NCBI GenBank assembly: GCA_017550655.1
Contig: JAFZOK010000013.1
Coordinates: 434,001 to 498,000, forward strand
Reading direction: 5' to 3'
Source: Bacteroidales bacterium
GTDB taxonomy: Bacteria > Bacteroidota > Bacteroidia > Bacteroidales > UBA932
Length of the DNA stretch: 64,000 nt
In this document: in pieces, positions 1 through 64,000 of the stretch
Numbering within the stretch: the stretch's first letter is position 1
How the letters are laid out: every line of letters starts with the position of its first letter
The notes under the pieces: model-generated
Seen by the model: only the letters and a program-made list of their open reading frames with translations
What the model was told of the DNA's origin: nothing
The model's database searches: none
Program-made: the position numbers and the translations under genes

Positions 1-807
1 GTGCTGGAAAGCGGAGAGTTCTACAAGGTTGGATCTTCCACCGTCCAGAAAACGGACGTGAGGGTGATAGCTGCCACAAACGTGGACCTTATGGAGGCCA
101 TCCGTCAGAAGAAATTCAGGGAAGACCTTTACTACAGGCTTAACCAGATACCGATAACCCTTCCTCCACTAAGGGAAAGGCGCGGGGACATCTTCCTGCT
201 TTTCAGGAAGTTTGCGGTAGATTGCGCAGACCGTTACAACATGCCGCCGGTTTCCCTGACAAGAGATGCCCAGGCGGTACTGCTGTCATACAGATGGCCG
301 GGCAACATCCGTCAGCTTAAAAATATCGTTGAACAGATAACGGTTCTTGAAACTTCCCGGGAAATAGATGCGGCGAAGCTGAAATCCTATATACCTCAGA
401 ACGAAGACCTTCATCCGGTTATCAGCATTCCGGGGCAGGACGGCGGTTTCATCAACGACAAGGAAGTGATCTACAAGATGATCTATTCCCTAAAGCAAGA
501 AGTTGACGCCATCAAGCAGAAGATGTCCGCCGGAGGACTTCCGGTTCCGCCGCAGAACATACAGGTTGAGCCGGACAATCCTTCGCCCTCCAATTCCGCG
601 CCTAAGGTAATAGTGGTTGAGCAGACGCCGGAAGAGGAACCGAAAGACCTGTCCATAGAATCTATGTACAAGGAGAGGATAATCGAGGTTCTGAAAAAGT
701 ATCCGCGCAACCGCAAGGCTGCCGCTGAAGAGCTTGGAATATCCGAAAGAACCCTTTACCGCAAAATCAAGGAGTACGGAATAGACCTGAAAAAGAAAAA
801 GAAATGA
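1..807 (+). CDS. Sigma-54-dependent transcriptional activator, 3' part (5' end outside window)
   Basis: The reading frame is open from base 1, so the start and the Walker A part of the AAA+ domain lie outside. What remains is the second half of a sigma-54 interaction domain: the DVRVIAATN segment near residue 20, the arginine-finger region REDLYYRLN near 40, PPLRERRGDI near 55 and WPGNIRQLKN near 100. After a poorly conserved linker a Fis-type helix-turn-helix (EELGISERTLYRKIK) lies at about 240-262. The family is a ring ATPase that remodels RNA polymerase with sigma-54. It overlaps lptE by ATGA. In many Bacteroidota this gene precedes lptE and secG, which suggests an envelope-related locus. 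The target promoters cannot be told from here. Confidence 0.93.
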   Translation: MLESGEFYKVGSSTVQKTDVRVIAATNVDLMEAIRQKKFREDLYYRLNQIPITLPPLRERRGDIFLLFRKFAVDCADRYNMPPVSLTRDAQAVLLSYRWPGNIRQLKNIVEQITVLETSREIDAAKLKSYIPQNEDLHPVISIPGQDGGFINDKEVIYKMIYSLKQEVDAIKQKMSAGGLPVPPQNIQVEPDNPSPSNSAPKVIVVEQTPEEEPKDLSIESMYKERIIEVLKKYPRNRKAAAEELGISERTLYRKIKEYGIDLKKKKK

Positions 808-1319
808 GAAACCTGCTGAAGATATTTACGGCAATATTTGCGATGGCCGTTTTGGGAGGATGCGGAATCTATTCGTTCTCCGGAACTAGTCTGCAGCCTG
901 ACATCAAGACGATTATGGTGGCTAATCTGGAGAACAAGGCGATGATTATCAACCCTACGCTGGCCAGTCAGCTGACGGAAGCTCTCCAGGACAAGTACCG
1001 CCGCCTTACCAAGCTGGAAATGGTTTATGACGATCCAGATCTGGAAGTATCCGGATACATAACAGGCTATGAGGTTACGCCTACCGCCGTGACAGCGGAT
1101 GAAGTTGCATCCCGCAACCGTCTTACAATAACGGTGAGGATTTTCTACAAGAACAACAAGTATCCGGATGAGGCCTTCCCTAACGGAAAAAGTTTTGCCG
1201 CATACCAGGACTATGACTCCACCAACTCTCTGGATTCCGTACAGGATGCACTGTGCCAGCAGATTATAGAAACTCTGGTGGAAGATATATTCAACGCTAC
1301 GGTTGCCGAATGGAGATAG
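804..1319 (+). CDS. lptE: LPS-assembly lipoprotein LptE
   Basis: A 171-residue lipoprotein: hydrophobic signal, then lipobox LGGC with Cys at about residue 20 followed by GIYSFSGTSL. This N-terminus (G-x-YSF) and the length fit the Bacteroidota LptE family (LptE/RlpB superfamily), the outer-membrane lipoprotein that plugs the LptD translocon for lipopolysaccharide export. The start overlaps the upstream activator by ATGA and the end overlaps the next gene by 10 bases, so translation is probably coupled. The position between a sigma-54 activator and secG supports the call. The identification rests on lipobox, length and gene order rather than on catalytic residues. Confidence 0.85.
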   Translation: MRNLLKIFTAIFAMAVLGGCGIYSFSGTSLQPDIKTIMVANLENKAMIINPTLASQLTEALQDKYRRLTKLEMVYDDPDLEVSGYITGYEVTPTAVTADEVASRNRLTITVRIFYKNNKYPDEAFPNGKSFAAYQDYDSTNSLDSVQDALCQQIIETLVEDIFNATVAEWR

Positions 1320-1975
1320 GGGAAATTAAATATTCCGACGTTCAGTCTCTGGACCTTATGGAGCTGGAGGCGGCCCTGAAGGAGAGCCCGTGGTTTTCCT
1401 ATCTGAGGGAAATCATGCTGGAGCGGCTATACCGCAAGGACAAGGAGGCTTTTTTCCAGACACTTTCCAAAAGCGCCGTTTTCCTGTCTTCCAGAAAGAC
1501 GCTTTACGACAGGATAAATTCTCCGGCGGAGGAGGAAACTGCAGAGGAAAAACAGAGTGTGGCAGAAGAAAAGCCGCAGCCTCAGGAAGAGCCTCTTCAC
1601 CGTCCGAGAGTGATTGTGGCAGGCGGAGACTTTTTCTCCAAGGAAGATCTCAAGACTATTGATCCTGAGGAAGATATGGAACTCAAGCTGAAGGGCAGCC
1701 CGTTCTACCGCCCCGCACCGGAGCCAGCCGCGGAGTCAAAGGAAAAACAGGATGTTTCAAAGCCGAGGGAGAAGAGAACTACCCTGCTTAAGGATGACGG
1801 AAGCGTCAATTTCGACGACCTTGCATTCTGCACGGAAACCCTTGGCCATATCTATGCCCAGCAGGGATTTTACGACAAGGCAATAGAGGTTTTCTCCAAA
1901 CTTATTTTGCTATATCCGCAAAAAAGTGCTTACTTTGCAACCCTTGTAAACGAAATGAAGAAAAATACAGATTGA
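1310..1975 (+). CDS. Conserved TPR-containing protein of the lptE-secG locus
   Basis: A 221-residue cytoplasmic protein with no signal peptide. The start at 1310 (MEIGEIKY) is preferred over an upstream in-frame ATG at 1253, because 1253 lies deep inside lptE. The N-terminal 75 residues are helical, the middle is a low-complexity E/P/K-rich linker, and the C-terminus holds one clear TPR-like unit (LGHIYAQQGFYDKAIEVF) ending near a tyrosine/proline motif. It overlaps lptE by 10 bases and is one base from secG. The function is unknown; the conserved position in Bacteroidota suggests a link with envelope biogenesis or secretion, which is inference only. Confidence 0.8.
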   Translation: MEIGEIKYSDVQSLDLMELEAALKESPWFSYLREIMLERLYRKDKEAFFQTLSKSAVFLSSRKTLYDRINSPAEEETAEEKQSVAEEKPQPQEEPLHRPRVIVAGGDFFSKEDLKTIDPEEDMELKLKGSPFYRPAPEPAAESKEKQDVSKPREKRTTLLKDDGSVNFDDLAFCTETLGHIYAQQGFYDKAIEVFSKLILLYPQKSAYFATLVNEMKKNTD

Positions 1976-1976
1976 T

Positions 1977-2336
1977 ATGTACGGATTTTTTGTAGTAATA
2001 ATCGTGATAGCAAGCGTACTGATCACCATTGCAGTTTTGCTGCAGAATTCAAAGGGTGGCGGACTTGCTTCCAACTTCGGTGCCGGCAACACAACATTCG
2101 GCGTTAGACAGGCTGCAGACATTCTGGAGAAGTCCACCTGGATTCTCGCGGCTGTTATTATAGTATTCAGCATTGCGGCTACGGCAGCCATCTCCTCATC
2201 AAAAGGCACAAAGACTACCAACGCCAAGGAGCTCCTTCAGCAGAAGCCTGCTTCTACGGTGCCTACTTTCCCGGTAAGCGGACAGAATGAAGCCGCTCCG
2301 GCAGCAGAAGAAACCCCTGCAGAGCAGCAGTTGTAA
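1977..2336 (+). CDS. secG: Preprotein translocase subunit SecG
   Basis: A 119-residue protein with two membrane segments (about 2-22 and 55-75) and the SecG signature between them: LLQNSKGGGLASNFGAG, followed by the conserved stretch ADILEKSTW. SecG is the small accessory subunit of the SecYEG channel in the inner membrane. The C-terminal tail is rich in Ala/Pro/Glu, which is common in Bacteroidota SecG and makes it longer than the enterobacterial protein. It starts one base after the TPR gene and ends the operon; a weak hairpin follows. Confidence 0.93.
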   Translation: MYGFFVVIIVIASVLITIAVLLQNSKGGGLASNFGAGNTTFGVRQAADILEKSTWILAAVIIVFSIAATAAISSSKGTKTTNAKELLQQKPASTVPTFPVSGQNEAAPAAEETPAEQQL

Positions 2337-2369
2337 CAAAAACGTAACAATTATTACGCAAGGCATAAT

Positions 2370-2411
2370 ATCCTGATATCGGGGAGCTTAAATGGCCAAA
2401 GGTATCAGGAT
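2370..2411 (+). terminator. Weak hairpin after secG
   Basis: A 9-bp inverted repeat (ATCCTGATA / TATCAGGAT) with a 24-base loop lies 34 bases after the secG stop and is followed by a short T/A-rich run. The long loop and poor T-tract make it a weak terminator candidate. The remainder of the 177-base gap to the next gene is AT-rich and holds only the promoter described separately. Confidence 0.4.
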
Positions 2412-2459
2412 TTCTTAAAAATTTACTACTATGTAATACAAAGTACCAATAAAATCACA

Positions 2460-2467
2460 TATATTTG
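2460..2467 (+). promoter_or_regulatory. -7 promoter element for the PspC/PadR operon
   Basis: TATATTTG matches the Bacteroidota -7 consensus TAnnTTTG and lies 46 bases before the first PspC start. No good TTTG is seen at the -33 distance. This predicts a leader of roughly 40 bases. Confidence 0.6.
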
Positions 2468-2513
2468 CATTGCAAAATACTTAAGAAACAAAAACACTTA
2501 AAACTCCAATACT

Positions 2514-3113
2514 ATGAAAGAAGTTGTCAGCGTTGCCATCGGCAACAAAAGCTTTACCCTTGAGACAGACGCCTACACTCTTCTGAAAGATTACCTCGAG
2601 GCTTTCAGGACAAGGTCTTCTGCCGGTATCCAGTCTGACGAGACTATGAGTGACATTGAGGAGCGAATCGCGGAGATTCTTTCTTCCAAGACTTCGTCCG
2701 TCAAGAATGTGGTCAACATTTATATGATAGAAGAGATCATCGCCCGCCTGGGAATGCCGGACGGCACCGCCTATACAAGAGGCGGCGGGGCTCAGCAGAA
2801 CGGGCAGGCCTATGCAAACCAGGCTTACGCAAACCCTCCATACCAGGAAAGCGTACCTAGAAAGTTCTACAGGGACGTGGACAGCCGCAGCATCGGCGGA
2901 GTCTGCTCCGGTCTGGGTTACTATCTGAACATCGATCCTACCATATTAAAGGTAATATTCGTGGTTCTGTTCCTTATCGGCGGCGGAGGACTGCTTATCT
3001 ACATTATCCTGTGGATAGTTGCCCCTCCCGCACTGACTCCTGTGCAGAAGTGCGAGATGAGAGGATGGCCGCTGACGGCGGAAAATATCGAAAAATTCAC
3101 AAGAAAGCAGTAA
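2514..3113 (+). CDS. PspC domain protein (small)
   Basis: A 199-residue membrane protein. Residues 1-80 form a helical domain with the pattern VAIGNKSFTL...AYTLLKDYL...DIEERIAEIL, which is also the N-terminus of the second PspC protein at 3507, so the two are paralogous. Residues 85-115 are a short QAYAN-repeat linker. The PspC domain follows (about 118-172): FYRDVDSRSIGGVCSGLGYYL then a transmembrane pair ending LWIVAPP. PspC proteins are inner-membrane stress sensors or partners in phage-shock-like responses. The gene is four bases before the PadR regulator, so it is probably controlled by it. Confidence 0.88.
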   Translation: MKEVVSVAIGNKSFTLETDAYTLLKDYLEAFRTRSSAGIQSDETMSDIEERIAEILSSKTSSVKNVVNIYMIEEIIARLGMPDGTAYTRGGGAQQNGQAYANQAYANPPYQESVPRKFYRDVDSRSIGGVCSGLGYYLNIDPTILKVIFVVLFLIGGGGLLIYIILWIVAPPALTPVQKCEMRGWPLTAENIEKFTRKQ

Positions 3114-3117
3114 GGTT

Positions 3118-3507
3118 ATGGAAATCAACAACAATATCAACAACGACCTCGATCTGAACGCCGAGAACATCAAGGCTCAGATGAGGAAAGGGGTGCTGGA
3201 ATACTGCATCCTGAGCATTCTCAGAAAGGGTGACTCCTATGTATCTCCCCTTATCGCCGAGCTTAAGGCGGCAAAGATGATAGTGGTTGAGGGAACCCTC
3301 TATCCGCTGCTCACCCGCCAGAAGAACCAGGGGCTTCTTTCCTACAGGTGGGAGGAGAGCCCTTCTGGACCGCCTAGAAAATACTACTCCCTTACGGAAA
3401 AGGGCCGCAAGGCGCTTGAGCTGATGGACGAGGCCTGGGGAGACGTTATCAAGACGGTGGAACTCATAAAGACAGGTATTGACTTAAACAACGGGGAGGA
3501 AGAATAA
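3118..3507 (+). CDS. PadR family transcriptional regulator
   Basis: A 129-residue winged-helix protein. After a polar Asn-rich N-terminus the PadR fold is clear: KGVLEYCILSILRKGDSYV, then VVEGTLYPLLTRQKNQGLL (recognition helix and wing) and GPPRKYYSLTEKGRKAL. PadR proteins are dimeric repressors that release DNA on ligand or stress signals. The last base of its stop codon is the first base of the next start (TAATG), so it is translationally coupled to the large PspC gene. The arrangement PspC-PadR-PspC suggests autoregulation of an envelope-stress operon; the signal is unknown. Confidence 0.93.
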   Translation: MEINNNINNDLDLNAENIKAQMRKGVLEYCILSILRKGDSYVSPLIAELKAAKMIVVEGTLYPLLTRQKNQGLLSYRWEESPSGPPRKYYSLTEKGRKALELMDEAWGDVIKTVELIKTGIDLNNGEEE

Positions 3508-5138
3508 TGGAAGAAGTAATGAGAGTCAGCATTGGCGGCGTTCCGTTCACCTTGAGCCCTGTGGCTTATCAGAAAATGAAGGCCTATCTGGATTCCATAA
3601 CCCGCCATTACGAGAAAAGGCCGGACGGAAGGGAAATCATCAGCGATATAGAAAGCCGCATCGCGGAGCTCCTTCTGGAAAAGAACGACAAGGAAGAGGT
3701 TGTGACCTCCGACAGAGTAGAAGAGGTAATCTCCGTTATGGGAAACCCGAGCCAGTTCGGCGACGAGGAAGAGGAAAACGCTTCCACAGGGGCTTCTTCC
3801 GCGCAGGGCGCTTCTTTCCAGGGGCAGCCTCAGAATCCGGCTCCGTCACCACGCCGTCTTTACAGGGACACCCAGGACAGGATGATTGGAGGAGTGTGTA
3901 GCGGACTTGGCCATTATTTCAAGTTTGACCCGAGTATTCTCAGAATCATTCTTGGGATTATCATAGCCCTGCATTTTGTTCGCGGCTGCAACTTCTTCCC
4001 TATGGGCGTTTCGTATGTAACGTCTCCTTTGTTCCACCTTGTGTTCTGGGGATACATAATCCTTTGGATAGCGGTTCCGGCCGCCAAGACCTACAGCCAG
4101 AAATGCCAGATGATGGGAGCGGATCCGGGAGTCAGGGGAGCTGAGGAAAGCGTGGGCAACACCCAGCAGTTCCGTGGCAGCGGATTCGGCCGCGTTATAA
4201 AAGTCCTTGCCGGACTGCTTTTCATAGGGCTTGGCATTCTGTTTCTCTCAATGGTATGGATGGTGATGATAGGCAGCGACGCCATTGTCGGAGTCAATCC
4301 GGTCAACGCCCTTAATCTCATAGATGTTAACCCTTGGAGCAGGATTCTTTATAAGGTTCTTGTAATCTGCGCCCTCATAATCCCTTGCATTGCGATGCTG
4401 TATGTGGGAATCTGGTGGCTGTTCAATCTCAAGAAACCGAGATTCCGCCTTGGATGGATTCTGTTCCTTGTCTGGGTGCTTTCCCTTATCGGCCTTGTAT
4501 TCTTTATGGGAAGCCACGCAATGAAGGTTGGCAGTGTCCAGGACACTGCCGCAACCAAGACTTTCGACAAGCTCTACGATACCCTGAAGGTTGAATATGC
4601 CGCCCTTCCGGAGATAGTTGACGGTCAAAGCGTTACCTGGGAGAGAATGAGCGAGAGGATGGCTCGCAGCACAAGACGGAGGATCGGAGGCTATGTCAGC
4701 TGGAACGGAAGGCCTTTCAACGACGACGAGGAAGAAAGGAGAGTGTCCGACGGGGATCCTTACAGGGGAGGATTGTATATGTACATCACAAAGGGCAAGA
4801 ACAAGGCTTACGCCATCTATCCTACTCTTGACGTGATCCACAAGTCTTCTTCAATCATCGTGGATGACAGCACCTCGGTTTCCGGAACCAGCATAGTGAA
4901 GGATACCACGGTAAGGGCGGACCTGGAGATTGTTGCGTCAAGAATTTCTGCAATCAGGGCTCTTGGTGGAGACGATGAGGAAAATTCGGAGGAAAAGGCT
5001 CTTGTGGAAGTAAAGGACAGCATCCTTACCATCCATCCGATTATAATATCCAAGAAGCACAAGTTTGACGGAACCTATATTTCCTCCAAGCTTTACCTGC
5101 CAGACAGCAGTGTTGTGATTATAAACAGCCCGAAGTAA
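3507..5138 (+). CDS. Large PspC domain membrane protein
   Basis: A 543-residue protein. Residues 1-90 repeat the helical N-terminal domain of the upstream PspC protein (VSIGGVPFTL...DIESRIAELL...VISVMGNPSQF). A PspC domain at about 115-190 (LYRDTQDRMIGGVCSGLGHYF) is followed by further membrane segments at about 230-255, 280-305 and 315-335. The C-terminal 200 residues are soluble and strand-rich, with a run of Asp/Ser/Val-containing segments that resemble the adhesin-like domains appended to other PspC proteins. It is the last gene of the operon and a strong terminator follows. The product is likely an inner-membrane envelope-stress component. Confidence 0.87.
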   Translation: MEEVMRVSIGGVPFTLSPVAYQKMKAYLDSITRHYEKRPDGREIISDIESRIAELLLEKNDKEEVVTSDRVEEVISVMGNPSQFGDEEEENASTGASSAQGASFQGQPQNPAPSPRRLYRDTQDRMIGGVCSGLGHYFKFDPSILRIILGIIIALHFVRGCNFFPMGVSYVTSPLFHLVFWGYIILWIAVPAAKTYSQKCQMMGADPGVRGAEESVGNTQQFRGSGFGRVIKVLAGLLFIGLGILFLSMVWMVMIGSDAIVGVNPVNALNLIDVNPWSRILYKVLVICALIIPCIAMLYVGIWWLFNLKKPRFRLGWILFLVWVLSLIGLVFFMGSHAMKVGSVQDTAATKTFDKLYDTLKVEYAALPEIVDGQSVTWERMSERMARSTRRRIGGYVSWNGRPFNDDEEERRVSDGDPYRGGLYMYITKGKNKAYAIYPTLDVIHKSSSIIVDDSTSVSGTSIVKDTTVRADLEIVASRISAIRALGGDDEENSEEKALVEVKDSILTIHPIIISKKHKFDGTYISSKLYLPDSSVVIINSPK

Positions 5139-5161
5139 AGCCCAATCTTCGGACACGAAGG

Positions 5162-5195
5162 GAGACCGCCACGTTGGGGCGGTCTCTTTTTGTTT
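5162..5195 (+). terminator. Rho-independent terminator of the PspC operon
   Basis: A perfect 9-bp stem (GAGACCGCC / GGCGGTCTC) with a 7-base loop is followed directly by TTTTTGTTT. It closes the PspC/PadR operon. The T-run runs straight into the next promoter. Confidence 0.93.
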
Positions 5196-5202
5196 AACTT
5201 TG
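5174..5202 (+). promoter_or_regulatory. Promoter of the LOG gene, near-leaderless
   Basis: A -33 TTG at 5174-5176 and a -7 box TAACTTTG at 5195-5202 are 18 bases apart. Only four bases separate the box from the ATG at 5207, so transcription should begin at or next to the start codon. The -33 part overlaps the upstream terminator stem. Confidence 0.6.
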
Positions 5203-5206
5203 CAAT

Positions 5207-5779
5207 ATGGTTATTGGAGTTTTCTGTTCGGCTAACAAAAATGTAGATAAGGCCTATTTTGAAGCAACCCAAGCGCTTGGGATGTGGATAGGACAAGGCG
5301 GACATTCCCTTGTATGGGGAGGCTGCCGCCTCGGTCTAATGGAAACCATAGCGGAAGGTTTCCGCCAGGGAGCATCTTCTCTTCCGGATGAAAACAGGGG
5401 AAAACTCATCGGTGTCATTCCTGAAATCATTGAGAAAAAAGGCAAGTCTTTTTCTCCGGTAGACCAGGCAATCTACTGCAAGAGTCTATCGGAGAGAAAA
5501 GACATTATGATCAGCCTCAGCGATGTGCTTATCGCCCTTCCCGGCGGCATAGGCACTTTGGATGAAATTTTCACGGTTATTTCTTCCGCCACCATCGGAT
5601 ACACGGACAAGAAGGTTATATTATACAATATCAGCGGATTCTGGAACCCGCTGATATCGTTGATGAATCACCTTGAAAGCCAAGGCATGGTCCGTGGCGA
5701 TTACCGCCAGAGAATCGTTGAAGTCAAAAGCCTTGAGGAACTTAGTTCAGCGTTCCGGCTTCTGCCTTGTCAATCATAG
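5207..5779 (+). CDS. LOG family protein (TIGR00730-type phosphoribohydrolase)
   Basis: A 190-residue Rossmann-fold protein with the family motif PGGIGTLDE at about residue 108 (PGGxGTxxE) and the upstream RKD segment (SERKDIM). The family cleaves cytokinin riboside 5'-monophosphates or similar nucleotide substrates to free base and ribose 5-phosphate; older annotations call it lysine decarboxylase. The arginine and glutamate of the motif region are present, so an active enzyme is likely, but the natural substrate in Bacteroidota is not known. The last 38 bases overlap the end of the convergent OmpA-family gene. Confidence 0.9.
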   Translation: MVIGVFCSANKNVDKAYFEATQALGMWIGQGGHSLVWGGCRLGLMETIAEGFRQGASSLPDENRGKLIGVIPEIIEKKGKSFSPVDQAIYCKSLSERKDIMISLSDVLIALPGGIGTLDEIFTVISSATIGYTDKKVILYNISGFWNPLISLMNHLESQGMVRGDYRQRIVEVKSLEELSSAFRLLPCQS

Positions 5780-6428
5780 CCTTGTTGGCTGTAACGTAAA
5801 CCTCCACTCTTCTGTTCTGGGCCCTTCCGGCCTCGGTGGAGTTGTCTGCAACAGGCTCGTTGAAAGACTTGCCTTCACTTGTCATTCTGGCATCTGCGAT
5901 GCCGAGTGTTTTCAGATAGTTCTTTACGGCTCCGGCCCTTTCAAGAGACAGTCTCTCGTTTACGGCTGCAGTACCGGTGTTGTCCGTGTGGCCGTAGATG
6001 GTGATGTCCGTGTCTGCCATATCTTTCATCGATGTGGCAAACTTGGCCAGGTCATTCTTGGATGCTGCTGAAAGGTCGCTCTTTCCGGTCTTGAACAGAA
6101 GTCCGCTCTCGAAGGTTATCTTGATGGCCTCGAGTCCGTTAACGTCGGTTACGGTCTCGACCTTGGCGTTCTCGAGCTCTTTCTGAAGCTGCTCAGCCTT
6201 CTTGTCCATCTTGCGGCCGATAACCACTCCGGCTCCGGCTCCAACGGCGCTTCCGATAGCGGCACCGATAGCGGCACCCTTACCCTTGCCTATCAGGGCT
6301 CCGATTCCTGCTCCTACGGCTGCTCCGGCACCTCCGCCGATGAGTCCGCCTGAAGTTGTCTGGTTCATGTTGCCGCACCCCGGAACAATGATGAGCGCAG
6401 CCATCAGACAAATGATCATTTTTTTCAT
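5742..6428 (-). CDS. OmpA family lipoprotein with glycine-zipper
   Basis: A 228-residue lipoprotein with lipobox VPGC (Cys18). Residues 28-75 are a glycine-zipper domain (repeated GAGIGALIG / GAAIGAAIG units). Residues about 105-215 form an OmpA C-terminal peptidoglycan-binding domain: TIYGHTDNTG, LSLERAGAVKNYL and the NRRVEVYV signature. The organisation is that of the YiaD/OmpA-like lipoproteins that tether the outer membrane to peptidoglycan. Its last 38 bases overlap the convergent LOG gene, unusually long for two unrelated genes. Confidence 0.92.
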   Translation of the reverse strand: MKKMIICLMAALIIVPGCGNMNQTTSGGLIGGGAGAAVGAGIGALIGKGKGAAIGAAIGSAVGAGAGVVIGRKMDKKAEQLQKELENAKVETVTDVNGLEAIKITFESGLLFKTGKSDLSAASKNDLAKFATSMKDMADTDITIYGHTDNTGTAAVNERLSLERAGAVKNYLKTLGIADARMTSEGKSFNEPVADNSTEAGRAQNRRVEVYVTANKAMIDKAEAGTLN

Positions 6429-6463
6429 ATTATGTGAGATTTAAATTGGTTGGCGGGTTAAAC

Positions 6464-6494
6464 TTTGGTGCAATTTAGCAAAAATGTAAATTTG
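6464..6494 (+). promoter_or_regulatory. Full promoter of the nitrilase-family gene
   Basis: TTTG at 6464-6467, a 19-base spacer and TAAATTTG at 6487-6494 match both Bacteroidota promoter elements. The ATG is 20 bases further on. Confidence 0.75.
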
Positions 6495-6514
6495 CGTCAA
6501 GAAAAATCACGGGT

Positions 6515-7300
6515 ATGAAAGTAACTCTTTTGCAGCGCGACGTGCTTTGGGCAAACCCGGAGGGTAATGCCAAGGCAAATTCAGCAATTATGGAATCTTG
6601 TCCCGGAACAGATCTTTTCCTGCTTCCGGAAATGTTTTCAACGGGCTTTGCTATTTCTCCCGAAGGTATCGCGGAGGAACTTGACAGTGAGGGGGAATGC
6701 TTTACTCTGCGATGGATGAAAAGGGAGGCCGTCAGGCTGGATTGCGCCGTTTGCGGAAGCGTGGCTGTAAAGGAAACTGACGGGAGATTTTTCAACAGGC
6801 TGTATTTCGTTACTCCGGATATGTGCTTTTCATACGACAAGCACCATCTTTTCACCTACGGCGGGGAGAAGAGGAGTTATTCCGCCGGGCGGGAAAGGGT
6901 GGTCGTTTTCTGGAGAGGGGTGAAGATTCTGCTTCAGGTTTGCTATGATGTAAGGTTTCCTGTATTCGTGCGCAACAGCATCGCTGAGGACGGAAAGCCT
7001 GAATATGACGCGATAATCTATGTTGCGAGCTGGCCCGCAAAGAGAGTTCCGGCCTGGAAGAAACTGCTTCCGGCAAGGGCGATAGAAAACCAGTGCTATG
7101 TGCTGGCCGTCAACAGGGTGGGCTCGGATCCTGCCTGTGAATACATTGGAGGGACAATGGTAATAGACGCGATGGGAAACATTGTGGACAGCTGCCCGGA
7201 GGCAAAAGAAACCTCCATATCAGTTGAACTGGATATGGAGGCTCTAAACCGTTTCAGGGGAAAATTCCCCGTTCTTGAAGACGCGGACCCTTTATACTAG
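6515..7300 (+). CDS. Nitrilase-superfamily amidohydrolase, omega-amidase (YafV/NIT2) type
   Basis: A 261-residue cytoplasmic enzyme with the full Glu-Lys-Cys triad: E39 in LLPEMFSTGF, K109 in YDKHHLF and C143 in LLQVCYDVRFP. These contexts match the YafV/NIT2 branch, which hydrolyses alpha-ketoglutaramate or alpha-ketosuccinamate formed by glutamine or asparagine transamination (metabolite repair). The length fits the subfamily (about 255-265). It has its own promoter and shares a CTAG double stop with the convergent barrel gene. Confidence 0.9.
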   Translation: MKVTLLQRDVLWANPEGNAKANSAIMESCPGTDLFLLPEMFSTGFAISPEGIAEELDSEGECFTLRWMKREAVRLDCAVCGSVAVKETDGRFFNRLYFVTPDMCFSYDKHHLFTYGGEKRSYSAGRERVVVFWRGVKILLQVCYDVRFPVFVRNSIAEDGKPEYDAIIYVASWPAKRVPAWKKLLPARAIENQCYVLAVNRVGSDPACEYIGGTMVIDAMGNIVDSCPEAKETSISVELDMEALNRFRGKFPVLEDADPLY

Positions 7301-7995
7301 AAGTTGATTCCGACGGTAAACATCAGGCCGCGGTTGTGGGTTTCGTCAAACATGTCGTGACCTATGTTGGCAAGGCCGTAGTTATAGCAGATTTCGGCAT
7401 AGAACATCTGCAAGCCCAGACCGCAGCCTATCTTCAGCCCTCCGTCAAATCTCTTGAACTGTTCAGGATCGCTCCCGAAGGAGTGATACGCCTCTCTTGC
7501 TCCAAAATCCTTGATATATCCGCCGACTCCAACTCCCATATAGGCGCCAAGCATAGGCTGGATGCTGAGGCCCGGAGAGTTTGGAACATCGATGATGTAT
7601 TTGAAGGTCATAGGAACCTCCAGATAGTTGAGGTTATATGTAAAGTCTCCGCCATAGTCGCTCTTTCCTCCCTTTTCCACATACATAAGTCCGCTTTCGA
7701 AAAATATCGGAGCGTGCGGAGCGACCTGTGCTCCACCGACAAATCCTGCAGCCAGTCCGGCACGTGGAGAATTGCTCTCGAAGTAAGTTGACTCGCTGCG
7801 TACCTGTGCGGCGTTTACTCCCATACGGAAACCGAAATAAGCGTCTCCGGGAGCATAGTATCCCTGCCTTGTCGCAGGGCGCTGGTGTCCACGGTCATAC
7901 ATATAGACGTGACCTTGGGCAAAAGATACTGCCGGAAGCGCTGTCATAAGGACGGCAACCACGGCGATTGCTCTTGAGAGGATATTCCTTTTCAT
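7297..7995 (-). CDS. PorT-like outer-membrane beta-barrel protein
   Basis: A 232-residue exported protein with a Sec signal (cleavage probably after VSFAQ). The mature part alternates hydrophobic and polar residues and carries typical small-barrel segments: YFGFRMGVNAAQV, FFESGLMYVEKGG, LNYLEVPMTFKY, and a C-terminal phenylalanine (FTVGINF) that acts as the BAM recognition signal. This fits the outer-membrane beta-barrel domain (PF13568 type) common in Bacteroidota. A related protein lies at 16612. Function is unknown. Confidence 0.87.
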   Translation of the reverse strand: MKRNILSRAIAVVAVLMTALPAVSFAQGHVYMYDRGHQRPATRQGYYAPGDAYFGFRMGVNAAQVRSESTYFESNSPRAGLAAGFVGGAQVAPHAPIFFESGLMYVEKGGKSDYGGDFTYNLNYLEVPMTFKYIIDVPNSPGLSIQPMLGAYMGVGVGGYIKDFGAREAYHSFGSDPEQFKRFDGGLKIGCGLGLQMFYAEICYNYGLANIGHDMFDETHNRGLMFTVGINF

Positions 7996-8049
7996 TTTAT
8001 GCTGTTTTTAAGAGTTTTTCTTAGGTTTAGCAAATACCGTGCACAAATC

Positions 8050-8661
8050 TCAATTTACGAAATGCGAGAGGAAATGGCCGATCAGATCCGGGCGGAAAAT
8101 TATAGGGAAGACAAAGCCGTAAACCGCTCCCCAGAAGTGGGCCGAGTGGCCGATGTTGTCCCGGTTGCGCTTTGCCATCCACCAGCAGTAGAGAAGATAG
8201 AGAGGTGCAAAGACAAAGCCCGGGATTGGAATAGGAATCAGGTAGATGTAGATGCCCATCATAGGATCAAAGAGCACGGATGCAAACAATACTGCAGACA
8301 CCGCCCCGGAGGCTCCGAGAGCGTTGTACCCAGGCTCGTTGCGGTATTTTCTCAGGTCAGCCAAAGAGCTTACTGCAAAGGCACTTACGTACATCAGGAC
8401 ATACAGTACGGCACCAAGAGGCCCACCCCAGGCGGCCTGGAACCACTGCTCTGTGTTTGTGCCGAAGAAGTATAGGGTAAGCATGTTGAAGAACAGGTGT
8501 CCCCAGCTCCCGTGAATGAGTCCGTGGGAGAAAAGCCTGTAAATCTTCCTGTGGTTGTAAACGAGATAGGCGTTGAACAGCATCCCGCTGAGCATCTCCC
8601 TTTTCGAGAAGGCGATGATGCTCACGATGCAGGTAACCGCGATAATGACAAGAGTTATCAT
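8050..8661 (-). CDS. Rhomboid family intramembrane serine protease
   Basis: A 203-residue protein with six hydrophobic segments. The rhomboid signatures are intact: HLFFNML at about 55-61, GASGAVSAVLF with catalytic Ser118, and HSAHFWGAVYG with catalytic His175. The enzyme cleaves transmembrane substrates within the membrane. The substrate is not indicated by context. A minus-strand -7 box (positions 8682-8689) gives it a 20-base leader. It is followed after 54 bases by the barrel gene in the same direction, so the two may be cotranscribed. Confidence 0.93.
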   Translation of the reverse strand: MITLVIIAVTCIVSIIAFSKREMLSGMLFNAYLVYNHRKIYRLFSHGLIHGSWGHLFFNMLTLYFFGTNTEQWFQAAWGGPLGAVLYVLMYVSAFAVSSLADLRKYRNEPGYNALGASGAVSAVLFASVLFDPMMGIYIYLIPIPIPGFVFAPLYLLYCWWMAKRNRDNIGHSAHFWGAVYGFVFPIIFRPDLIGHFLSHFVN

Positions 8662-8681
8662 CCGTTAAATTTTATCCTTTA

Positions 8682-8689
8682 CAAAATTA
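8682..8689 (-). promoter_or_regulatory. -7 box of the rhomboid gene
   Basis: On the minus strand TAATTTTG fits TAnnTTTG and ends 20 bases before the start codon. No clear -33 element. Confidence 0.5.
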
Positions 8690-8719
8690 AGGGATATGCC
8701 CCTTTTCAGCAAATTTCAA

Positions 8720-8727
8720 TATCTTTG
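8720..8727 (+). promoter_or_regulatory. -7 box of the first GHL10 gene
   Basis: TATCTTTG fits TAnnTTTG and ends 19 bases before the ATG at 8747. It is divergent from the rhomboid promoter 31 bases away. Confidence 0.55.
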
Positions 8728-8746
8728 AAGAAAATATGCAATTCCG

Positions 8747-10285
8747 ATGAAAAGACTCCTTACCCTTTTCTCTCTGCTGCCCCTGATTTTTGTCTCGGTG
8801 ACAGCATTTTGCCAGGACGACGAAGAGCTTTCGGTCCGTAAGTTTGACGTGCAAAAAGACAGCGTGAGCATTCCGTTTGAATTCCGCGGGGCGTGGCTTT
8901 CCACGGTGGAGAGCATAGACTGGCCTAAAGTCAGGATTATGCTTAAGGAAGGAAAGAAAGCGGCTGCATCGCAGAGGGAACAGCAGAAAAAAGATCTTGT
9001 CTCGCTGATTACCAAGATTCACCGCTCCGGCTGCAACGCCGTGATGTTCCAGGTGGTAAGCAACACGGACGCTCTTTATCCTTCCAAGATTCTGCAGTGG
9101 GCTCCGAGCCTTACGGATACTCCTGGCGAAGGTCCGGGATATGATCCGCTGGCGCTGGCTGTCAAGACCGCACATTCCCTTGGTATGCAGATTCACGCGT
9201 GGATCAACCCGCTGAGAATAGGCAAGGTGGATTTCCCCAGAAGAGCTGACAATATTTGCTACAGGAAAGCGGAACTTGTGCAGCAGCACGGAGACCGCCT
9301 GTACTGGGATCCGGGGCAGCCGAAGGTCCGTGAGTATCTTGGAGAACTGGCAACGGAGATTATGACAAAATATGATCTGGACGGCCTTCACATCGACGAT
9401 TATTTTTATCCCGATGGACTGAAGGGAACCGGAGAGCAGGCGGTGTCCAAGAAGGGCGAGAAGGTATGGAACGACGAGGCTCTTTTCCAAAAATACGGAG
9501 AAGGCAAGACTTTGGACGAGTGGAGAGAAGGCAACATAGACGAAATCGTGAAGATTATGCACGAGGCCGTTCACAAGGCAAAGCCGTTTGCCGTGTTCGG
9601 GGTATCTCCTGCCGGAAGGCTGGTTAATACCCAGGCTCTTTATGCTGACCCGAGAAACTGGGCCAGTCAGGGAACTATAGATTACCTTATTCCTCAGATT
9701 TACTGGCAGCACGGCCATCAGATCGCCGATTTCAAACTTGTTCTGGATAGTTGGTCCGGGATTCTGGAAGACGTTCCGGTGATTGTGGGTATGGCGGCTT
9801 ACCGCTACAAGAGCAAGGCCTTTCCGGAGTTTTCCGAGTATGTGCTTCAGGTAAAGGAATGCCGCGAGGCTCCGTATCTGGATAATGAATACCGCCAGAA
9901 TGTTATCGGACAATGCTGGTTTACCACACATAATATCATCACAGACGACTTCACAAGCAATATGCTCAACACCTTCTATCAGGAAGCCGCCATTGCCCCT
10001 AATTTTGGAAACGGCAGTGCCGCGGTGGCATCTCCGGACATCTTCAGGATGGGAAGCCACATAAGGTGGGGAGAAGTCAAAGGTGCGGACCGCTATGCCG
10101 TATTCCGCCTGGAAGAAACACAGGAAAAAACAGATGAAGGAGGAACCGTATGGAAGGCTGTCTATCAGGATGCGTTCCACGGTTTCATCTACAAATGCAA
10201 GGAAGCCGGCAATTATATTGTGCTATCCTGCAAGGGAGCGTCGCATTCTGAAAGAAGCAATGTCATTTACGTCAAAGTTAAATAG
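8747..10285 (+). CDS. GHL10 family glycoside-hydrolase-like protein (paralogue 1)
   Basis: A 512-residue exported protein with a Sec signal ending near SVTAFCQ. Residues about 45-360 form the GHL10 (PF02638, formerly DUF187) TIM barrel: EFRGAWLSTVESIDWP, CNAVMFQVVSNTDALYPS, GMQIHAWINPLR, LDGLHIDDYFYPDG, FGVSPAGRL and IDYLIPQIYWQHGH. The HIDDYFYP segment carries the acidic residues expected in the active cleft. A C-terminal fibronectin-like region (about 430-512) completes it. The family acts on peptidoglycan or polysaccharide in some bacteria, but the substrate here is not known. Nine bases separate it from a second paralogue. Confidence 0.9.
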   Translation: MKRLLTLFSLLPLIFVSVTAFCQDDEELSVRKFDVQKDSVSIPFEFRGAWLSTVESIDWPKVRIMLKEGKKAAASQREQQKKDLVSLITKIHRSGCNAVMFQVVSNTDALYPSKILQWAPSLTDTPGEGPGYDPLALAVKTAHSLGMQIHAWINPLRIGKVDFPRRADNICYRKAELVQQHGDRLYWDPGQPKVREYLGELATEIMTKYDLDGLHIDDYFYPDGLKGTGEQAVSKKGEKVWNDEALFQKYGEGKTLDEWREGNIDEIVKIMHEAVHKAKPFAVFGVSPAGRLVNTQALYADPRNWASQGTIDYLIPQIYWQHGHQIADFKLVLDSWSGILEDVPVIVGMAAYRYKSKAFPEFSEYVLQVKECREAPYLDNEYRQNVIGQCWFTTHNIITDDFTSNMLNTFYQEAAIAPNFGNGSAAVASPDIFRMGSHIRWGEVKGADRYAVFRLEETQEKTDEGGTVWKAVYQDAFHGFIYKCKEAGNYIVLSCKGASHSERSNVIYVKVK

Positions 10286-10294
10286 ATATCAAAG

Positions 10295-11830
10295 ATGAAA
10301 AAACGAATCGCCGAAACAATAAAACTATCCGCAATCAGCCTTGCTTTCTGTCTGATAGTCGGCTCTTGCGGAGGAAAGGGCGGACTTGATCCTGATTCCG
10401 GAAAGACAAAACCTACTCCTGACCCTACGCCAACCCCTACGGAGAATTACAGGTACAACGCTTCAAAGGACAAGATTCTTCTTTATCACGAGTTCAGGGC
10501 TTCCTGGCTTACTACCGTAGGCGGTTACGACTGGCCTAACGGGGTAAAGGACGCAAACCTTCAGCAGAATAATCTCCGGAATATGATCCACAACATAAAG
10601 GGCGTAAACTGCAATGTGGTCATAATGCAGGTTTGCTGCAATTCGGACGCGATGTGGAAATCGGACATATTGCCTTGGAGTTCCGTGCTGACCGGAACAC
10701 AGGGGAAAGATCCGGGATATGACCCTCTTGAAATTGCTGTCCAGACCGCTCATCTGGACGGTATGGAAATCCACGCCTGGATAAATCCTATGAGAGTTGG
10801 ATCCGCCACTGCGGTGAGGGCGGACAACCACCCGTCCAAACTCCACCCGGAATGGGTTCAGCAATATGGTTCCAACCTTTACTGGGATCCTGCAAACCCG
10901 GAAGTCATCGATTATCTTAACTCTTTGGCGAAAGAACTGATGACTAAGTACGATCTGGACGGCCTCCACATAGACGACTATTTCTATCCCGACGGGCTGA
11001 AGGCAGATGCCAAGGAATGGGACGACGCGGCTGAATTTGCCCTTTACGGCGGAGGGCTTAGCCTTGAGAAATGGAGGGAGAGCAATATCAACAAGGTGGT
11101 GAAAGCTCTCTATGACGGAGTCCATACCACAAAGCCGGACAAGGTGTTCGGAGTTTCTCCTGCCGGAAGGCTTCCGCTGACAAGATATCTGTATGCAGAC
11201 CCGGTCCAGTGGGTTGAGCAGGGCACCGTGGACTATTTGGCGCCTCAGGTTTACTGGCACCACAACCATTCAACAGCCCCGTTCCTTCCTACAATGAACA
11301 CCTGGAAGGATGTTACCCTTGCCGGTGGGGCAGCCAACCAGATACCCGTGATTACGGGACTGGCTCCATACCGTCTTGGAGAAACCGGCTTTACCAACGA
11401 GGAATTCAAGCTTGAGGTTGAGGATTGCCGTAAGGCAGACTGGGTTATAGGAAACATCTGGTTCCGTACGGCCCATCTTCTGGGCACCAGCTTCGCAAGT
11501 TATGTGAGAAGCAACATTTATCCGAAAGAAAGCCTTATCCCCAAGGTGGGCAAGGGCTTCAACAACACCTCTGCCGCACCTGCCGCTCCAACAGTATCGC
11601 TGAGCGGAAAAATAATTAAATGGAACGCTGTTGCGGGTGCCGATGGGTATGCTCTATACGAGCTTGTCAAGGAGTCCACGTCTTCCAGCGGTGCCGTAAC
11701 CTGGAAAGCGGAGCTTGTCACCAAGGGGGAGATGCTTCAGTATCCCGGCACGTCCAAAAAGAACTATGCTGTAATTTCCTTCAAGGGGAAAAATTACAGC
11801 AAGCTCTCTTCTGTAGTTTATGTAGAATAG
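10295..11830 (+). CDS. GHL10 family lipoprotein (paralogue 2)
   Basis: A 511-residue protein with the same barrel as its upstream neighbour (FRASWLTTVGGYDWP, MEIHAWINPMR, LDGLHIDDYFYPDG, FGVSPAGRL, VDYLAPQVYWHHNH) but with a lipoprotein signal (VGSCGG, Cys at about 25) followed by a Pro/Thr-rich linker (TPDPTPTPT). It is therefore probably surface- or periplasm-anchored, whereas paralogue 1 is soluble. The same fibronectin-like C-terminal region is present. Tandem duplication followed by different anchoring is the simplest reading. Confidence 0.9.
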   Translation: MKKRIAETIKLSAISLAFCLIVGSCGGKGGLDPDSGKTKPTPDPTPTPTENYRYNASKDKILLYHEFRASWLTTVGGYDWPNGVKDANLQQNNLRNMIHNIKGVNCNVVIMQVCCNSDAMWKSDILPWSSVLTGTQGKDPGYDPLEIAVQTAHLDGMEIHAWINPMRVGSATAVRADNHPSKLHPEWVQQYGSNLYWDPANPEVIDYLNSLAKELMTKYDLDGLHIDDYFYPDGLKADAKEWDDAAEFALYGGGLSLEKWRESNINKVVKALYDGVHTTKPDKVFGVSPAGRLPLTRYLYADPVQWVEQGTVDYLAPQVYWHHNHSTAPFLPTMNTWKDVTLAGGAANQIPVITGLAPYRLGETGFTNEEFKLEVEDCRKADWVIGNIWFRTAHLLGTSFASYVRSNIYPKESLIPKVGKGFNNTSAAPAAPTVSLSGKIIKWNAVAGADGYALYELVKESTSSSGAVTWKAELVTKGEMLQYPGTSKKNYAVISFKGKNYSKLSSVVYVE

Positions 11831-11846
11831 AATCTGTTTTTCAACG

Positions 11847-14800
11847 ATGAAGAAATTATTAAGGATAACGCTGCTTCTGGTTCTAATCTTCGGGATCATA
11901 GAGCCTGTTGCGGCAGTATTTGAGGAAAGTGACCTGGCCCATACGCTGAGGGTCCTCAAGGTAGAACTCCGCCGCGCCCACAAGCGCACAGCAATGTCCC
12001 GCCAGATGATACGGGCTACAAGGCAAACCCAGCAGAAGCAGATGGTAGAGCTTATGGAGGACTGCAACGAGCTGGCCATAATCCTTTACTCCCAGAAACA
12101 GAACTTTACCTTCGACCTTACCTATGCACTGGAAGAAGTATCCGACCGTTATCAGGACTTTTCCCGTAACCGCCGTCCTTTTAACGAGATTATCACCCAG
12201 ATAGACATAGAGATTGAAAGGTACAGGAAACTTATCTATACCCTGAAGAGGTTGCCTCCGGCACTCATTGACGATCTTGACAGCCTGGGAAATGACTCCA
12301 CATTCCTCCTGGCGTCCCAGCTTCAGGAAGAGGTCAAGAATCTTCATCAGAAAAATACAGGAGAACTTCCGCTTACCGAAAAGTTGAAAAGGCACAAGAG
12401 CCAGCAGCCCGAGCGAAAGCCTGATACCGTAAGCCACAATATCCTGCCAGAGGCGGAAGATGAATATTCAATAGACTCCCTGAAAGGCTCTACCGGGAAT
12501 ATACTGAGCAGCCTTGTAAAAACAATTTTTACGGGAAGCGTGGATCATTCAGAGGAAGATGAAGATGACAATACTCCCGACACTCCGGCTCAGGCAGACA
12601 CATCATTGAATTCCGCCATAGTTGCCGTAACCTCTCACGGACAGAGGGTGGATGCCAACACGGACGATTCCACAGCCGTTTCCCAGGAAGTGGAATACGC
12701 TTTCCTCCTTACAGGCAAATCTCTTGTAAACAGAGACAGCTGTATCTATTACTCCGAAGGGCTTCTCGAGATGTATGAAGCATCTAGGGCTTCCATAGTG
12801 TCTGACAGCGTCAATTACGACGCCACTTGGCGCCAGCTTCAGGAAGCGTACAATTACGCCCAGGAAAGATACAATGATGTCCAGAAGAAGATATTCATAG
12901 ACGGCCAGACGGGTTATTACTCCATACTTTCCCGTTTCACCAGATACTGGAGCAGGGCCAAGAACGACATAAGGGACAAATGGGCCGCCGTAAACACCAG
13001 GGGTCTCAGAAGCCAGTGGCGTTTGCAAACTATGATAGGTCTCATCCTGTTTGTCCTCTTCTATCTTGGTATAGCCATTGGCCTGAGCCACATAATAGTA
13101 AGATTGCTCAAGAAAAAGATCAAGTACCTTCAGAGCGAAAGGTTCAAGCAGCACGGAATATGCTTTATTCTGCTTTTGATAGTAATCATCTTCGCTGTTA
13201 TGATTACCATCGCGATGATGTTCTCCAACCAGAATTTCCTCAAGCTTGCCACAAGGCTTCTTGTAGAATTCGCCTGGCTGCTTGCCGCAATCTTCCTGTC
13301 CTTTGCAATCCGCCTGAGGGGAGACCAGGTAAAGAGCAGTATCCGCTCGTACCTTCCGATAATGGTGCTTTGCCTGATTATCATCTTCATAAGGATTTCT
13401 TTCTCCCCGAATACGCTTATCAACATCATTCTGCCTCCTCTCCTCCTGATTTTCACCCTGTGGCAATGGAGAATCTGCCACAAGATGAAATACACGGACA
13501 ACTCGGATGATTCCAGAAGGACGGGCCTGAGTCTCAGACGCCAGAAGAGAAGAATCGCAGAAACGGAAGCTGTTTCGGAAAAGAAAGGAAGGAAAATATT
13601 CAAGGTTCAGTTTGCGGACTATATCTACAACTACATAACCCTGACGGTATTTGCGGCCACCACGATATTGTCCATGACGGGATACGTGCTGCTCAGCATT
13701 CTGATTATAATATGGTGGATATTCCAGTTGTCCATCATCCAGACAATCACGGCCGCGTCCGACCTTCTGAAAATATACTATGAAAGGTATATGGCCAAGA
13801 GACTCAGGGCCTACAGGATTAACCACGGATTCCTGATCAACCCTAAGGTCAAGAGTTCCTACATAGAGGTCACCTGGCTTTATGACATACTCCGCAAGGC
13901 CGTGATTCCGTTCTTCACGGTATGGAGCATTCCTCTCTGTCTATATATGGCATCCAACGTGTTTGACCTGTCCAGCGTAACCTTGTCATATCTCAGGACA
14001 GACTTCCTGAACTACAACGTTATACACCTGTCGGCGACAAAGATTCTTACTGCTATTTCCCTTGCCTTCGTGTTCAACTGCATCGGATATCTGGCCAAGG
14101 CGTTCTTCAGGGTATTCAAGATACGTTCCGTGCTTGCCCGTACGGGCCAGAAGGAGCTGCCGGAAAATATGATCAATTTCACCCTGGCCAATTCCATTAT
14201 CAGCATCATTACCTGGGGTGCATACATCATTACCTGCTTCCTGCTGCTGCACATACCTTCCACGGCGATTTCCATTGTCAGTGCGGGTCTGGCTACCGGT
14301 GTCGGTTTCGCGTTGAAGGACGTTATCAACAACTTCTTCTACGGAGTTTCCCTGATGAGCGGACGACTCCGCGTGGGAGACTATGTGGAATGCGATGATG
14401 TCAGAGGCATAGTAGACAGCATCAACTATCAGAGCACCCTCATAGAGACTGAATACGGCAGCATTATGGCCTTCCCTAACGCCAACCTCTTCCAGAAGAA
14501 TTTCAAGAACCTGACAAGAAACAATGCATATGAGCTTATTATTCTTCCTATCGGTATCCAGTATGGTTCAGACATCGCCAAGGTGAGGGATCTTTTAAAG
14601 AGGGCTCTCATCAAACTCAACGTTAAGGACAAGTACGGAAGAAGCGTGCTCAACACCAAATACGGAATTGTTGTCCGTCTGGCCGAGTTCGGAGACAGCA
14701 GCATTGTTCTCAAGGTTTACCAGCAGGTTCTGGTAACCGAGCGCTACACCTATATGGCCGCGGCAAACGAGACCATATACAATACCTTGAACGAGAACAA

Positions 14801-14930
14801 CATTGTTATTCCGTTCCCTCAGCGGGATGTCTATATCAAGCAGGTGCTCTCCGACAAGGCTCCGGCAGAGAATCCTGAAGAAGAAACGGAGGGTCAAAAG
14901 CACGAGAAAAAGAAGAAGTGGTTTATCTAA
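11847..14930 (+). CDS. Large MscS family mechanosensitive channel (MscK-like)
   Basis: A 1027-residue membrane protein. It has a signal sequence, an extracytoplasmic helical N-terminal region of about 380 residues with coiled-coil character, then about eleven membrane segments between 395 and 830. The MscS pore helix and upper beta domain are clear: GLATGVGFALKDVINNFFYG at about 810-830, SGRLRVGDYVECDDVRGIV, and FPNANLFQKNFKNLTRN. A highly charged tail (EEETEGQKHEKKKK) ends the protein. The architecture is that of large channels such as MscK, which release solutes on osmotic downshock. It is 16 bases after the GHL10 lipoprotein and probably cotranscribed. Confidence 0.92.
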   Translation: MKKLLRITLLLVLIFGIIEPVAAVFEESDLAHTLRVLKVELRRAHKRTAMSRQMIRATRQTQQKQMVELMEDCNELAIILYSQKQNFTFDLTYALEEVSDRYQDFSRNRRPFNEIITQIDIEIERYRKLIYTLKRLPPALIDDLDSLGNDSTFLLASQLQEEVKNLHQKNTGELPLTEKLKRHKSQQPERKPDTVSHNILPEAEDEYSIDSLKGSTGNILSSLVKTIFTGSVDHSEEDEDDNTPDTPAQADTSLNSAIVAVTSHGQRVDANTDDSTAVSQEVEYAFLLTGKSLVNRDSCIYYSEGLLEMYEASRASIVSDSVNYDATWRQLQEAYNYAQERYNDVQKKIFIDGQTGYYSILSRFTRYWSRAKNDIRDKWAAVNTRGLRSQWRLQTMIGLILFVLFYLGIAIGLSHIIVRLLKKKIKYLQSERFKQHGICFILLLIVIIFAVMITIAMMFSNQNFLKLATRLLVEFAWLLAAIFLSFAIRLRGDQVKSSIRSYLPIMVLCLIIIFIRISFSPNTLINIILPPLLLIFTLWQWRICHKMKYTDNSDDSRRTGLSLRRQKRRIAETEAVSEKKGRKIFKVQFADYIYNYITLTVFAATTILSMTGYVLLSILIIIWWIFQLSIIQTITAASDLLKIYYERYMAKRLRAYRINHGFLINPKVKSSYIEVTWLYDILRKAVIPFFTVWSIPLCLYMASNVFDLSSVTLSYLRTDFLNYNVIHLSATKILTAISLAFVFNCIGYLAKAFFRVFKIRSVLARTGQKELPENMINFTLANSIISIITWGAYIITCFLLLHIPSTAISIVSAGLATGVGFALKDVINNFFYGVSLMSGRLRVGDYVECDDVRGIVDSINYQSTLIETEYGSIMAFPNANLFQKNFKNLTRNNAYELIILPIGIQYGSDIAKVRDLLKRALIKLNVKDKYGRSVLNTKYGIVVRLAEFGDSSIVLKVYQQVLVTERYTYMAAANETIYNTLNENNIVIPFPQRDVYIKQVLSDKAPAENPEEETEGQKHEKKKKWFI

Positions 14931-14935
14931 TGAAG

Positions 14936-14961
14936 AATGCCCGAGGATAACCCCGGGCATT
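14936..14961. terminator. Bidirectional terminator between MscS and kbl genes
   Basis: A GC-rich hairpin (AATGCCCGaGG / CCcCGGGCATT, loop ATAA, one mismatch) is followed by TTTCTTCT on the plus strand; on the minus strand the arm is followed by a weaker T-rich run. It lies between converging genes, and is the only classical terminator found between any of the eleven convergent pairs in the window. A copy of the recurrent word CTCAGCGA begins six bases further on, at 14967. Confidence 0.85.
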
Positions 14962-14983
14962 TTCTTCTCAGCGAAAGGAACTC

Positions 14984-16174
14984 TTACTTGAGAACCTTCA
15001 GCTCCTTGCCGATCTTGGTGAAGGCCGCAACTGCGCGGTCCAGCTGCTTCTTGCTGTGTCCGGCGGAAACCTGCACCCTGATTCGTGCCAGATCCTTTGG
15101 AACGACAGGATAGTAGAAGCCAACTACATAGATTCCTTCGTCCAGAAGCTTGGCGGCCATCTGCTGGCTAAGTTTTGCATCGTAGAGCATGATGGCGCAG
15201 ATTGCGCTCTGGGTTGGCTTGATGTCGAATCCGGCCTTCTTCATCTTGTCAACGAAGTAGGCGGTGTTCTCGTGCAGCTTGTCCTGGAGCTTGTTGGTGC
15301 GGCTCATCATGTTGAACATCTCGATGCCGGCCGCCGCAACCATTGGAGGAATGGAGTTGGAGAAGAGGTATGGGCGGGACCTCTGTCTTAGCATCGCGAT
15401 GATTTCCTTCTTTCCGGTGGTGAATCCGCCAACGGCTCCTCCGAAGCTCTTTCCGAGTGTTCCGGTAAGAATCTCAACCTTTCCGCGGAGCTTGTAGAGT
15501 TCAGTGGTTCCTCTTCCGGTCTTTCCCACAACGCCTGCGGAGTGGCTTTCGTCCACCATTACCATAGCGTCGTACCTCTTTGCAAGTTCATAGATCTTGT
15601 CAACAGGGGCAACGTTTCCGTCCATTGAGAAGACTCCGTCGGTGACAACGATCCTGAACCTCTGCTTCTGGGCTTTCTTGAGGCAGTCCTCGAGTTCTGC
15701 CATATCTGCGTTGGCATATCTGTAGCGCACTGCCTTGCAGAGCCTTACGCCGTCTATGATGGAAGCGTGGTTGAGGGCGTCGGAGATAATGGCGTCATTC
15801 TCGCCCAGAAGAGGCTCGAACACTCCGCCGTTTGCGTCGAAGCAGGAAGTGTAGAGGATGGTGTCCTCGGTTCCGAAGAATTCGGAGATCTTCTCCTCGA
15901 GCTTTTTCTGCAGGTCTCCCGTTCCGCAGATAAACCTTACGGAGCTCATTCCGTAGCCGTGGCTGTCCAAAGCCTTCTTTGCGGCGTTGATGAGTCTTGG
16001 GTTATCGCTGAGGCCTAGATAGTTGTTGGCGCAGAAATTGAGCACCTGCTTTCCCCCCTTTACGGTTATGTCCGCTCTCTGTGGGGATGTAATGATTCTT
16101 TCTTCCTTATAGAGCCCCGCCTTTTTAATGGCGCCCAGCTCCTTTTTCAGATAAGATTGAAAATTCTTGTACAT
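14984..16174 (-). CDS. kbl: Glycine C-acetyltransferase (2-amino-3-ketobutyrate CoA ligase)
   Basis: A 396-residue PLP enzyme of the alpha-oxoamine synthase family. The start at 16174 (MYKNFQSYLKK) gives the family length; the frame stays open about 90 codons upstream but runs through the promoter and into trxA, so that extension is rejected. Motifs: FCANNYLGLSDNPRL, SSVRFICGTGDLQKKLE, DESHSAGVVG and the PLP-lysine segment GTLGKSFGGAVGG. It converts 2-amino-3-ketobutyrate and CoA to glycine and acetyl-CoA in threonine breakdown. No threonine dehydrogenase is adjacent. A -7 box lies 31 bases upstream on the minus strand. Confidence 0.95.
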   Translation of the reverse strand: MYKNFQSYLKKELGAIKKAGLYKEERIITSPQRADITVKGGKQVLNFCANNYLGLSDNPRLINAAKKALDSHGYGMSSVRFICGTGDLQKKLEEKISEFFGTEDTILYTSCFDANGGVFEPLLGENDAIISDALNHASIIDGVRLCKAVRYRYANADMAELEDCLKKAQKQRFRIVVTDGVFSMDGNVAPVDKIYELAKRYDAMVMVDESHSAGVVGKTGRGTTELYKLRGKVEILTGTLGKSFGGAVGGFTTGKKEIIAMLRQRSRPYLFSNSIPPMVAAAGIEMFNMMSRTNKLQDKLHENTAYFVDKMKKAGFDIKPTQSAICAIMLYDAKLSQQMAAKLLDEGIYVVGFYYPVVPKDLARIRVQVSAGHSKKQLDRAVAAFTKIGKELKVLK

Positions 16175-16205
16175 ATTGGTTGTGTTTTTAGTTTGCTTGC
16201 TATAA

Positions 16206-16213
16206 CAAAAGTA
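16206..16213 (-). promoter_or_regulatory. -7 box of kbl
   Basis: TACTTTTG on the minus strand fits TAnnTTTG and ends 31 bases before the kbl start at 16174. This supports the short form of the protein, since the longer frame would span the box. Confidence 0.5.
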
Positions 16214-16277
16214 AGATTTCTGAAAAATAAATGCTAATTTAGCAGACGGTATTTGAAACAAAATAAACTGAACAGTT

Positions 16278-16595
16278 ATGGAAATTAATGTAACCGATTC
16301 CAATTTCAAGGAAGTTGTTCTGGAGGCCGAGCTTCCGGTAATGGTGGATTTCTGGGCAACCTGGTGCGGCCCTTGCCGTATGGTAGCCCCTATAGTTGAG
16401 CAGCTTGCAAAGGAGTATGAAGGAAAGGCCGTTGTGGCAAAGTGCAACGTTGAGGAGGCCGATCAGGCTCCTGTAAACTACGGAATCCGCAACATTCCAA
16501 CTCTTCTGTTCTTTAAGGACGGCGAGCTCAAGGACAAGATGGTAGGTTCCAACACCAAGGAGGCCATCGAGGCCCGTCTGAAGGCATTGCTTTAA
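16278..16595 (+). CDS. trxA: Thioredoxin
   Basis: A 105-residue protein with the complete thioredoxin fold and the active site WATWCGPC (Cys30, Cys33), the cis-proline loop NIPTLLFF at about 74, and the usual length. It reduces disulfides in the cytoplasm with NADPH and thioredoxin reductase. It is first of a three-gene run with a PorT-like barrel gene (16 bases on) and a polyprenyl synthase. The region before it is shared with the divergent kbl promoter; its own -7 box is not clear (only TATTTG is seen). Confidence 0.96.
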   Translation: MEINVTDSNFKEVVLEAELPVMVDFWATWCGPCRMVAPIVEQLAKEYEGKAVVAKCNVEEADQAPVNYGIRNIPTLLFFKDGELKDKMVGSNTKEAIEARLKALL

Positions 16596-16611
16596 CACAA
16601 AAACAGCAGAT

Positions 16612-17229
16612 ATGAAAAAGACGATGAAATTTGCAGTGGCGGGCCTTGTGCTTGCGCTGATGATTACCGCAGCTCCAAAGAAGGCTGCAGCCCAGTTCGG
16701 CGTAAAGGCCGGTATCTACACCTCGCATTTTTCCGATGTTAAGAAAGAGGATTTCAAACTGAAGGACAATGTAGGCTTCCAGGCCGGTGTTCTTTACAAA
16801 CTTCACGTTGTTCCTAGCTTTGTTGTTCAGCCGGAGCTCCTTTATGTGGAGAAGAAAGCCAAGCTGGAGAGCAAGATCCCGGGTGCTGTATCCGAGAATT
16901 ACAACCTGAGTTTCCTTCAGGTTCCGGTTAGCCTTCAGTATGGTCCCAACCTGGTTGTAGCAAGGCCTTTCGTTCAGGTTGTCCCTTACATCAGCTATGC
17001 TTTGGGCAAGAGTGAGGATGTGGGAGAGTGGAAGGACATCAACAGATTCACCGGAGGTATAGGACTCGGTGCCGGAGTTGATGTCTGGAAGCTTCAATTC
17101 AACGTAAGGTACAACTGGGATGTTTCCAAGGTAGGCGATAAGGAAAAGGGTACTGTCACCATTGCCGGTCAGGAGTGGAAGGCATCCAAAGCAAGAGCTA
17201 TCGAGTTCTCTGTAGGCATTACATTCTAA
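16612..17229 (+). CDS. PorT family outer-membrane beta-barrel protein
   Basis: A 205-residue exported protein: signal peptide ending near PKKAAAQ, then FGVKAGIYTSHFSDV at the start of the barrel, repeated amphipathic strands (VVQPELLYVEKKAKLE, LSFLQVPVSLQYG, FNVRYNWDVS), and a terminal SVGITF. This is the same small-barrel family as the protein at 7297. PorT proper is needed for gingipain secretion in Porphyromonas, but most members have no assigned function, and none is assigned here. Confidence 0.87.
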   Translation: MKKTMKFAVAGLVLALMITAAPKKAAAQFGVKAGIYTSHFSDVKKEDFKLKDNVGFQAGVLYKLHVVPSFVVQPELLYVEKKAKLESKIPGAVSENYNLSFLQVPVSLQYGPNLVVARPFVQVVPYISYALGKSEDVGEWKDINRFTGGIGLGAGVDVWKLQFNVRYNWDVSKVGDKEKGTVTIAGQEWKASKARAIEFSVGITF

Positions 17230-17233
17230 CCAG

Positions 17234-18232
17234 ATGTTTAAGGCTGAGAGCGCAAAAGAATTTCTGGGGTCTGACTTTGAAAAATATCGTCAGACCCTAT
17301 CTTTAGCAATACATTCGGATGAGCCCTATCTTGAGGCGATTAACCGGTATGTGTTGGGGCGGCGCGGCAAGGAGATCAGGCCTGTCCTGTCTTTGCTTGC
17401 GGGACGCTGCTGCGGCTCTCTCACGCCGGCAAGCTATTACTGTGCAGCGGCATCCGAAATGCTGCATACCGCAACCCTGATGCACGATGACGTGGCCGAT
17501 GCCGCTTCAATGAGAAGGGGTGCGCTTTCCGTCGCCGCAATGTTCAGTCCTGCTGCGGCAGTCCTTACCGGGGATTTCTGGCTCAGCCGTTCCCTTCATC
17601 TTCTTACCGCCCATTGTTCTCCGGAGATAATAGACTGCTTTGCCGAATCCGTAAGGAGAATGAGTGAGGGAGAATTGCTTCAGATGGACAAGGCAGACAA
17701 GCTGGACACCACAGAGAAGGATTACTACAGCATTATCTACGGCAAGACAGCAGCCCTGTTTGTGGCAAGCGTAAAGAGTGCCGCAATGGCCGCAGGCGCT
17801 GGAGAAAAAAACACCGAAGCCCTTGTGGATTATGCTGAAAACCTGGGACTTGCCTTCCAGATAAGAGACGATATCTTTGATTATTCCCCGGACCTTAAAA
17901 CCGGCAAATCTTCCGGTGCGGATATTAAGGAAAGGAAGATAACCCTTCCGCTGATAGGGGCTCTGGCAAATGCTCCGCAGAAGGCCCCTTACATTATTTC
18001 CCGGATAGGGAAAATTGAATCCGTTTTTGCGGAAAAAATAACTGAAGCGGAAAAGGAAATCATCGCTGAGGTAACTGCATTCACAAGGGAAAACGGCGGA
18101 ATAGAATATGCCCAGCAAAGTCTTGAAAGGCATATAGATACGGCAAAGAAGGCTTTGGTTGTTATTCCTTACTCTGCAGCCAGGGAGATGCTTACCGGCT
18201 TTGCAGAATATGTCGGCAGACGGCTGACATAA
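17234..18232 (+). CDS. Polyprenyl diphosphate synthase (trans-isoprenyl, octaprenyl type)
   Basis: A 332-residue all-helical enzyme. First aspartate-rich motif LMHDDVADAASMRRG (Asp85, Asp86, Asp89) and second motif QIRDDIFDY at about 215 bind Mg-diphosphate; GKEIRPVLSLLAG and GKTAALF match conserved blocks. It condenses isopentenyl diphosphate onto an allylic primer to make the long chain for menaquinone. The first motif has Ala in place of the usual Val/Ile before the last Asp, a mild change. It starts four bases after the barrel gene, and its last 41 bases overlap the convergent M20 gene. Confidence 0.92.
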   Translation: MFKAESAKEFLGSDFEKYRQTLSLAIHSDEPYLEAINRYVLGRRGKEIRPVLSLLAGRCCGSLTPASYYCAAASEMLHTATLMHDDVADAASMRRGALSVAAMFSPAAAVLTGDFWLSRSLHLLTAHCSPEIIDCFAESVRRMSEGELLQMDKADKLDTTEKDYYSIIYGKTAALFVASVKSAAMAAGAGEKNTEALVDYAENLGLAFQIRDDIFDYSPDLKTGKSSGADIKERKITLPLIGALANAPQKAPYIISRIGKIESVFAEKITEAEKEIIAEVTAFTRENGGIEYAQQSLERHIDTAKKALVVIPYSAAREMLTGFAEYVGRRLT

Positions 18233-19322
18233 GGTCCACTCCGGACTCTATCAGGGAATCGTCAAAGTCGTAATCCGGACGGTGCAGCGGAGCGTGATCC
18301 AGTCCGCTTCCAAGATCGAAGAAGGTGGCCCCCAACCGGGCCATCTTTGCTATGTGAACAAAGTCATCGCTTCCCTTTGTTCCTACAAGATCCTCTTCTA
18401 CCGGATATCTTTTTTCCTCAGCGATTCTCTTGACCGTCTGGGTAAGTTCCGGGGTGTTCATCGTGGCAGGGAAATAGTCCGTGGTGGAAACTTCCAGGCC
18501 AAGGCCGTATTTCGAAACGATTTCCTCAGCTTGTGCTATAATTCTGTTTTCCAGCCGCTCCAGGCCTTCGTCAGTCTGGCTGCGGGTGGTTGTGGCAACA
18601 TACCCCCGCCCTGGAGTTATGCCGTAATCCAGCTCACCGACTCCTGCGGAAATGACGGTGGAAAATGCCGTTTCCCCGTTAAGTGAATTTATCTTGCGGA
18701 TAATCTCGATGATTGCGTCGGTCGGGTTGAGGGCCTTCTGCGGCTCGCTGGCGTGGGAGGTCCTTCCTATAACATCCAGCTTGATGCCTTTGGAAGCCCA
18801 GGCGTATGTATGCGGATAGATTACAACGGCGCCGTGAGTCTTGCCCGGCCAGTTGTGGAGAGCAAGGGCATAGTCAAAAACAATGTTGTTTTCTTTCATC
18901 CAGGTGGCCATCTTCTCCGCTCCCGCTCCGGTTTCCTCCTCCGGCTGGAAGAGAAGATAGACGCATCCATTTTTCAGAAGGCTGTATCTCCGGGATGAAA
19001 GCCACTCCCCCACGCCACACATTATGGCCATGTGCCCGTCGTGTCCGCAGCTATGGGCAACTCCGTCATAGACAGAGCGGTAGGATGGCGTTCCCTGCTC
19101 GTGTATAGGCAGGGCGTCAAGTTCGCATCTCAGAAGAACCGAAGGTCCGTTTTCCACGTTTCCGAAGCGGGCGATTATGCCGCTGCCGGCAATGCCTGTC
19201 CACAGTTTGTCCGGATTGCACTGTGCAAGAAAACCGGAAATGATTTCCGCCGTTTCCCCTTCGTTTCCGGAAAGGCACGGGCGGGAGTGTATCCTGTGCC
19301 TTAGAGAAATCAAATCTTCCAT
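18192..19322 (-). CDS. M20 family metallo-amidohydrolase (hippurate hydrolase-like)
   Basis: A 376-residue enzyme of the M20D peptidase family. Metal-binding motif SCGHDGHMAIM at about 92-102, FQPEEETGAGAEKM with the catalytic glutamate at about 130, WPGKTHGAVV, GRTSHASEPQKALNP in the dimerisation domain, and HAPLHRPDYDFDD near the C-terminus. Members remove acyl groups from amino acids. No signal peptide, so cytoplasmic. It is last in a minus-strand run with holB, the PSP1 gene and trmB (four bases after trmB), and its end overlaps the polyprenyl synthase gene by 41 bases. Confidence 0.92.
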   Translation of the reverse strand: MEDLISLRHRIHSRPCLSGNEGETAEIISGFLAQCNPDKLWTGIAGSGIIARFGNVENGPSVLLRCELDALPIHEQGTPSYRSVYDGVAHSCGHDGHMAIMCGVGEWLSSRRYSLLKNGCVYLLFQPEEETGAGAEKMATWMKENNIVFDYALALHNWPGKTHGAVVIYPHTYAWASKGIKLDVIGRTSHASEPQKALNPTDAIIEIIRKINSLNGETAFSTVISAGVGELDYGITPGRGYVATTTRSQTDEGLERLENRIIAQAEEIVSKYGLGLEVSTTDYFPATMNTPELTQTVKRIAEEKRYPVEEDLVGTKGSDDFVHIAKMARLGATFFDLGSGLDHAPLHRPDYDFDDSLIESGVDLMSAVCRHILQSR

Positions 19323-19326
19323 AGCC

Positions 19327-20088
19327 TTATCTTATTCTTCCAAGGGTTCTGCCTTCGTTTTCCTTTTCCAGCCATAGGGCGCTGTCCCATTCCGGTTCCT
19401 TGAAACCGGAAGCATCGCCGAGCCTGAAACACAGATAGGTAATAGGAAGCCCCATCTTCAGGAAAAACTGCTCGTAAAATGTCTGTACGGTTTTCAGCTC
19501 TGACGGAAAGGCCGGATTCTCCTCCCCGTAGATATCCGTGCTGCGGCATAGTATTTCCAGAGAATTCTGCTGAGCCAGAGCGCAGGTGTATTCGTGGAGC
19601 AGGCGGCTGTCTGTCTTCAGATGTATCTTGCCGCTTTCCTTAAGGAACTTGCGGTATCTTTCCAGGAACATAGTGCCGGTCAGTCTTTTTCTCGGCGACC
19701 GGAGCTGCGGGTCTGCAAAGGTTATCCAGATTTCGTCTATTTCCCCGTTCCCGAATATCCATTCTATGAAATCAATGCTGGTGCGGATGAACCTAACGTT
19801 CCCCAGGCCGGTTTCCTCGGCTTCCCTGGCTCCTTTCCAGAGCCTTGCGCCCTTGATGTCTATGCCGATGAAGTTCCTGTCGGGATACATTTTGGCAAGG
19901 GAGACGGTGTATTCCCCCTTTCCGCATCCGAGTTCAAGAGTTATGGGATTGGAGTTGCGGAAAACTTCCTCATGCCACTTTCCCTTCAGATGCCAGTCCT
20001 TGCGGAAGACTTCCTCCATCTTTGGCTGGAGGAGGCATTTGAAAGTAGAATTCTGGCGGAATTTCTCCAGTTTTCCTATAGTGCTCAT
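19327..20088 (-). CDS. trmB: tRNA (guanine-N7-)-methyltransferase
   Basis: A 253-residue class I methyltransferase. The SAM-binding motif LELGCGKGEYTVSLA is at about 52, NFIGIDIKGARLWKG follows, and the family motif ITFADPQLRSPRKRL at about 120 replaces the more usual DPWPKKRH, a Bacteroidota variant. It makes m7G46 in the variable loop of tRNA. The start overlaps the end of the PSP1 gene by four bases (ATGA). Confidence 0.93.
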   Translation of the reverse strand: MSTIGKLEKFRQNSTFKCLLQPKMEEVFRKDWHLKGKWHEEVFRNSNPITLELGCGKGEYTVSLAKMYPDRNFIGIDIKGARLWKGAREAEETGLGNVRFIRTSIDFIEWIFGNGEIDEIWITFADPQLRSPRKRLTGTMFLERYRKFLKESGKIHLKTDSRLLHEYTCALAQQNSLEILCRSTDIYGEENPAFPSELKTVQTFYEQFFLKMGLPITYLCFRLGDASGFKEPEWDSALWLEKENEGRTLGRIR

Positions 20089-21236
20089 CTTTGCTGAGAG
20101 TCGTTTCTTCTGCGCATCTTTCCGTGAGGCTTTCCCTTCTTCTTGTGGCGCACTTCGTCAAAGCGGGTAATGCTGTCTTCTCCTGCGGCGCTCTTGAAGT
20201 CGATGATTTTCTCCTTCTTGGTTCCGGAGATGGCCTCGCCTTTTTTTCCTTCTTCGTTCAAGGCCATAATCTCCCTTACCCTTTCCACCTTTAGAGGGTA
20301 GGCCTCGTCGCTTTCGCGGTCTGAGTAGGTGAACCACATTATGCCCTTGAGGGCGTCTGCCTTGACAGGGCGGACGTCTCCGTCTTCCAGGTGAAGAGGA
20401 CCGTTAAGGTGAGGAAGGTTTTCCTTGGCGTCCAGATAGACGGCGGCCTCGTAGTTGATGCAGCATTTGAGTTTGCCGCACTGCCCTGCAAGTTTCTGCG
20501 GATTCAGGGAAAGGTCCTGGCATCTTGCGGCTGCGGTAGTGATGGACTGGAAATCGTTGATATACCTTGAGCAGCAGAGAGCCTGTCCGCAAACTCCGAT
20601 TCCTCCAATCAGGCCGGCTTCCTGGCGTGCGCCTATCTGCTTCATTTCCACTCTGATATGGAATTCCTCGGCGAAGTCCTTGATTAGCTGGCGGAAGTCC
20701 ACCCTTCCGTCTGCGATGTAGTAGAATATGGCCTTGGTTCCGTCTCCCTGGAATTCCACGTCTCCGATTTTCATTTCCAGGCCAAGGTTGGCGGCCAGTA
20801 CCCTGGAACGTATCATCGTCTGATGCTCCCTGGCGATGGCTTCCTGCCATTTCTGGATGTCTTGCGGACGTGCCTTGCGGTAGATTCTCTTGAATTCGTA
20901 GGATTTCCAGTCTATCCTGTTCCTTCTTAACTGGTGCGCAACCACGGCTCCGCTGAGGGTGATGATTCCCACGTCGCAACCGTTCTGGGCTTCGGTTACC
21001 ACAATGTCTCCCTGTCTCAAAACTTGGCCGGAAGTGTTCAGGTAAATGCCCTTGCGGGTGTTCTTGAAGCGGACCTCGAATAGGTTGTCCATCTCCTCGT
21101 CCGGAATTCCCGGGAGCCAGTCGAAAACGGCTCTCTTGCAGCAGCTCTGGTCGTAAGAGCAACCGATCTGCCCGTTTTTCTCTATGCCTATCTGACAGCC
21201 TCTATGGCAGTCATACACAATGTCTTTCTTGTCCAT
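20085..21236 (-). CDS. PSP1 domain protein (RicT/YaaT-like)
   Basis: A 383-residue protein with the PSP1 C-terminal domain: GIYLNTSGQVLRQGD, KAIFYYIADGRVDFRQLIKDFA, RIEVEM-like strand, and the cysteine cluster GVCGQALCCSRYI...GQCGKLKCCINYE at about 225-275. The start MDKKDIVYD at 21236 is chosen because it is one base after the holB stop; an in-frame ATG 24 bases upstream would overlap holB. In Bacillus, RicT is part of a complex bearing Fe-S clusters that affects RNA processing; an Fe-S role here is inferred from the cysteines. Confidence 0.9.
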   Translation of the reverse strand: MDKKDIVYDCHRGCQIGIEKNGQIGCSYDQSCCKRAVFDWLPGIPDEEMDNLFEVRFKNTRKGIYLNTSGQVLRQGDIVVTEAQNGCDVGIITLSGAVVAHQLRRNRIDWKSYEFKRIYRKARPQDIQKWQEAIAREHQTMIRSRVLAANLGLEMKIGDVEFQGDGTKAIFYYIADGRVDFRQLIKDFAEEFHIRVEMKQIGARQEAGLIGGIGVCGQALCCSRYINDFQSITTAAARCQDLSLNPQKLAGQCGKLKCCINYEAAVYLDAKENLPHLNGPLHLEDGDVRPVKADALKGIMWFTYSDRESDEAYPLKVERVREIMALNEEGKKGEAISGTKKEKIIDFKSAAGEDSITRFDEVRHKKKGKPHGKMRRRNDSQQR

Positions 21237-21237
21237 A

Positions 21238-22434
21238 TCAGGTATTTTGGTAGAGTGCATTACACAAATCGCTGAAAATGAATTTTGCGTTCACGTTCCT
21301 TTCTATGCACTCGATGGTATCGTTGAATATGTCGTAATAATTTCCAAAGTTTTCTTTCTTCAGCCTTCCGGCCAGCGCCTTAATTTCCTCTGCCTGGTTC
21401 GGGTTCATATATGCCAGGTCTTCCTTGCCTAAAGCCAGCAGATACATCTGCCGGAGAATCTTCAGGGCTCCGCGGCAGAAGTTCTTTTGGGCTTCCTTAC
21501 CCCGCTTTGACAGGTCTCCTGCAAAGCCTATCAGCCCCGGAAGGTCCTTGTCCAGAGCCAGCCCCATCAGCGTGGTAAAATCCTCAAAGTCCTCCGTCTC
21601 TCCCTCGCTGCTTTCAATCAGCTGCATTGCCCTTCCAAAACTGCCCTGGGAGCACTCGGCCCACAGCAGTGCCTTTTCCTCATCCATTTTGTATTTCTCC
21701 GCGATGGCTTTTGCCAAATCCACCTTAGAAATAGGCGGCACTTCAATCAGGCGGCATCTGGAGCGGATAGTCTGTATGATTTTTCCCGGCGCATTGGTTA
21801 TCAGGAAGAAATAGGTATCCTCCGTAGGTTCCTCGATGCTTTTCAGGAGCTTGTTGGCTGCTTCCAGATTCATCCTTTCCGGGAATAGTATCAGCACCAC
21901 TTTCTCTCCGCCCTCGTATGCAGTATAGCTCAAGCGGTTGATCAGCCAGGCAGCCTCGTTCACGCCTATCAGCCCCATCTTGTTTTCCAGCTCCATTGCC
22001 CTGTAAAGGTCTTCTTCGCTAAAATAAGGGTTTTCCTTTACCAGATTGCGGAATATCTCGTAGTAGGCATCTATCGGGGCCTTTTTTCCCTTCTCTACAA
22101 TCTGCGTGGTATTTATCGGGAACACAAAGTGGAAATCAGGATGCGTGAGGTTCCTGACTTTTATGCAAGAGGAGCATACCTGGCAGCTGTCATTTACCGG
22201 CAGATTGTCCGGCTCGTCTCCGAACAGCCCTTTAACCAGCGGATTGTCTTCCCCGCTTGCAAGGGCCTTTCTGGTTCTGCAGAACATATACTGGATTGTG
22301 GCCAGTGTCAGCGGAAGCGCTCCGCATCCGCTCTGCTCCGAAAACAGCACTGCGTGCGGCATCCTTCCTGCCTGCACCATATTCCTCAGGTTTTCCACCA
22401 GTTCCCTATGTCCTGCAATCTCAGAAAATATCAT
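21238..22434 (-). CDS. holB: DNA polymerase III delta' subunit
   Basis: A 398-residue clamp-loader subunit. It begins MIFSEIAGHRELVENLRNM and has VLFSEQSGCGALPLTLA where other clamp-loader subunits have a P-loop, so nucleotide binding is probably lost, as in other delta' subunits. A zinc module (CQVCSSCIKV) is at about 80, and sensor-like TYFFLITNAPGKIIQTIRSRC at about 205. The start is set at 22434, not at the ATG 18 bases upstream, because a -7 box (22441-22448) lies between the two, which leaves only about six bases of leader. First gene of holB-PSP1-trmB-M20. Confidence 0.92.
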   Translation of the reverse strand: MIFSEIAGHRELVENLRNMVQAGRMPHAVLFSEQSGCGALPLTLATIQYMFCRTRKALASGEDNPLVKGLFGDEPDNLPVNDSCQVCSSCIKVRNLTHPDFHFVFPINTTQIVEKGKKAPIDAYYEIFRNLVKENPYFSEEDLYRAMELENKMGLIGVNEAAWLINRLSYTAYEGGEKVVLILFPERMNLEAANKLLKSIEEPTEDTYFFLITNAPGKIIQTIRSRCRLIEVPPISKVDLAKAIAEKYKMDEEKALLWAECSQGSFGRAMQLIESSEGETEDFEDFTTLMGLALDKDLPGLIGFAGDLSKRGKEAQKNFCRGALKILRQMYLLALGKEDLAYMNPNQAEEIKALAGRLKKENFGNYYDIFNDTIECIERNVNAKFIFSDLCNALYQNT

Positions 22435-22440
22435 ACCCCA

Positions 22441-22448
22441 CAAAGATA
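22441..22448 (-). promoter_or_regulatory. -7 box of holB, near-leaderless
   Basis: TATCTTTG on the minus strand ends six bases before the ATG at 22434. It overlaps the longer in-frame N-terminus of holB, and so decides the start. No clear -33 element. Confidence 0.6.
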
Positions 22449-22495
22449 ACAATTACCCCATAAGAATGAAGCATTTTAGCCATATCTTAGGGCCG

Positions 22496-22843
22496 TTACT
22501 TTATGTCATTAATTATGGCCTCGACCTGAGTTTTTAATGTGGGAACATCTGTTAATGCCGTTTGCCAGAGCAATTCCGGTTGAATAGTGGCATACCCGTG
22601 CACCAAGACGTGGCGCATACGAATGATATCATCCCAAGGAATTTGGGTGTATTTTCCTTTGAATTCCAGGGACAACATATAAGCTGCCTCTCCGATTATT
22701 TCCACGTTCTTTACAACAGCGAAATAGCGCAGCTTATCAGAAGCCAAGTCTTCTTGAGAAAGGCCCTCTGTAAAAGATATGATATAATTGGCGGCTTGGA
22801 GAATGTCCTGCAGTCTCCCATAATCACGTTCAGGCTCTCTCAT
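22496..22843 (-). CDS. HepT-like toxin (DUF86 HEPN ribonuclease)
   Basis: A 115-residue HEPN-fold protein. The catalytic RX4HXY motif is intact: Arg77, His82 and Tyr84 in RHVLVHGY. HepT toxins are RNases whose activity is blocked when the partner MNT nucleotidyltransferase adds AMP groups to the motif tyrosine. The gene overlaps the upstream nucleotidyltransferase by 14 bases, as expected of the pair. The coding sequence is more AT-rich than its neighbours, which suggests acquisition. It lies between holB and the U32 peptidase gene. Confidence 0.9.
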   Translation of the reverse strand: MREPERDYGRLQDILQAANYIISFTEGLSQEDLASDKLRYFAVVKNVEIIGEAAYMLSLEFKGKYTQIPWDDIIRMRHVLVHGYATIQPELLWQTALTDVPTLKTQVEAIINDIK

Positions 22844-23600
22844 AAACTAGTACTTTATCTTGGTTGATACTCTTTTGGGCAAATGGCTTTAGACTGCGTC
22901 TTTCCACCATGTCTACCCTTCGTCCCAGCAAGGTTTCCAGTTCGTTTATCATTTTGGCATATTGTAATAATCCGATTGGAACAGTTTTGTCCAGATCTAC
23001 AAGAATGTCGATATCGCTATCAGACCTTTCCTCCATTCTGGAAAAAGAACCAAACAGCCAAGCCCGTTCTATGGGTTCCTTACGGAAAAAGTCTTGAATA
23101 GTATGTACTATCTTAACGCGTTGGTTGTCAATCTGCTCTAGCCTGTTTTGGATTTCCTCTTTTTTCCCTTTTCGGCTTGCATATCTGAGGAGGCGGGAGG
23201 TGTTGACTTGGTACAGTTCAAAGGCACGCTGGAATTCTTTCTGGATATCGGCCTCTGCCAAGGATTCATATTCTTTATCTGAATCATGGTCTACCAGCAG
23301 TTTTTCCAGTTTGGGTAAGCTTACGCCATTATCATCAAAAATGGGAGCTTCAGAAATAAGTGGCTTGATCAGAATGAAATCGTGCAGATCTTCCATCATA
23401 GGATAGGCATTCCGAATGAGGGCCACATCCGGAAACTGTTGTTTTAAGGTTGCGCGAACGGTTTCGCACATTTTTTTAGGAACTTCTACAATGAGATTCT
23501 TTCCTGTATCTGTGATACAATGGTTCATTCCAACGAAAGCATCTGTGAGAAGATCCGCTACAGTTATCATTTTTGGAGATATGTCGCATTTATATTCCAT
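22830..23600 (-). CDS. MntA-type nucleotidyltransferase antitoxin with extra N-terminal domain
   Basis: A 256-residue protein. The C-terminal third is an MNT nucleotidyltransferase: GSFSRMEERSDSDIDILVD at 184-201 with acidic residues Asp196 and Asp198, and a third acidic residue Asp230 (RRVDMV). Residues 1-165 form an additional helical domain (LTDAFVGMNHCITDTGKN, YPMMEDLHDFILI, SLPKLEKLLVD, EFQRAFELYQVNTSRLLRYA) absent from minimal MntA proteins of about 100-140 residues. The start at 23600 is supported by a full promoter just upstream; the frame is open a further 103 codons but only as antisense to the U32 gene. It is expected to AMPylate and silence the HepT toxin. Confidence 0.88.
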   Translation of the reverse strand: MEYKCDISPKMITVADLLTDAFVGMNHCITDTGKNLIVEVPKKMCETVRATLKQQFPDVALIRNAYPMMEDLHDFILIKPLISEAPIFDDNGVSLPKLEKLLVDHDSDKEYESLAEADIQKEFQRAFELYQVNTSRLLRYASRKGKKEEIQNRLEQIDNQRVKIVHTIQDFFRKEPIERAWLFGSFSRMEERSDSDIDILVDLDKTVPIGLLQYAKMINELETLLGRRVDMVERRSLKPFAQKSINQDKVLVYERA

Positions 23601-23615
23601 ATCCTGTCTTTTCTG

Positions 23616-23646
23616 CAAAGATACGAAACCTGGCAATATTTTCAAA
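23616..23646 (-). promoter_or_regulatory. Promoter of the MntA/HepT operon with inverted repeat
   Basis: On the minus strand TTTG (23643-23646), a 19-base spacer and TATCTTTG (23616-23623) form a consensus promoter, 15 bases before the start. A 7-bp inverted repeat (TGGCAAT at 23631-23637, ATTGCCA at 23649-23655) straddles the -33 region and could be an operator. The same repeat begins five bases beyond the U32 stop, so it may also serve as a terminator hairpin for that gene. Confidence 0.75.
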
Positions 23647-23659
23647 AAATTGCCAAATT

Positions 23660-25519
23660 TTATTTTACCAGCATTTCGCAGCGGGAGCAGTCGAATTCCA
23701 GAGAGAGGGTGTTGTTGCCGTTTTTGAGGAACAGCCGGCGGTTGTCTTTGCTGTTTTGTTTTTCCTTTTTGCAGAGGCCTAACTGATAGCGGATGCAGTA
23801 TTTGCATCGCATCAGGATGGCGTCTTTTGGAGGGGTTTGCTCGAAAGATGGCTGGATATCGATGAGGCCAAGTTCTGTGTAAACTTCTTTGGAAAGACGG
23901 TTGGAGCAATTTCTGAGGTAAGAGCTTCCACCTTCCCTGAAAGCCTCTTTTGCAAGGTCTTTAAGGAGAGAAAAGTCTTTTTTCTCAGCGATTGTTGTGG
24001 TGTTGGTCTTTGCAATTGCTTTGGAGTTGGCTGTTTTTCTTTGGCGCTCTTCTTCGAGGTATTGTTCAAGGCTTTCCGCAAGTTCATTTCTGATGCCGTT
24101 GAGGGCGGAGGTTCTGTAGAAGTAGATATCGTCTCCTTCTATGCTGTTTACAGTGAAGGAGAAATGTTTTGCGGTTTTTCCGAGTTGCTTGCGGATGAGG
24201 TTTTCTGCCATCTCAGGTTTTTGGGCCCGGTCTCCCAAGAGGAAGAAAGTGAATGTTTTGGTTTTGTTTTCTGTAGATGCAGAAATGTTGATATGGCCAT
24301 CGCTGAGGTGAATGTCTAGACTTGCGTCTATCATTCTTGGCGGGGTGTTTTCCAGTTGCTTTTCAAATGCCGCGTCAAAGTTGCGGTAGATGAGATCTCC
24401 CTTTTTGATCTTGGCTTCCTTGGTAAAGAGTTCCACGGAATTTCCGCTGCAGCTGTTGGCGCGGAATCCGGTTGTCACCTTGCCCTTATCGGCAAAGCAC
24501 AGGCCGTCTGAATTGCGGATGGTTTTGTCTGAGTTGTAGGTGAAGGTTACCAGGGTATTGCCGCCGCCTTTTACACCTGTAACAGTGCCGATATATTCCC
24601 CGATGCCCTTGGCGGAATCCTTGCTCTTGAAGTCTCCGCGTTTACCGTCCAGGAAGAATTCCGTGTAGCCGCGGCTAAAGGTTTTATCCGCATCCGGAGT
24701 GAATGTGCAACGGCTTCTGCCCCAGGACGTTCTCGGAGTGTCCTTCAATGCAAGATCGTATTTTCTAACGATGTTCTTTACGTAAGAAATGTTCTTTAAT
24801 CTGCCCTCGATTTTGAAGGATGTGATGCCTGCGTCTATGAGGTCTTCAAGGCGGCTGGAGAGGTTGAGATCCTTGAGAGAAAGGATAGGGGAATCTTTCA
24901 GTAGGACGTTGCCGTTTTCATCCACAAGGTCATAGTTGGAACGGCAGGCCTGGGCGCATTCTCCGCGGTTGGCGCTCCTCCCGGTAAGATGCTGGGACAG
25001 GTAGCACTGGCCGCTGCAGCTGACGCAGAGGGCTCCGTGGATGAATGTTTCAAGTTCTATGGATGTGGCTTTTCTTATCTCCCTTATCTGTTTCAGGCTA
25101 AGTTCCCGTGCCAGAATCAGACGCCTGAATCCCATTTTTTCCAGCAGGGCGGCTTTTTCCGGAGAGCGGATATCCGTCTGTGTGGAAGCGAAAAGCGGAA
25201 TGGGCGGGCGGTCCATTTTAAGGAGAGCAAAATCCTGAACAATGACGGCATCTATGCCGGCTTCGTATGCTTTCCAGAGATAGTTTTGAGCTTCCTGGAG
25301 TTCAGAGTCGTATAGTATGGTGTTAAGCGTAAGGTAGATCTTTGCTCCAAACTTGTGGGCATAGGCGCATAGTGTCTGGATGTCTTCAAAGGAGTTGCCC
25401 GCCTGTTGCCTTGCCCCGTATTTTGGAGCGGCAATATAAACGGAATCGGCACCGCAGTCAATTGCCGCGATACCGATTTCCGAATTTCTTGCCGGAGAAA
25501 GAAGTTCTACTCTAGGCAT
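23660..25519 (-). CDS. U32 family peptidase / tRNA- or rRNA-hydroxylase-like protein
   Basis: A 619-residue protein of the U32 family (YegQ/RlhA/TrhP relatives). It starts with VELLSPARNSEIGIAAIDCGADSVY, and has the conserved cysteine block HGALCVSCSGQCYLSQ...RSANRGECAQACR at about 160-195, DLNLSSRLEDLIDAGITSFKIEGR and a DUF3656-like middle region. A second Cys cluster lies at the C-terminus (CKYCIRYQLGLC, DCSRCEM). Originally called collagenase, several members are now known to hydroxylate RNA, and the cysteines suggest an Fe-S centre. Which activity applies here cannot be told. It starts six bases after the TPR gene. Confidence 0.9.
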   Translation of the reverse strand: MPRVELLSPARNSEIGIAAIDCGADSVYIAAPKYGARQQAGNSFEDIQTLCAYAHKFGAKIYLTLNTILYDSELQEAQNYLWKAYEAGIDAVIVQDFALLKMDRPPIPLFASTQTDIRSPEKAALLEKMGFRRLILARELSLKQIREIRKATSIELETFIHGALCVSCSGQCYLSQHLTGRSANRGECAQACRSNYDLVDENGNVLLKDSPILSLKDLNLSSRLEDLIDAGITSFKIEGRLKNISYVKNIVRKYDLALKDTPRTSWGRSRCTFTPDADKTFSRGYTEFFLDGKRGDFKSKDSAKGIGEYIGTVTGVKGGGNTLVTFTYNSDKTIRNSDGLCFADKGKVTTGFRANSCSGNSVELFTKEAKIKKGDLIYRNFDAAFEKQLENTPPRMIDASLDIHLSDGHINISASTENKTKTFTFFLLGDRAQKPEMAENLIRKQLGKTAKHFSFTVNSIEGDDIYFYRTSALNGIRNELAESLEQYLEEERQRKTANSKAIAKTNTTTIAEKKDFSLLKDLAKEAFREGGSSYLRNCSNRLSKEVYTELGLIDIQPSFEQTPPKDAILMRCKYCIRYQLGLCKKEKQNSKDNRRLFLKNGNNTLSLEFDCSRCEMLVK

Positions 25520-25525
25520 AATCCT

Positions 25526-26443
25526 TTAGCAACCCAGCTGAGCAATCTTCTGCTTTGCGGTTGGACCGAACTTGGCGTCGCCGAGGATCTTCTTGAAGTA
25601 AACGCAAGCCTGACCCTTGTTGCCGGCACTCTGGTAAGAGTTGGCAATCATATAGTTGATCTGTGCGCTTGGCTTGGCGTTCTTCAGGTGGCTGGCTGCC
25701 TTAGCCCAGCTCTTTGCCTGATAGGCGGCATTTCCTGCAATGAGGCTGGCGGTTGGATTCTCACCGAATGCCAGAGCCTTCTCGGCTGCGGAAATAGCAT
25801 CGTTGAACTTCTTTGCCTTGAGAGCATCGTTTGCGCTTGCAACATAAATGTTTACAAGAGTTGGAGCTGCCTTCTCTTCGCCGAGCTCCTTAGCCTTCAG
25901 AAGGGCTTCCTCTGCTCCAGCGATGTTGCCGGCCTTGTTTTCTGCCATTCCCATGAACAAGTAAGCCTTGGCGTTCTCAGGATTCCTCTCGATAGCCTTC
26001 TTGAAGAAACCGATAGCCTCAGCGGTCTGTCCTGCGTTGAGGGCGTCTCCACCCTGCTGCATAGGTATCTGGGCGAGTTTGGTTTCTGCGCTCTTTATGG
26101 CGGCGTCCTTGCCATATTCCTTTGCTGCTGCCAGAGCCTCGTTATAAGTCTCTTCTGCCTTTGCATAATCCTTTGCTGCAACCAGTTTGCCTGCAGCGGA
26201 AAGGAGGATGTTAGGAATCATGTCCTTGCAGCCCTCTACCATCTCTATACCCTCGTCTCCTGCTACCTCGGCGATTTTCAGAGCTTCCTTGAAACCTTTA
26301 ACTGCCTCAATCTCGTTTCCTGCCTGGTAAGCCTCGGTGGCCTTCTGGTAAAGTTCGCCTGCCTGAGTCATATCCTGGGCAAATGCACTTCCCGCAAACA
26401 GTACGACTGCCGCGGTCAAAAAAAGTCTGGTGATTCTTTTCAT
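25526..26443 (-). CDS. Exported TPR protein
   Basis: A 305-residue protein with a signal peptide (start MKRITRLF; cleavage after GSAFAQ). The mature part is a solenoid of tetratricopeptide-like units rich in A/K/E, with clear repeats such as AEEALLKAKELGEEKAA, DALKAKKFNDAISAAEKAL and AYQAKSWAKAASHLKNA. It probably acts as a periplasmic scaffold. The start at 26443 is chosen over an ATG 75 bases upstream because it begins the signal peptide. Six bases separate it from the U32 gene. No specific partner is visible. Confidence 0.87.
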   Translation of the reverse strand: MKRITRLFLTAAVVLFAGSAFAQDMTQAGELYQKATEAYQAGNEIEAVKGFKEALKIAEVAGDEGIEMVEGCKDMIPNILLSAAGKLVAAKDYAKAEETYNEALAAAKEYGKDAAIKSAETKLAQIPMQQGGDALNAGQTAEAIGFFKKAIERNPENAKAYLFMGMAENKAGNIAGAEEALLKAKELGEEKAAPTLVNIYVASANDALKAKKFNDAISAAEKALAFGENPTASLIAGNAAYQAKSWAKAASHLKNAKPSAQINYMIANSYQSAGNKGQACVYFKKILGDAKFGPTAKQKIAQLGC

Positions 26444-26537
26444 CTCTATATAAGTTTTATTTGGTTTTTGTTTCCTTTTTATCAATGGGTGCAAAAATAA
26501 AAAAAATGCAGGTATCACGCAAACACCGAATTATTCT

Positions 26538-26545
26538 TAATTTTG
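26538..26545 (+). promoter_or_regulatory. -7 box of the M16 homologue
   Basis: TAATTTTG fits TAnnTTTG and ends 17 bases before the ATG at 26563. No TTTG at the -33 distance. Confidence 0.5.
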
Positions 26546-26562
26546 TGCACATTCAATCTGTT

Positions 26563-29430
26563 ATGAAGAAGTTAACAATCATATTGTCGTTTCTCCTTGC
26601 TTTTGCAAGCCCGTCTGCGCTGAGCGGTCAAACCCAGGATCTTCCCGCTCTTCCGGACGATCCGAGAGTAAAAAGCGGCACTCTTTCAAACGGCCTTTCC
26701 TACATCATAGTCAAAAATCAGGCCCAAAAATCAACGGCCACCTTCTGCGTGGCCCAAAAAGTGGGGACTTCCCTGGAAAAAGACGGGAATCGGGGCTCTT
26801 TTATGCTGCTGCAACAGCTTGCTACAAAGGGAACTAGGAACTTTGAAGGGACTGCCATAACAGATTATCTGAAAACTTTAGGACTTACGCAGGACAACCT
26901 GCTATTCTCTACGGGGAAAGACAGGGTTACCTATGCCGTTAAGGATATTCCTACGGAAAGAAGCAACACCGTGGACTCCGCCCTTCTGATACTTTACAAC
27001 TGGATGAGCTCCATAAACGTGGAGGAGGAAGACATCTCCGCGGAAAGGAGCACGCTTGCAGGAAGGATCCTCAACAGCTGGACTCCGGCCCACAGGATGG
27101 AGCACGATCTTCTCAGCGACCTGTATCCGGACAGTCCTTACAACGACGAGGTTCTTCCATCCGATATCAAAAGCATCAACCGCATCAATTCCAGAGACCT
27201 CAGGAGTTTCTACTACAACTGGTGCCGTCCGGAGCTTCAGACCGTGATTGTTGTCGGAGACGTGGATCCTGCCAAAATGGAAACCCAGATCAAGTCTGTT
27301 TTTTCCACGATTCCGAAACCTCTGAAAAGCACAAAGCGCACCTGGTATGACCCGAAACCTTTCGAGGGTGTGAAGACATACGTGCTGCAGGACGACGAGT
27401 TTGAAAAGACAGTGGTTTCCATCAACCTTCTAAAGCAGCCTCTGAAGGACAAGTACAAGAAAACAAATCTGCCTTATATCCAGGACTTTATGGATAACGC
27501 CACCCTGCGTCTTCTGCAGGACAGGATCAGCGACGGAATCCTTAGGGAAAACCTTCCGATATACAATCTTTCCATAGGGAAGGGCAAGTTTATGGGAATT
27601 GAAAAAAGCAGTGCCCTGACACTTGAATTCGAGACTCTGCCTTCCAACGTTTATTCTGTTATCTCATTTGTAAGCTCCCAGATGAAGAAGCTCTGCGACC
27701 GCGGAGTGGAGGTGCGCGAGTTTGAAAAGGCGCAGGATTTATACTGGAAAGAACTTGAAGCCTTCTACGACAACCGCAATCAGGCGGGCAACGAGGTTTA
27801 TCTCGACAGGGCCCTCAGGAGCAGCTATGACGGCTACTCGATGGCCAGCACCGAGATGCAGTTCGAGATAATGAAAGAGGTGCTTTTCAACCTTAACGCC
27901 AAGAAACTCTCCGAATACATTGCAGCATCGCTGAGCCAGGAAGACAATATTGTCATATACTGCTTCCTTCCTAAGGCTGAGGGAGTTAACCGCATTTCAA
28001 GGGACAGGCTTCTGGCAGCTTATTCCCAGCCGCTGGACAAGCCGCTTCTTGCCGGAGAAAGCTCTATGCCGGTATGGCCGCAGGCCGTTCCTAAGATGAT
28101 ATCAACCATTGTTTCCGAAACGGAGGATCTCCAGATGGGAACCAGGGTGGTTGTACTTTCCAACGGGGCAACGCTGGTGTTCAAGGATGTTCCGCAGTCT
28201 TCAGACACCCTGTTCTTCAGAGCAGTGAGCAAGGGCGGATATTCTCTGGTGAAGGGAACTTCTCTGGGAAGCCAGGAGTATTTCAACGGTCTGCTTGACG
28301 CCGGAGCCACTGCAGAGGTTTCCTATGCCAACATGAACAGGCTCTATGCCTACAACCACATGAATCTTGCTTCACGCATAGACCAGAACACGGAACAGAT
28401 GGACGGATACGCCATACCGGCAAGTGCGGAGAAACTTCTCCAGGCCGTGTATCTGAACATGACGGACAGGAGGGCGGACCAGTCTGCGTTTGACATCTAC
28501 AACCGCAAGGTTCTATACGATATCAAGTACAACAGCATTTCCCCTCAGGCGATATTCAGGGATTCGGTAATTACTTACCGCAATTCCAATCCGCAGATGA
28601 GCCGCCGCCTGACGGAGGAAGAGGTTTCCTCTATGGACTATGGAGCCGCATACAAGAGTCTGGCCGGCAGATTTACCAATGCCGCGGACTTTGTGTTTGT
28701 GTTTGCAGGCAACAACGCTTCTTCCTACAAGGATCTGGCGGTTAAGTACATAGGCGGAATACCCGGCAATCCTGCCGCAAAGGAGAACTGGATAGTTGTT
28801 CCGAACTACATTGCCAAGGGGCACAAGGAAAAGAGGTTCCTTGCAAAGATGAACGTGCCGAGAAGCTACACCAGCCTGACGCTTTCTTCAGCCAAGAACC
28901 TCACGGCCAAGAACCTGGTTCTTTCAGATATGCTGGAGGTGTTTGTGGACAATGTGTTCAAAACTAAACTCTACAACAAGGTACCGCTGTATAACGTGCA
29001 GAGCTCCCTGGAATATTATCCGGAACAGATCTGTGCCCTGGATATGATTTTCGAATCTGATTCCGCAAGCGTACATTCCTGCATAGACGCAGTTGTGGAA
29101 AGCCTGGCCTCCTGCGCAAAGGGGAACATTTCCGCATCTGACTTTGCGGCCCTGAAGAAAATGACCTCGGACCGCAAGATCCTGGAATCTTCTTCCGCCC
29201 GCTACTGGCTGGATGTCCTGGAACTGAAATATATGTCCGGCAAAGACATTTCCTCGGCGACCGGAGACCTCCTTTCTTCCATAACCAAGGCCGAATTCTG
29301 CTCCTTTGTCAAGGACATTGCCTCCACTAACCGCATAACCGTAATTATGGATGGTACAACGGCAGACATTCCTACGCTCCAGCTGCTTCAGGAAAACGAG
29401 TTCATAAGGAATTTCTTCGACCTGGACTAG
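26563..29430 (+). CDS. M16 (insulinase) family protein, catalytic motif lost
   Basis: A 955-residue exported protein: signal peptide from MKKLTIILSF, then DPRVKSGTLSNGLSYIIVKN, the usual M16 opening. Two M16 halves are recognisable (second begins near VVLSNGATLVFKD). The zinc motif HxxEH should fall at about 81-85, but the aligned stretch is MLLQQ, so His, Glu and His are all replaced; the second half has no such motif either. It is therefore predicted to be a non-catalytic periplasmic homologue. The neighbour DUF3109 gene begins one base later. The frame extends 34 codons upstream, but only without a signal peptide. Confidence 0.88.
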   Translation: MKKLTIILSFLLAFASPSALSGQTQDLPALPDDPRVKSGTLSNGLSYIIVKNQAQKSTATFCVAQKVGTSLEKDGNRGSFMLLQQLATKGTRNFEGTAITDYLKTLGLTQDNLLFSTGKDRVTYAVKDIPTERSNTVDSALLILYNWMSSINVEEEDISAERSTLAGRILNSWTPAHRMEHDLLSDLYPDSPYNDEVLPSDIKSINRINSRDLRSFYYNWCRPELQTVIVVGDVDPAKMETQIKSVFSTIPKPLKSTKRTWYDPKPFEGVKTYVLQDDEFEKTVVSINLLKQPLKDKYKKTNLPYIQDFMDNATLRLLQDRISDGILRENLPIYNLSIGKGKFMGIEKSSALTLEFETLPSNVYSVISFVSSQMKKLCDRGVEVREFEKAQDLYWKELEAFYDNRNQAGNEVYLDRALRSSYDGYSMASTEMQFEIMKEVLFNLNAKKLSEYIAASLSQEDNIVIYCFLPKAEGVNRISRDRLLAAYSQPLDKPLLAGESSMPVWPQAVPKMISTIVSETEDLQMGTRVVVLSNGATLVFKDVPQSSDTLFFRAVSKGGYSLVKGTSLGSQEYFNGLLDAGATAEVSYANMNRLYAYNHMNLASRIDQNTEQMDGYAIPASAEKLLQAVYLNMTDRRADQSAFDIYNRKVLYDIKYNSISPQAIFRDSVITYRNSNPQMSRRLTEEEVSSMDYGAAYKSLAGRFTNAADFVFVFAGNNASSYKDLAVKYIGGIPGNPAAKENWIVVPNYIAKGHKEKRFLAKMNVPRSYTSLTLSSAKNLTAKNLVLSDMLEVFVDNVFKTKLYNKVPLYNVQSSLEYYPEQICALDMIFESDSASVHSCIDAVVESLASCAKGNISASDFAALKKMTSDRKILESSSARYWLDVLELKYMSGKDISSATGDLLSSITKAEFCSFVKDIASTNRITVIMDGTTADIPTLQLLQENEFIRNFFDLD

Positions 29431-29431
29431 T

Positions 29432-30016
29432 ATGATCATAGAAATCGGCAAGTGCCTGGTAAGCACGGAAATACTCACCGAATACTTTTGCTGCGACTAC
29501 TCAAAATGCAAAGGTTGCTGCTGCGTTGTGGGGGACAGCGGCGCTCCGCTGGAAGAGGCCGAGGCTGAGAGCCTGAAATCCCAGGCCGCAGACTATGACA
29601 TTTTTCTCGCCGGAGACGGTAAAAAGGAAATTCTCTCCCAGGGCTATTCCGTTATAGATAAAGACGGAGACAGGGTTACTCCGCTTGTGCCTTCAGACGG
29701 AAGGTGCGCCTATTCCGTGACAAACCCGGACGGCTTTACCTGGTGCGCCGTGGAGAAGGGCTTTGAAAAATGCGGGAAGGGTATCCGCAAGCCTCTAAGC
29801 TGCTGGATATTCCCGATCCGCCTGAAAGTTTTCAGCACGGGCTTTACCGGCCTTATGCTAAGCCGCGAGCATCTCTGCTCGGATGCATTCAAACTTGGGA
29901 AAGAGAAGGGCATAAAGGTCTATCAGTTCCTTAAAGAACCGATAGTGCAGAAGTTCGGTGCGGAGTTCTACGAAGAACTCTGCCAGGCTGAAAAAATGAT
30001 GAAGGAAGGATTCTAG
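29432..30016 (+). CDS. DUF3109 family cysteine-rich protein
   Basis: A 194-residue cytoplasmic protein. The N-terminal cluster FCCDYSKCKGCCCVVGD is at about 19-35, with further cysteines in GRCAYSV, TWCAVEKGFEKCGKG and PLSCWIFPIR, and LCSDAF near 150. This matches DUF3109, related to the YkgJ/UPF0153 zinc- or iron-binding family. Function is unknown; metal binding is inferred from the cysteines. It starts one base after the M16 gene and shares a CTAG double stop with the convergent DUF2007 gene. Confidence 0.87.
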   Translation: MIIEIGKCLVSTEILTEYFCCDYSKCKGCCCVVGDSGAPLEEAEAESLKSQAADYDIFLAGDGKKEILSQGYSVIDKDGDRVTPLVPSDGRCAYSVTNPDGFTWCAVEKGFEKCGKGIRKPLSCWIFPIRLKVFSTGFTGLMLSREHLCSDAFKLGKEKGIKVYQFLKEPIVQKFGAEFYEELCQAEKMMKEGF

Positions 30017-30252
30017 TCTTCCTCGGGAAGTTCGTCGCCGAGTTCTCTCTGATTGGCCTCGGCCTCTTCAAGAATCTTGAGAGCCCTGTCGTAGTCCTCG
30101 TCGTTGACAATCAGTTCTACGGCAAGCTTGTAGGAAATGCCGACGTATGGCATGTTCTGGTGCAGAACCTGCGCCTGGATTCCTTCGCTTTCCAGAAGGC
30201 CCTTGTCTATGTTGGCGCTCATCGCGTTGAGATATTTCTTGAGCGTTTTCAT
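30013..30252 (-). CDS. DUF2007 family small protein
   Basis: A 79-residue protein with the DUF2007 pattern: LESEGIQAQVLHQNMPYVGISYKLAVELIV followed by DYDRALKILEEAE. Start MKTLKKYLNAM at 30252 is preferred to an ATG 36 bases upstream that would lie inside the preceding gene. DUF2007 proteins have a ferredoxin-like fold and are suspected signal-transducing (PII-like) proteins, but the function is not established. It is four bases after the membrane-anchored gene at 30257. Confidence 0.83.
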   Translation of the reverse strand: MKTLKKYLNAMSANIDKGLLESEGIQAQVLHQNMPYVGISYKLAVELIVNDEDYDRALKILEEAEANQRELGDELPEED

Positions 30253-30256
30253 GGTC

Positions 30257-30748
30257 TTATTCCTGGTTTTGGTCTGCCCTTTTTGCAAGATAGGATTCTA
30301 TTCTCATCGATGCCCTTACAACGTCTTTTCTCTGTCCCTCCACGGTTAGCATTCCGTCGTTGGAAGTTAGTGTCAGGGTGTCTTCCCACAGTCTCAAGGC
30401 TCTGATTATCCCGCTGTTGTTGTGAAGCTTGAGGACTTCCGTGCTCTCGGACTTCATCACGTCTTCCGGCACAAAGTTCATATCGCGGAGAACACCTGCA
30501 ATTTCCTGTCTTCTTTCGGAAAAACCTTCTCCAAAGGCGATATCCCTCTTGCTGTAACCTATGAGCGGATAAACGGCGGCGTATACCAGGAAGAACAGCA
30601 GAACCTTGGTCCAGTTGCCGTCAAAAAGGTTCCATGGCCTGAGATTTGCGTCATGTTCGGATGTGTAGAACATTACCAGCACCACAATAGAGAACATTAT
30701 GCCCACAATAATCAGGCATTTTAGAGAACGTATAATATATCTTAACAT
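30257..30748 (-). CDS. Small membrane protein of unknown function
   Basis: A 163-residue protein with two membrane segments (about 10-30 and 48-66) and a cytoplasmic C-terminal domain (residues 70-163) with GEGFSERRQEIAGVLRDMNF and TLTLTSNDGMLTVEG. The fold looks strand-rich but I do not recognise the family. It is expressed from a divergent promoter region shared with the coiled-coil gene and followed four bases on by the DUF2007 gene, with which it forms an operon. Start at 30748 (MLRYIIRSLKCL) is preferred because the frame upstream crosses the -7 box. Confidence 0.75.
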   Translation of the reverse strand: MLRYIIRSLKCLIIVGIMFSIVVLVMFYTSEHDANLRPWNLFDGNWTKVLLFFLVYAAVYPLIGYSKRDIAFGEGFSERRQEIAGVLRDMNFVPEDVMKSESTEVLKLHNNSGIIRALRLWEDTLTLTSNDGMLTVEGQRKDVVRASMRIESYLAKRADQNQE

Positions 30749-30773
30749 AGCCGCAACATTTATTATGCGGGGG

Positions 30774-30803
30774 CAAAAGTAAACATTTTTATTGCTATTT
30801 TTG
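30774..30803. promoter_or_regulatory. Divergent -7 boxes
   Basis: Minus strand TACTTTTG (30774-30781) serves the gene at 30748; plus strand TATTTTTG (30796-30803) serves the gene at 30826. Both fit TAnnTTTG and lie only 14 bases apart, so the two promoters probably influence one another. No clear -33 TTTG for either. Confidence 0.5.
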
Positions 30804-30825
30804 CCCAACAAGACAAACAAGTGTT

Positions 30826-31695
30826 ATGGAAAAGAAACTGAAGATCATCATCGGAGTGCTTTCCGCCATCATTCTGGTACTGGCGGGTGTACTTATAGCA
30901 CAGCTGAGCAAGAAGACTGAAGTCAAGGAGGTTGTCCAGGAACTTACGGTTGACAAGGAGGATCTGACAAACCAGATAGCGCAGCTCCAGCAGGACTACG
31001 CATCCCTGTCTTCCACAAACGACACTATCAACACCCAGCTTCAGATAGAAAGGCAAAAGGTCGCCGAGCTTATAGAGAAGGTTAAGAAAACCGAGGCAAG
31101 CAACGCTTCACAGCTGAAAAAGTATGAGAAGGAACTTGGTACTCTGCGATCAATTATGCGCGGATACATCAAGCAGATAGATTCCCTCAACCAGATGAAT
31201 ATCGCTCTGAAGGAGGAGGTTACCGAGGCCAAGAAACAGGTTCAGGAAACCACCGCAAAGAACGAGGCTCAGGCCAAGAAGATTGAGGAACAGACCAAGA
31301 AGCTGGACGAAGGTTCCACCATCCGCGGAAGAGGCCTTAGCATTGTGGCCCTTAACCGCAGGGGCAAGAGCATGGAGCGTTCTTCAAGAACAGAGCAGTT
31401 CCGCGTGAATCTCTCCCTGGTTGAGAACGCCATCGCCCAGACCGGTCCTATGACCATCTACATCAGAATCAAGGATCCTGATGGAGTGCTTATGACGGAC
31501 GGCGGGCAGCAGGTATTTACCTGCGGCGGAGAGCAGATGATATATTCCGCTTCCCGCGAGGTTGACTATCAGGGCCAGGAACTGGACGTAAGCATATACT
31601 TCACTCCTGGAGCGGAGCTGGCCAAGGGAACCTACACCGCAGAAGCCTACACGGAAAAGGGCAAGCTCGGAACAGCCGAGGTGCATCTGAAATAG
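30826..31695 (+). CDS. Membrane-anchored coiled-coil protein
   Basis: A 289-residue protein: an N-terminal membrane anchor (IIIGVLSAIILVLAGVLIA, about 8-27), a long heptad-rich coiled coil from about 35 to 165 with many Q/K/E, then a strand-rich C-terminal domain (about 175-289: RGRGLSIVALNRRGKSME, FRVNLSLVENAIAQ, GPMTIYIRIKDPDGVL, YTAEAYTEKGKLG). Similar proteins occur widely in Bacteroidota without assigned function. The C-terminal domain resembles a carbohydrate- or protein-binding beta-sandwich, but this is a guess. The gene is seven bases before hemW. Confidence 0.78.
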   Translation: MEKKLKIIIGVLSAIILVLAGVLIAQLSKKTEVKEVVQELTVDKEDLTNQIAQLQQDYASLSSTNDTINTQLQIERQKVAELIEKVKKTEASNASQLKKYEKELGTLRSIMRGYIKQIDSLNQMNIALKEEVTEAKKQVQETTAKNEAQAKKIEEQTKKLDEGSTIRGRGLSIVALNRRGKSMERSSRTEQFRVNLSLVENAIAQTGPMTIYIRIKDPDGVLMTDGGQQVFTCGGEQMIYSASREVDYQGQELDVSIYFTPGAELAKGTYTAEAYTEKGKLGTAEVHLK

Positions 31696-31702
31696 CCCCA
31701 AG

Positions 31703-32848
31703 ATGGCCGGCATATATCTGCACGTTCCGTTCTGCAACTCAAGGTGCATTTATTGCGGCTTCTGCTCAACCGTCTCAAGGAACCTGAGACAGAAATACAT
31801 CCCTGCGCTTAAAAGAGAAATCTCGGAGCGCAGGGATTTCTTTTCTTCCCTTTATGAAACCGACCAAAGAATAAAGACGCTTTACATAGGAGGAGGAACC
31901 CCATCTGTCCTGCCCCCAGACACACTTCAGGAAGCCGTCTCCGCGATTAGGGAAACCTTCAAAATAGCGGAGGAATATGAATTTACGGTTGAAGTCAATC
32001 CCGACGACATCGCTGAGGACTATGCCACATCGCTGAGGAAAATGGGGGTTAACAGGGTGAGTATGGGAGTGCAGTCTTTCAAGGATTCCCACCTTAAATG
32101 GATGAGGCGCCGCCATGATTCAGCAACCGCCATCAACGCCTACAACATTCTCCGCAACTCAGGCTTTGACAATATCAGCCTGGATCTTATCTTCGGTTTT
32201 CCGCTGATGACAATCAAAGATTGGGAGGAAAACCTGGAAAAGATAATTGACCTCAACCCGGAACACATTTCCGCCTACCAGATGGGTATAGACCCGGATA
32301 CTCCGCTTGAAAGAATGGAAAAGACGGGTGATTTTTCCCTGCCCTCCCAAGAAGAGAGTGAAGAGATGTATACCCTTCTCCAGAAGAAACTTAAGGAAGG
32401 CGGCTACATCCAGTACGAGGTTTCCAATTTCTGCAAGCCGGACCGTCACTCCCGTCACAACAGTTCCTACTGGAACCGCACCCCTTATCTCGGCCTCGGC
32501 CCGGGGGCCCATTCCTTCATAGGCAGGCATAGGGAGTGGAATACTTCCGACATTGCCACCTGGTGCGACTCTTCCACCCTGCAAATAAGGGAAGGAGAAA
32601 CCCTTTCTCCGGAGGATGTTTTCAACGAGATCCTTATGCTCGGCCTCAGAACAACGGATGGCGTAAACCTTAATACCCTGAGAAACTGCGCCCCGCAGTC
32701 TCCAGTATTCCTTTCAGACCTTCTTCCAAAAATTTCCGCAATGGAAAGCAAGGGCCTGATAACCCTCACCAAAGACGGCACAATAAAAATACCGCCCGAG
32801 CGGTTTTTCATCTCGGACGGTATCATAAGAGAGCTCTTCGTCTGCTAG
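31703..32848 (+). CDS. hemW: Radical SAM protein HemW
   Basis: A 381-residue radical SAM enzyme. The Fe-S motif is CNSRCIYCGFC near residue 12, with YIGGGTPSVL at about 58, NRVSMGVQSFKDSHLKWM and a HemW C-terminal domain (NSSYWNRTPYLGLGPGAHSF). HemW resembles coproporphyrinogen dehydrogenase but binds haem and acts as a haem chaperone in several bacteria; the extra HemN-specific residues are missing. Annotations as coproporphyrinogen oxidase are common but less likely. It ends in a CTAG double stop shared with convergent sdhC. Confidence 0.9.
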   Translation: MAGIYLHVPFCNSRCIYCGFCSTVSRNLRQKYIPALKREISERRDFFSSLYETDQRIKTLYIGGGTPSVLPPDTLQEAVSAIRETFKIAEEYEFTVEVNPDDIAEDYATSLRKMGVNRVSMGVQSFKDSHLKWMRRRHDSATAINAYNILRNSGFDNISLDLIFGFPLMTIKDWEENLEKIIDLNPEHISAYQMGIDPDTPLERMEKTGDFSLPSQEESEEMYTLLQKKLKEGGYIQYEVSNFCKPDRHSRHNSSYWNRTPYLGLGPGAHSFIGRHREWNTSDIATWCDSSTLQIREGETLSPEDVFNEILMLGLRTTDGVNLNTLRNCAPQSPVFLSDLLPKISAMESKGLITLTKDGTIKIPPERFFISDGIIRELFVC

Positions 32849-33513
32849 CCTATGCAGCCGTTTGCAACCAGGAATGCCTTTGTGGCGACTGCTATGAACA
32901 GCACAACCAGGATGGTTGCGTAAATGTATCCTATCCACTGCAGTCTCCTCAGCCACTTGTCGTTATTCCATCCCATAGACTGGAATGCGCTCCAGAATCC
33001 GTGAGTCAGGTGGAACCACAGGATTATGAACCATACAATGTAGATGGCGTAAATCCACCAGCACTTGAATGTCATAATCATTCCCTCGGCTCCTGTAATG
33101 GACTCGTTACCGATAAACTCCTGAAGCTGCATCTTTGCCCAGAAATGGGTAAGGTGAAGAAGGATTCCTATCAGGACCAGAAGGCCAAGTATAACCATAT
33201 TCTTGGATGCCATATCGGCATTGGTCCTGTTGGTTACGGCATATCTTTCCTTTCCTCTTGCCTTATAGTCCTTCAGGTAAAGGATGAAGGCATAAAGAAT
33301 GTGGATGAAGAAGCCGAATGCCAGCACTGGTACCATCACCTTGATGATGCCCAGAGACATAAACTCGCATACGGCATTGAAATTCTCCGCTCCGTTAGGC
33401 AGCAGATATGCTCCGTTAAGTACGGCGTGAAGGGTCAGAAATATAATCAGAAACAAGCCGCTGAGGCTCATTATCACCTTCTTGCCGATAGATGTTGAAA
33501 ATATGTTTGCCAT
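32845..33513 (-). CDS. sdhC: Succinate dehydrogenase/fumarate reductase cytochrome b subunit
   Basis: A 222-residue five-helix membrane protein of the Bacteroidota-type (B-type) SdhC/FrdC family: SIGKKVIMSLSGLFLIIFLTLH, FFIHILYAFILYL, HLTHFWAKMQL, HLTHGFWSAFQSMGW. The conserved histidines in these helices are haem b ligands. It carries electrons between quinol and fumarate. The gene is followed by convergent hemW rather than by the flavoprotein (sdhA) and iron-sulfur (sdhB) genes that normally adjoin it, so the operon is split or the other subunits lie elsewhere. A promoter with a 65-base leader is described below. Confidence 0.92.
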   Translation of the reverse strand: MANIFSTSIGKKVIMSLSGLFLIIFLTLHAVLNGAYLLPNGAENFNAVCEFMSLGIIKVMVPVLAFGFFIHILYAFILYLKDYKARGKERYAVTNRTNADMASKNMVILGLLVLIGILLHLTHFWAKMQLQEFIGNESITGAEGMIMTFKCWWIYAIYIVWFIILWFHLTHGFWSAFQSMGWNNDKWLRRLQWIGYIYATILVVLFIAVATKAFLVANGCIG

Positions 33514-33582
33514 ATAGATTCAGTAGTTTTTAATTATTCTTCCTGAAAAACGATGCAATATACACAAGGTTTTCGGGAAAAG

Positions 33583-33613
33583 CAAAGTTATCACACAGTT
33601 GCATTTATTGCAA
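33583..33613 (-). promoter_or_regulatory. Promoter of sdhC
   Basis: Minus strand: TTG (33611-33613), 20-base spacer, TAACTTTG (33583-33590). The transcript would have a leader of about 65 bases. The 138-base region 33514-33651 holds this promoter and nothing else clear; a promoter for pyrH is not obvious. Confidence 0.6.
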
Positions 33614-33651
33614 TTATTGGCTAAATTCGTAGGTTAATAGCAAATAACGTT

Positions 33652-34365
33652 ATGGAATACAACAGGGTATTGCTCAAGCTCAGCGGCGAGGCCATGGGCG
33701 GAGCAGACGGACAGGGACTGGATTCTGATGTAATCAAGTCATACGCAGTGGAAATAGCAAAGGCTGTTCGGGCTGGATGCCAGATAGGGATAGTTGTGGG
33801 CGGAGGAAATATCTTCCGCGGAATGAGCGGCGTGAAGGAAGGCTTTGACCGCGTGAAGGGAGACCAGATGGGAATGCTGGCAACCGTAATCAACGGCAAG
33901 GCTCTGGGAATATTCATAGAGGACCAGGGTGTTAAGGCAGAGGTGTTTACCCCGCATCCTATGGAGCCGTTTGCAAGGCACTTTAACAAGGACAGGGCGT
34001 TGGAGATTTTGAAGGCCGGCGGTGTGGCAATATTTACAGGAGGAACGGGAAATCCGTTCTTCACCACAGACTCAGCCGCAAGCCTGAAGGCCTGCGAGAT
34101 AGAGGCGGACGCTCTGCTCAAGGGCACGAAAGTTGATGGGGTGTACACCGCAGACCCGAAGAAGGACCCTACGGCAATAAGGTACGACCACCTCACATTC
34201 GACAAGGCGCTGGCTGATAACCTGAAAGTTATGGACCAAACCGCCTTTACGATGTGCAAGGAAAACAATATACCGATAGAGGTGTTCGACATGACAAATC
34301 CGGAGAATCTCAACAGGCTTTTGGCTGGAGAGAATATCGGAACAGTTGTGGACAACAATAAATAA
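33652..34365 (+). CDS. pyrH: UMP kinase
   Basis: A 237-residue amino-acid-kinase-fold enzyme starting YNRVLLKLSGEAMGG, with IGIVVGGGNIFRG, DQMGMLATVINGKAL, FTGGTGNPFFTTDSAA and VDGVYTADPKKDPTA. These match UMP kinase closely. It phosphorylates UMP to UDP with ATP. It is followed by frr after 29 bases, the frequent bacterial arrangement, and then by a thioesterase gene. Confidence 0.97.
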   Translation: MEYNRVLLKLSGEAMGGADGQGLDSDVIKSYAVEIAKAVRAGCQIGIVVGGGNIFRGMSGVKEGFDRVKGDQMGMLATVINGKALGIFIEDQGVKAEVFTPHPMEPFARHFNKDRALEILKAGGVAIFTGGTGNPFFTTDSAASLKACEIEADALLKGTKVDGVYTADPKKDPTAIRYDHLTFDKALADNLKVMDQTAFTMCKENNIPIEVFDMTNPENLNRLLAGENIGTVVDNNK

Positions 34366-34394
34366 TCGCGGAGAAATAATAAAAACAAGAAGAT

Positions 34395-34961
34395 ATGGAA
34401 ATCAAAGTTTCTAAAGACAACATTGCGCAGGGCGTTGCCAAGATGGAGAACGCCATCACGCATCTTGAGGAAGACCTTAAGACCTACCGTGCAGGCAAGG
34501 CCAACCCTTCCGTGCTCAACAACGTTATGGTGGACTATTACGGCTCGCCGACCGCCATTCCAAAGGTTGCATCCATTACAACTCCTGATCCTAAGAGCAT
34601 GATTGTGCAGCCGTGGGAGAAGAAGATGGTAGGCCCTATCGTTAAGGCCATTATGGACGCCAACCTGGGCTTTACTCCAATCAACAACGGAGAGAATGTA
34701 AGAATCAACATCCCGCCATTGACAGAGGAAAGGAGAAAGGACCTGTGCAAGCAGGCAAGGGGTGCCGGCGAGAACGCCAAGATGAGTATCCGCAACGCCA
34801 GAAGGGAAGTTGTAGAGGCTCACAAGAAGTTCAAGAAAGACGGTCTGGAAGAGGACATCTGCAAGGATGCCGAGGTAGAAATCCAGAAGCACACCGATAC
34901 CTTCACCAAGAAGGTGGATGAAATCGTTGCAGCCAAGGAGAAGGAAATAATGACCGTATAA
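34395..34961 (+). CDS. frr: Ribosome recycling factor
   Basis: A 188-residue protein with the L-shaped three-helix bundle pattern of RRF: MENAITHLEEDLKTYRAGKANPS, VMVDYYGSPTAIPKVASIT, NDGENVRINIPPLTEERRKDL-type segment and RNARREVVEAHKKFKKDGL. It splits post-termination ribosomes with EF-G. Its stop overlaps the next ATG (TAATG). Confidence 0.97.
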   Translation: MEIKVSKDNIAQGVAKMENAITHLEEDLKTYRAGKANPSVLNNVMVDYYGSPTAIPKVASITTPDPKSMIVQPWEKKMVGPIVKAIMDANLGFTPINNGENVRINIPPLTEERRKDLCKQARGAGENAKMSIRNARREVVEAHKKFKKDGLEEDICKDAEVEIQKHTDTFTKKVDEIVAAKEKEIMTV

Positions 34962-35764
34962 TGTCTCTCCCAAAGAAAGGCAGCTATAATTTCAAAATAG
35001 AACAGTACCAGTGCAATGTCCGCAAGATGCTGCGCTTCAGTTTCCTTGTGAACACTATGCTGAGCTCTGCGGACTACCATTCCACGGAAAGGGGCTTTGG
35101 TACGGATTATCTGAATTCCATCGGCAAGACGTGGGTGCTATCCCGTCTTGCCGTTGAAATGTTGAGGATACCTTCAAGGCACGAAGTCATAACCGTGGAG
35201 ACCTGGGTGGAGAAAGTCCATCCGCTTTTCACAAACCGTAATTTCAGGATGAGCATCCAGTCCACGGGAGAAACTCTCGGTTGGGGCAGGAGCGTATGGG
35301 CAATGATAGACACCACAACCCGCCATCCGGCAGACCTGATGGAAATAAAGAACGGCCGGATAATGGACTTTGTAACGCCGCCGGACCATCCTGATTTCAT
35401 TGAAGTTCCAATCACAAAGCCAGTAAGGATCCAGATGGAAGACGCCACCCTTGCAAGGGAGGTGCCCACTTTCTTCAGCGATGTGGATTTCAACGGCCAT
35501 ATCAACTCCATGCGCTATTTGGACCATATCCTGGATCTGTTCCCTCTTGACTGGCACAAGAAGAACAACATCAAGCGTCTGGACATCGCCTACATCGCTG
35601 AGGGAAGACCTGAAGTTCCTATCAGGATTTACAGAAATGTCCCTACAGAAAACAAGGAGGACAACACTACAGACTACGGCTTCAAGATTCTGCAGCATCT
35701 CCCTGAAAATAAAGAAGAGACGGAAGCCTGCCGCCTCCGTCTCCGCACAATTCCTCTGATTTAA
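34961..35764 (+). CDS. Acyl-ACP thioesterase family protein
   Basis: A 267-residue double hot-dog protein of the FatA/FatB-like (PF01643) family: RGFGTDYLNSIGKTWVLSRLAVEM, VETWVEKVHPLFTNRNFRM, ESTGETLGWGRSVW-type segment, and in the second half FSDVDFNGHINSMRYLDHILD with the Asp, Asn and His of the active site. It hydrolyses acyl-ACP to free fatty acid. Translation is coupled to frr by TAATG. The gap to the convergent pgk is five bases. Confidence 0.88.
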   Translation: MSLPKKGSYNFKIEQYQCNVRKMLRFSFLVNTMLSSADYHSTERGFGTDYLNSIGKTWVLSRLAVEMLRIPSRHEVITVETWVEKVHPLFTNRNFRMSIQSTGETLGWGRSVWAMIDTTTRHPADLMEIKNGRIMDFVTPPDHPDFIEVPITKPVRIQMEDATLAREVPTFFSDVDFNGHINSMRYLDHILDLFPLDWHKKNNIKRLDIAYIAEGRPEVPIRIYRNVPTENKEDNTTDYGFKILQHLPENKEETEACRLRLRTIPLI

Positions 35765-35769
35765 ATCAG

Positions 35770-37026
35770 TTACTCAACGATAGCCTTGATGCCCGGGAGG
35801 AGTTTTCCCTCGAGGCTTTCCAGCATTGCTCCGCCACCGGTGGAAACATAGCTGACCTTGTCTGCAAAGCCCATCTGGTTAACTGCGGCAACAGAGTCTC
35901 CGCCTCCAACGAGTGTGAACACTCCCTTCTCCTGCGTTGCCTTTGCAAGAGCCTTTGCGATGTAGAGTGTTCCCTCTGCAAACCGTGGCATCTCGAACAC
36001 TCCCACAGGACCATTCCAGAGCACGGTCTTGGAGTTCAGGATAACTTCCTCAACCTCAACCAGGAAGTCTGTTCCGGCATCCATTCCCATCCATCCGTCA
36101 GGAATCTCGTCGATTTTGACAATCATCTTTGTGGCATCGTTCTCAAAGCGGTTGGCTGCAACGGCATATTTTGGAATGTAAACCTTTGTTCCCTTTTCTT
36201 CGGCAGTCTTTAGAATATCAAGTGCCACTTGGATCTGGTCATCCTCACAGAGAGAATTTCCAATCTTTCCGCCCCTGGCCTTAACGAAGGTGAAAGCCAT
36301 TCCACCGCCGATAACCAGGTTGTCAACCTTCTCCACAAGGTTCTGGAGAATGCCGATCTTGGAAGAAACCTTGCTGCCGCCGATGATTGCGGTAACCGGG
36401 TGCTGAGGATCCTTTACCACCTTGTCGATGGCCTTGATTTCTCCTTCCATAATGTAGCCGAACATCTTGTCCTCAGGGAAATACTCGGCGATAAGCGCTG
36501 TAGAAGCGTGAGCCCTATGGGCGGTTCCGAAAGCATCGTTGATGTAGCAGTCTGCGTAAGAAGCCAGGTGCTTTGTAAACTCCTTCTGGCTCTCCTTTAC
36601 CTTTGCCTTGGCGGCCTTCTTCTCCTCGTCGGATGCGTCATCGCTGAGTCCTCTTGGCTTGCCCTCTTCCTCTGCATAGAAACGCAGGTTCTCGAGAAGC
36701 AGAACCTCGCCAGGCTTCAGGTTCTTTGCGGCCTCGTCTGCCTTCTGGCAATCCGGGCAGAACTGGATCTTCTGTCCGAGAAGTTCCTCAACCTTGTAGA
36801 TTATGTGCTCCAGAGAGTATTTCTTGTCCACTCCCTTCGGCCTTCCCAGATGGGACATAAGTATGATGGATCCGCCACCTTCCAGAACCTTCTTGATGGT
36901 TGGAATGGCGGCGCGTATTCTAGTGTCGTCCGTAACCTTGAAATCCTTGTCCAGCGGAACATTGAAGTCCACCCTGGCAATAACTCTCTTGCCTTTGAAA
37001 TCGTAAGTGTCGATAAACTTCTGCAT
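35770..37026 (-). CDS. pgk: Phosphoglycerate kinase
   Basis: A 418-residue glycolytic kinase. It starts [23 protein letters not shown] and has [67 protein letters not shown], and the C-terminal [13 protein letters not shown] and [13 protein letters not shown]. It makes ATP from 1,3-bisphosphoglycerate. A divergent -7 box is shared upstream with the methyltransferase gene. Confidence 0.97.
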
Positions 37027-37076
37027 AATTAAGGAAATATTAAATTCTTGAATATTCTAGGTCTTAAAATCCGCCG

Positions 37077-37099
37077 CAAAATTAATAATTTTATCTTTG
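37077..37099. promoter_or_regulatory. Divergent -7 boxes for pgk and the methyltransferase gene
   Basis: Minus strand TAATTTTG (37077-37084) for pgk (leader about 45 bases) and plus strand TATCTTTG (37092-37099) for the gene at 37114 (14 bases before the ATG). They lie seven bases apart. Confidence 0.55.
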
Positions 37100-37113
37100 T
37101 ACTTGTTAAGACT

Positions 37114-38109
37114 ATGGCACAGACAGAGCACAACATATCCATTGAAAGCCCGGCTGGGTGGAAAGACTATGAAATTATAGATTCCGGAGACGGCTATAAA
37201 CTGGAACGTTTCGGGAATTTTGTGCTTTCCCGCCCGGAACCGAAGGCCCTTTGGAGCAAAAGCCTCAGCGATGCGGAATGGAGGAAAGCCGCCCATACCG
37301 TATTCCATCCCGGTGCCGGATTCGGCAAGGCCGGAAAGGAAGATGTGGGAACCTGGGAGATGCTCAAAAAGATGCCGGACCGCTGGTATATCGAGTACAA
37401 GGGCAAGGACCGTCTTGCTTCCGAGTGGAGCAGCGCCCGGCACGGCATTCCGGAGGAAAGCGGCCTGTATCTGAAACTCAGGCTCGGCCTTACGTCTTTC
37501 AAGCACGTGGGAGTTTTCCCGGAACAGGCCTCCAACTGGGAATGGATATACACTCATACCCAGATGCTGCAGAACAAGGCGAAGCTTGCCGGTGGAAACG
37601 CAAAGGTCCTGAACCTTTTCGCCTACACGGGAGCCGCTTCTCTTGCCGCTAAATGCGCAGGAGCGGAAGTTACTCACGTGGATTCCGTCAAGCAGGTTGT
37701 CAATTGGGCCAAGGAAAATATGGGTCTGTCTTCCCTGGACAACATCCGCTGGATTGTGGATGATGCGCTTAAGTTTGTAAAGAGGGAAATTCGCAGAGGA
37801 AACGTCTATAACGGCCTGATTCTTGATCCACCGGCATACGGCCACGGGCCGGACGGAGAGCGCTGGAAGCTGGACGAACTGCTGTTCGAGATGCTCGGGG
37901 AATGCTCAAAGATCGTGTCAAGGGAGAATTCGTTTGTGGTGCTGAACCTTTATTCCAACGGATATTCGGCGCTGCTGGCGGACACTTTGCTGAAGAAAGC
38001 CTTCGGCGAGCATAAAGACAGGGAATACACTTGCGGAGAACTTGTTCTTGAAGACAGTTTCAAGAAGGTGATTCCGCTAAGCGTTTTTGCAAGAATGTTT
38101 ACAAAGTAA
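37114..38109 (+). CDS. Class I SAM-dependent methyltransferase, RlmI/RlmK-like
   Basis: A 331-residue enzyme. Conserved motifs: VLNLFAYTGAASLAAKCAGAEVTHVDS (SAM binding, about 188-212) and LILDPPAYGHG (catalytic/DPPxYG motif at about 255). The N-terminal 150 residues are a distinct family-specific region with FGNFVLSRPEPKALW. The pattern resembles the RlmI group of 23S rRNA cytosine-C5 methyltransferases, although the RlmI PUA domain is not evident. The start at 37114 follows the -7 box; the frame extends 22 codons upstream without good support. It ends one base before lgt. Confidence 0.85.
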   Translation: MAQTEHNISIESPAGWKDYEIIDSGDGYKLERFGNFVLSRPEPKALWSKSLSDAEWRKAAHTVFHPGAGFGKAGKEDVGTWEMLKKMPDRWYIEYKGKDRLASEWSSARHGIPEESGLYLKLRLGLTSFKHVGVFPEQASNWEWIYTHTQMLQNKAKLAGGNAKVLNLFAYTGAASLAAKCAGAEVTHVDSVKQVVNWAKENMGLSSLDNIRWIVDDALKFVKREIRRGNVYNGLILDPPAYGHGPDGERWKLDELLFEMLGECSKIVSRENSFVVLNLYSNGYSALLADTLLKKAFGEHKDREYTCGELVLEDSFKKVIPLSVFARMFTK

Positions 38110-38110
38110 T

Positions 38111-38959
38111 ATGATACAGACTTTACTGGCAGTCAAGTGGGATGTAAGCCCTTATATTTTCTCCATCGGAGGAGTTCAGTTAAGATGGTACGGAGTACTT
38201 TTCATCTCGGGCTTCATCTTCGGATATTATCTTTTTTCCAAGTTCTACAAGAGAGAGGGGCTTCCTTCCAAACTTCTGGACCCGATGCTGTATATGCTAC
38301 TTATCTGCGCTCTGGTGGGAGCAAGGCTCGGCCATGTTTTCTTCTACGACAGAGACTTCTATCTGGCAAATCCGGGAGAAATCCTCAAGGTATGGCACGG
38401 CGGACTTGCCAGCCACGGAGGAGCAATCGCCATCCTGTTTGGAATTTGGTGGTATGCCCACAAGTACGGCAAGAAGTACAAGATTGACTATGTCTGGATT
38501 TGCGACCGCCTGGCCCTTGCAATTCCTTTTGCCGGTATGGCAATCAGACTCGGAAATCTGATGAATTCGGAAATCTACGGATACGAGACAAGCGTTCCTT
38601 GGGGCTTCATTTTCGTCCGCGACAATCAAAGCGTTCCTCATCATCCGACACAACTTTACGAGGCACTCTCATACCTTCTGATAGGCCTCATATTGAACTG
38701 GATATATCGCAGACATAAAGACAACAAGAAAGCCCCTTATAGAGGCTTCCTGTTCGGTTTGTTCCTGGTTCTCCTGTTTGGAGCAAGGTTCCTGATAGAA
38801 TTCTTCAAGCTTCCTCAGGAGGGTTCAGACGCTGTAGCCGCTGCTGCCGGAAGGGTTCTGAACAACGGACAGCTTCTCAGCATTCCGTTTGTGGTTGCCG
38901 GACTGATATTCATCATTGCCAGCTACCGGTTCAAGAAACCTATGCTTAGGGAAGAATAA
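38111..38959 (+). CDS. lgt: Prolipoprotein diacylglyceryl transferase
   Basis: A 282-residue integral membrane enzyme with about seven helices. Characteristic segments: SIGGVQLRWYGVLFISGF, GARLGHVFFYDRDFY, WHGGLASHGGAI, GMAIRLGNLMNSEIYG (phosphatidylglycerol-binding Arg), HHPTQLYEAL and the FRFLIE-like GARFLIEFFKLPQE. It adds the diacylglyceryl group to the lipobox cysteine, the first step in lipoprotein maturation. The start at 38111 is one base after the methyltransferase stop; the upstream ATG at 38087 would overlap that gene. It serves the many lipoproteins encoded nearby. Confidence 0.95.
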   Translation: MIQTLLAVKWDVSPYIFSIGGVQLRWYGVLFISGFIFGYYLFSKFYKREGLPSKLLDPMLYMLLICALVGARLGHVFFYDRDFYLANPGEILKVWHGGLASHGGAIAILFGIWWYAHKYGKKYKIDYVWICDRLALAIPFAGMAIRLGNLMNSEIYGYETSVPWGFIFVRDNQSVPHHPTQLYEALSYLLIGLILNWIYRRHKDNKKAPYRGFLFGLFLVLLFGARFLIEFFKLPQEGSDAVAAAAGRVLNNGQLLSIPFVVAGLIFIIASYRFKKPMLREE

Positions 38960-38964
38960 GTCCT

Positions 38965-40557
38965 TTATTTCTTCTTCCTTTCCTTAATCCCCTTCCATCT
39001 GGTGGAGGTCTTCAGGTACCTTTCCGCCATCTTGAGGGCTTTGTCCAGAGTTTTGCCTTCAATCGCCGAGCCATCGTCCCAGAACAAAGGCATTCCGCTC
39101 AGCTCTACAACCTTGTAGTTTCCGTTTTCTTCCTTTGTTACGGCAACCGGGATGTTTGTTCCGTCCATGTCAGGTACCTGCTTTATCCACAAGCCTGTAT
39201 ATTGCGGATTCCTGGCGCTTTCAGACCATGCGTAACCCATCCCGTATTTTCCATCCTTCTCCGTTATTACAAGTTCCTTGGTGGAGGCGCCGGAATAATA
39301 GTTGTGGACGGCCTCGTACATCTTGCCCTCGATAGGGATGATGTTGTCATACTCGCACGGCAAAAGCTCCTGAGAACCCATTGAGTGTTTTGCGTCATGA
39401 GTGTGGGTGACAGCAACAAAACCCATCTTGTCTCCATTTTTAACCTTGTAGTAATCTTCCCAGAACTTTGCATCTCCACCCTTCAGGTTATACATTCCGG
39501 TGAGTATGATGTCGTCATATTTTTCGTCAGACCTTCCGCCGAACATGGTATTTCCGTTGAAATCCATAATCTTGCTCTTTCCTGTTTTGTAGTCCTTTGC
39601 GATTACGGCAACATCATCAAACTCACTCATAGGATCCGGCGTAAAGGCGAGCTCTACATTGGAATACTCTCCTTCCCATACCACAAAGTCCCAAGGCTCT
39701 TTCTGCCGAACCTTTCCGATAATCCAGTGGGTATATCCTTCGTCGTCCACAACCGACAGGGCCATAGGGCTTCCCGGATACTTTGCTCCATAAGAAATCA
39801 CATCGTCAAACTCGCAAGGCATAATTTCCTTGCCTCCCTTGTCGTTGATGGAAACTATACCCCACTTGCCGGTTTTTACAGATTTCATAGGCGATCCGTT
39901 AAGGTCCACCATTCGGATTTCACAGTATTTGCCCGGCTTGATCTGCCAGTTTCCACTGGCGTTATCCCAGATACCTTCCTTTCCTCCCTGCTCCTTGATG
40001 CCGTGGATTCCCCATTGTTTGTCAGGATTGGGATTGTGGTAATTGTGACGGTCGGAGTTTGCGGAACTTCCGTGGAATATTTTCTTTCCCAGCGCAAATA
40101 ACCCCTCAGCGATCAGGCTTCCTACCGCATATCCGGCAGCCTCCGCTACCTGCAGCATTGCCTGCCCTTCCGCTGTTTCCCTTATAGGTTTTGGTGGAAC
40201 ATAAACGGTCTGTGTCTGGTTATATGTTACGATGCGATGATCTCCTGTAGTGTTTGCATTGTAATTGTTGGAGCCTGTATACGGCTGGAAATTTTGATTT
40301 TGGCCGGATGTGTTCCGGTCTCCCTCATAGCAAGGATAGCCTCTTTTATGCGGTTCCCTTCTCGGTGAATTGCTTCTGTTTGCCCCGCAATAAACGCAGA
40401 CAGGATCGCTTACCGGAGGAACGTTAGGCGTAATCCCGTAAGACCTGATGGCGTCCAATGCACTTTGTGCGTGACATTTGTTTCCGCTGGAAGGGAGCAT
40501 AAGAAATGCTGTGCAAAACAGGAATATAAACAAGGCGGATTTTAAGAACGTTTTCAT
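38965..40557 (-). CDS. Exported WG-repeat protein
   Basis: A 530-residue protein with signal peptide (cleavage after NKCHAQ). An early CVYCGA / YPCYEGDRN segment (about 35-70) holds a cysteine-rich stretch that may bind metal. From about 185 on there are WG-repeat units (QWGIHGIKEQGGKEGIW, KWGIVSINDKGGKEIMP, KMGFVAVTH, KYGMGYAW). WG repeats form beta-propeller-like binding domains often seen in Bacteroidota surface proteins. Function is unknown. A five-base gap separates it from the convergent lgt. Confidence 0.82.
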   Translation of the reverse strand: MKTFLKSALFIFLFCTAFLMLPSSGNKCHAQSALDAIRSYGITPNVPPVSDPVCVYCGANRSNSPRREPHKRGYPCYEGDRNTSGQNQNFQPYTGSNNYNANTTGDHRIVTYNQTQTVYVPPKPIRETAEGQAMLQVAEAAGYAVGSLIAEGLFALGKKIFHGSSANSDRHNYHNPNPDKQWGIHGIKEQGGKEGIWDNASGNWQIKPGKYCEIRMVDLNGSPMKSVKTGKWGIVSINDKGGKEIMPCEFDDVISYGAKYPGSPMALSVVDDEGYTHWIIGKVRQKEPWDFVVWEGEYSNVELAFTPDPMSEFDDVAVIAKDYKTGKSKIMDFNGNTMFGGRSDEKYDDIILTGMYNLKGGDAKFWEDYYKVKNGDKMGFVAVTHTHDAKHSMGSQELLPCEYDNIIPIEGKMYEAVHNYYSGASTKELVITEKDGKYGMGYAWSESARNPQYTGLWIKQVPDMDGTNIPVAVTKEENGNYKVVELSGMPLFWDDGSAIEGKTLDKALKMAERYLKTSTRWKGIKERKKK

Positions 40558-40574
40558 AATCGTCGAACTTATGT

Positions 40575-40607
40575 TTTGTCAAAGATAACAGAATTTGTAT
40601 AACTTTG
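40575..40607 (+). promoter_or_regulatory. Promoter of the secreted protein gene, overlapping a divergent -7 box
   Basis: TTTG (40575-40578), spacer of 21 bases, TAACTTTG (40600-40607) serve the plus-strand gene at 40631. On the minus strand TATCTTTG (40580-40587) serves the WG-repeat gene. The divergent elements interleave. Confidence 0.6.
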
Positions 40608-40630
40608 AACCGGTTAAACAAAATATGGTT

Positions 40631-41413
40631 ATGAAAAAGTTAGCATTACTTGCCATTCTAATTATAGTTGCCTCCAGCGCATATTCCCAGAATAACGGAA
40701 CCGCAGCCAGAAAAACCAGAGCCCGTACCGGCGCTCAGACTACAACCACAACCACAAATAAGCCTCAACAAGCAACCCAGAACCGTCCGACTCCCGGCGC
40801 CCCGAAGATTTCACAGCCACAGGATCTTACACCGGTTGAGATTTCCGGTACGCTCAAGACAATGCTGAAGAGCGACTATATGACTTTCTGCAACATCCCG
40901 ATGAATGCCCCGATAGAGTTTTTTGGAGAAGATATGGAGGATGCGGACTTTGATTATGAAGAAGAGTTGACAGAGAACATGCTCTTGTCAGGCTATCCCC
41001 TAGTGGAAGTGTTTACTGGAATTTTTCCTGCAATGCCTGTAACTGTATATGTTCACTTCAATAAAGACAGGTATGTCTATCGCGTGGAGGTTCAGACAAC
41101 TCCGAATACTGATGATAACACCCGTGCCCTTTTCAACAACTGGCACAACAGGCTTCAGGTTTATATAGATGGCGGAAAGGGAGACAATGTGGATGATCCT
41201 ATGGCCTACTCCCAGTCCGGCCCTGGAGTATACAATTTAACCTTCTTTCCATCAGACAACAGCGAAGATCCTATAAAGGGGTGGATCCTGCTAAAAATCA
41301 GATACAGGGATAAGTCAGAAGAGGGTTATGACGAGAATCACTCCTCGTTCATAACGGTAGACTACATAGATTACCACAACTCTCCGGAGGAGTACAAGCA
41401 AAGTTCCAACTAG
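40631..41413 (+). CDS. Secreted protein of unknown function
   Basis: A 260-residue exported protein: signal from MKKLALLAILIIV to SSAYSQ, then a Thr/Pro-rich low-complexity stretch (TTTTTTNKPQQATQ) and a globular region of about 190 residues rich in acidic residues and aromatics (FFGEDMEDADFDYEEEL, VTVYVHFNKDRYVYRVEV, FITVDYIDYHN). I do not recognise the family. An ATG six bases upstream in frame is an alternative start. It has its own promoter and a seven-base gap to the convergent SGNH hydrolase gene. Confidence 0.72.
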   Translation: MKKLALLAILIIVASSAYSQNNGTAARKTRARTGAQTTTTTTNKPQQATQNRPTPGAPKISQPQDLTPVEISGTLKTMLKSDYMTFCNIPMNAPIEFFGEDMEDADFDYEEELTENMLLSGYPLVEVFTGIFPAMPVTVYVHFNKDRYVYRVEVQTTPNTDDNTRALFNNWHNRLQVYIDGGKGDNVDDPMAYSQSGPGVYNLTFFPSDNSEDPIKGWILLKIRYRDKSEEGYDENHSSFITVDYIDYHNSPEEYKQSSN

Positions 41414-41420
41414 AACCCTT

Positions 41421-42566
41421 TTATTTCAAATGTTTCAAAAGGCGCCGCGAAAAGTTTGTGGTGCCCAGGTCCGTCATGTGGTTGCCGTCCACGGTGTCCT
41501 CGTTGCCGATGCCCTTTTTCTTTGACACATCTATGAACCTGAGGTTTTTCAGAGGGCCAGTCTGGAAGGATTCTCCGGTAACCGGATCCTTGAGTGTGGT
41601 TCCGTGTTTTTTGAGCCTTTTGTAGATATCGCGGATAAGGATGTTTTCCTTTATCATATCATCGTTATTGCCCGGCAAGATAAACTGCTGCGGGTACTCG
41701 AAGTTGTTGACCAGATAAACCGGAGTATTAGGGTTGGAATAGGCAATCCATCCAATGAAATAGTCAGAGCTGTCGCGAGTGGTATTGTATGTGCAATTCG
41801 GCAGGCAGTCAAGCACGTATTCAGACACTGGAATAGTCTTGATCCAGTCCGCCATATTGCCGTCCATCCTTCCGTTGCCGGAAAAGCCGAGGTTGATTAC
41901 GGGCTTGTCCAGTCTCCTGGAGATGATTGAAGGGTATGCCATTCCCGGACGGGAAACGCAGCCGCCCTGGGTAATGCTGGTTCCGTAGAACAGTATCGGA
42001 AGCCCTCCCTCAGCGAGGCTTCCCGACGGAGCATAGATTGTGGCGGTGGAATCTATTCCTATCTCCATATTGTCAACTCCGTCGTACAGAGGGAGATAGA
42101 TCATATATTCCTTCTTTCCTCCGTACATTTTCCTTACGAAGACGCTGTTGGAGTTCTTGCCGTTAGGGAATGCGGTTCCTGCAAATTTCCAGTCCTTGCC
42201 TTTATCCAGGACATAGAGGTCCATTCCCTTGATTCCGGTGTAGGCCATGTGGCTCATTCCGAAGTTATAAGTCAGCGTCCATTTTGCTCCGATGCACTGT
42301 GCGTCTGTAGAGAAACGGATGGCGATTCCGGCTCCGTCGCATCCAAGTTCCCAGAGTTCTTTCCTTACTATTCCCTTGAGCCTGTTTGGAATACGGTAAT
42401 AGTAGCAGCTGTCTGCATCCGGCTTTTCCGCCTGCCCGAGCATCACAGCTTCGCCATTGGCGATAAGCTCTTTAACATCGTAATACTTGAGTTCTGAGGC
42501 CTTCTGCGCAGCGGCAAACTGCAATGAAGCCGCAACAAGCAGCATCGCTGTAAATAACTTCTTCAT
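41421..42566 (-). CDS. Exported SGNH/GDSL-type hydrolase
   Basis: A 381-residue protein with a signal peptide (MKKLFTAMLLVAASLQFAAAQ). The N-terminal 170 residues form a jelly-roll-like carbohydrate-associated domain (MSHMAYTGIKGMDLYVLDKG, GGKKEYMIYLPLY), followed by an SGNH esterase domain with block I LFYGTSITQGGC (Ser at about 204), block III GFSGNGRMD and the C-terminal DGNHMTDLG containing the catalytic Asp and His. Such proteins deacetylate or de-esterify polysaccharides. The gene begins one base after miaA in the same direction, so it is cotranscribed with it. Confidence 0.87.
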   Translation of the reverse strand: MKKLFTAMLLVAASLQFAAAQKASELKYYDVKELIANGEAVMLGQAEKPDADSCYYYRIPNRLKGIVRKELWELGCDGAGIAIRFSTDAQCIGAKWTLTYNFGMSHMAYTGIKGMDLYVLDKGKDWKFAGTAFPNGKNSNSVFVRKMYGGKKEYMIYLPLYDGVDNMEIGIDSTATIYAPSGSLAEGGLPILFYGTSITQGGCVSRPGMAYPSIISRRLDKPVINLGFSGNGRMDGNMADWIKTIPVSEYVLDCLPNCTYNTTRDSSDYFIGWIAYSNPNTPVYLVNNFEYPQQFILPGNNDDMIKENILIRDIYKRLKKHGTTLKDPVTGESFQTGPLKNLRFIDVSKKKGIGNEDTVDGNHMTDLGTTNFSRRLLKHLK

Positions 42567-42567
42567 A

Positions 42568-43506
42568 TCAGTCTGTTTTTATCCATTCTATCTTTATTCC
42601 ACGGCGTTCCATTCCGCGGAGCCAGGTCATCTGCCTCTTTGCAAACTGATGGATTGCAATGGCAAGATGCTCTTTCATGTAATCGTAAGAAATCTCTCCG
42701 GTAATGTATTGCGTAAGGAACTTGTATTCAAGGCCGTAATAAATCAGGTCTTCAGGTTTGATACCCTTTCCCAGCAGAGTTTTCACCTCGTCAACCATAC
42801 CGTTTTTCAGCCTTTCCTCCAAGCGACGGTCTATCCTCTGGTTGCGCCTTTCGCGGTCAGGATTCAGGGCAATGTAATGGACATTTTCCGGATGGATTCC
42901 GGTTTCTTCCTTTTGCGGAATCCTGTCGTATGCAAGTTCTATCTCAATTGCCCTGATGACTCTTTTCCTAGTGTCAAAATCCGTGTTGTTGTGAGGAATA
43001 GTGCCGTGCTTTGCCTTGAGGTCAGAGAGCATCGCGATAAGTTCTTCCATACTCTTTTTCTCCAGTTCAGCACGAAGTTCCGGATCCGGTGCAACTTCCT
43101 TAAGGTCATAATCTTTGCACACGGCCTCTATGTATAATCCGCTACCTCCGCAAAGAATCGGGAAGATGTTTTCTCCTTTTAACTTTTCATATACTTTCCG
43201 GAAATCTTTCTTGTAGCGGAACAGGTCGTATTTTTCTCCCGCCTCGGCGATATCAATGAGATGATACGGAATCTCTCCGTACTCGGCGATATCCTTGCCG
43301 GTGCCGATATCCATTCCGCGGTAGACCTGCCGGGAATCTGCAGAAATGATATGGCACTCCCTGAACGGAATTTCTCCGTTTTTGCACAGGGAGTTAATCC
43401 ACCTTGCAACCTTCACCGCAAACGCCGTCTTGCCGGAAGCCGTAGGCCCCATAATCACAAGCATATCGCAGAGTGTCCATTCCCGTTTGAAAGAATCCGC
43501 CTCCAT
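42568..43506 (-). CDS. miaA: tRNA dimethylallyltransferase
   Basis: A 312-residue enzyme that adds the isopentenyl group to A37 of tRNAs reading UNN codons. P-loop LVIMGPTASGKTAFAVKVA near 17-35, ISADSRQVYRGMDIGTGK, YHLIDIAEAGEKYDL, ILCGGSGLYIEAV, DTRKRVIRAIEIELA and QFAKRQMTWLRGM near the C-terminus. Start may be 43506 or the ATG at 43464 (MLVIMGPT). A hairpin (GCGTTT ATC AAACGC, 43530-43544) lies 24 bases upstream. The downstream SGNH gene follows by one base. Confidence 0.95.
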   Translation of the reverse strand: MEADSFKREWTLCDMLVIMGPTASGKTAFAVKVARWINSLCKNGEIPFRECHIISADSRQVYRGMDIGTGKDIAEYGEIPYHLIDIAEAGEKYDLFRYKKDFRKVYEKLKGENIFPILCGGSGLYIEAVCKDYDLKEVAPDPELRAELEKKSMEELIAMLSDLKAKHGTIPHNNTDFDTRKRVIRAIEIELAYDRIPQKEETGIHPENVHYIALNPDRERRNQRIDRRLEERLKNGMVDEVKTLLGKGIKPEDLIYYGLEYKFLTQYITGEISYDYMKEHLAIAIHQFAKRQMTWLRGMERRGIKIEWIKTD

Positions 43507-43570
43507 ATTAACAAGATTAACAGGCTTTAGCGTTTATCAAACGCAAGTTATGGATTTTTTGCTCACATTC

Positions 43571-43616
43571 TTTGTGAGTTTAAGATTATATATTAAATTT
43601 GTACACTATAATGTAC
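43571..43616 (+). promoter_or_regulatory. Promoter and palindromic operator of the antitoxin/toxin operon
   Basis: TTTG (43571-43574), 19-base spacer, TAAATTTG (43594-43601): a perfect Bacteroidota promoter. The inverted repeat GTACA/TGTAC (arms 43601-43605 and 43612-43616, six-base centre) begins at the last base of the -7 box, so a bound antitoxin would cover the start site. A second 6-bp repeat CTCACA/TGTGAG (43562-43578) overlaps the -33 element. The TSS is about 43606, 18 bases before the antitoxin start. Confidence 0.82.
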
Positions 43617-43623
43617 GTTTATT

Positions 43624-43869
43624 ATGGTTGTAATTAGCTCTTCTGAATTGAGAAGCAACATGAAAAAATACTTGGACATAGCAGCCAAGAATGAAAAGGT
43701 TCTCATACAAAGGGGAAAGAATGAAACATTTCTCCTGGTAGCGCAACAGGATTCCGTAGAATATGATTTGTCCCGTTCTATTTCAGTAGACGAAGTCATT
43801 TCTAAAGTTCGTGAAGGGTTGGAAGATATGTTTGAGAGAAAAAAGAACTTTAGAAAGATTGCGAAATGA
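43624..43869 (+). CDS. Phd/YefM-like type II antitoxin
   Basis: An 81-residue protein with the Phd/YefM fold at the N-terminus (VISSSELRSNMKKYLDIAAKNEKVLIQRGKNETFLLV), which binds the operon's operator as a dimer, and an acidic/amphipathic C-terminal tail (DEVISKVREGLEDMFERKKN) that would wrap the toxin. It overlaps the toxin gene by ATGA (43866-43869). The DNA is AT-rich compared with neighbours. Confidence 0.88.
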   Translation: MVVISSSELRSNMKKYLDIAAKNEKVLIQRGKNETFLLVAQQDSVEYDLSRSISVDEVISKVREGLEDMFERKKNFRKIAK

Positions 43870-44204
43870 AAGTATTGTTTCTGCCTGAGGTTTCTTCACA
43901 GTTTCTTGACCTCATTGAAGTTTTATACGACAAGGGCTACGTCAATTTTTTTGATGAAGCTGTAGATTATTCGGAAACTCTTTTTAGGGATATTCAAACA
44001 TCGCTGGCATTAAGACCGCACTTACCTGCTCCTGAATATTTCAGCAGTTACGGTAAAGATTTGTTATATGCGGCTTTCATAAAGAACAGGAATACAACTT
44101 GGTATGTGTTCTTCAATGTCTACGAAAATGATGGAGAAACAATATATCTTGTGAGGTTTATTAGCAATAATCACGTGATCGCGAAGTATCTTTCTCCGTG
44201 CTAA
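43866..44204 (+). CDS. RelE/ParE-like type II toxin
   Basis: A 112-residue protein with the pattern of the RelE/ParE superfamily (VLFLPEVSSQFLDLIEVLYDKGYVNFF, then IQTSLALRPHLPAPEYFSSYGKDLLYAAFIKNRNTTWYVFFNVYENDGETIYLVRFISNNH). Catalytic residues cannot be assigned with confidence, as the family varies. The type (mRNA cleavage or gyrase inhibition) is open. It is cotranscribed and translationally coupled with the antitoxin, which supports a working module. Confidence 0.82.
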   Translation: MKVLFLPEVSSQFLDLIEVLYDKGYVNFFDEAVDYSETLFRDIQTSLALRPHLPAPEYFSSYGKDLLYAAFIKNRNTTWYVFFNVYENDGETIYLVRFISNNHVIAKYLSPC

Positions 44205-44214
44205 TTATTTGTAT

Positions 44215-44222
44215 TACATTTG
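44215..44222 (+). promoter_or_regulatory. -7 box of smpB, near-leaderless
   Basis: TACATTTG fits TAnnTTTG and ends six bases before the ATG at 44229. TTTC at 44191-44194, 20 bases upstream, is a one-mismatch -33 element. An in-frame TTG (44220) lies inside the box and so is not the start. Confidence 0.6.
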
Positions 44223-44228
44223 CGCCTG

Positions 44229-44687
44229 ATGAAGGAGAAGAAGTCCAAAATAAGCATTGCTAACCGCAGGGCCGGGTTCGATTACGAGTTCCTGGAGAAT
44301 TACACTGCGGGCATTGTCCTGTACGGAACGGAGATAAAGTCCATCCGTGCGGGCAAGGCTTCTTTAGTGGACACTTACTGCATTTTCATTGGTGGAGAAC
44401 TGTATGTGAAGAACATGCACATCGCCGAGTATTTCTGGGCAAGCTATAACCGCAAGGATCCGAAGCGTGACCGCAAGCTTCTTCTTAACCGCAAGGAACT
44501 CAGCAAACTGCAGAGGGCTGTCAAAGAAAAGGGACTCACTATTGTTCCCAAGCGGCTTTTCATCTCCGACAACGGTTACGCCAAGCTGGACATTGCCCTG
44601 GCCAAGGGTAAGAAAGAGTACGACAAGAGAGAGTCCATCAAGGACAAGGACCGCCGCCGTGCAGAGCAGCGGGGAGATGATTACTAG
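44229..44687 (+). CDS. smpB: SsrA-binding protein SmpB
   Basis: A 152-residue protein with the SmpB beta-barrel: [97 protein letters not shown] (short segments), and a basic [12 protein letters not shown]-type tail. It binds tmRNA for rescue of stalled ribosomes. No tmRNA gene is visible nearby. The gene may be expressed without a leader. Confidence 0.95.
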
Positions 44688-44690
44688 GCG

Positions 44691-45632
44691 TTATTTCAGG
44701 TCGTTGAGGTCTACAAGCTTGTTGATTATAGCGTAGACTGTTATGCCGGAGATGGAGTTGATTCCGGTCTTTCTCGATATGTTCTTGCGGTGGGTTGTGA
44801 CGGTGTGGATAGAAAGGTTGAGCCTGTCTGCTATCTCTTTGTTGGTCAGGCCCTTTGCAACTTCTGCAACAATATCCTTTTCTCTTTGGGAGAGGGTACT
44901 TTCCGGTTCGGAATCTTCCGTCGATTTTTCGTCTTCCGCATTCTTTGAAACCGCATCGCTGAGAAGGCGGCTGATGGAAGGAACCAGGAGCCTGTCCTCT
45001 ATTTCAGTGTGCTTTGCCAGGTCTTCCTCAAGGGAATAGATGTCTTTGAGAATCTCTGTCCTCAGCGATTGGGAATAGCCGTCCGGAAGATATTTGAGGA
45101 TGGTGTTTTTCAGGTCTGAAAGCTTGTCCTCCATATTGGTGTGGTTTTCCGCAAAAAGATGGAGGTCGAACGGGGCTATATTGTTCTTGTTCCCGTCCAG
45201 AAGGCTTTCCAGGAACGGGAAAACCATATCTTCCTCAAAACGGAAATGGCGGTTGATTTCCTCGTCGTAATCGTCGTAGAACTTGTGAAGAATCCTGGCG
45301 TTGTTCCGGTCTCCCTCTTCCAGCAGGAGATGGATTTTCTCGTGGAGTTTAGGAAGACTGTTTTGGGAATAGTAACTGTGCGAGGTCTTCAGATATCCGA
45401 TAAGACGCTTGATGTCCTGAATGGAAAGAGAGTCTGCGCGGGGCTCGTAACCGTCCCGCGAGTAAATGTTGCAGATATCTGTGAGCAGCAGGGAAGACAG
45501 GTTGTATCTTGAGCAGACCTCTTCTATCGTGGCCTCGTGGAAGCCAAGCCGGATACCAAGCCTCTCCAGAACGGAAAGGATTGCCGGATTGGCGTTCACC
45601 ACGTCAGCCAGATGTGTCTTCCCGGTAATCAT
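44691..45632 (-). CDS. Hemerythrin-LuxR regulator with RIC-like N-terminal domain
   Basis: A 313-residue protein made of three parts. Residues 1-45 match the ScdA/RIC N-terminal domain (HLADVVNANPAILSVLERLG, IEEVCSRYNL) but lack the two Cys of RIC. Residues about 80-230 form a hemerythrin-like domain with the diiron ligands in order: HEK, then HFRFE (HxxxE), ENHTNME, and HTEIE (HxxxE). Residues 245-313 form a LuxR-type HTH (LSQREKDIVAEVAKGLTNKEIADRLNLS). It is predicted to be a DNA-binding regulator that senses O2, NO or iron through a diiron centre. It starts three bases after gcvP, in the same direction. Confidence 0.88.
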   Translation of the reverse strand: MITGKTHLADVVNANPAILSVLERLGIRLGFHEATIEEVCSRYNLSSLLLTDICNIYSRDGYEPRADSLSIQDIKRLIGYLKTSHSYYSQNSLPKLHEKIHLLLEEGDRNNARILHKFYDDYDEEINRHFRFEEDMVFPFLESLLDGNKNNIAPFDLHLFAENHTNMEDKLSDLKNTILKYLPDGYSQSLRTEILKDIYSLEEDLAKHTEIEDRLLVPSISRLLSDAVSKNAEDEKSTEDSEPESTLSQREKDIVAEVAKGLTNKEIADRLNLSIHTVTTHRKNISRKTGINSISGITVYAIINKLVDLNDLK

Positions 45633-45635
45633 TGG

Positions 45636-48476
45636 TTAGTTGCAGTTGCAGACAAGGTTGCGGTCTCCGTAGCCGTCGTCCACCCTGGAAACTGCAGGCC
45701 AGAACTTGTTCTCGCGGATCCACTCCAGAGGATAGGCGGCCAGTTCCCTTGAGTAAGGATGGCTCCAGACATCTGCGCAGCACTCGTGTGCCGGATGCGG
45801 AGCCTTGGCCACAGGATTGTCTTTAGGGTCGAACTCTCCGGATGCAATCTTCTCGCACTCTGCCTTGATGGTCTTCATTGCCTCAATGAAGCGGTCCATC
45901 TCCTCCTTTGGCTCACTCTCTGTAGGCTCAACCATAAGGGTTTCGTGAACAGGGAATGAAAGTGTAGGAGCGTGGAACCCGAAGTCCATCAGCCTCTTGG
46001 CGATGTCTGTAGAACCAACTCCATATTTCTTCAGGAAACCCCTGCAGTCCAGAAGGCACTCGTGCGCAACTCTTCCGGTAGCGCCGGAATAAACCGTAGG
46101 ATATTCATTTTTCAGAGCCTCGGCGATGTAGTTGGCGTTGAGTATGGCAACCTCGCTGGAAGCCTTAAGTCCCTCTGCGCCCAGAAGCTTGATGTAAGCG
46201 TGGGTGATAGGGAGAAGGAGAGGATTTCCGTAGAAGGCTGCTGAAACCGAATCCATTCCTCCATTGTTTTCAGCCTCACCAGGCAGATAAGGAGCCAGTT
46301 CTGCGGTGCAGCAGATAGGGCCTACACCAGGACCGCCACCGCCGTGAGGCATTGCAAAGGACTTGTGGAGATTCAGGTGGCAGACATCTGCTCCGATTGT
46401 TCCTGGATTGGTGAGTCCTATCTGGGCGTTCATGTTTGCTCCATCCATATAAACCCTACCGCCGAACTTGTGGATAGCGTCAACAATCTCCCTGATCTTC
46501 ACCTCGAAAACTCCGTGGGTGGAAGGATAGGTGATCATCAGGCCGGCCAGGTTCTCGCCTGCGGCCTCGGCTTTCTGTTCCAGTTCCTCGACGTTGATGT
46601 TTCCCTTCTCGTCGCAGCCTACCAGAACAATGTCGAATCCTGCCATTGCTGCGGAAGCCGGGTTGGTTCCGTGTGCTGAAGTAGGGATAATCATAACCTT
46701 GCGGTTGGTCTGCCCGTTGGCATTGAAGAAGCGGCGGATGGTTGTAAGTCCGGCATACTCTCCGGCAGCGCCAGAGTTCGGCTGGAGGGAGCAGGCTGCA
46801 AAACCGGTGATTGTGTTCAGATCCTGCATAAGTTCGCCGATGAGCTGCATATATCCTTCTACTTGGTCTTTTGGAGCCAGAGGATGGACGTTGGTAAGTT
46901 CGCTCCAGCTAAGAGGCATCATCTCTACTGCGGCGTTCAGTTTCATTGTGCAGCTTCCCAGAGGAATCATTGAGTGTGCAAGGGAAATATCCTTTCTCTC
47001 CAGCATCTTGATGAAGCGCATCATCGCGGTCTCGCTGTGGTATGAATTGAAGACTTTCTGAGTCAGGTATGGAGTCTCCCTCTTCATGAAAGACCTTTCG
47101 GCTGGACAATGTCCCTTATGCTCTCCGTTTCCGCAATGGCAGCAAGGCTGGATTCCGAAGATACCCAGAATCTTGTGGGCCTCTTCCTTGCAGCTGAGCT
47201 CGTCAAAACTTATCCTGATCTTTCCGCAAGCTGTGTAATGGAAGTTGATTTTCTCCGCGATGGCCTTTGCCTTGATTTCCTCAACGTTGAGCTTCTCACC
47301 ACCCTTGCCGATGATGCTTATAGTATCGAAGAATTCCTCGCATTCCAGAACATATCCTGCATCTTTCAATTTTGCGGCAACCCTGTGGGCGAAGAGCTCT
47401 GCGTTACGAGCGATTGAACGGAGTCCCTCAGGTCCGTGATATACGGCGTACATTCCGCTCATTGTTGCCATAAGGGCGGTTGCGGTACATACGTTGGATG
47501 TGGCCTTCTCTCTCTTGATATGCTGCTCCCTTGTCTGGAGGGCAAGCCTTACTGCGCTGTTTCCAAGACGGTCAACAGTTACACCGATGATTCTTCCCGG
47601 AACGCTTCTCTTGTATTCCTCCCTGGTTGCCAGATATCCTGCAGTAGGTCCGCCGAATCCCATCGGGAGTCCAAGCCTCTGGGCGCTTCCCACTGCAATG
47701 TCGGCTCCCCAGGCAGCAGGTTCCTTGAGGACTGCAAGAGACAGGATGTCGCAGTATGCGGTTACCATTGCCCCGGCCTCGTGCATCTTGGTACAGAATG
47801 CCGCATAGTCTCTGACCTCTCCGTTGGCGGCAGGGTACTGAATCAATGCGCCAAAGCACATAGGATCCATCTCCCAGTTTTTCCAGTCGCCGAGGACAAC
47901 CTTGATTCCCAGGCCTTCCGCCCTTGTGCGGATAACGCTCTTAACCTGCGGGAACACTTCATCATCCACAAAGAGCACATTCTTTCCGGCCTTCTGGGCA
48001 TCGCGGCTTCTGAGGTTGAACATTACTCTCATTGCCTCTCCGGCAGCCTGGGCGTCGTCCAGCATAGAGCAGTTGGAAAGGGAGAATCCGGTAAGGGAAC
48101 TGATTACTGTCTGGTAAATCAGCAGAGCCTCAAGTCTTCCCTGTGAGATCTCGGCCTGGTAAGGAGTGTATGAAGTGTACCAGCAAGGGTTTTCGAAGAT
48201 GTTCCTGATGATTACAGGAAGCACTCCTGTTCCGTAAAATCCCTGGCCTATCAGGGAGCGGAAATTCTTGTTCTTTGAAACCATTTCTTTCAGATGGGCA
48301 AGGTATGCGTTCTCTGTCATAGGAGCATCCATCTTAAGGTCTTCCTTCAGTAGGATGTTTTCCGGAACGGTTTGTTTGACAAGTTCTTCCATTGAGTTAA
48401 CGCCAAGGAAAGAAAGCATCCCGCGGATGTCTTCCTCGCGAGGCCCGATGTGCCTCTGGGCAAATGTGTATGACAT
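45636..48476 (-). CDS. gcvP: Glycine dehydrogenase (decarboxylating), P-protein
   Basis: A 946-residue single-chain P-protein joining the alpha and beta halves that are separate genes in other bacteria. It starts FAQRHIGPREEDIRGML. Near residue 685 HLNLHKSFAMPHGGGGPGVGPI carries the PLP-binding lysine. Catalytic context GTNPASAAMAG and HNYSHE-like segments are in place. It decarboxylates glycine and passes the aminomethyl group to GcvH. No gcvT or gcvH lies nearby, so the rest of the cleavage system must be elsewhere. The hemerythrin regulator follows by three bases. Confidence 0.96.
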   Translation of the reverse strand: MSYTFAQRHIGPREEDIRGMLSFLGVNSMEELVKQTVPENILLKEDLKMDAPMTENAYLAHLKEMVSKNKNFRSLIGQGFYGTGVLPVIIRNIFENPCWYTSYTPYQAEISQGRLEALLIYQTVISSLTGFSLSNCSMLDDAQAAGEAMRVMFNLRSRDAQKAGKNVLFVDDEVFPQVKSVIRTRAEGLGIKVVLGDWKNWEMDPMCFGALIQYPAANGEVRDYAAFCTKMHEAGAMVTAYCDILSLAVLKEPAAWGADIAVGSAQRLGLPMGFGGPTAGYLATREEYKRSVPGRIIGVTVDRLGNSAVRLALQTREQHIKREKATSNVCTATALMATMSGMYAVYHGPEGLRSIARNAELFAHRVAAKLKDAGYVLECEEFFDTISIIGKGGEKLNVEEIKAKAIAEKINFHYTACGKIRISFDELSCKEEAHKILGIFGIQPCCHCGNGEHKGHCPAERSFMKRETPYLTQKVFNSYHSETAMMRFIKMLERKDISLAHSMIPLGSCTMKLNAAVEMMPLSWSELTNVHPLAPKDQVEGYMQLIGELMQDLNTITGFAACSLQPNSGAAGEYAGLTTIRRFFNANGQTNRKVMIIPTSAHGTNPASAAMAGFDIVLVGCDEKGNINVEELEQKAEAAGENLAGLMITYPSTHGVFEVKIREIVDAIHKFGGRVYMDGANMNAQIGLTNPGTIGADVCHLNLHKSFAMPHGGGGPGVGPICCTAELAPYLPGEAENNGGMDSVSAAFYGNPLLLPITHAYIKLLGAEGLKASSEVAILNANYIAEALKNEYPTVYSGATGRVAHECLLDCRGFLKKYGVGSTDIAKRLMDFGFHAPTLSFPVHETLMVEPTESEPKEEMDRFIEAMKTIKAECEKIASGEFDPKDNPVAKAPHPAHECCADVWSHPYSRELAAYPLEWIRENKFWPAVSRVDDGYGDRNLVCNCN

Positions 48477-48512
48477 ATTGTTCTTAAATTTTATTAGTTA
48501 CAAAAATCGCAT

Positions 48513-48534
48513 CGCCGAGGACATAACCCCGGCG
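48513..48534 (-). promoter_or_regulatory. GC-rich hairpin in the gcvP leader
   Basis: An 8-bp stem (CGCCGgGG / CCtCGGCG read on the minus strand, one mismatch, six-base loop) lies within the roughly 60-base leader between the -7 box (48543-48550) and the gcvP start. It is not followed by a T-run, so it is not a simple terminator. It does not match the glycine riboswitch layout. It may affect translation. Confidence 0.4.
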
Positions 48535-48542
48535 GGAACACA

Positions 48543-48578
48543 CAAAGATAAGACTTAAAATTGTTTTTACTATCTTTG
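48543..48578. promoter_or_regulatory. Divergent -7 boxes for gcvP and the carboxyltransferase gene
   Basis: Minus strand TATCTTTG (48543-48550) for gcvP and plus strand TATCTTTG (48571-48578) for the gene at 48602. No exact -33 TTTG is seen for either. Confidence 0.55.
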
Positions 48579-48601
48579 TCCGAAACTAAAACCTGAACAT
48601 T

Positions 48602-50149
48602 ATGAGTTTGCTCAGCAAAAAAATTTCCGAATTGCAGGAGAGGACCCAGCACGCTCAGCAGGGTGGAGGAGACAAGGCCATAGCAAAACAGATTGCGATG
48701 GGAAAACTTCCGGCCCGAGAGCGTATCCGTAAACTCCTGGACGAAGGAACATTCTACGAGTACGACCTCTTCATCCAGCACGACGCGCGCGAGTTTGGAA
48801 TGGAGAAGAAAGACCTTGCCGGAGACGGCGTGGTTATCGGTACGGGAAAGATCAACGGCCAGCCCGTTGCAGTGTATGCGCAGGACTTTACCGTTGCAGG
48901 AGGTTCCTTGGGCAGCATGCACGCCCGCAAGATTACCAAGATTATGGATTATGCCCTGAGGATGAGAATTCCTCTGATCGGCATCAACGATTCCGGTGGA
49001 GCCCGTATCCAGGAGGGAGTGAACTCTCTTGCAGGATACGGAGAGATTTTCTTCCGCAACACCCTCAACAGCGGTGTGATTCCTCAGATTTCCGTAATCC
49101 TCGGACCTTGTGCAGGTGGTGCAGTTTATTCACCGGCCCTTACGGACTATGTGTTTGTGGTGGACAAGATTTCCAAGATGTTCATTACCGGCCCTGAGGT
49201 TATCAAATCCGTTCTCGGAGAGGAAATCGATATGGAGAGCCTCGGCGGAGCAAGGGTACACTGCGAGACCACCGGCAACGCCCATTTCTTTGCAGAGAGC
49301 GAGGACGAGTGCTTTGCCCAGATAAAGAAACTGCTTTCCTATCTCCCGGCAAACAACCAGACCAAGGCCGTACCGGGCAAACCGGCCCAGCCGCTGAAGA
49401 AATACAACATCGTAAAGACCGTTCCGGCAGACCCTACCGAACCATACGATGTAAGAAATGTTATCCGCGCCCTTGTGGACAACTCGGACTTCTTCGAGGT
49501 TCAGGAAATGTGGGCAAAGAACATAGTCATAGGCTATGGAAGGATCGAGGGCCGCACGGTGGGCTTCATAGCCAACCAGCCTATGTATCTTGCCGGTGTT
49601 CTGGACTGCGACTCTTCAGACAAGGCTGCAAGGTTCATCCGCTACTGCGACGCTTTCAACATTCCGATTGTGACCCTTGAGGATATGCCTGGCTACCTGC
49701 CTGGCGTTGACCAGGAGCACGCAGGCGTTATCCGTCACGGAGCAAAGCTTCTGTATGCATATTCGGAGGCTACCGTTCCAAAGATAACCGTCATCCTGAG
49801 AAAGGCTTACGGCGGAGGATATATCGCAATGAACTCCCGTCACCTGAGGGCAGACTTCGTGTTTGCCTGGCCAACTGCAGAGATTGCCGTTATGGGACCT
49901 CAGGGAGCCGCCAACATCATCTTCCGCAAGGAAATCATGGAGGCCGAGGATCCTGAGGCAATGCGCAAGAAGAAGGTGGAGGAGTACAAGGAAAAGTTTG
50001 CCAACCCTTACGTTGCCGCTTCAAAGGGCTATATAGATTCCGTGATTAACCCTGCAGATACCAGAGAGTTCATCCTGCAGTCTCTGGATATTTCCCAGCA
50101 GAAGAATTCCGGCATGCCTAAGAAGAAGCATGGCATCCCACCGTTTTAA
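48602..50149 (+). CDS. Acyl-CoA carboxyltransferase subunit (propionyl-CoA carboxylase beta / methylmalonyl-CoA decarboxylase alpha)
   Basis: A 515-residue crotonase-fold carboxyltransferase: RKLLDEGTFYEYDLF, GGSLGSMHARKITKIMDYALRM, INDSGGARIQEGVNSLAGYGEIF, GPCAGGAVYSPALTDYVFVV, DMPGYLPGVDQEHAGVIRHGAKLLYA, KAYGGGYIAM and GPQGAANIIFRKE. This subunit transfers carboxyl between biotin and propionyl-CoA/methylmalonyl-CoA, a step of the succinate-propionate pathway in Bacteroidota. The biotin carrier gene follows after 30 bases, as in methylmalonyl-CoA decarboxylase clusters; the membrane (beta) subunit is not next to it. Whether it is a decarboxylase or a carboxylase is not decided by sequence alone. 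Confidence 0.92.
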   Translation: MSLLSKKISELQERTQHAQQGGGDKAIAKQIAMGKLPARERIRKLLDEGTFYEYDLFIQHDAREFGMEKKDLAGDGVVIGTGKINGQPVAVYAQDFTVAGGSLGSMHARKITKIMDYALRMRIPLIGINDSGGARIQEGVNSLAGYGEIFFRNTLNSGVIPQISVILGPCAGGAVYSPALTDYVFVVDKISKMFITGPEVIKSVLGEEIDMESLGGARVHCETTGNAHFFAESEDECFAQIKKLLSYLPANNQTKAVPGKPAQPLKKYNIVKTVPADPTEPYDVRNVIRALVDNSDFFEVQEMWAKNIVIGYGRIEGRTVGFIANQPMYLAGVLDCDSSDKAARFIRYCDAFNIPIVTLEDMPGYLPGVDQEHAGVIRHGAKLLYAYSEATVPKITVILRKAYGGGYIAMNSRHLRADFVFAWPTAEIAVMGPQGAANIIFRKEIMEAEDPEAMRKKKVEEYKEKFANPYVAASKGYIDSVINPADTREFILQSLDISQQKNSGMPKKKHGIPPF

Positions 50150-50179
50150 TGGAGAGCTAACCGTAACAGAGATTGAGTT

Positions 50180-50596
50180 ATGGCAGAAAAGGAAAACACC
50201 ATCCCTCAGGCAGAAGAGCTTCACACTCTTGCCCCGACCAACGATTCCACAGAATTCCTTGTTCCCGATTCCGGAAAGAAGAAACTCAGAGTCGCTGAGG
50301 AAGGCCACGAGTACAAGACATATCTGACCAAGAAATTCCTTGAAAGGAAACCTTGGAAGGCTCCGGATCCGCTTCAGGTCCTTAGCCACATCCCGGGTTC
50401 CGTTATAGAGGTTTTTGTAAAGCCGGGCCAGAAGGTCAAGAAGGGAGAAAAACTGATGATCTACGAGGCTATGAAGATGATGAACATAGTCTCCGCTCCT
50501 ATGGACGGCATCATAAAGGAGGTTCACGCCAAGGAAGGGGAAAAGCTTCCGAAAGGCGCCCTCCTGGTTACTTTTAAGAAACCGGCCAAGAAATAG
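50180..50596 (+). CDS. Biotin carboxyl carrier protein
   Basis: A 138-residue protein. Residues 1-60 are polar and variable; residues 65-138 are a biotinyl domain with the biotinylation motif YEAMKMMN (Lys99) and IPGSVIEVFVKPGQKVKKGEKL. It is the carrier for the carboxyltransferase encoded just upstream (gap 30 bases) and shuttles carboxybiotin in the propionate/succinate pathway. The gene ends in a terminator 28 bases on. Confidence 0.92.
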   Translation: MAEKENTIPQAEELHTLAPTNDSTEFLVPDSGKKKLRVAEEGHEYKTYLTKKFLERKPWKAPDPLQVLSHIPGSVIEVFVKPGQKVKKGEKLMIYEAMKMMNIVSAPMDGIIKEVHAKEGEKLPKGALLVTFKKPAKK

Positions 50597-50622
50597 GAGA
50601 CATATCGGAAATCATACGGAAG

Positions 50623-50651
50623 AAGAGGCAGGCAAATGCCTCTTTTTCTTT
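50623..50651 (+). terminator. Terminator of the carboxyltransferase operon
   Basis: An 8-bp stem (AAGAGGCA / TGCCTCTT), loop GGCAAA, followed by TTTCTTT. It also overlaps the -7 box (50651-50658) of yraN, so one transcript ends as the next begins. Confidence 0.88.
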
Positions 50652-50658
50652 ATATTTG
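50651..50658 (+). promoter_or_regulatory. -7 box of yraN
   Basis: TATATTTG, 18 bases before the ATG at 50677. An in-frame TTG that would start at 50656 lies inside it and is rejected as the start. Confidence 0.6.
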
Positions 50659-50676
50659 AATGTCAAAAGAAAAAGT

Positions 50677-51087
50677 ATGGAGGGGAAGACAACAGTTGAC
50701 AAAGGAAAATCCGCAGAGGATTTAGCTGTGTCCTGGTTAAAGGAAAGGGGCCTTGATATTCTTGAAAGGAACTGGAGGTGCCATCATCTTGAAATAGACA
50801 TAATCGCCGAGGGCCCTATGCTCTCTGCCCAAACCTCGCATACAGTAAATAATTCTCAGCGATTCCTTCATATTGTGGAGGTAAGGAGCAGGGCAGACAA
50901 TTCTCCGGTAGAGCCGGACCTAACCGTCGATGATAAAAAACAGAAACGCCTTGTCAACGCCGCGGACGCCTATATCCGCAGCCACAGGATTCATCTTGAG
51001 GCGGTCTTTGACATTATCGGCATACAGACCTCAGAATCTGAAACAACCATAAGCTTCAGGCCCGATGCTTTCCGTCCGGGCTGGTAA
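50677..51087 (+). CDS. YraN/UPF0102 family endonuclease-like protein
   Basis: A 136-residue protein with a PD-(D/E)XK nuclease fold: TTVDKGKSAEDLAVSWLKERGLDILERNWRC, LEIDIIAEG, then HIVEVRSRADN where most members have VEVKTR, so the usual Lys is Arg. The active-site region holds an insertion of about 18 residues (GPMLSAQTSHTVNNSQRF) between the two motif strands that typical members lack, and it contains one copy of the recurrent word TCGCTGAG (50855-50862). The function of the family is unresolved. The start at 50677 follows the -7 box at 50651. Confidence 0.85.
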   Translation: MEGKTTVDKGKSAEDLAVSWLKERGLDILERNWRCHHLEIDIIAEGPMLSAQTSHTVNNSQRFLHIVEVRSRADNSPVEPDLTVDDKKQKRLVNAADAYIRSHRIHLEAVFDIIGIQTSESETTISFRPDAFRPGW

Positions 51088-51143
51088 ATGGATTTTTACT
51101 TTTTCGGGGAAAATGATTAACTTGTGAAACTTTTAGACAAAAT

Positions 51144-52238
51144 ATGGTTTCAGACAAATATTGCATAATAATGGCGGGCGGGGTAGGAAGCCGTTTCTGG
51201 CCGGTATCCCGAGGCGAGCGTCCAAAGCAGTTTCTGGACATTCTGGGAACAGGCAGAAGTTTTCTTCAGGCAACGGTGGACCGCTTCTCCAAAATAGTTC
51301 CGGTTGAGAATATACTCATAGTTTCCGCAAAACAATATGAAGGGCTTATCGCCGAGCAGGTTCCTGAAATTCCAAAGGAGAATGTCCTTCTGGAAAACCG
51401 CAAGAGGAACACGGCGCCTTGTATAGCATACGCCACATACAAACTTCTGAAAAAGAACCCGAAGGCCACGATTGTGGTAACTCCGGCGGATCATCTGATA
51501 CTCAACGGGGATGTCTTTCTTGAGACAGTTGAAACGGCAATGGAATATGCCGCCGCCACTCCGGCTTTATTTACACTCGGCATCAAGCCTACAAGGCCGG
51601 AAACACAGTACGGATATATCCAGGCTAACAAGGCAAATCCGGAAATTGTCCGCGGACACGCCTGCTATCAGGTGAAGACCTTTACCGAGAAACCGGACCT
51701 GGAGATGGCAAAGGTTCTCTACTCTAGCGGGGAATTCCTGTGGAACTCCGGGATCTTCGTGTGGAACATCCAGACAATCAAGGAGGAACTTCAGGCCCAT
51801 CTTCCGGATATCGCCGAGGCGTTTTCAGAGATTTCCAGATACTACTATACCACTGAAGAGCAGAAAATTGTGGACAATGTCTACGATTCCATAGACTCCA
51901 TATCCATAGATTACGGGGTTATGGAAAAGACAGAGCGCTGCCGGGTATTCGAGGGCTCGTTCGGATGGAGCGATCTTGGAACCTGGGAGAGCCTCTATGT
52001 CCAGAGCCCTAAGGATGCCGCCGGAAATCTTGTGAACACATCCACGACGATGCTGGATGGGGTAAAAAACAGCATAATAGTATCTGCCGAAAAAGAAAAG
52101 CTGCTTGTGGTCAAGAATCTGGAGAACTTTGTGGTAATCAGCACTCCGGACGTTCTTCTGGTTTGCCCTAGAGACGAGAAGCAGCTCAAGGCCATAACGG
52201 CAGAACTTGCCATGAACAACCTTACAGACTATTTGTAA
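51144..52238 (+). CDS. Mannose-1-phosphate guanylyltransferase
   Basis: A 364-residue nucleotidyltransferase: CIIMAGGVGSRFWPVSRGERPKQFLDILGTGRSFLQ, VSAKQYEGLIAEQVPEIPKENVLLENRKRNTAPCIAY, TPADHLIL, PETQYGYI, GEFLWNSGIFVW, SIDYGVMEKTERCRV and FGWSDLGTWESL. It makes GDP-mannose from GTP and mannose-1-phosphate. It lacks the C-terminal phosphomannose isomerase domain found in the bifunctional ManC, fitting the short form seen in Bacteroidota. No sugar-transferase genes adjoin it. Confidence 0.94.
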   Translation: MVSDKYCIIMAGGVGSRFWPVSRGERPKQFLDILGTGRSFLQATVDRFSKIVPVENILIVSAKQYEGLIAEQVPEIPKENVLLENRKRNTAPCIAYATYKLLKKNPKATIVVTPADHLILNGDVFLETVETAMEYAAATPALFTLGIKPTRPETQYGYIQANKANPEIVRGHACYQVKTFTEKPDLEMAKVLYSSGEFLWNSGIFVWNIQTIKEELQAHLPDIAEAFSEISRYYYTTEEQKIVDNVYDSIDSISIDYGVMEKTERCRVFEGSFGWSDLGTWESLYVQSPKDAAGNLVNTSTTMLDGVKNSIIVSAEKEKLLVVKNLENFVVISTPDVLLVCPRDEKQLKAITAELAMNNLTDYL

Positions 52239-52257
52239 AATTTAAGACGAATCATAT

Positions 52258-53553
52258 ATGGATCCAGTAAAAGTACAAGTACATAGTGAAATAGGCCGGT
52301 TGCGCGGAGTGATTCTGCATACCCCGGGAGACGAAGTGGAGAATATGACACCGAGAATCGCGCAGAGGGCCCTTTACAGTGACATTTTAAATCTTTCCAT
52401 AGCACAGAAGGAATATGCGCAGGTTTCCGGAGTCCTGAACAAATGGACAAAGACCTATCAGGTAAACGATCTTCTGGAGGCAGTCCTGGATGATCCGGGA
52501 GACAAGAGCATGTTGCTGAGGCGCATCTGCTCCATAGAGAATGTTCCGGAGTATTTCGACAAGCTTATGGATACCCCGGCAAAGAAACTTGCAAAGCTTC
52601 TGATAGAGGGTCTTCCGGCAAAAATCGAGACACTGACAGCTTTCCTCGCCGATGAATATTATGCGCTCAGCCCTCTGTACAATTTCTATTTCACCAGGGA
52701 CGCATCCGCTTCCATAGGGGAAGACGTGCTTATCTGCAAGATGGCAAACAGGGTGAGAGTGAGGGAATCGCTGATTATGGAAGCAATCTTCTCCAACCCG
52801 AGGCTGTTTGACTGCACCATCATAGACGCTAACCAGTTCTCCAAGGAAGTTGCGGGAGAAGGAGGAATAGCAGGCAGCACGGTAAAGAACAACGTGAGTG
52901 TGGAAGGTGGAGACATCCTGGTCATAGACAAGAACATTCTCCTTGTGGGTAATGGACTGAGAACCACATCACAGGGTATAGACCGGCTTGTCCAGCGTTT
53001 CTGCCAGGATAAGGACGGAGAGCAGAAGCACATCATAGTGCAGCAGCTTCCGGACGATGTGGAGAGTTTCATCCACATGGATATGGTATTCACGATGCTG
53101 GACAGGGATGCCTGCCTTATCTACGAGCCTCTGATTCTGTGGGAGAACCAGTACCGTACCGTCCATATCACAATCGAGGGCGGCAGGGTAAAGAAGATTC
53201 GGGACGAACAAAATGTTCTTTCCACCCTCAGGAAACTTGGCAAGGATCTGGAGCCTGTTTTCTGCGGAGGAGACGAGGACGAGTGGAACGCGGACCGCGA
53301 GCAGTGGCACAGCGGAGCCAACAGCTTTGCAATTGCCCCGGGCAAGATTCTTTCATACGCCAGAAACGTGCATACCCTCAACGCATTGAGCCAGGCCGGC
53401 TTCAACGTTGTTGCGGCCAACGATGTCATAGACGGCAAGGTGGATCTTGAGAAAGAAAAGCGCTGCGTCATCACTATTGAAGGCAGCGAGCTTCCGAGAG
53501 GCGGCGGCGGAGCCAGATGCATGACCATGCCGGTTCTCAGAGACGACATATAG
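52258..53553 (+). CDS. arcA: Arginine deiminase
   Basis: A 431-residue enzyme of the guanidino-modifying superfamily: RLRGVILHTPGDEVENMTPR, FTRDASASIGEDVLICKMANRVRVRES, VEGGDILVIDKNILLVGNGLRTT, FIHMDMVFTMLDRD with catalytic His, and the C-terminal loop RGGGGARCMTMP carrying catalytic Cys421. It hydrolyses arginine to citrulline and ammonia. Neighbours give no ornithine carbamoyltransferase or carbamate kinase, so the complete deiminase pathway is not encoded here. A peptidylarginine deiminase of other Bacteroidota is a different family. Confidence 0.95.
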   Translation: MDPVKVQVHSEIGRLRGVILHTPGDEVENMTPRIAQRALYSDILNLSIAQKEYAQVSGVLNKWTKTYQVNDLLEAVLDDPGDKSMLLRRICSIENVPEYFDKLMDTPAKKLAKLLIEGLPAKIETLTAFLADEYYALSPLYNFYFTRDASASIGEDVLICKMANRVRVRESLIMEAIFSNPRLFDCTIIDANQFSKEVAGEGGIAGSTVKNNVSVEGGDILVIDKNILLVGNGLRTTSQGIDRLVQRFCQDKDGEQKHIIVQQLPDDVESFIHMDMVFTMLDRDACLIYEPLILWENQYRTVHITIEGGRVKKIRDEQNVLSTLRKLGKDLEPVFCGGDEDEWNADREQWHSGANSFAIAPGKILSYARNVHTLNALSQAGFNVVAANDVIDGKVDLEKEKRCVITIEGSELPRGGGGARCMTMPVLRDDI

Positions 53554-53564
53554 CCAAGATTGAG

Positions 53565-53572
53565 TATATTTG
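53565..53572 (+). promoter_or_regulatory. -7 box of pheS
   Basis: TATATTTG fits TAnnTTTG and lies 22 bases before the pheS ATG at 53595. No -33 TTTG is seen. Confidence 0.55.
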
Positions 53573-53594
53573 CACCCCGAAAAACACCAACAAG

Positions 53595-54623
53595 ATGGAT
53601 CGCAAAGACATAGACAACCTGCTGGACAAAATAGAGCAGTTCCGTGCGGAAAAACTCCAGGACGTGGAGGAACTCAGAGTTAAACTCCTTGGCAAGAAGG
53701 GCGAGATAACCCGCCTGTTCGAGGAATTCCGTTCCGTGGCTCCGGAAATGAAGAGAGAGTTCGGTAAAGTCCTTAACGAACTCAAGACCAAGGCGGCAGA
53801 AAAGATCGAATCGCTGAGGGAGTCTTTTGAAGACATTCTGGATACAGATACAAAGACGGATTTCACAAAGCCGGGAGACGCTTTTGAACTTGGCACCCGC
53901 CATCCTATTTCCCTTGTAAGAGAGGAGATTCTGGATATCTTCGGCAGGTTCGGCTTTGCGGTTGCAGAGGGTCCGGAAATCGAGGACGACTGGCACGTGT
54001 TCTCCGCCCTGAACTTCCCTCCGGAGCATCCGGCAAGGGATATGCAGGATACCTTCTTCATCAATCCTGCGGGTGACGATCCGATTCTTCTGAGAACCCA
54101 CACTTCCAGCGTTCAGGTCCGCACCATGGAAAGGCAGAAACCTCCTATCAGGGTTGTCTGCCCGGGCAGGGTTTTCCGTAACGAGGCAATCAGTGCAAGA
54201 GCCCACTGCATCTTCCATCAGGTGGAGGGTCTGTACATAGACGAGGGCGTAAGCTTCGCAGACCTCAAGCAGGCCATACTGCTCTTTGTTCAGGAGATGT
54301 TCGGTCCTCAGACACAGATCCGCATGAGGCCTTCATACTTCCCGTTCACAGAGCCGAGCACAGAGGTTGACATCAGCTGCAACATCTGCGGCGGCAAGGG
54401 ATGCAACATCTGCAAGGGAACCGGCTGGCTGGAGATCATGGGTGCCGGAATGGTGGACCCTAACGTTCTTGAAGCCAGTGGCATAGACAGCACCAAATAC
54501 ACCGGATTCGCATTCGGTATGGGTATTGAGCGTATCGCGATGCTTAAGTGGATGGTCAACGACCTCCGCCACTACTTCGAGAATGACGCACGCTTCCTGA
54601 AGGAATTCCGCAGCGTCCTTTAA
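53595..54623 (+). CDS. pheS: Phenylalanyl-tRNA synthetase alpha subunit
   Basis: A 342-residue class II synthetase: coiled-coil N-terminus, then HPISLVREEILDIFGRFGFAVAEGPEIEDDWHVF, HPARDMQDTFFI, RTHTSSVQVRTM, FRNEAISARAHCIFHQVEGLYID and the C-terminal GMGIERIAMLKW. The Cys-rich segment ISCNICGGKGCNICKGTGWLEI is typical of bacterial PheS. The start at 53595 follows the -7 box; the open frame continues 26 codons upstream. The stop is immediately followed by that of the convergent GHL10 gene. No pheT is adjacent. Confidence 0.96.
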   Translation: MDRKDIDNLLDKIEQFRAEKLQDVEELRVKLLGKKGEITRLFEEFRSVAPEMKREFGKVLNELKTKAAEKIESLRESFEDILDTDTKTDFTKPGDAFELGTRHPISLVREEILDIFGRFGFAVAEGPEIEDDWHVFSALNFPPEHPARDMQDTFFINPAGDDPILLRTHTSSVQVRTMERQKPPIRVVCPGRVFRNEAISARAHCIFHQVEGLYIDEGVSFADLKQAILLFVQEMFGPQTQIRMRPSYFPFTEPSTEVDISCNICGGKGCNICKGTGWLEIMGAGMVDPNVLEASGIDSTKYTGFAFGMGIERIAMLKWMVNDLRHYFENDARFLKEFRSVL

Positions 54624-56237
54624 TTACCTTACAAACACTACGTTGCTTGGGGAGGATTTTTCTTTCCCGTTGATTGCTACAACCACATAGTTTTCCGTCC
54701 TTTCGCTCACAGCGAATTCATTCTCTGTGGTCTGCCCGACCAGTCCGCCTTCCCAGGTTGCGCTGAATCCGTCCGGGGAATACTTTGATATGTAAAGCCT
54801 GTAGATTGCATAGCTCTTTGCGGCAGGGCTTTTCTCCCATCTGATTACCCCGTCCTTTTCCGTTACGGTTACAGGAGCCGGAACAATGTCTGAAGATGTT
54901 CCGAGTTTAGGTATCAGGCTCGGGTACGGGTAAATCTTTTCCTTCAGGCACGCCAGGAAATCAGGACGGAACAGGCTGTGGGTGGTAAACCAGATGTTGC
55001 CCTGCACAAAGTCAGCATCCCGGCATTCATCTACCTGGAGCACATATTCGTCCATAGTGTCGAAACCCTTTTCCTTATAGCGGTAGGCGGCAAGTCCCGG
55101 CAGGCAAGGCACTCCATTCATAATTGGCTCCCAGCTGTCCAGCACCTTCTTGAAATCAGCGATCCTGTGGCCGTGCTGCCAGTAAATCTGCGGGGCAAGG
55201 TAATCTATTGTTCCCTCAGCGATCCAGTACTGCGGATCGGCATAGAGTTTCTGGGTGTTGACAAGCCTTCCTCCCGGACTTACTCCGAAAATGGCATTAG
55301 GCTTGGTGTCGTGGGTTGCCTTATGCATCGCCGCCACAATCTTGTTCACGTTTTCTTCCCTCCATCTTCCAAGCTCCATTCCGTTACCGTATTTCTGATA
55401 CCATGAGGCATCATCCCAGGTTCTTCCGTCGTTGAGCTTGTTTATGGTCTTCTTGAGTGCGGCTATCTCGTCCTTGTCGGTCAGCGTCTTGAGGCTGTCC
55501 CTGAGCTTTGGCAGCACCTCCAGTTTCTCCCTAAGCCCGTCCGGATAGAAGAAATCGTCGATATGCGCTCCGTCCAGGTCGTAGTTGCTCATTACCTCAA
55601 AGATGACATCGTAGAGATACTGGATAACCTCCGGATTTCCCGGGTTCCAGTACATTGTCTTGCCGTATTTGATCACCCTGTCCGGATGCTTGTAGCAAAG
55701 ATGCTTCTTGACCCTGTCGGCATCCACGCCTCCCACTCTCATCGGGTTGAACCATCCGTGAATCTGCATCCCCAGGCTGTGGGCGGTTTCTATCGCGAGC
55801 TTCAGAGGATCATATCCGGGATCTTCTCCCTGCACTCCGGTAAGATTGTGGTCCCAAGGCAGAATCTTTGACTTGTAATAAGCCTCGGAATTGCAGCAGA
55901 GCTGCATAATCACCACATTGCATCCGGTTTCCTTGATCTTTGTGATAACATTCACAAGGGCTCTTTTCTGGGAATCCCTCTGCCTTTCAATCCTGAGTTT
56001 CTGCTCGTGGCGGCTTTCTCCCTTCAAACGGGAAAGGTTTACCCGGAGCTTCTTCGGCCAGTCGGAACCCCTTACGGTAGTAAGCCAGGCTCCCCTGAAC
56101 TCGTGGTTAACCTCCACTCTGTCTGTCAGGGGGTTGAATACTTTGCTTCTATTGTTTTGCTGTGCAGGTGCGCCAGGGCAGAAAATCGCTGAGAATGCCA
56201 ATGCGCAAAGGATTGTTTTCAGGGTTTTGTTTTTCAT
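54624..56237 (-). CDS. GHL10 family glycoside-hydrolase-like protein (paralogue 3)
   Basis: A 537-residue exported protein with signal peptide (cleavage near APAQQ). It repeats all GHL10 blocks of the pair at 8747-11830: FRGAWLTTVRGSDWP, CNVVIMQLCCNSEAYY, GMQIHGWFNPMR, LDGAHIDDFFYPDG, FGVSPGGRL and IDYLAPQIYWQHGH. One difference is that it has an insertion of about 40 residues (EVLPKLRDSLKTLTDKDEIA and following) after HIDDFFYPDG. A fibronectin-like C-terminal region is present. Substrate unknown; it is more distant from the pair but clearly homologous. It abuts pheS without a gap. Confidence 0.9.
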   Translation of the reverse strand: MKNKTLKTILCALAFSAIFCPGAPAQQNNRSKVFNPLTDRVEVNHEFRGAWLTTVRGSDWPKKLRVNLSRLKGESRHEQKLRIERQRDSQKRALVNVITKIKETGCNVVIMQLCCNSEAYYKSKILPWDHNLTGVQGEDPGYDPLKLAIETAHSLGMQIHGWFNPMRVGGVDADRVKKHLCYKHPDRVIKYGKTMYWNPGNPEVIQYLYDVIFEVMSNYDLDGAHIDDFFYPDGLREKLEVLPKLRDSLKTLTDKDEIAALKKTINKLNDGRTWDDASWYQKYGNGMELGRWREENVNKIVAAMHKATHDTKPNAIFGVSPGGRLVNTQKLYADPQYWIAEGTIDYLAPQIYWQHGHRIADFKKVLDSWEPIMNGVPCLPGLAAYRYKEKGFDTMDEYVLQVDECRDADFVQGNIWFTTHSLFRPDFLACLKEKIYPYPSLIPKLGTSSDIVPAPVTVTEKDGVIRWEKSPAAKSYAIYRLYISKYSPDGFSATWEGGLVGQTTENEFAVSERTENYVVVAINGKEKSSPSNVVFVR

Positions 56238-56265
56238 ACCCCAAATTTAGAAAAAACTGAAAATT

Positions 56266-56295
56266 TTTGCAGAACAAAAAAGATTGCTATATTTG
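56266..56295 (+). promoter_or_regulatory. Promoter of the tRNA cluster
   Basis: TTTG (56266-56269), 18-base spacer, TATATTTG (56288-56295). The first tRNA begins 10 bases after the box, so the leader is only a few bases. Confidence 0.72.
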
Positions 56296-56305
56296 CAGTC
56301 CCATT

Positions 56306-56378
56306 GCGGAAATAGCTCAGTTGGTAGAGCACAACCTTGCCAAGGTTGGGGTCGCGGGTCCGAGTCCCGTTTTCCGCT
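56306..56378 (+). tRNA. tRNA-Gly (anticodon GCC)
   Basis: A 73-base cloverleaf: acceptor GCGGAAA/TTTCCGC with discriminator T, D arm with TTGGTAGAG, anticodon loop TTGCCAA on stem CAACC/GGTTG, and T arm ending in GTCCGAGTC. CCA is not encoded. It is the first of three tRNA genes in line. Confidence 0.95.
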
Positions 56379-56438
56379 CGAAGTTTTCATAATTTGAAGT
56401 GCTGCCTCTCTGGAGATATCCCGGGAGGCTTTTAAGAG

Positions 56439-56521
56439 GCCCAGGTGGTGGAATGGTAGACACGCTACTTTGAGGGGGTAGTGCCAGAAATGGTGTGCAG
56501 GTTCGACTCTTGTCCTGGGCA
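56439..56521 (+). tRNA. tRNA-Leu (anticodon GAG)
   Basis: An 83-base class II tRNA: acceptor GCCCAGG/CCTGGGC with discriminator A, anticodon loop TTGAGGG, a variable arm beginning TGCCAGAAATGGTG, and T loop GTTCGACTC. CCA is not encoded. Confidence 0.92.
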
Positions 56522-56523
56522 CG

Positions 56524-56557
56524 AAAGACCGACCAAAAGAAATTGGCCGGTCTTTTT
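56524..56557 (+). terminator. Hairpin with T-run between two tRNA-Leu genes
   Basis: Stem AAAGACCG(a)CCA / TGG(c)CGGTCTTT with loop AAAGAAAT, followed by TT. It lies two bases after the tRNA-Leu(GAG) gene. It may end or partly end transcription, or act in processing, before tRNA-Leu(UAA). Confidence 0.8.
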
Positions 56558-56566
56558 CGAAAAGGA

Positions 56567-56652
56567 GCTCGGGTGGTGAAATTGGTATACACGCCGGACT
56601 TAAAATCCTGTGGACAGAAATGTCCGTACGGGTTCGATTCCCGTCCCGAGCA
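56567..56652 (+). tRNA. tRNA-Leu (anticodon TAA)
   Basis: An 86-base class II tRNA: acceptor GCTCGGG/CCCGAGC with discriminator A, anticodon loop CTTAAAA, a long variable arm GTGGACAGAAATGTCCGTAC, and T loop GGTTCGATTCC. The anticodon stem CCGGA/TCCTG has one C-T mismatch. A tRNA 3' end facing iteron-like repeats at 56715-56742 is a common integration target. Confidence 0.88.
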
Positions 56653-56657
56653 CAAAT

Positions 56658-56708
56658 AAGACTTTGCAAGTTGTCAAAAATCAGACACTTACAAAGTCTT
56701 TATTTTTT
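56658..56708 (+). terminator. Hairpin after the tRNA cluster
   Basis: A 9-bp inverted repeat (AAGACTTTG / CAAAGTCTT) with a 25-base loop is followed by TATTTTTT. It follows the last tRNA by six bases. The 5' arm begins within a few bases of the discriminator. Confidence 0.65.
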
Positions 56709-56774
56709 GCATTCACCAAATTTGGTCACCATTTGGTCACCATTCTCGAAATTGCCCTTATTGGTGACAATCAT
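56700..56774 (-). other. Possible 24-codon remnant
   Basis: On the minus strand a short frame reads MIVTNKGNFENG then DQMVTKFGECKK and stops next to the tRNA-Leu hairpin. It has no convincing homologue by eye. It spans the iteron-like repeats. Its position and orientation resemble the tail of a tyrosine integrase adjacent to a tRNA attachment site, but this is only an idea; there is no full integrase in the window. Confidence 0.2.
56715..56742. repeat. Palindrome plus tandem 11-base repeat downstream of tRNA-Leu
   Basis: The palindrome ACCAAATTTGGT (56715-56726) runs into two head-to-tail copies of TTTGGTCACCA (56721-56731 and 56732-56742). A related TTGGTGAC lies at 56761-56768. Such clusters resemble integrase or regulator binding sites. 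The 136-base region from the tRNA end to the STAS gene holds nothing else that I can support. Confidence 0.7.
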
Positions 56775-56788
56775 TATTTATTGGTATC

Positions 56789-57091
56789 CTATCGGATTTC
56801 AAACAGGTTAAGGAAGCCTGTCATCATAAAGACGCTGCGGATGTCGTCGTTGATGTTCTCGATTATCACCTTGCCCTTTTTGTCTTCAGCCGCTTTCCGG
56901 AGGGTTAGAAAAATCCTGAGGCCGGAACTGGAAATATAGGTCAGGTCCTTGCAGTCGATGATTATGGTCTTGCCTGCCTCTTCCAGGAGCGGATTGATTA
57001 TCGGGTTGGCTTCCTGGGCTGCCGGGGTGTCGAGACGGCCTGTGAAGGCAATGGTAATCTGGCCTTCTTCTTTGGTGACTTTAGTTTTCAT
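56789..57091 (-). CDS. STAS domain anti-anti-sigma factor-like protein
   Basis: A 100-residue STAS-domain protein: QITIAFTGRLDTPAAQEA, TIIIDCKDLTYISSSGLRIFL, KGKVIIENINDDIRSVF, MMTGFLNLFEI. The segment ISSSGL at 53-58 holds the serine equivalent (Ser55) that is phosphorylated by anti-sigma kinases in SpoIIAA/RsbV proteins. It is one base after the SpoIIE/HATPase gene, in the same operon. It is expected to be the phosphorylated switch protein of the module. What it in turn releases cannot be told. Confidence 0.92.
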   Translation of the reverse strand: MKTKVTKEEGQITIAFTGRLDTPAAQEANPIINPLLEEAGKTIIIDCKDLTYISSSGLRIFLTLRKAAEDKKGKVIIENINDDIRSVFMMTGFLNLFEIR

Positions 57092-57092
57092 A

Positions 57093-59285
57093 TTATCTTA
57101 TTCTTTTTGTTAGCGTAAGTATGTTCTTGTTATCCTGGCGTTTGTAGGTGACGCTGTCCATAATCTTCCTGTACATGTGGATACCGAGTCCACCTACAGG
57201 CCGGTCTTCTGCATTCTGGTCAATGTCCACATCCGGAACGGCGGTAGGGTCAAACGGCTTGCCGCTGTCTGTTACGGTGAAGGTTATTTCATCTTCCGTT
57301 GTCTGTGCGCTTATGTCTGCGGTTTTTGAACCGGAATACATTATCACGTTGCTCACGGCCTCTTCCATTGCAAGATTTATGCTGGATTTAAGAGATTCAG
57401 GAATGTCTTTTTCCTCAGCGATTTTGCCGATGAACTTTTCAAGCTCGTGAATCTGGCTGATGTCGTTTGAAAGAGTAATGCTTTGCACTGATTTGATTTT
57501 AGTCTGGTTGTTGAGATAATGGAAGAAGAGCATTGTAAGGTCGTCGCTCTGAGGAGCGTCCTTTACGAATCCGGCAACAGCTTTCTTTACATTGTCCAGA
57601 TGAGTCTGGGCCGGTTTTCTTCCGGAAAGCGTTTCCTTAAGCCTTTGGAGCCCGAACATTCCGTGAGTAGGGTTTTCAGCTTCTGTAATACCGTCTGTAT
57701 AAAGGAAGACGGCATCGTCATAGTGGAGGTCAATTTCCTGGAGGGTGTATTCCTTGTTCCTGATAACACCGAGCGGAAGGTTAGGATCCACAGGCAGTTC
57801 TCCAATCTTGTCCGTAAAGATCAGGGGAGCGTTGTGCCCGGCGTTGCAGTACTGCATCTTTCCGGTCTTGAGGTCCAGTACGCAGCATATGAAGGTGACA
57901 AACATATTGCTTTCGTTCATATCTGACATACTGTTGTTCATAGTGGAGACTATCTCCTTCGGATTGTCATGGTGGGCTGATACGCTGCGGAATAGGCTTC
58001 TTGTCACAGCCATCAGCAAAGAGGCGGGAACGCCCTTTCCGGCCACATCGCCGATGCAGAAGAAGAGTTTCTCGTCCCTGATGAAAAAGTCGTACAGGTC
58101 TCCACTGACTTCCTTTGCCGGAACCAGGGCGGCTGAAAGATCTATGTCTTCCCTCTCCGGGAACGGAGGAAATGTCTTTGGAATCATAGACATCTGGATA
58201 TCGCTGGCAATCTTCAGCTCGCTTTCCATCTTCTCCTTCTTCTCCGATATGTACTTGAATTTGAGCTGGCTTTTGGCTATTGCGCGGAAAATCAGGATTA
58301 ACAGCAGAAGGCCAAGAACCTGAAGCAACCTTATCAGACCGTTCAGTTTCTTCAGGCCGGCAAACATCTCTTTTTCGGGAATGATGATGTTCATGGCCCA
58401 TCCGGTCTTGTCGATTGGAGTATAGTAAACCATGTTCTTGGTGCCGTTGTGCGTTACCTGGATACTGCCGCTTTCTCTGTTCAGCATTGCCCTGTTGAGG
58501 GCGTTGAATGAAGCGGTGTCTTCTACTTTGGTGGCATATTCGTCTATGGTGGTGGTCATTATCAGACTGTCGTCCGGACTGACCATAAGCCTGCCTGTGC
58601 GGCTGACAACCGTACTGAAGGCTCCGGGATATATCTTGATGTCATTTACAAGTGCCTTAAGCCACTCAAGGTCAATGTCCGCGGTAAGCACGGCGGCCGT
58701 TCTCCCCTGGTTGTCTTTAATCGGGACGGAATAGGTGGTCATCAGGATTTCCCCTCCGCCCGTGTCTACGTAAGGTTCAGACCAATATCCCTTGTCCAGT
58801 TCAATAGGTTTTGTAAACCATTCTTGAGACGGGTAGTCGTACTCCTGGGTAGCAAGGGATGTCTCAATGATTTTCCCGTTGGTTATGGCCGTATATGGCG
58901 AATACAGAGGTCTGTCCTTATAATAATTTGGCACTATGGCAATTGTAGACCCGGCGATTATCGGGTTGTTGTTCACGATCAGCTTCGGAATATTGGCAAG
59001 GCTGTCCGGAATCTGAAGGCACCATTGCGCCAGCCAGACATTGTTCCTTACGGCACTTTCCGCCTGGTTCACCACGTTAAGGATTCCGCTTTTGATTGCG
59101 TCAAGCTGGCTTTCGGCCTTGGTTTTGGCTTCGTCCCGGATACCCTTCTGCGCATAATATGCCTGGATAAGGGAAATGGCCCCGAGAATAGCCACGGCAA
59201 CAATGATTAGCAGAAGGCCAGTCCATCTGGTTCTTCTTTTCACCGCTTTCTCCGCAATTTTTTTTGCATGCTCTTTCAGGTTCAT
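57093..59285 (-). CDS. Cache-SpoIIE phosphatase-HATPase fusion sensor
   Basis: A 730-residue protein. Residues 1-345: a membrane anchor (about 22-44), an extracytoplasmic double-Cache-like domain (IIAGSTIAIVPNYY, YWSEPYVDTGGGEILMTTYSVPI) and a second helix (about 318-340). Residues 365-590 are a PP2C/SpoIIE phosphatase: LVPAKEVSGDLYDFFIR, FCIGDVAGKGVPASLLMAV, YCNAGHNAPLIF, VFLYTDGITEAEN and DDLTMLFF with metal-binding Asp. Residues 610-730 are a HATPase_c (RsbW/SpoIIAB-like) domain: INLAMEEAVSNVIMYSG, FTVTDSGKPFDP and GGLGIHMYRKIMD. Thus the kinase-like and phosphatase parts of a partner switch are joined to a sensor in one chain. It overlaps the phosphotransferase gene by four bases. Confidence 0.93.
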   Translation of the reverse strand: MNLKEHAKKIAEKAVKRRTRWTGLLLIIVAVAILGAISLIQAYYAQKGIRDEAKTKAESQLDAIKSGILNVVNQAESAVRNNVWLAQWCLQIPDSLANIPKLIVNNNPIIAGSTIAIVPNYYKDRPLYSPYTAITNGKIIETSLATQEYDYPSQEWFTKPIELDKGYWSEPYVDTGGGEILMTTYSVPIKDNQGRTAAVLTADIDLEWLKALVNDIKIYPGAFSTVVSRTGRLMVSPDDSLIMTTTIDEYATKVEDTASFNALNRAMLNRESGSIQVTHNGTKNMVYYTPIDKTGWAMNIIIPEKEMFAGLKKLNGLIRLLQVLGLLLLILIFRAIAKSQLKFKYISEKKEKMESELKIASDIQMSMIPKTFPPFPEREDIDLSAALVPAKEVSGDLYDFFIRDEKLFFCIGDVAGKGVPASLLMAVTRSLFRSVSAHHDNPKEIVSTMNNSMSDMNESNMFVTFICCVLDLKTGKMQYCNAGHNAPLIFTDKIGELPVDPNLPLGVIRNKEYTLQEIDLHYDDAVFLYTDGITEAENPTHGMFGLQRLKETLSGRKPAQTHLDNVKKAVAGFVKDAPQSDDLTMLFFHYLNNQTKIKSVQSITLSNDISQIHELEKFIGKIAEEKDIPESLKSSINLAMEEAVSNVIMYSGSKTADISAQTTEDEITFTVTDSGKPFDPTAVPDVDIDQNAEDRPVGGLGIHMYRKIMDSVTYKRQDNKNILTLTKRIR

Positions 59286-60115
59286 AATACAGATTTTAGC
59301 GCAGCCCTGAAATTAGGCATAGGGCATTTGGTGTCTCTTTCTATGATAAGTGTCTTGAGGCCGGCATACGGGCGTATCATTTCTTCAGTGTCCTTGAGGC
59401 TGATACCTTCTCCGAAATACAGAGGGGCAAACGTGTCCCAGCTTTTCATTGCCACAGGCTTGGTCATGTGGTAGGTTTCCTGTATGAATTCCTCGTCGCT
59501 GAGGTAGCAGCACAGGTAAACCATTCCTACGTCAAACAGGTGATTGCCGCGGCCGAAATCGCCGAGGTCTATGAAATACCTTTTGCCCTCCGGCGTGAAG
59601 ATTGCATTGGAGAACTGAAGGTCTCCGTGCAGGGCGGTGTTTTCATCCGGAGTGTCAGCGATGAATCTTCCCAGCCTGTCCTTCTCTTTTACCGTGAAGA
59701 ACGGATTCTCTTCCAGAAGGCGGAAGTAGCGGTCCTTCACATTCCCGAATTCGTTTGGGTTGAGCTGTATCTTATGGAGTTCCAGGCACATCTGCGCGAA
59801 TTCGGAGACATATTGAGGAATCTTTTCCGGATTGTCTCCTATTGCTCTGGAATAGGAAGTCTTTCCCTTTATCCTTCTGAAACGGATGCCGTAGCGGCCG
59901 TCTTCCGTTACAACATATTCTCCCGGTTCCGGAGTGGGGATGCCCAGTTCATAGACCTTACGGGCCATGAGCATCTCGTCCAGAGGCTGTGAAATCTTTC
60001 CGGGGAAATAAAGTTTGAGCATCACGGACGTGTCTGTCCTGTGGTCATAACTTTCTCCGTTGGCTCCTCCTCCGGTAAGGACATAATCGCTGAGGGAAAT
60101 CTTTATTGGCTTCAT
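59282..60115 (-). CDS. APH-type phosphotransferase (kinase-like)
   Basis: A 277-residue protein with an aminoglycoside-phosphotransferase/choline-kinase fold: SVMLKLYF with Lys34 for ATP, the Brenner motif LHGDLQFSN with Asp165 and Asn170, and FIDLGDFGRGN with Asp183/Asp186 (DFG). It lacks resistance-specific features and resembles TIGR02172-type kinases of unknown substrate. The start at 60115 overlaps the upstream HD gene by ATGA. It may phosphorylate a small molecule or a protein in the module; sequence does not show which. Confidence 0.87.
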   Translation of the reverse strand: MKPIKISLSDYVLTGGGANGESYDHRTDTSVMLKLYFPGKISQPLDEMLMARKVYELGIPTPEPGEYVVTEDGRYGIRFRRIKGKTSYSRAIGDNPEKIPQYVSEFAQMCLELHKIQLNPNEFGNVKDRYFRLLEENPFFTVKEKDRLGRFIADTPDENTALHGDLQFSNAIFTPEGKRYFIDLGDFGRGNHLFDVGMVYLCCYLSDEEFIQETYHMTKPVAMKSWDTFAPLYFGEGISLKDTEEMIRPYAGLKTLIIERDTKCPMPNFRAALKSVL

Positions 60116-60687
60116 TTGAATACTTGGTTTATAAGTGATTCGAACTCCTTGAAGGCAAACGTGTCCTGAAGTTCCCTCAGAGAATCCGCCAGACCCCTGT
60201 AATGCCATTCGTGGTCTTTCTTGTCAGTTACATGGAATATCTTCCAGAGCCCGTCTCCCTTTTCCGCATAGTCTCTGGCTATGGCTCTCATATTGGAGAG
60301 TTTGTCTCCCAGAGCAACAATCTTCGTGTCGCGGGGAGCCTTTGCAAGCCGCTCTATTGCACCTCTTTTGCGGTCGTGCCAGCTTTCTTCCTCGCTTCTG
60401 CCCTCAATTCCCTTGTCGCTTTCGGCATCAACGATGGATGCTATCCTGTCTCCGAACTCCTCCCTGATCTGGTCTATGGTCACGCCGGTGTCTTCCACGG
60501 TGTCGTGAAGGACAGCCGCGGCAAGAAGCTCCTGGTCTGAAGTCATTGTTGCCACAATCTCCACGGCTTCCATAGGATGCACTATGTACGGGAAACCCTT
60601 ACCCCTTCTTTCTGTTCCGGAATGGGCGTTGACGGCGAATCTTATCGCTCTGTCAAGAAGCTCGGTGTCAAGTGGTTTGTTTGCCAT
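60112..60687 (-). CDS. HD-domain protein, small alarmone hydrolase-like
   Basis: A 191-residue protein matching the Mesh1/SpoT hydrolase domain. Metal residues His37 (YIVHP), His61-Asp62 (AAAVLHDTVEDTG) and Asp128 (LGDKLSNMRA) are present, as are catalytic Glu65-Asp66 and Asn132, so (p)ppGpp hydrolysis is plausible. It contains no synthetase domain. It starts one base after the synthetase-domain gene and overlaps the kinase gene by ATGA. The pair resembles known toxic synthetase with antitoxic hydrolase pairs, or a two-gene form of an alarmone enzyme. Confidence 0.9.
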   Translation of the reverse strand: MANKPLDTELLDRAIRFAVNAHSGTERRGKGFPYIVHPMEAVEIVATMTSDQELLAAAVLHDTVEDTGVTIDQIREEFGDRIASIVDAESDKGIEGRSEEESWHDRKRGAIERLAKAPRDTKIVALGDKLSNMRAIARDYAEKGDGLWKIFHVTDKKDHEWHYRGLADSLRELQDTFAFKEFESLINQVFK

Positions 60688-60688
60688 T

Positions 60689-61798
60689 TTACTGGTTCAT
60701 GAAAGGAAGTTCCTTTGCTTGTTCTACAATCATTTCCGCAACAGTTTCGTTGCTTTTTTCCTTGCCGTTGAGAAGGTCGAAGAAATAGCGCACTCCGCCT
60801 TTTCCCCAGCCCTTCTTCAAGATGTATGCTATGCAGAGGTTCTGAGGGCCGATTGAAGAGGAAACAATATCCAGGTCTGTAAGGCCCATCTGGTAGCAGG
60901 CAATCTGGTAAGCTCCCTCAAAATTGTCTTTTATAATCTTGTGGATATCCCCCAGGGTATTGCAGCCGATGCCTTTGAAGACTGCAAGATACGGCAGCAG
61001 GGAAACCTCCTGGATTTCTGCCTGGTTCACGGCGGCTATCTTCTTGTTTATCTGCCTGAAAGGATCCATATCCAGGAAGCTGCGGAAGGAGTCTCCGTCA
61101 AGCGGAACTTCATCAAGGTTTCCGGAAGCGACCAGTTTGTGGATTTTCCTTCTGTAGTCCGTGAGCTCGGAGCGTATCTTGCTGAACTCTTCGTCTATCA
61201 GTTCCAGCATTCCGGCAAGGCGGCTCATTGAGCGCATGTACCTTTTAGGAATCTCCACTCCGGACTTGTAGCCCGTGTCGTGGTCCAGGTTTGCCCAGGC
61301 GTGCTGGAGCACTGTCCTCATCTGGATCTCGAACTTGTACGGGAAGCCTTCTGCAGTGCAGACATAATGCAGAGAGAGATAGCCGAAACTGTCTATATCG
61401 TGGAGCTTGCGCTTGTCTATGCTGTTTTCCCAGTCCACGTCAAATAACCTTTCGATTGCCGTGGCAACCTTGTCCACATCGTCTATGTAGTAGGTAATCA
61501 GACGCACCCCCAGAATGTCTGTAATATCTGCCAGGCTCTTGTATTTGGTGCCTTTCCTCTCCAGTTTTCCTTCAAGGGAGCTTTCCGTCTTGATTCTGGA
61601 CTCGATGCTGGCCAGATGGATTCCAGCTTCCTTCAAAGTCTGTTTCAGAAGGGCGACAATCCTGGCTTCAGCCTCCTCGAATTCAGGACGCTTGTCTTTG
61701 TATTCCTGCAGGATAGCCAGGCAATGAGAATCTAGATGAGGGGTGTGGGACATTGTCATTCTGTTCAAAAATTCAGTTAATTTTTCAAAGTTAAGCAT
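60689..61798 (-). CDS. RelA/SpoT synthetase-domain protein with C-terminal extension
   Basis: A 369-residue protein. The (p)ppGpp synthetase domain spans about 40-235: RIKTESSLEGKLERKG (68-83), DITDILGVRL with catalytic Asp94, HDIDSFGYLSLHYV (Tyr140), FEIQMRTVLQHAWANLDHDTGYK (Glu157, Gln159, His166). All key residues look intact. There is no HD or TGS domain. Residues 240-369 form an unfamiliar region (KIAAVNQAEIQEVSLLPYLA, CNTLGDIHKIIKDN, GKGGVRYFFDLL) absent from minimal SAS. The start is uncertain: M1 lies at a TAACTTTG box (61786-61793), and M14 (61759) would be the start if that box is the promoter. Confidence 0.9.
   Translation of the reverse strand: MLNFEKLTEFLNRMTMSHTPHLDSHCLAILQEYKDKRPEFEEAEARIVALLKQTLKEAGIHLASIESRIKTESSLEGKLERKGTKYKSLADITDILGVRLITYYIDDVDKVATAIERLFDVDWENSIDKRKLHDIDSFGYLSLHYVCTAEGFPYKFEIQMRTVLQHAWANLDHDTGYKSGVEIPKRYMRSMSRLAGMLELIDEEFSKIRSELTDYRRKIHKLVASGNLDEVPLDGDSFRSFLDMDPFRQINKKIAAVNQAEIQEVSLLPYLAVFKGIGCNTLGDIHKIIKDNFEGAYQIACYQMGLTDLDIVSSSIGPQNLCIAYILKKGWGKGGVRYFFDLLNGKEKSNETVAEMIVEQAKELPFMNQ
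61786..61793 (-). promoter_or_regulatory. Possible -7 box overlapping the synthetase gene start
   Basis: On the minus strand TAACTTTG covers codons 2-4 of the gene as called. If it is the true promoter element the protein begins at M14 or M16. It has no good -33 partner; TTG about 24 bases upstream is too far. Confidence 0.35.
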
Positions 61799-61830
61799 TT
61801 ATTTGATTTAAGGTGTGCAATAAAAACATT

Positions 61831-61838
61831 TATATTTG
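61831..61838 (+). promoter_or_regulatory. -7 box of the secreted protein gene
   Basis: TATATTTG lies 20 bases before the ATG at 61859, divergent from the alarmone operon. No -33 element at the right distance (TTTG at 61802 is 25 bases away). Confidence 0.5.
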
Positions 61839-61858
61839 CAACATAAACAGTTACAGAA

Positions 61859-62389
61859 ATGAAACCATTATCGGTCAAAACTGCCGGCAGACTTGTTCTT
61901 ATAGCCTTTGCCGCATTGTTTGTCAACAATATTGCATCCGCCCAGGACTGGAACGGAAGACGCTACATAACTGAAGATTCCGGCAAGTGCCATGACATTA
62001 TAGTCCAAATGATTACAAGTGATGAATCATTCAAGAGCATGCCAGTGTCGGAAAGGCAGACATTACAGATGTTTTTCTCTATTGCAGAAATGAACATGGC
62101 AATTGTATTCAAGAGCAAGAACCGCTATGTCTCTACGGCAATGTTCAAGATCAACGACAAGATAGCCCAGGCCATTGGAGTGGGAAATGCAGAAATGGAT
62201 AATGCAAGACAGGCTCTGGCCGAGATAAGCAATGATACCAAGATAATAGGAACTTACTCCATTGAAAACGGCATCCTGACCTTAATTTCAAAAGACGGAA
62301 CAAAAGAAACATATAAACTTCTAGACAAAGACGGCAAGAGGATCCAGTCAGAACTTCCGGACAAATTGATCTACAAGCAGGCTAAATGA
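61859..62389 (+). CDS. Exported protein of unknown function
   Basis: A 176-residue protein with a signal peptide (cleavage near ASAQD). The mature part (about 145 residues) has DWNGRRYITEDSGKCHDIIVQMIT, ETLQMFFSIAEMNMAIVFKSKNRYV and DTKIIGTYSIENGILTLISKDGTKETYKL, resembling lipocalin-like domains with an N-terminal helix. The family is not recognised. It overlaps the DUF3667 gene by ATGA and is probably cotranscribed with it. Confidence 0.72.
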   Translation: MKPLSVKTAGRLVLIAFAALFVNNIASAQDWNGRRYITEDSGKCHDIIVQMITSDESFKSMPVSERQTLQMFFSIAEMNMAIVFKSKNRYVSTAMFKINDKIAQAIGVGNAEMDNARQALAEISNDTKIIGTYSIENGILTLISKDGTKETYKLLDKDGKRIQSELPDKLIYKQAK

Positions 62390-63447
62390 ATTATTTCCGC
62401 CGCACCGCACACAAGCTGAGAGAATACTTCATACTCCTTTGGCACGGCATAACCCATCCGAAGGAGAGCAAGCGGTACGACATGAAGGGTATGAACCAAA
62501 CCCATACCTGCAAGAACTGCGGCCTGGAATACAAGGGAAAATTCTGCCCGAGATGCGGCCAGAAAGCCAACATCAGCAGGCTTACGCCAAGGAATCTCCT
62601 TTCCAATACGCTGGAAGTCTGGGACTTCAACAACAAGAGTGTGCCGGGAACCATCCTGGAACTGTTCTACAGGCCAGGCCATTTCATCCGAGATTACCTT
62701 AACGGCCACCGCGCACCGTACTATGCTCCGATTAAACTGCTGTTCCTCCTCTGCGTCATATTCGCGATAGAAATCGGGATAGGTCTTGTCAAGGATAAAA
62801 ACGAGTCCCGCGACAAACTTGCCAAATACGAAAATCCCGCCAACAATAGAATTCCGGCAGACTCTCTGGAGTGGGCCTGGGCAGGCGATGACGACGAGGA
62901 TGATGAGGAGGACTATGAGTTCAAGGGACCGGTAGAATCCATAACTGTTGACACGAGTCTTGATTCTCTTAAACTGAACGGCACGGTGCATACCATAGAT
63001 AGCGAAAAGGCTCAATACATCATCGCCGATTTCATCATATACGGAAAGAAGGCAAAAAAACTCAAAGATGATAACCAGGCCATCTATATCATTATTCTGA
63101 ACATTACCCTGGCCTTTATCTGCTGGCGGGTATTCAGGAAGGAAACAGTTATGGGGCATCTTTCCTACACAGAGCATTTCTTCATACAGATATACATCAG
63201 CTGCCAGATGCTGATTCTGTCAATACTGATTCTTCCGTTCCTGAAGCCAGGGGCAACGTTGCCGGGTTTCGTGCTTCCGGCTTTAATGGTATGGGATTTC
63301 AAGCAGCTGTTCCAGATATCCTGGTGGAGAAGTCTATGGAAAACCATCTGGGTTCTTGTCCTCAATACTTTTATGCTTATCCTTGCGGCAACCTTGCTAT
63401 TCGTGCTGGTGACATATATCCTGGCCGCAAAGTACGGTGCCCTGTAA
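62386..63447 (+). CDS. DUF3667 domain membrane protein
   Basis: A 353-residue protein. The zinc-ribbon CKNCGLEYKGKFCPRCGQ (two CxxC pairs, about 40-57) precedes SRLTPRNLLSNTLEVWDFNNKSVPGTILELFYRPGHFIRDYLNGHRAPYY (the DUF3667 core, in pieces) and at least four membrane segments (about 112-128, 228-245, 262-282, 320-345). An acidic linker (DDDEDDEEDYEF) lies at about 166-180. DUF3667 proteins occur mainly in Bacteroidota and have no known function; context with an unknown secreted protein does not help. Confidence 0.85.
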   Translation: MNYFRRTAHKLREYFILLWHGITHPKESKRYDMKGMNQTHTCKNCGLEYKGKFCPRCGQKANISRLTPRNLLSNTLEVWDFNNKSVPGTILELFYRPGHFIRDYLNGHRAPYYAPIKLLFLLCVIFAIEIGIGLVKDKNESRDKLAKYENPANNRIPADSLEWAWAGDDDEDDEEDYEFKGPVESITVDTSLDSLKLNGTVHTIDSEKAQYIIADFIIYGKKAKKLKDDNQAIYIIILNITLAFICWRVFRKETVMGHLSYTEHFFIQIYISCQMLILSILILPFLKPGATLPGFVLPALMVWDFKQLFQISWWRSLWKTIWVLVLNTFMLILAATLLFVLVTYILAAKYGAL

Positions 63448-63464
63448 GACCGGCCTGAATTTCG

Positions 63465-63472
63465 TATATTTG
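63465..63472 (+). promoter_or_regulatory. -7 box, near-leaderless gene
   Basis: TATATTTG ends four bases before the ATG at 63477, the same distance as at 5195-5207. No -33 TTTG. Confidence 0.55.
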
Positions 63473-63476
63473 CAAT

Positions 63477-64000
63477 ATGGAACACAAAATCAGAATCAAA
63501 GAAGAGGCGGCAAGATGTCTTCTCTGCAACGACGCCCCTTGTACCAAGGTTTGTGTCAGGGGATTAGATCCGGCCCGCGGACTGCGTGCAATTAAGTTTG
63601 ACAATCTGGAATGTGCAGGACTGTACTTTTCCAGTGAAGGGTGCGGCGGATGTGACGCACCTTGTGAAAAGGGATGTATCCACTATGATTTCCCTATCCG
63701 CATAAAGGATGTGGCCGGGCAAGTTGTCAAGAGGGAGGAAAAACCTGAGGCAGACCTCTCCATTGATTTCTGCGGTATCCATTGCGAGAATCCTTTCTTC
63801 CTGGCTTCATCGGCGATCTGTACCAATTATGAAATGGTTGCAAACGCCTTTGAGATGGGATGGGGCGGTGTTGTCTACAAGACTATCTGCCTTGAGGAGA
63901 TAAACGAGGTCTCTCCAAGATTCGATTCAGTGGAGGATGAGAAGGGCGAATTCTGGGGATTCCGTAATATGGAGCAGCTCTCCGAGAACCCGCCCGAGGT
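63477..64000 (+). CDS. Dihydroorotate/dihydropyrimidine dehydrogenase-like protein, 5' part
   Basis: The gene runs off the window; 174 codons are seen. Residues 1-80 hold a Cys-rich N-terminal region (CLLCNDAPCTKVC, CGGCDAPCEKGC, two clusters of the type used for 4Fe-4S centres in the N-terminus of dihydropyrimidine dehydrogenase and PreT). Residues 93 on begin a dihydroorotate-dehydrogenase barrel: DLSIDFCGIHCENPFFLASSAICTNYEMV, with GWGGVVYKTICLE. This combination of N-terminal Fe-S with the PreA-like domain in one chain is notable. The frame is confirmed by direct translation from the ATG at 63477. Confidence 0.82.
   Translation, partial: MEHKIRIKEEAARCLLCNDAPCTKVCVRGLDPARGLRAIKFDNLECAGLYFSSEGCGGCDAPCEKGCIHYDFPIRIKDVAGQVVKREEKPEADLSIDFCGIHCENPFFLASSAICTNYEMVANAFEMGWGGVVYKTICLEEINEVSPRFDSVEDEKGEFWGFRNMEQLSENPPE

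What the first reader, a model, noticed from the sequence alone, without database searches (positions are those of the whole stretch)
56789..61798. Five-gene alarmone and partner-switch operon
Seen: a RelA/SpoT synthetase-domain protein, an HD alarmone-hydrolase-like protein with all catalytic residues, an APH-type kinase, a Cache-SpoIIE-HATPase membrane fusion and a STAS protein, all on the minus strand with 1-base gaps or 4-base overlaps. Known: partner switching (RsbU/RsbW/RsbV, SpoIIE/AB/AA) and alarmone control are normally separate. Inference: the operon couples an extracytoplasmic signal to (p)ppGpp-type nucleotides through protein phosphorylation, with the APH kinase as an unassigned step. 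Neither a sigma factor nor any usual target of the STAS protein lies beside it, so the output is unknown.
Basis: partly seen in the sequence, partly recalled or inferred. Interest (0 to 1): 0.86.

Follow-up and report, generated by a model that had tools for sequence, protein, structure and literature searches.

The report
Alarmone enzymes under partner-switch control
A five-gene operon in gut Bacteroidales, kept together in many relatives despite gene reshuffling and gene fusions, joins an external sensor with a protein-phosphorylation switch to enzymes that appear to make and destroy a starvation-signal nucleotide; the exact wiring is still untested.

Summary
In detail: five minus-strand genes at 56789-61798, with 1-nt gaps or 4-nt overlaps, encode a RelA/SpoT-type synthetase (SYN), an HD alarmone hydrolase-like protein (HD), an APH-fold kinase near TIGR02172 (APH), a Cache-SpoIIE-HATPase protein (PS) and a STAS protein. 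Catalytic and phosphorylation residues (recalled) are conserved. Of 63 related loci with enough flank, 54 hold all seven domains near SYN; four genes that flank the operon in the window are in none. The set occurs in five family-level groups of the order, in five gene orders. HD is fused to APH in some genomes and STAS to APH in one. PS-STAS pairs also occur away from SYN, and SYN-HD away from PS-STAS, so an input unit seems joined to an output unit. Best reading: an extracytoplasmic ligand sets STAS phosphorylation, and STAS controls the alarmone enzymes, as SiaC controls SiaD (c-di-GMP) in Pseudomonas. A K+/H+ antiporter-type gene lies in the cluster in 40 of 93 loci, usually touching STAS, and may be another output. 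The STAS target, the product nucleotide and APH's substrate are inferred, not shown. New variant of a known kind.

The parts
60689..61798 (-). SYN: RelA/SpoT-type small alarmone synthetase, 369 aa, with a C-terminal region (about residues 215-369) without Pfam match
   Evidence: nearest solved structures are GTP pyrophosphokinases YjbM and YwaC
61259..61600 (-). RelA_SpoT domain of SYN (residues 67-180)
60112..60687 (-). HD: small alarmone hydrolase-like protein (HD_4), 191 aa, recalled catalytic set intact
59282..60115 (-). APH: APH-fold kinase, 277 aa, 216.9 bits to TIGR02172 (cut-off 228.2)
57093..59285 (-). PS: membrane Cache - SpoIIE (PP2C) - HATPase_c_2 fusion, 730 aa
58395..58985 (-). 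PDC/Cache sensor region of PS (residues 101-297)
57522..58076 (-). SpoIIE/PP2C phosphatase domain of PS (residues 404-588)
57105..57470 (-). HATPase_c_2 (anti-sigma / STAS-kinase type) domain of PS (residues 606-727)
56789..57091 (-). STAS-only protein, 100 aa; S55 invariant, at the place of the phosphorylated serine of SpoIIAA (recalled)
   Evidence: the only STAS match in this incomplete genome

Best explanation
The operon is a composite signalling module. Input unit: PS senses an extracytoplasmic ligand by its Cache domain; its PP2C domain dephosphorylates and its HATPase domain phosphorylates the STAS protein on S55. Output unit: SYN makes and HD removes an alarmone, most likely (p)ppGpp or a close relative, with APH as an accessory kinase that works with both STAS and HD. 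The STAS protein, in one phosphorylation state (most likely unphosphorylated), binds an enzyme of the output unit, most likely SYN and otherwise APH, and so sets the balance of synthesis and hydrolysis. This works like SiaABCD, with an alarmone synthetase in the place of the diguanylate cyclase. In many relatives a K+/H+ antiporter-type protein is added as a probable effector. Shown: gene content, intact residues, conserved linkage, fusions, and that the two units also occur apart. Inferred: the activities, the ligand, the product, which protein STAS binds, the direction of control, the role of APH.
For: Linkage: 67 of 93 non-duplicate loci hold all seven domains within 9 kb of SYN, 54 of the 63 with flanks of at least 5 and 6.5 kb; 491 of 496 core hits lie on the strand of SYN; of four genes that flank the operon in the window, two are seen only in L056, the nearest relative, and two in no locus. 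Rearranged but kept: 77 complete sets in five real orders on the SYN tree; 7 changes counted, two of them due only to an extra Cache-PP2C gene (quick tree, 29 of 104 inner branches weak). Family codes f2, f41, f79 and f81 hold the set too. Co-occurrence: APH at E<=1e-40 in 11 of 99 family genomes, all among the 13 with strong SYN. Fusions: HD-APH in L038, L039, L049, L050 and in 9 of the 14 loci; STAS-APH in L261. STAS directly before SYN, within 52 nt, in 10 of 93 loci and next before SYN in 9 of 14 loci. Apart: PS-STAS away from SYN (L256, L257, L259, L260, L262); SYN-HD without PS nearby (L040, L193). Residues intact. Best NCBIfam match of PS is SiaA, 57.8 bits, far below its cut-off of 700. 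SYN is nearer in the PDB to YjbM/YwaC (about 1e-17; RelQ and RelP, recalled) than to 7ztb (9e-4; CapRel, recalled).
Against: No activity, binding or phosphorylation was tested, and no structure could be predicted. Covariation between proteins was uninformative. Parts of the C-terminal region of SYN are conserved in distant relatives without STAS beside them, so it is not specific to STAS control. Nine of 63 well-flanked loci lack a member: HD in 2, APH in 6, STAS in 4. STAS touches the antiporter gene more often than SYN: 34 same-strand pairs within 69 nt. APH copies also stand alone (L265, L266), and G200 has an APH match at 3.2e-33 without strong SYN. The E-value limits of the co-occurrence test were chosen after seeing the lists; at 1e-40, 30 of 99 genomes have a PS match, 17 or more of them other SpoIIE proteins or PS away from SYN. 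Presence is sparse: strong SYN in 13 of 99 genomes of the family, 9 of 393 of the order.
Confidence: 0.55

Rival explanations
1. SYN is a toxic small alarmone synthetase (toxSAS) and HD its antidote, as in FaRel-ATfaRel; the other genes gate the toxin, perhaps for defence.
For: A hydrolase antidote beside a toxSAS is known (PMC11782079, passages). SYN matches a PADLOC candidate defence family, PDC-S33, over residues 27-169 (1.2e-15), and distant relatives sit on phages and on a plasmid with phage genes.
Against: Nearest solved structures are YjbM and YwaC, with 7ztb only at 9e-4. HD is absent near SYN in 2 of 63 well-flanked loci (L093, L126), though an antidote elsewhere in those genomes was not searched for. 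None of the 22 recurring neighbour clusters printed was recognised as defence, but most were not annotated.
Confidence: 0.12
2. Classical partner switch: the HATPase of PS binds a sigma factor or other protein coded elsewhere, STAS only frees it, and the alarmone genes are merely co-expressed.
For: HATPase and STAS resemble RsbW and SpoIIAA/RsbV; PS-STAS pairs exist beside other genes such as an NRPS and transporters.
Against: In PS the HATPase is part of a membrane sensor, and in L049-L051 it is fused to a DAGK-type kinase. No sigma factor was noticed by eye among the clusters; no sigma-factor family search was made. Linkage with SYN survives rearrangement.
Confidence: 0.13
3. The STAS protein mainly controls the antiporter that often lies beside it; the alarmone enzymes answer in parallel. 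(Raised from 0.10 to 0.13 after the recount.)
For: Antiporter-type gene on the strand of SYN within 9 kb in 40 of 93 loci; 34 same-strand pairs with STAS at most 69 nt apart. The one representative scanned passes an NCBIfam potassium/proton antiporter cut-off (481.5 against 355 bits).
Against: Not seen in the window's operon nor in 31 of 63 well-flanked loci; the best homologue in this genome is 34% identical on another contig.
Confidence: 0.13
4. Clustering without direct functional coupling.
For: Operons can gather unrelated genes; the spread shown is within one order.
Against: Flanking genes are not kept, order changes while membership mostly stays, and HD-APH and STAS-APH fusions exist.
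Confidence: 0.05

Closest known systems
SiaABCD of Pseudomonas aeruginosa (PMC8457831, PMC7647112; passages read)
   Same: membrane PP2C phosphatase, kinase, phosphorylatable antagonist-like protein and a nucleotide second-messenger synthase working together; unphosphorylated SiaC activates SiaD
   Different: SiaD is a diguanylate cyclase, not a RelA/SpoT enzyme; phosphatase and kinase are separate proteins; SiaC is phosphorylated on threonine 68; no hydrolase or APH kinase is named in the passages read
HptB-HsbR-HsbA-HsbD (named in PMC7647112, passage)
   Same: antagonist protein promotes a diguanylate cyclase
   Different: c-di-GMP, not an alarmone
SypE-SypA of Vibrio fischeri (PMC8256260, passage)
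   Same: dual serine kinase/phosphatase acting on one STAS protein, which is active unphosphorylated on an unknown target
   Different: biofilm output; the review has no occurrence of ppGpp or alarmone
Tde-SAS and Tde-SAH of Treponema denticola (PMC10434055, abstract and passages)
   Same: separate synthetase with a C-terminal regulatory part, and separate hydrolase
   Different: C-terminal part is TPR; locus tags TDE1711 and TDE1690 are apart; no partner switch in the passages read
FaRel-ATfaRel (PMC11782079, passages)
   Same: SYNTH-domain protein beside a small alarmone hydrolase
   Different: toxin-antitoxin operon; no PP2C, STAS or APH kinase in the passages read

Membership tests
Small alarmone synthetase (RSH family) | RelA_SpoT domain with intact synthetase residues (recalled) | tested here: met
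   69.2 bits, cut-off 27; 13 residues in 107 of 107 rows, R161 in 106
Small alarmone synthetase (RSH family) | makes (p)ppGpp or a related nucleotide | not testable with these tools
   needs an enzyme assay
GTP diphosphokinase YjbM (RelQ) | NCBIfam NF053588 cut-off of 320 bits | tested here: not met
   59.5 bits
Small alarmone hydrolase | HD_4 domain with the R, H, HD, ED, D and N residues (recalled) | tested here: met
   (99 of 99)
TIGR02172 (APH-fold paralogue family) | NCBIfam cut-off 228.2 bits | tested here: inconclusive
   window 216.9, just under; relatives L049 245.1 over, L196 224.5 under
Partner-switch module | PP2C (SpoIIE), HATPase_c_2 and STAS encoded together with catalytic and phosphorylation residues | tested here: met
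Partner-switch module | reversible phosphorylation of STAS that changes its partner | not testable with these tools
   needs biochemistry
SiaABCD | SiaA equivalog NF038263, cut-off 700 bits | tested here: not met
   57.8 bits; not filed as a member, only as working alike
SiaABCD | diguanylate cyclase as output | tested here: not met
   the enzyme gene here is RelA_SpoT
SigB-type Rsb system | sigma factor gene in the locus | tested here: not met
   the three flanking genes scanned are not sigma factors; the rest of the genome was not searched for one
toxSAS toxin-antitoxin | toxic SYNTH protein neutralised by its partner | not testable with these tools
   PDB neighbours are YjbM/YwaC, 7ztb only weak

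The most novel reading that the evidence does not exclude
A stringent-response-type nucleotide is governed by an extracytoplasmic ligand through serine phosphorylation of a STAS protein, instead of by ribosome state or amino-acid starvation; an APH-fold kinase bridges the switch (STAS) and the hydrolase (HD) as a new kind of partner; and a K+/H+ antiporter is one of the effectors. The nucleotide may not be ppGpp.
Probability: 0.4. Interest if true: 0.82.

Novelty: new variant of a known kind. Interest (0 to 1): 0.62.

Why it matters
If true, alarmone control would join c-di-GMP as an output of partner switching, and there would be a small, defined, testable route from an outside signal to an alarmone in uncultured gut Bacteroidales (mostly ruminant MAGs by title). 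It would also give a first functional context to an APH-fold kinase family that is rare in the phylum (TIGR02172 at E<=1e-15 in 1 of 296 genomes, the window's own, and in 0 of 14 control genomes), through its fusions to HD and to STAS.

Tried and rejected
Considered and dropped: (a) a Ruminococcus albus phosphotransferase in a hydrogenase/SpoIIE cluster as kin of APH: only 62.7 bits to TIGR02172. (b) The module outside Bacteroidota: in the plasmid and phage searches the three plasmid places opened for SYN or HD in named records with annotation show no module genes beside them, a fourth record has no annotation, and the rest of the hits were seen as listings only. Other phyla remain open. (c) Distant SYN relatives of Bacteroidota, 12 loci, several cut by contig ends: no HD, APH, PS or STAS hit. 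(d) Mutual-information covariation between the six domains: the first run was dominated by a two-clade split; the second put the positive control HATPase-STAS near the bottom; not used. (e) A TPR or other known domain in the C-terminal part of SYN: no Pfam match (three sequences; filters drop most matches above 0.1). (f) Promoter- and terminator-like sites: not clearly above shuffles in the region (10 against 6.4, 8 against 7.4); the recalled Bacteroides promoter pattern has no match in 56200-62400. (g) Literature: searches returned no paper; some searches returned papers, of which seven were opened for passages; none of the passages describes an alarmone enzyme under partner-switch control. 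Only open-licence papers are held, so this does not prove that nothing is in print.

Weak points of the counts: the 80 named loci are the nearest relatives by design. L094 and L103 were dropped as the same contigs as L044 and L045, and L197 was left out of the residue counts as a lone distant SYN. Gene calls are mechanical ORFs and tblastn hits; loci cut by contig ends are in the 93 but mostly not in the 63. Orders of nine loci in the tree were entered by hand. The HD-APH fusions of f81 come from one genus and are not independent.
Full report
Observation. Pfam confirms RelA_SpoT, HD_4, APH, PDC/Cache plus SpoIIE plus HATPase_c_2, and STAS. Upstream, a divergent gene starts after 60 bases; downstream lie three tRNA genes on the plus strand. 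The genome is about 2.26 Mb in 42 contigs and 88% complete; the nearest named relative is a buffalo omasum Bacteroidales MAG, 97% identical in SYN. Three further RelA_SpoT proteins with open frames of 760, 773 and 710 aa are present, so SYN is an extra enzyme; one STAS match was found.

All parts look active. The residues recalled as catalytic are kept: SYN 13 residues in 107 of 107 rows (R161 106), HD eight in 99 of 99, APH six in 94 or 95 of 95, PP2C 88 to 90 of 90, HATPase 89 of 89, STAS S55 89 of 89. The next STAS residue, S56, is Q in 14 of 89: L038, L039, L049, L050, L052, L192, L194, L198, L199 and L201-L205, that is f81, f79 and one branch of f1.

Is the cluster more than chance? After dropping two duplicates, 67 of 93 hold all seven domains within 9 kb of SYN; of the 63 with enough flank on both sides, 54 do (HD 61, APH 57, PP2C 60, HATPase 60, STAS 59). 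Of four genes that flank the operon in the window, GHL10 and PheS are seen only in L056 and the 176-aa and DUF3667 genes in no locus. 491 of 496 core hits are on the strand of SYN. Over the same 99 genomes of the family, APH at E<=1e-40 is found in 11, all among the 13 with strong SYN (Fisher p 6e-13); PS at E<=1e-150 in 10, of which 9 have SYN. These limits were set after seeing the lists and relatedness is not corrected for. At looser limits G200 has an APH match without strong SYN, and 30 of 99 genomes have some PS-like match.

Membership outlives order. 77 complete sets show five real orders; the tree counts 7 changes among six labels, one label being the common order with an added Cache-PP2C gene (quick tree, 29 of 104 inner branches weak). 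Beyond the window's family code f1, strong SYN is found in f2, f41, f79, f81 and f101 (9 of 393 genomes of the order with the window's own). f2 (L195) has the window's order. f41 (L196) has PS-STAS-SYN-APH-HD. f79 (L194) and 8 of 11 f81 loci have separate PP2C and HATPase genes, STAS, SYN and an HD-APH fusion; of the other three f81 loci, L200 has SYN and HD-APH only, L203 STAS-SYN only with its left end at the contig end, and in L204 one long gene parts PS-STAS from SYN. f101 (L040, L193) has only SYN-HD, in line with a SBP_bac_3/BPD_transp_1 protein and an ABC ATPase. In the f81 family 12 of 31 genomes have SYN at E<=1e-60, one of them a distant form on a short contig without the module.

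Fusions name partners. HD and APH are one protein in L038, L039, L049 and L050 and in 9 of 14 loci. In L261, a genome without strong SYN, an NMT1-type gene and a PS gene are followed by a 404-aa protein with STAS (20-109) and APH (119-308), 119.9 bits to TIGR02172, below its cut-off. APH is thus tied both to the hydrolase and to a switch protein. In L049-L051 the HATPase is fused to a DAGK-type kinase (shown by Pfam for L049; by similarity for the others). APH copies also stand alone in L265 and L266.

The units also live apart. PS-STAS pairs away from SYN sit beside a large gene, an NRPS by Pfam in L262 (and by eye in L256), an NMT1-type binding protein (L257, L259, L260) or a SBP_bac_3/BPD_transp_1 protein (L259). 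SYN-HD without PS nearby is seen in f101. This makes PS-STAS look like an input unit that can be joined to different outputs.

Extra members. A Na_H_Exchanger plus TrkA_C protein, called potassium/proton antiporter by NCBIfam for the one representative scanned, lies on the strand of SYN within 9 kb in 40 of 93 loci, with 34 same-strand pairs next to STAS at most 69 nt apart. A cytidylate-kinase-like gene (14 of 93) and an NMT1-like gene (7 of 93) recur too.

Mechanism. The closest working model in print is SiaABCD: phosphatase SiaA and kinase SiaB set the state of SiaC; unphosphorylated SiaC binds and activates the diguanylate cyclase SiaD (PMC8457831; PMC7647112). The same logic fits here with SYN in the place of SiaD. 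STAS stands directly before SYN, within 52 nt, in 10 of 93 loci (two more have about 1.5 kb between) and next before SYN in 9 of 14 loci; this is suggestive only. The APH fusions make APH a second candidate for the protein that STAS binds, and the antiporter is a third. No step has been shown. The operon fails the SiaA cut-off (57.8 against 700 bits), so it is not filed as a Sia system.

Against a toxin-antitoxin reading: SYN is closest to YjbM and YwaC in the PDB, and HD is absent near SYN in two well-flanked loci (L093, L126), though it was not sought elsewhere in those genomes. For it: a match to a PADLOC candidate family (1.2e-15) and phage-borne distant relatives. It is kept as a rival.

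Limits. Structure prediction was off; covariation gave nothing usable; whole genomes outside Bacteroidota could be reached only by the one pattern scan, whose best 80 hits filled the list. The literature searches found no report of an alarmone enzyme under partner-switch control, in open-licence papers only.

Noticed in passing
L261:1473-2687 (-), G261: STAS-APH fusion protein (404 aa) directly after an NMT1-PS pair, in a genome without strong SYN: a direct link of the APH-fold kinase to partner switching.
   Followed up: partly
L049:5225-6532, L050:8294-9619, L051:7595-8899: DAGK/YegS-type kinase fused to a HATPase_c_2 domain inside the module (Pfam scan for L049 only).
   Followed up: partly
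L256:2209-11998, L262:2-9339: PS-STAS pair directly downstream of a large gene, an NRPS by Pfam in L262 and by eye in L256: a possible other output of the same switch.
   Followed up: no
L040:8248-12464, L193:7679-11895: SYN-HD in one line with a SBP_bac_3/BPD_transp_1 fusion and an ABC ATPase, without partner-switch genes.
   Followed up: partly
L167:210-1894 and L267:6491-10353: A second TIGR02172 kinase (over the cut-off in L167) next to a Y_phosphatase3 gene on a 3956-base contig of this genome; a phosphatase with the same start, by eye, lies between two APH genes in G211. The short contig could be mobile DNA or a contaminant.
   Followed up: no
L168:6757-8715: A second Cache-HAMP-SpoIIE protein in this genome without HATPase or STAS beside it; it might act on the single STAS protein.
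   Followed up: no
L198:3498-5192, L202:11254-13074 and five more f81 loci: Na/Pi symporter with PhoU part (NCBIfam, L198 only) next to the module on the same strand in the f81 lineage.
   Followed up: no
L198:10748-11530, L194:12000-12854, L125 and five more loci: A protein of about 260-285 aa, hydrophobic by eye, that recurs beside the module in 8 loci of different lineages; L198 has no NCBIfam match and its relative in L118 no Pfam match.
   Followed up: no
window 6464, 8682, 23616, 26492, 36572, 40575, 43571: Seven matches of a recalled Bacteroides-type promoter pattern, 0.94 expected from shuffles, none near the operon.
   Followed up: no
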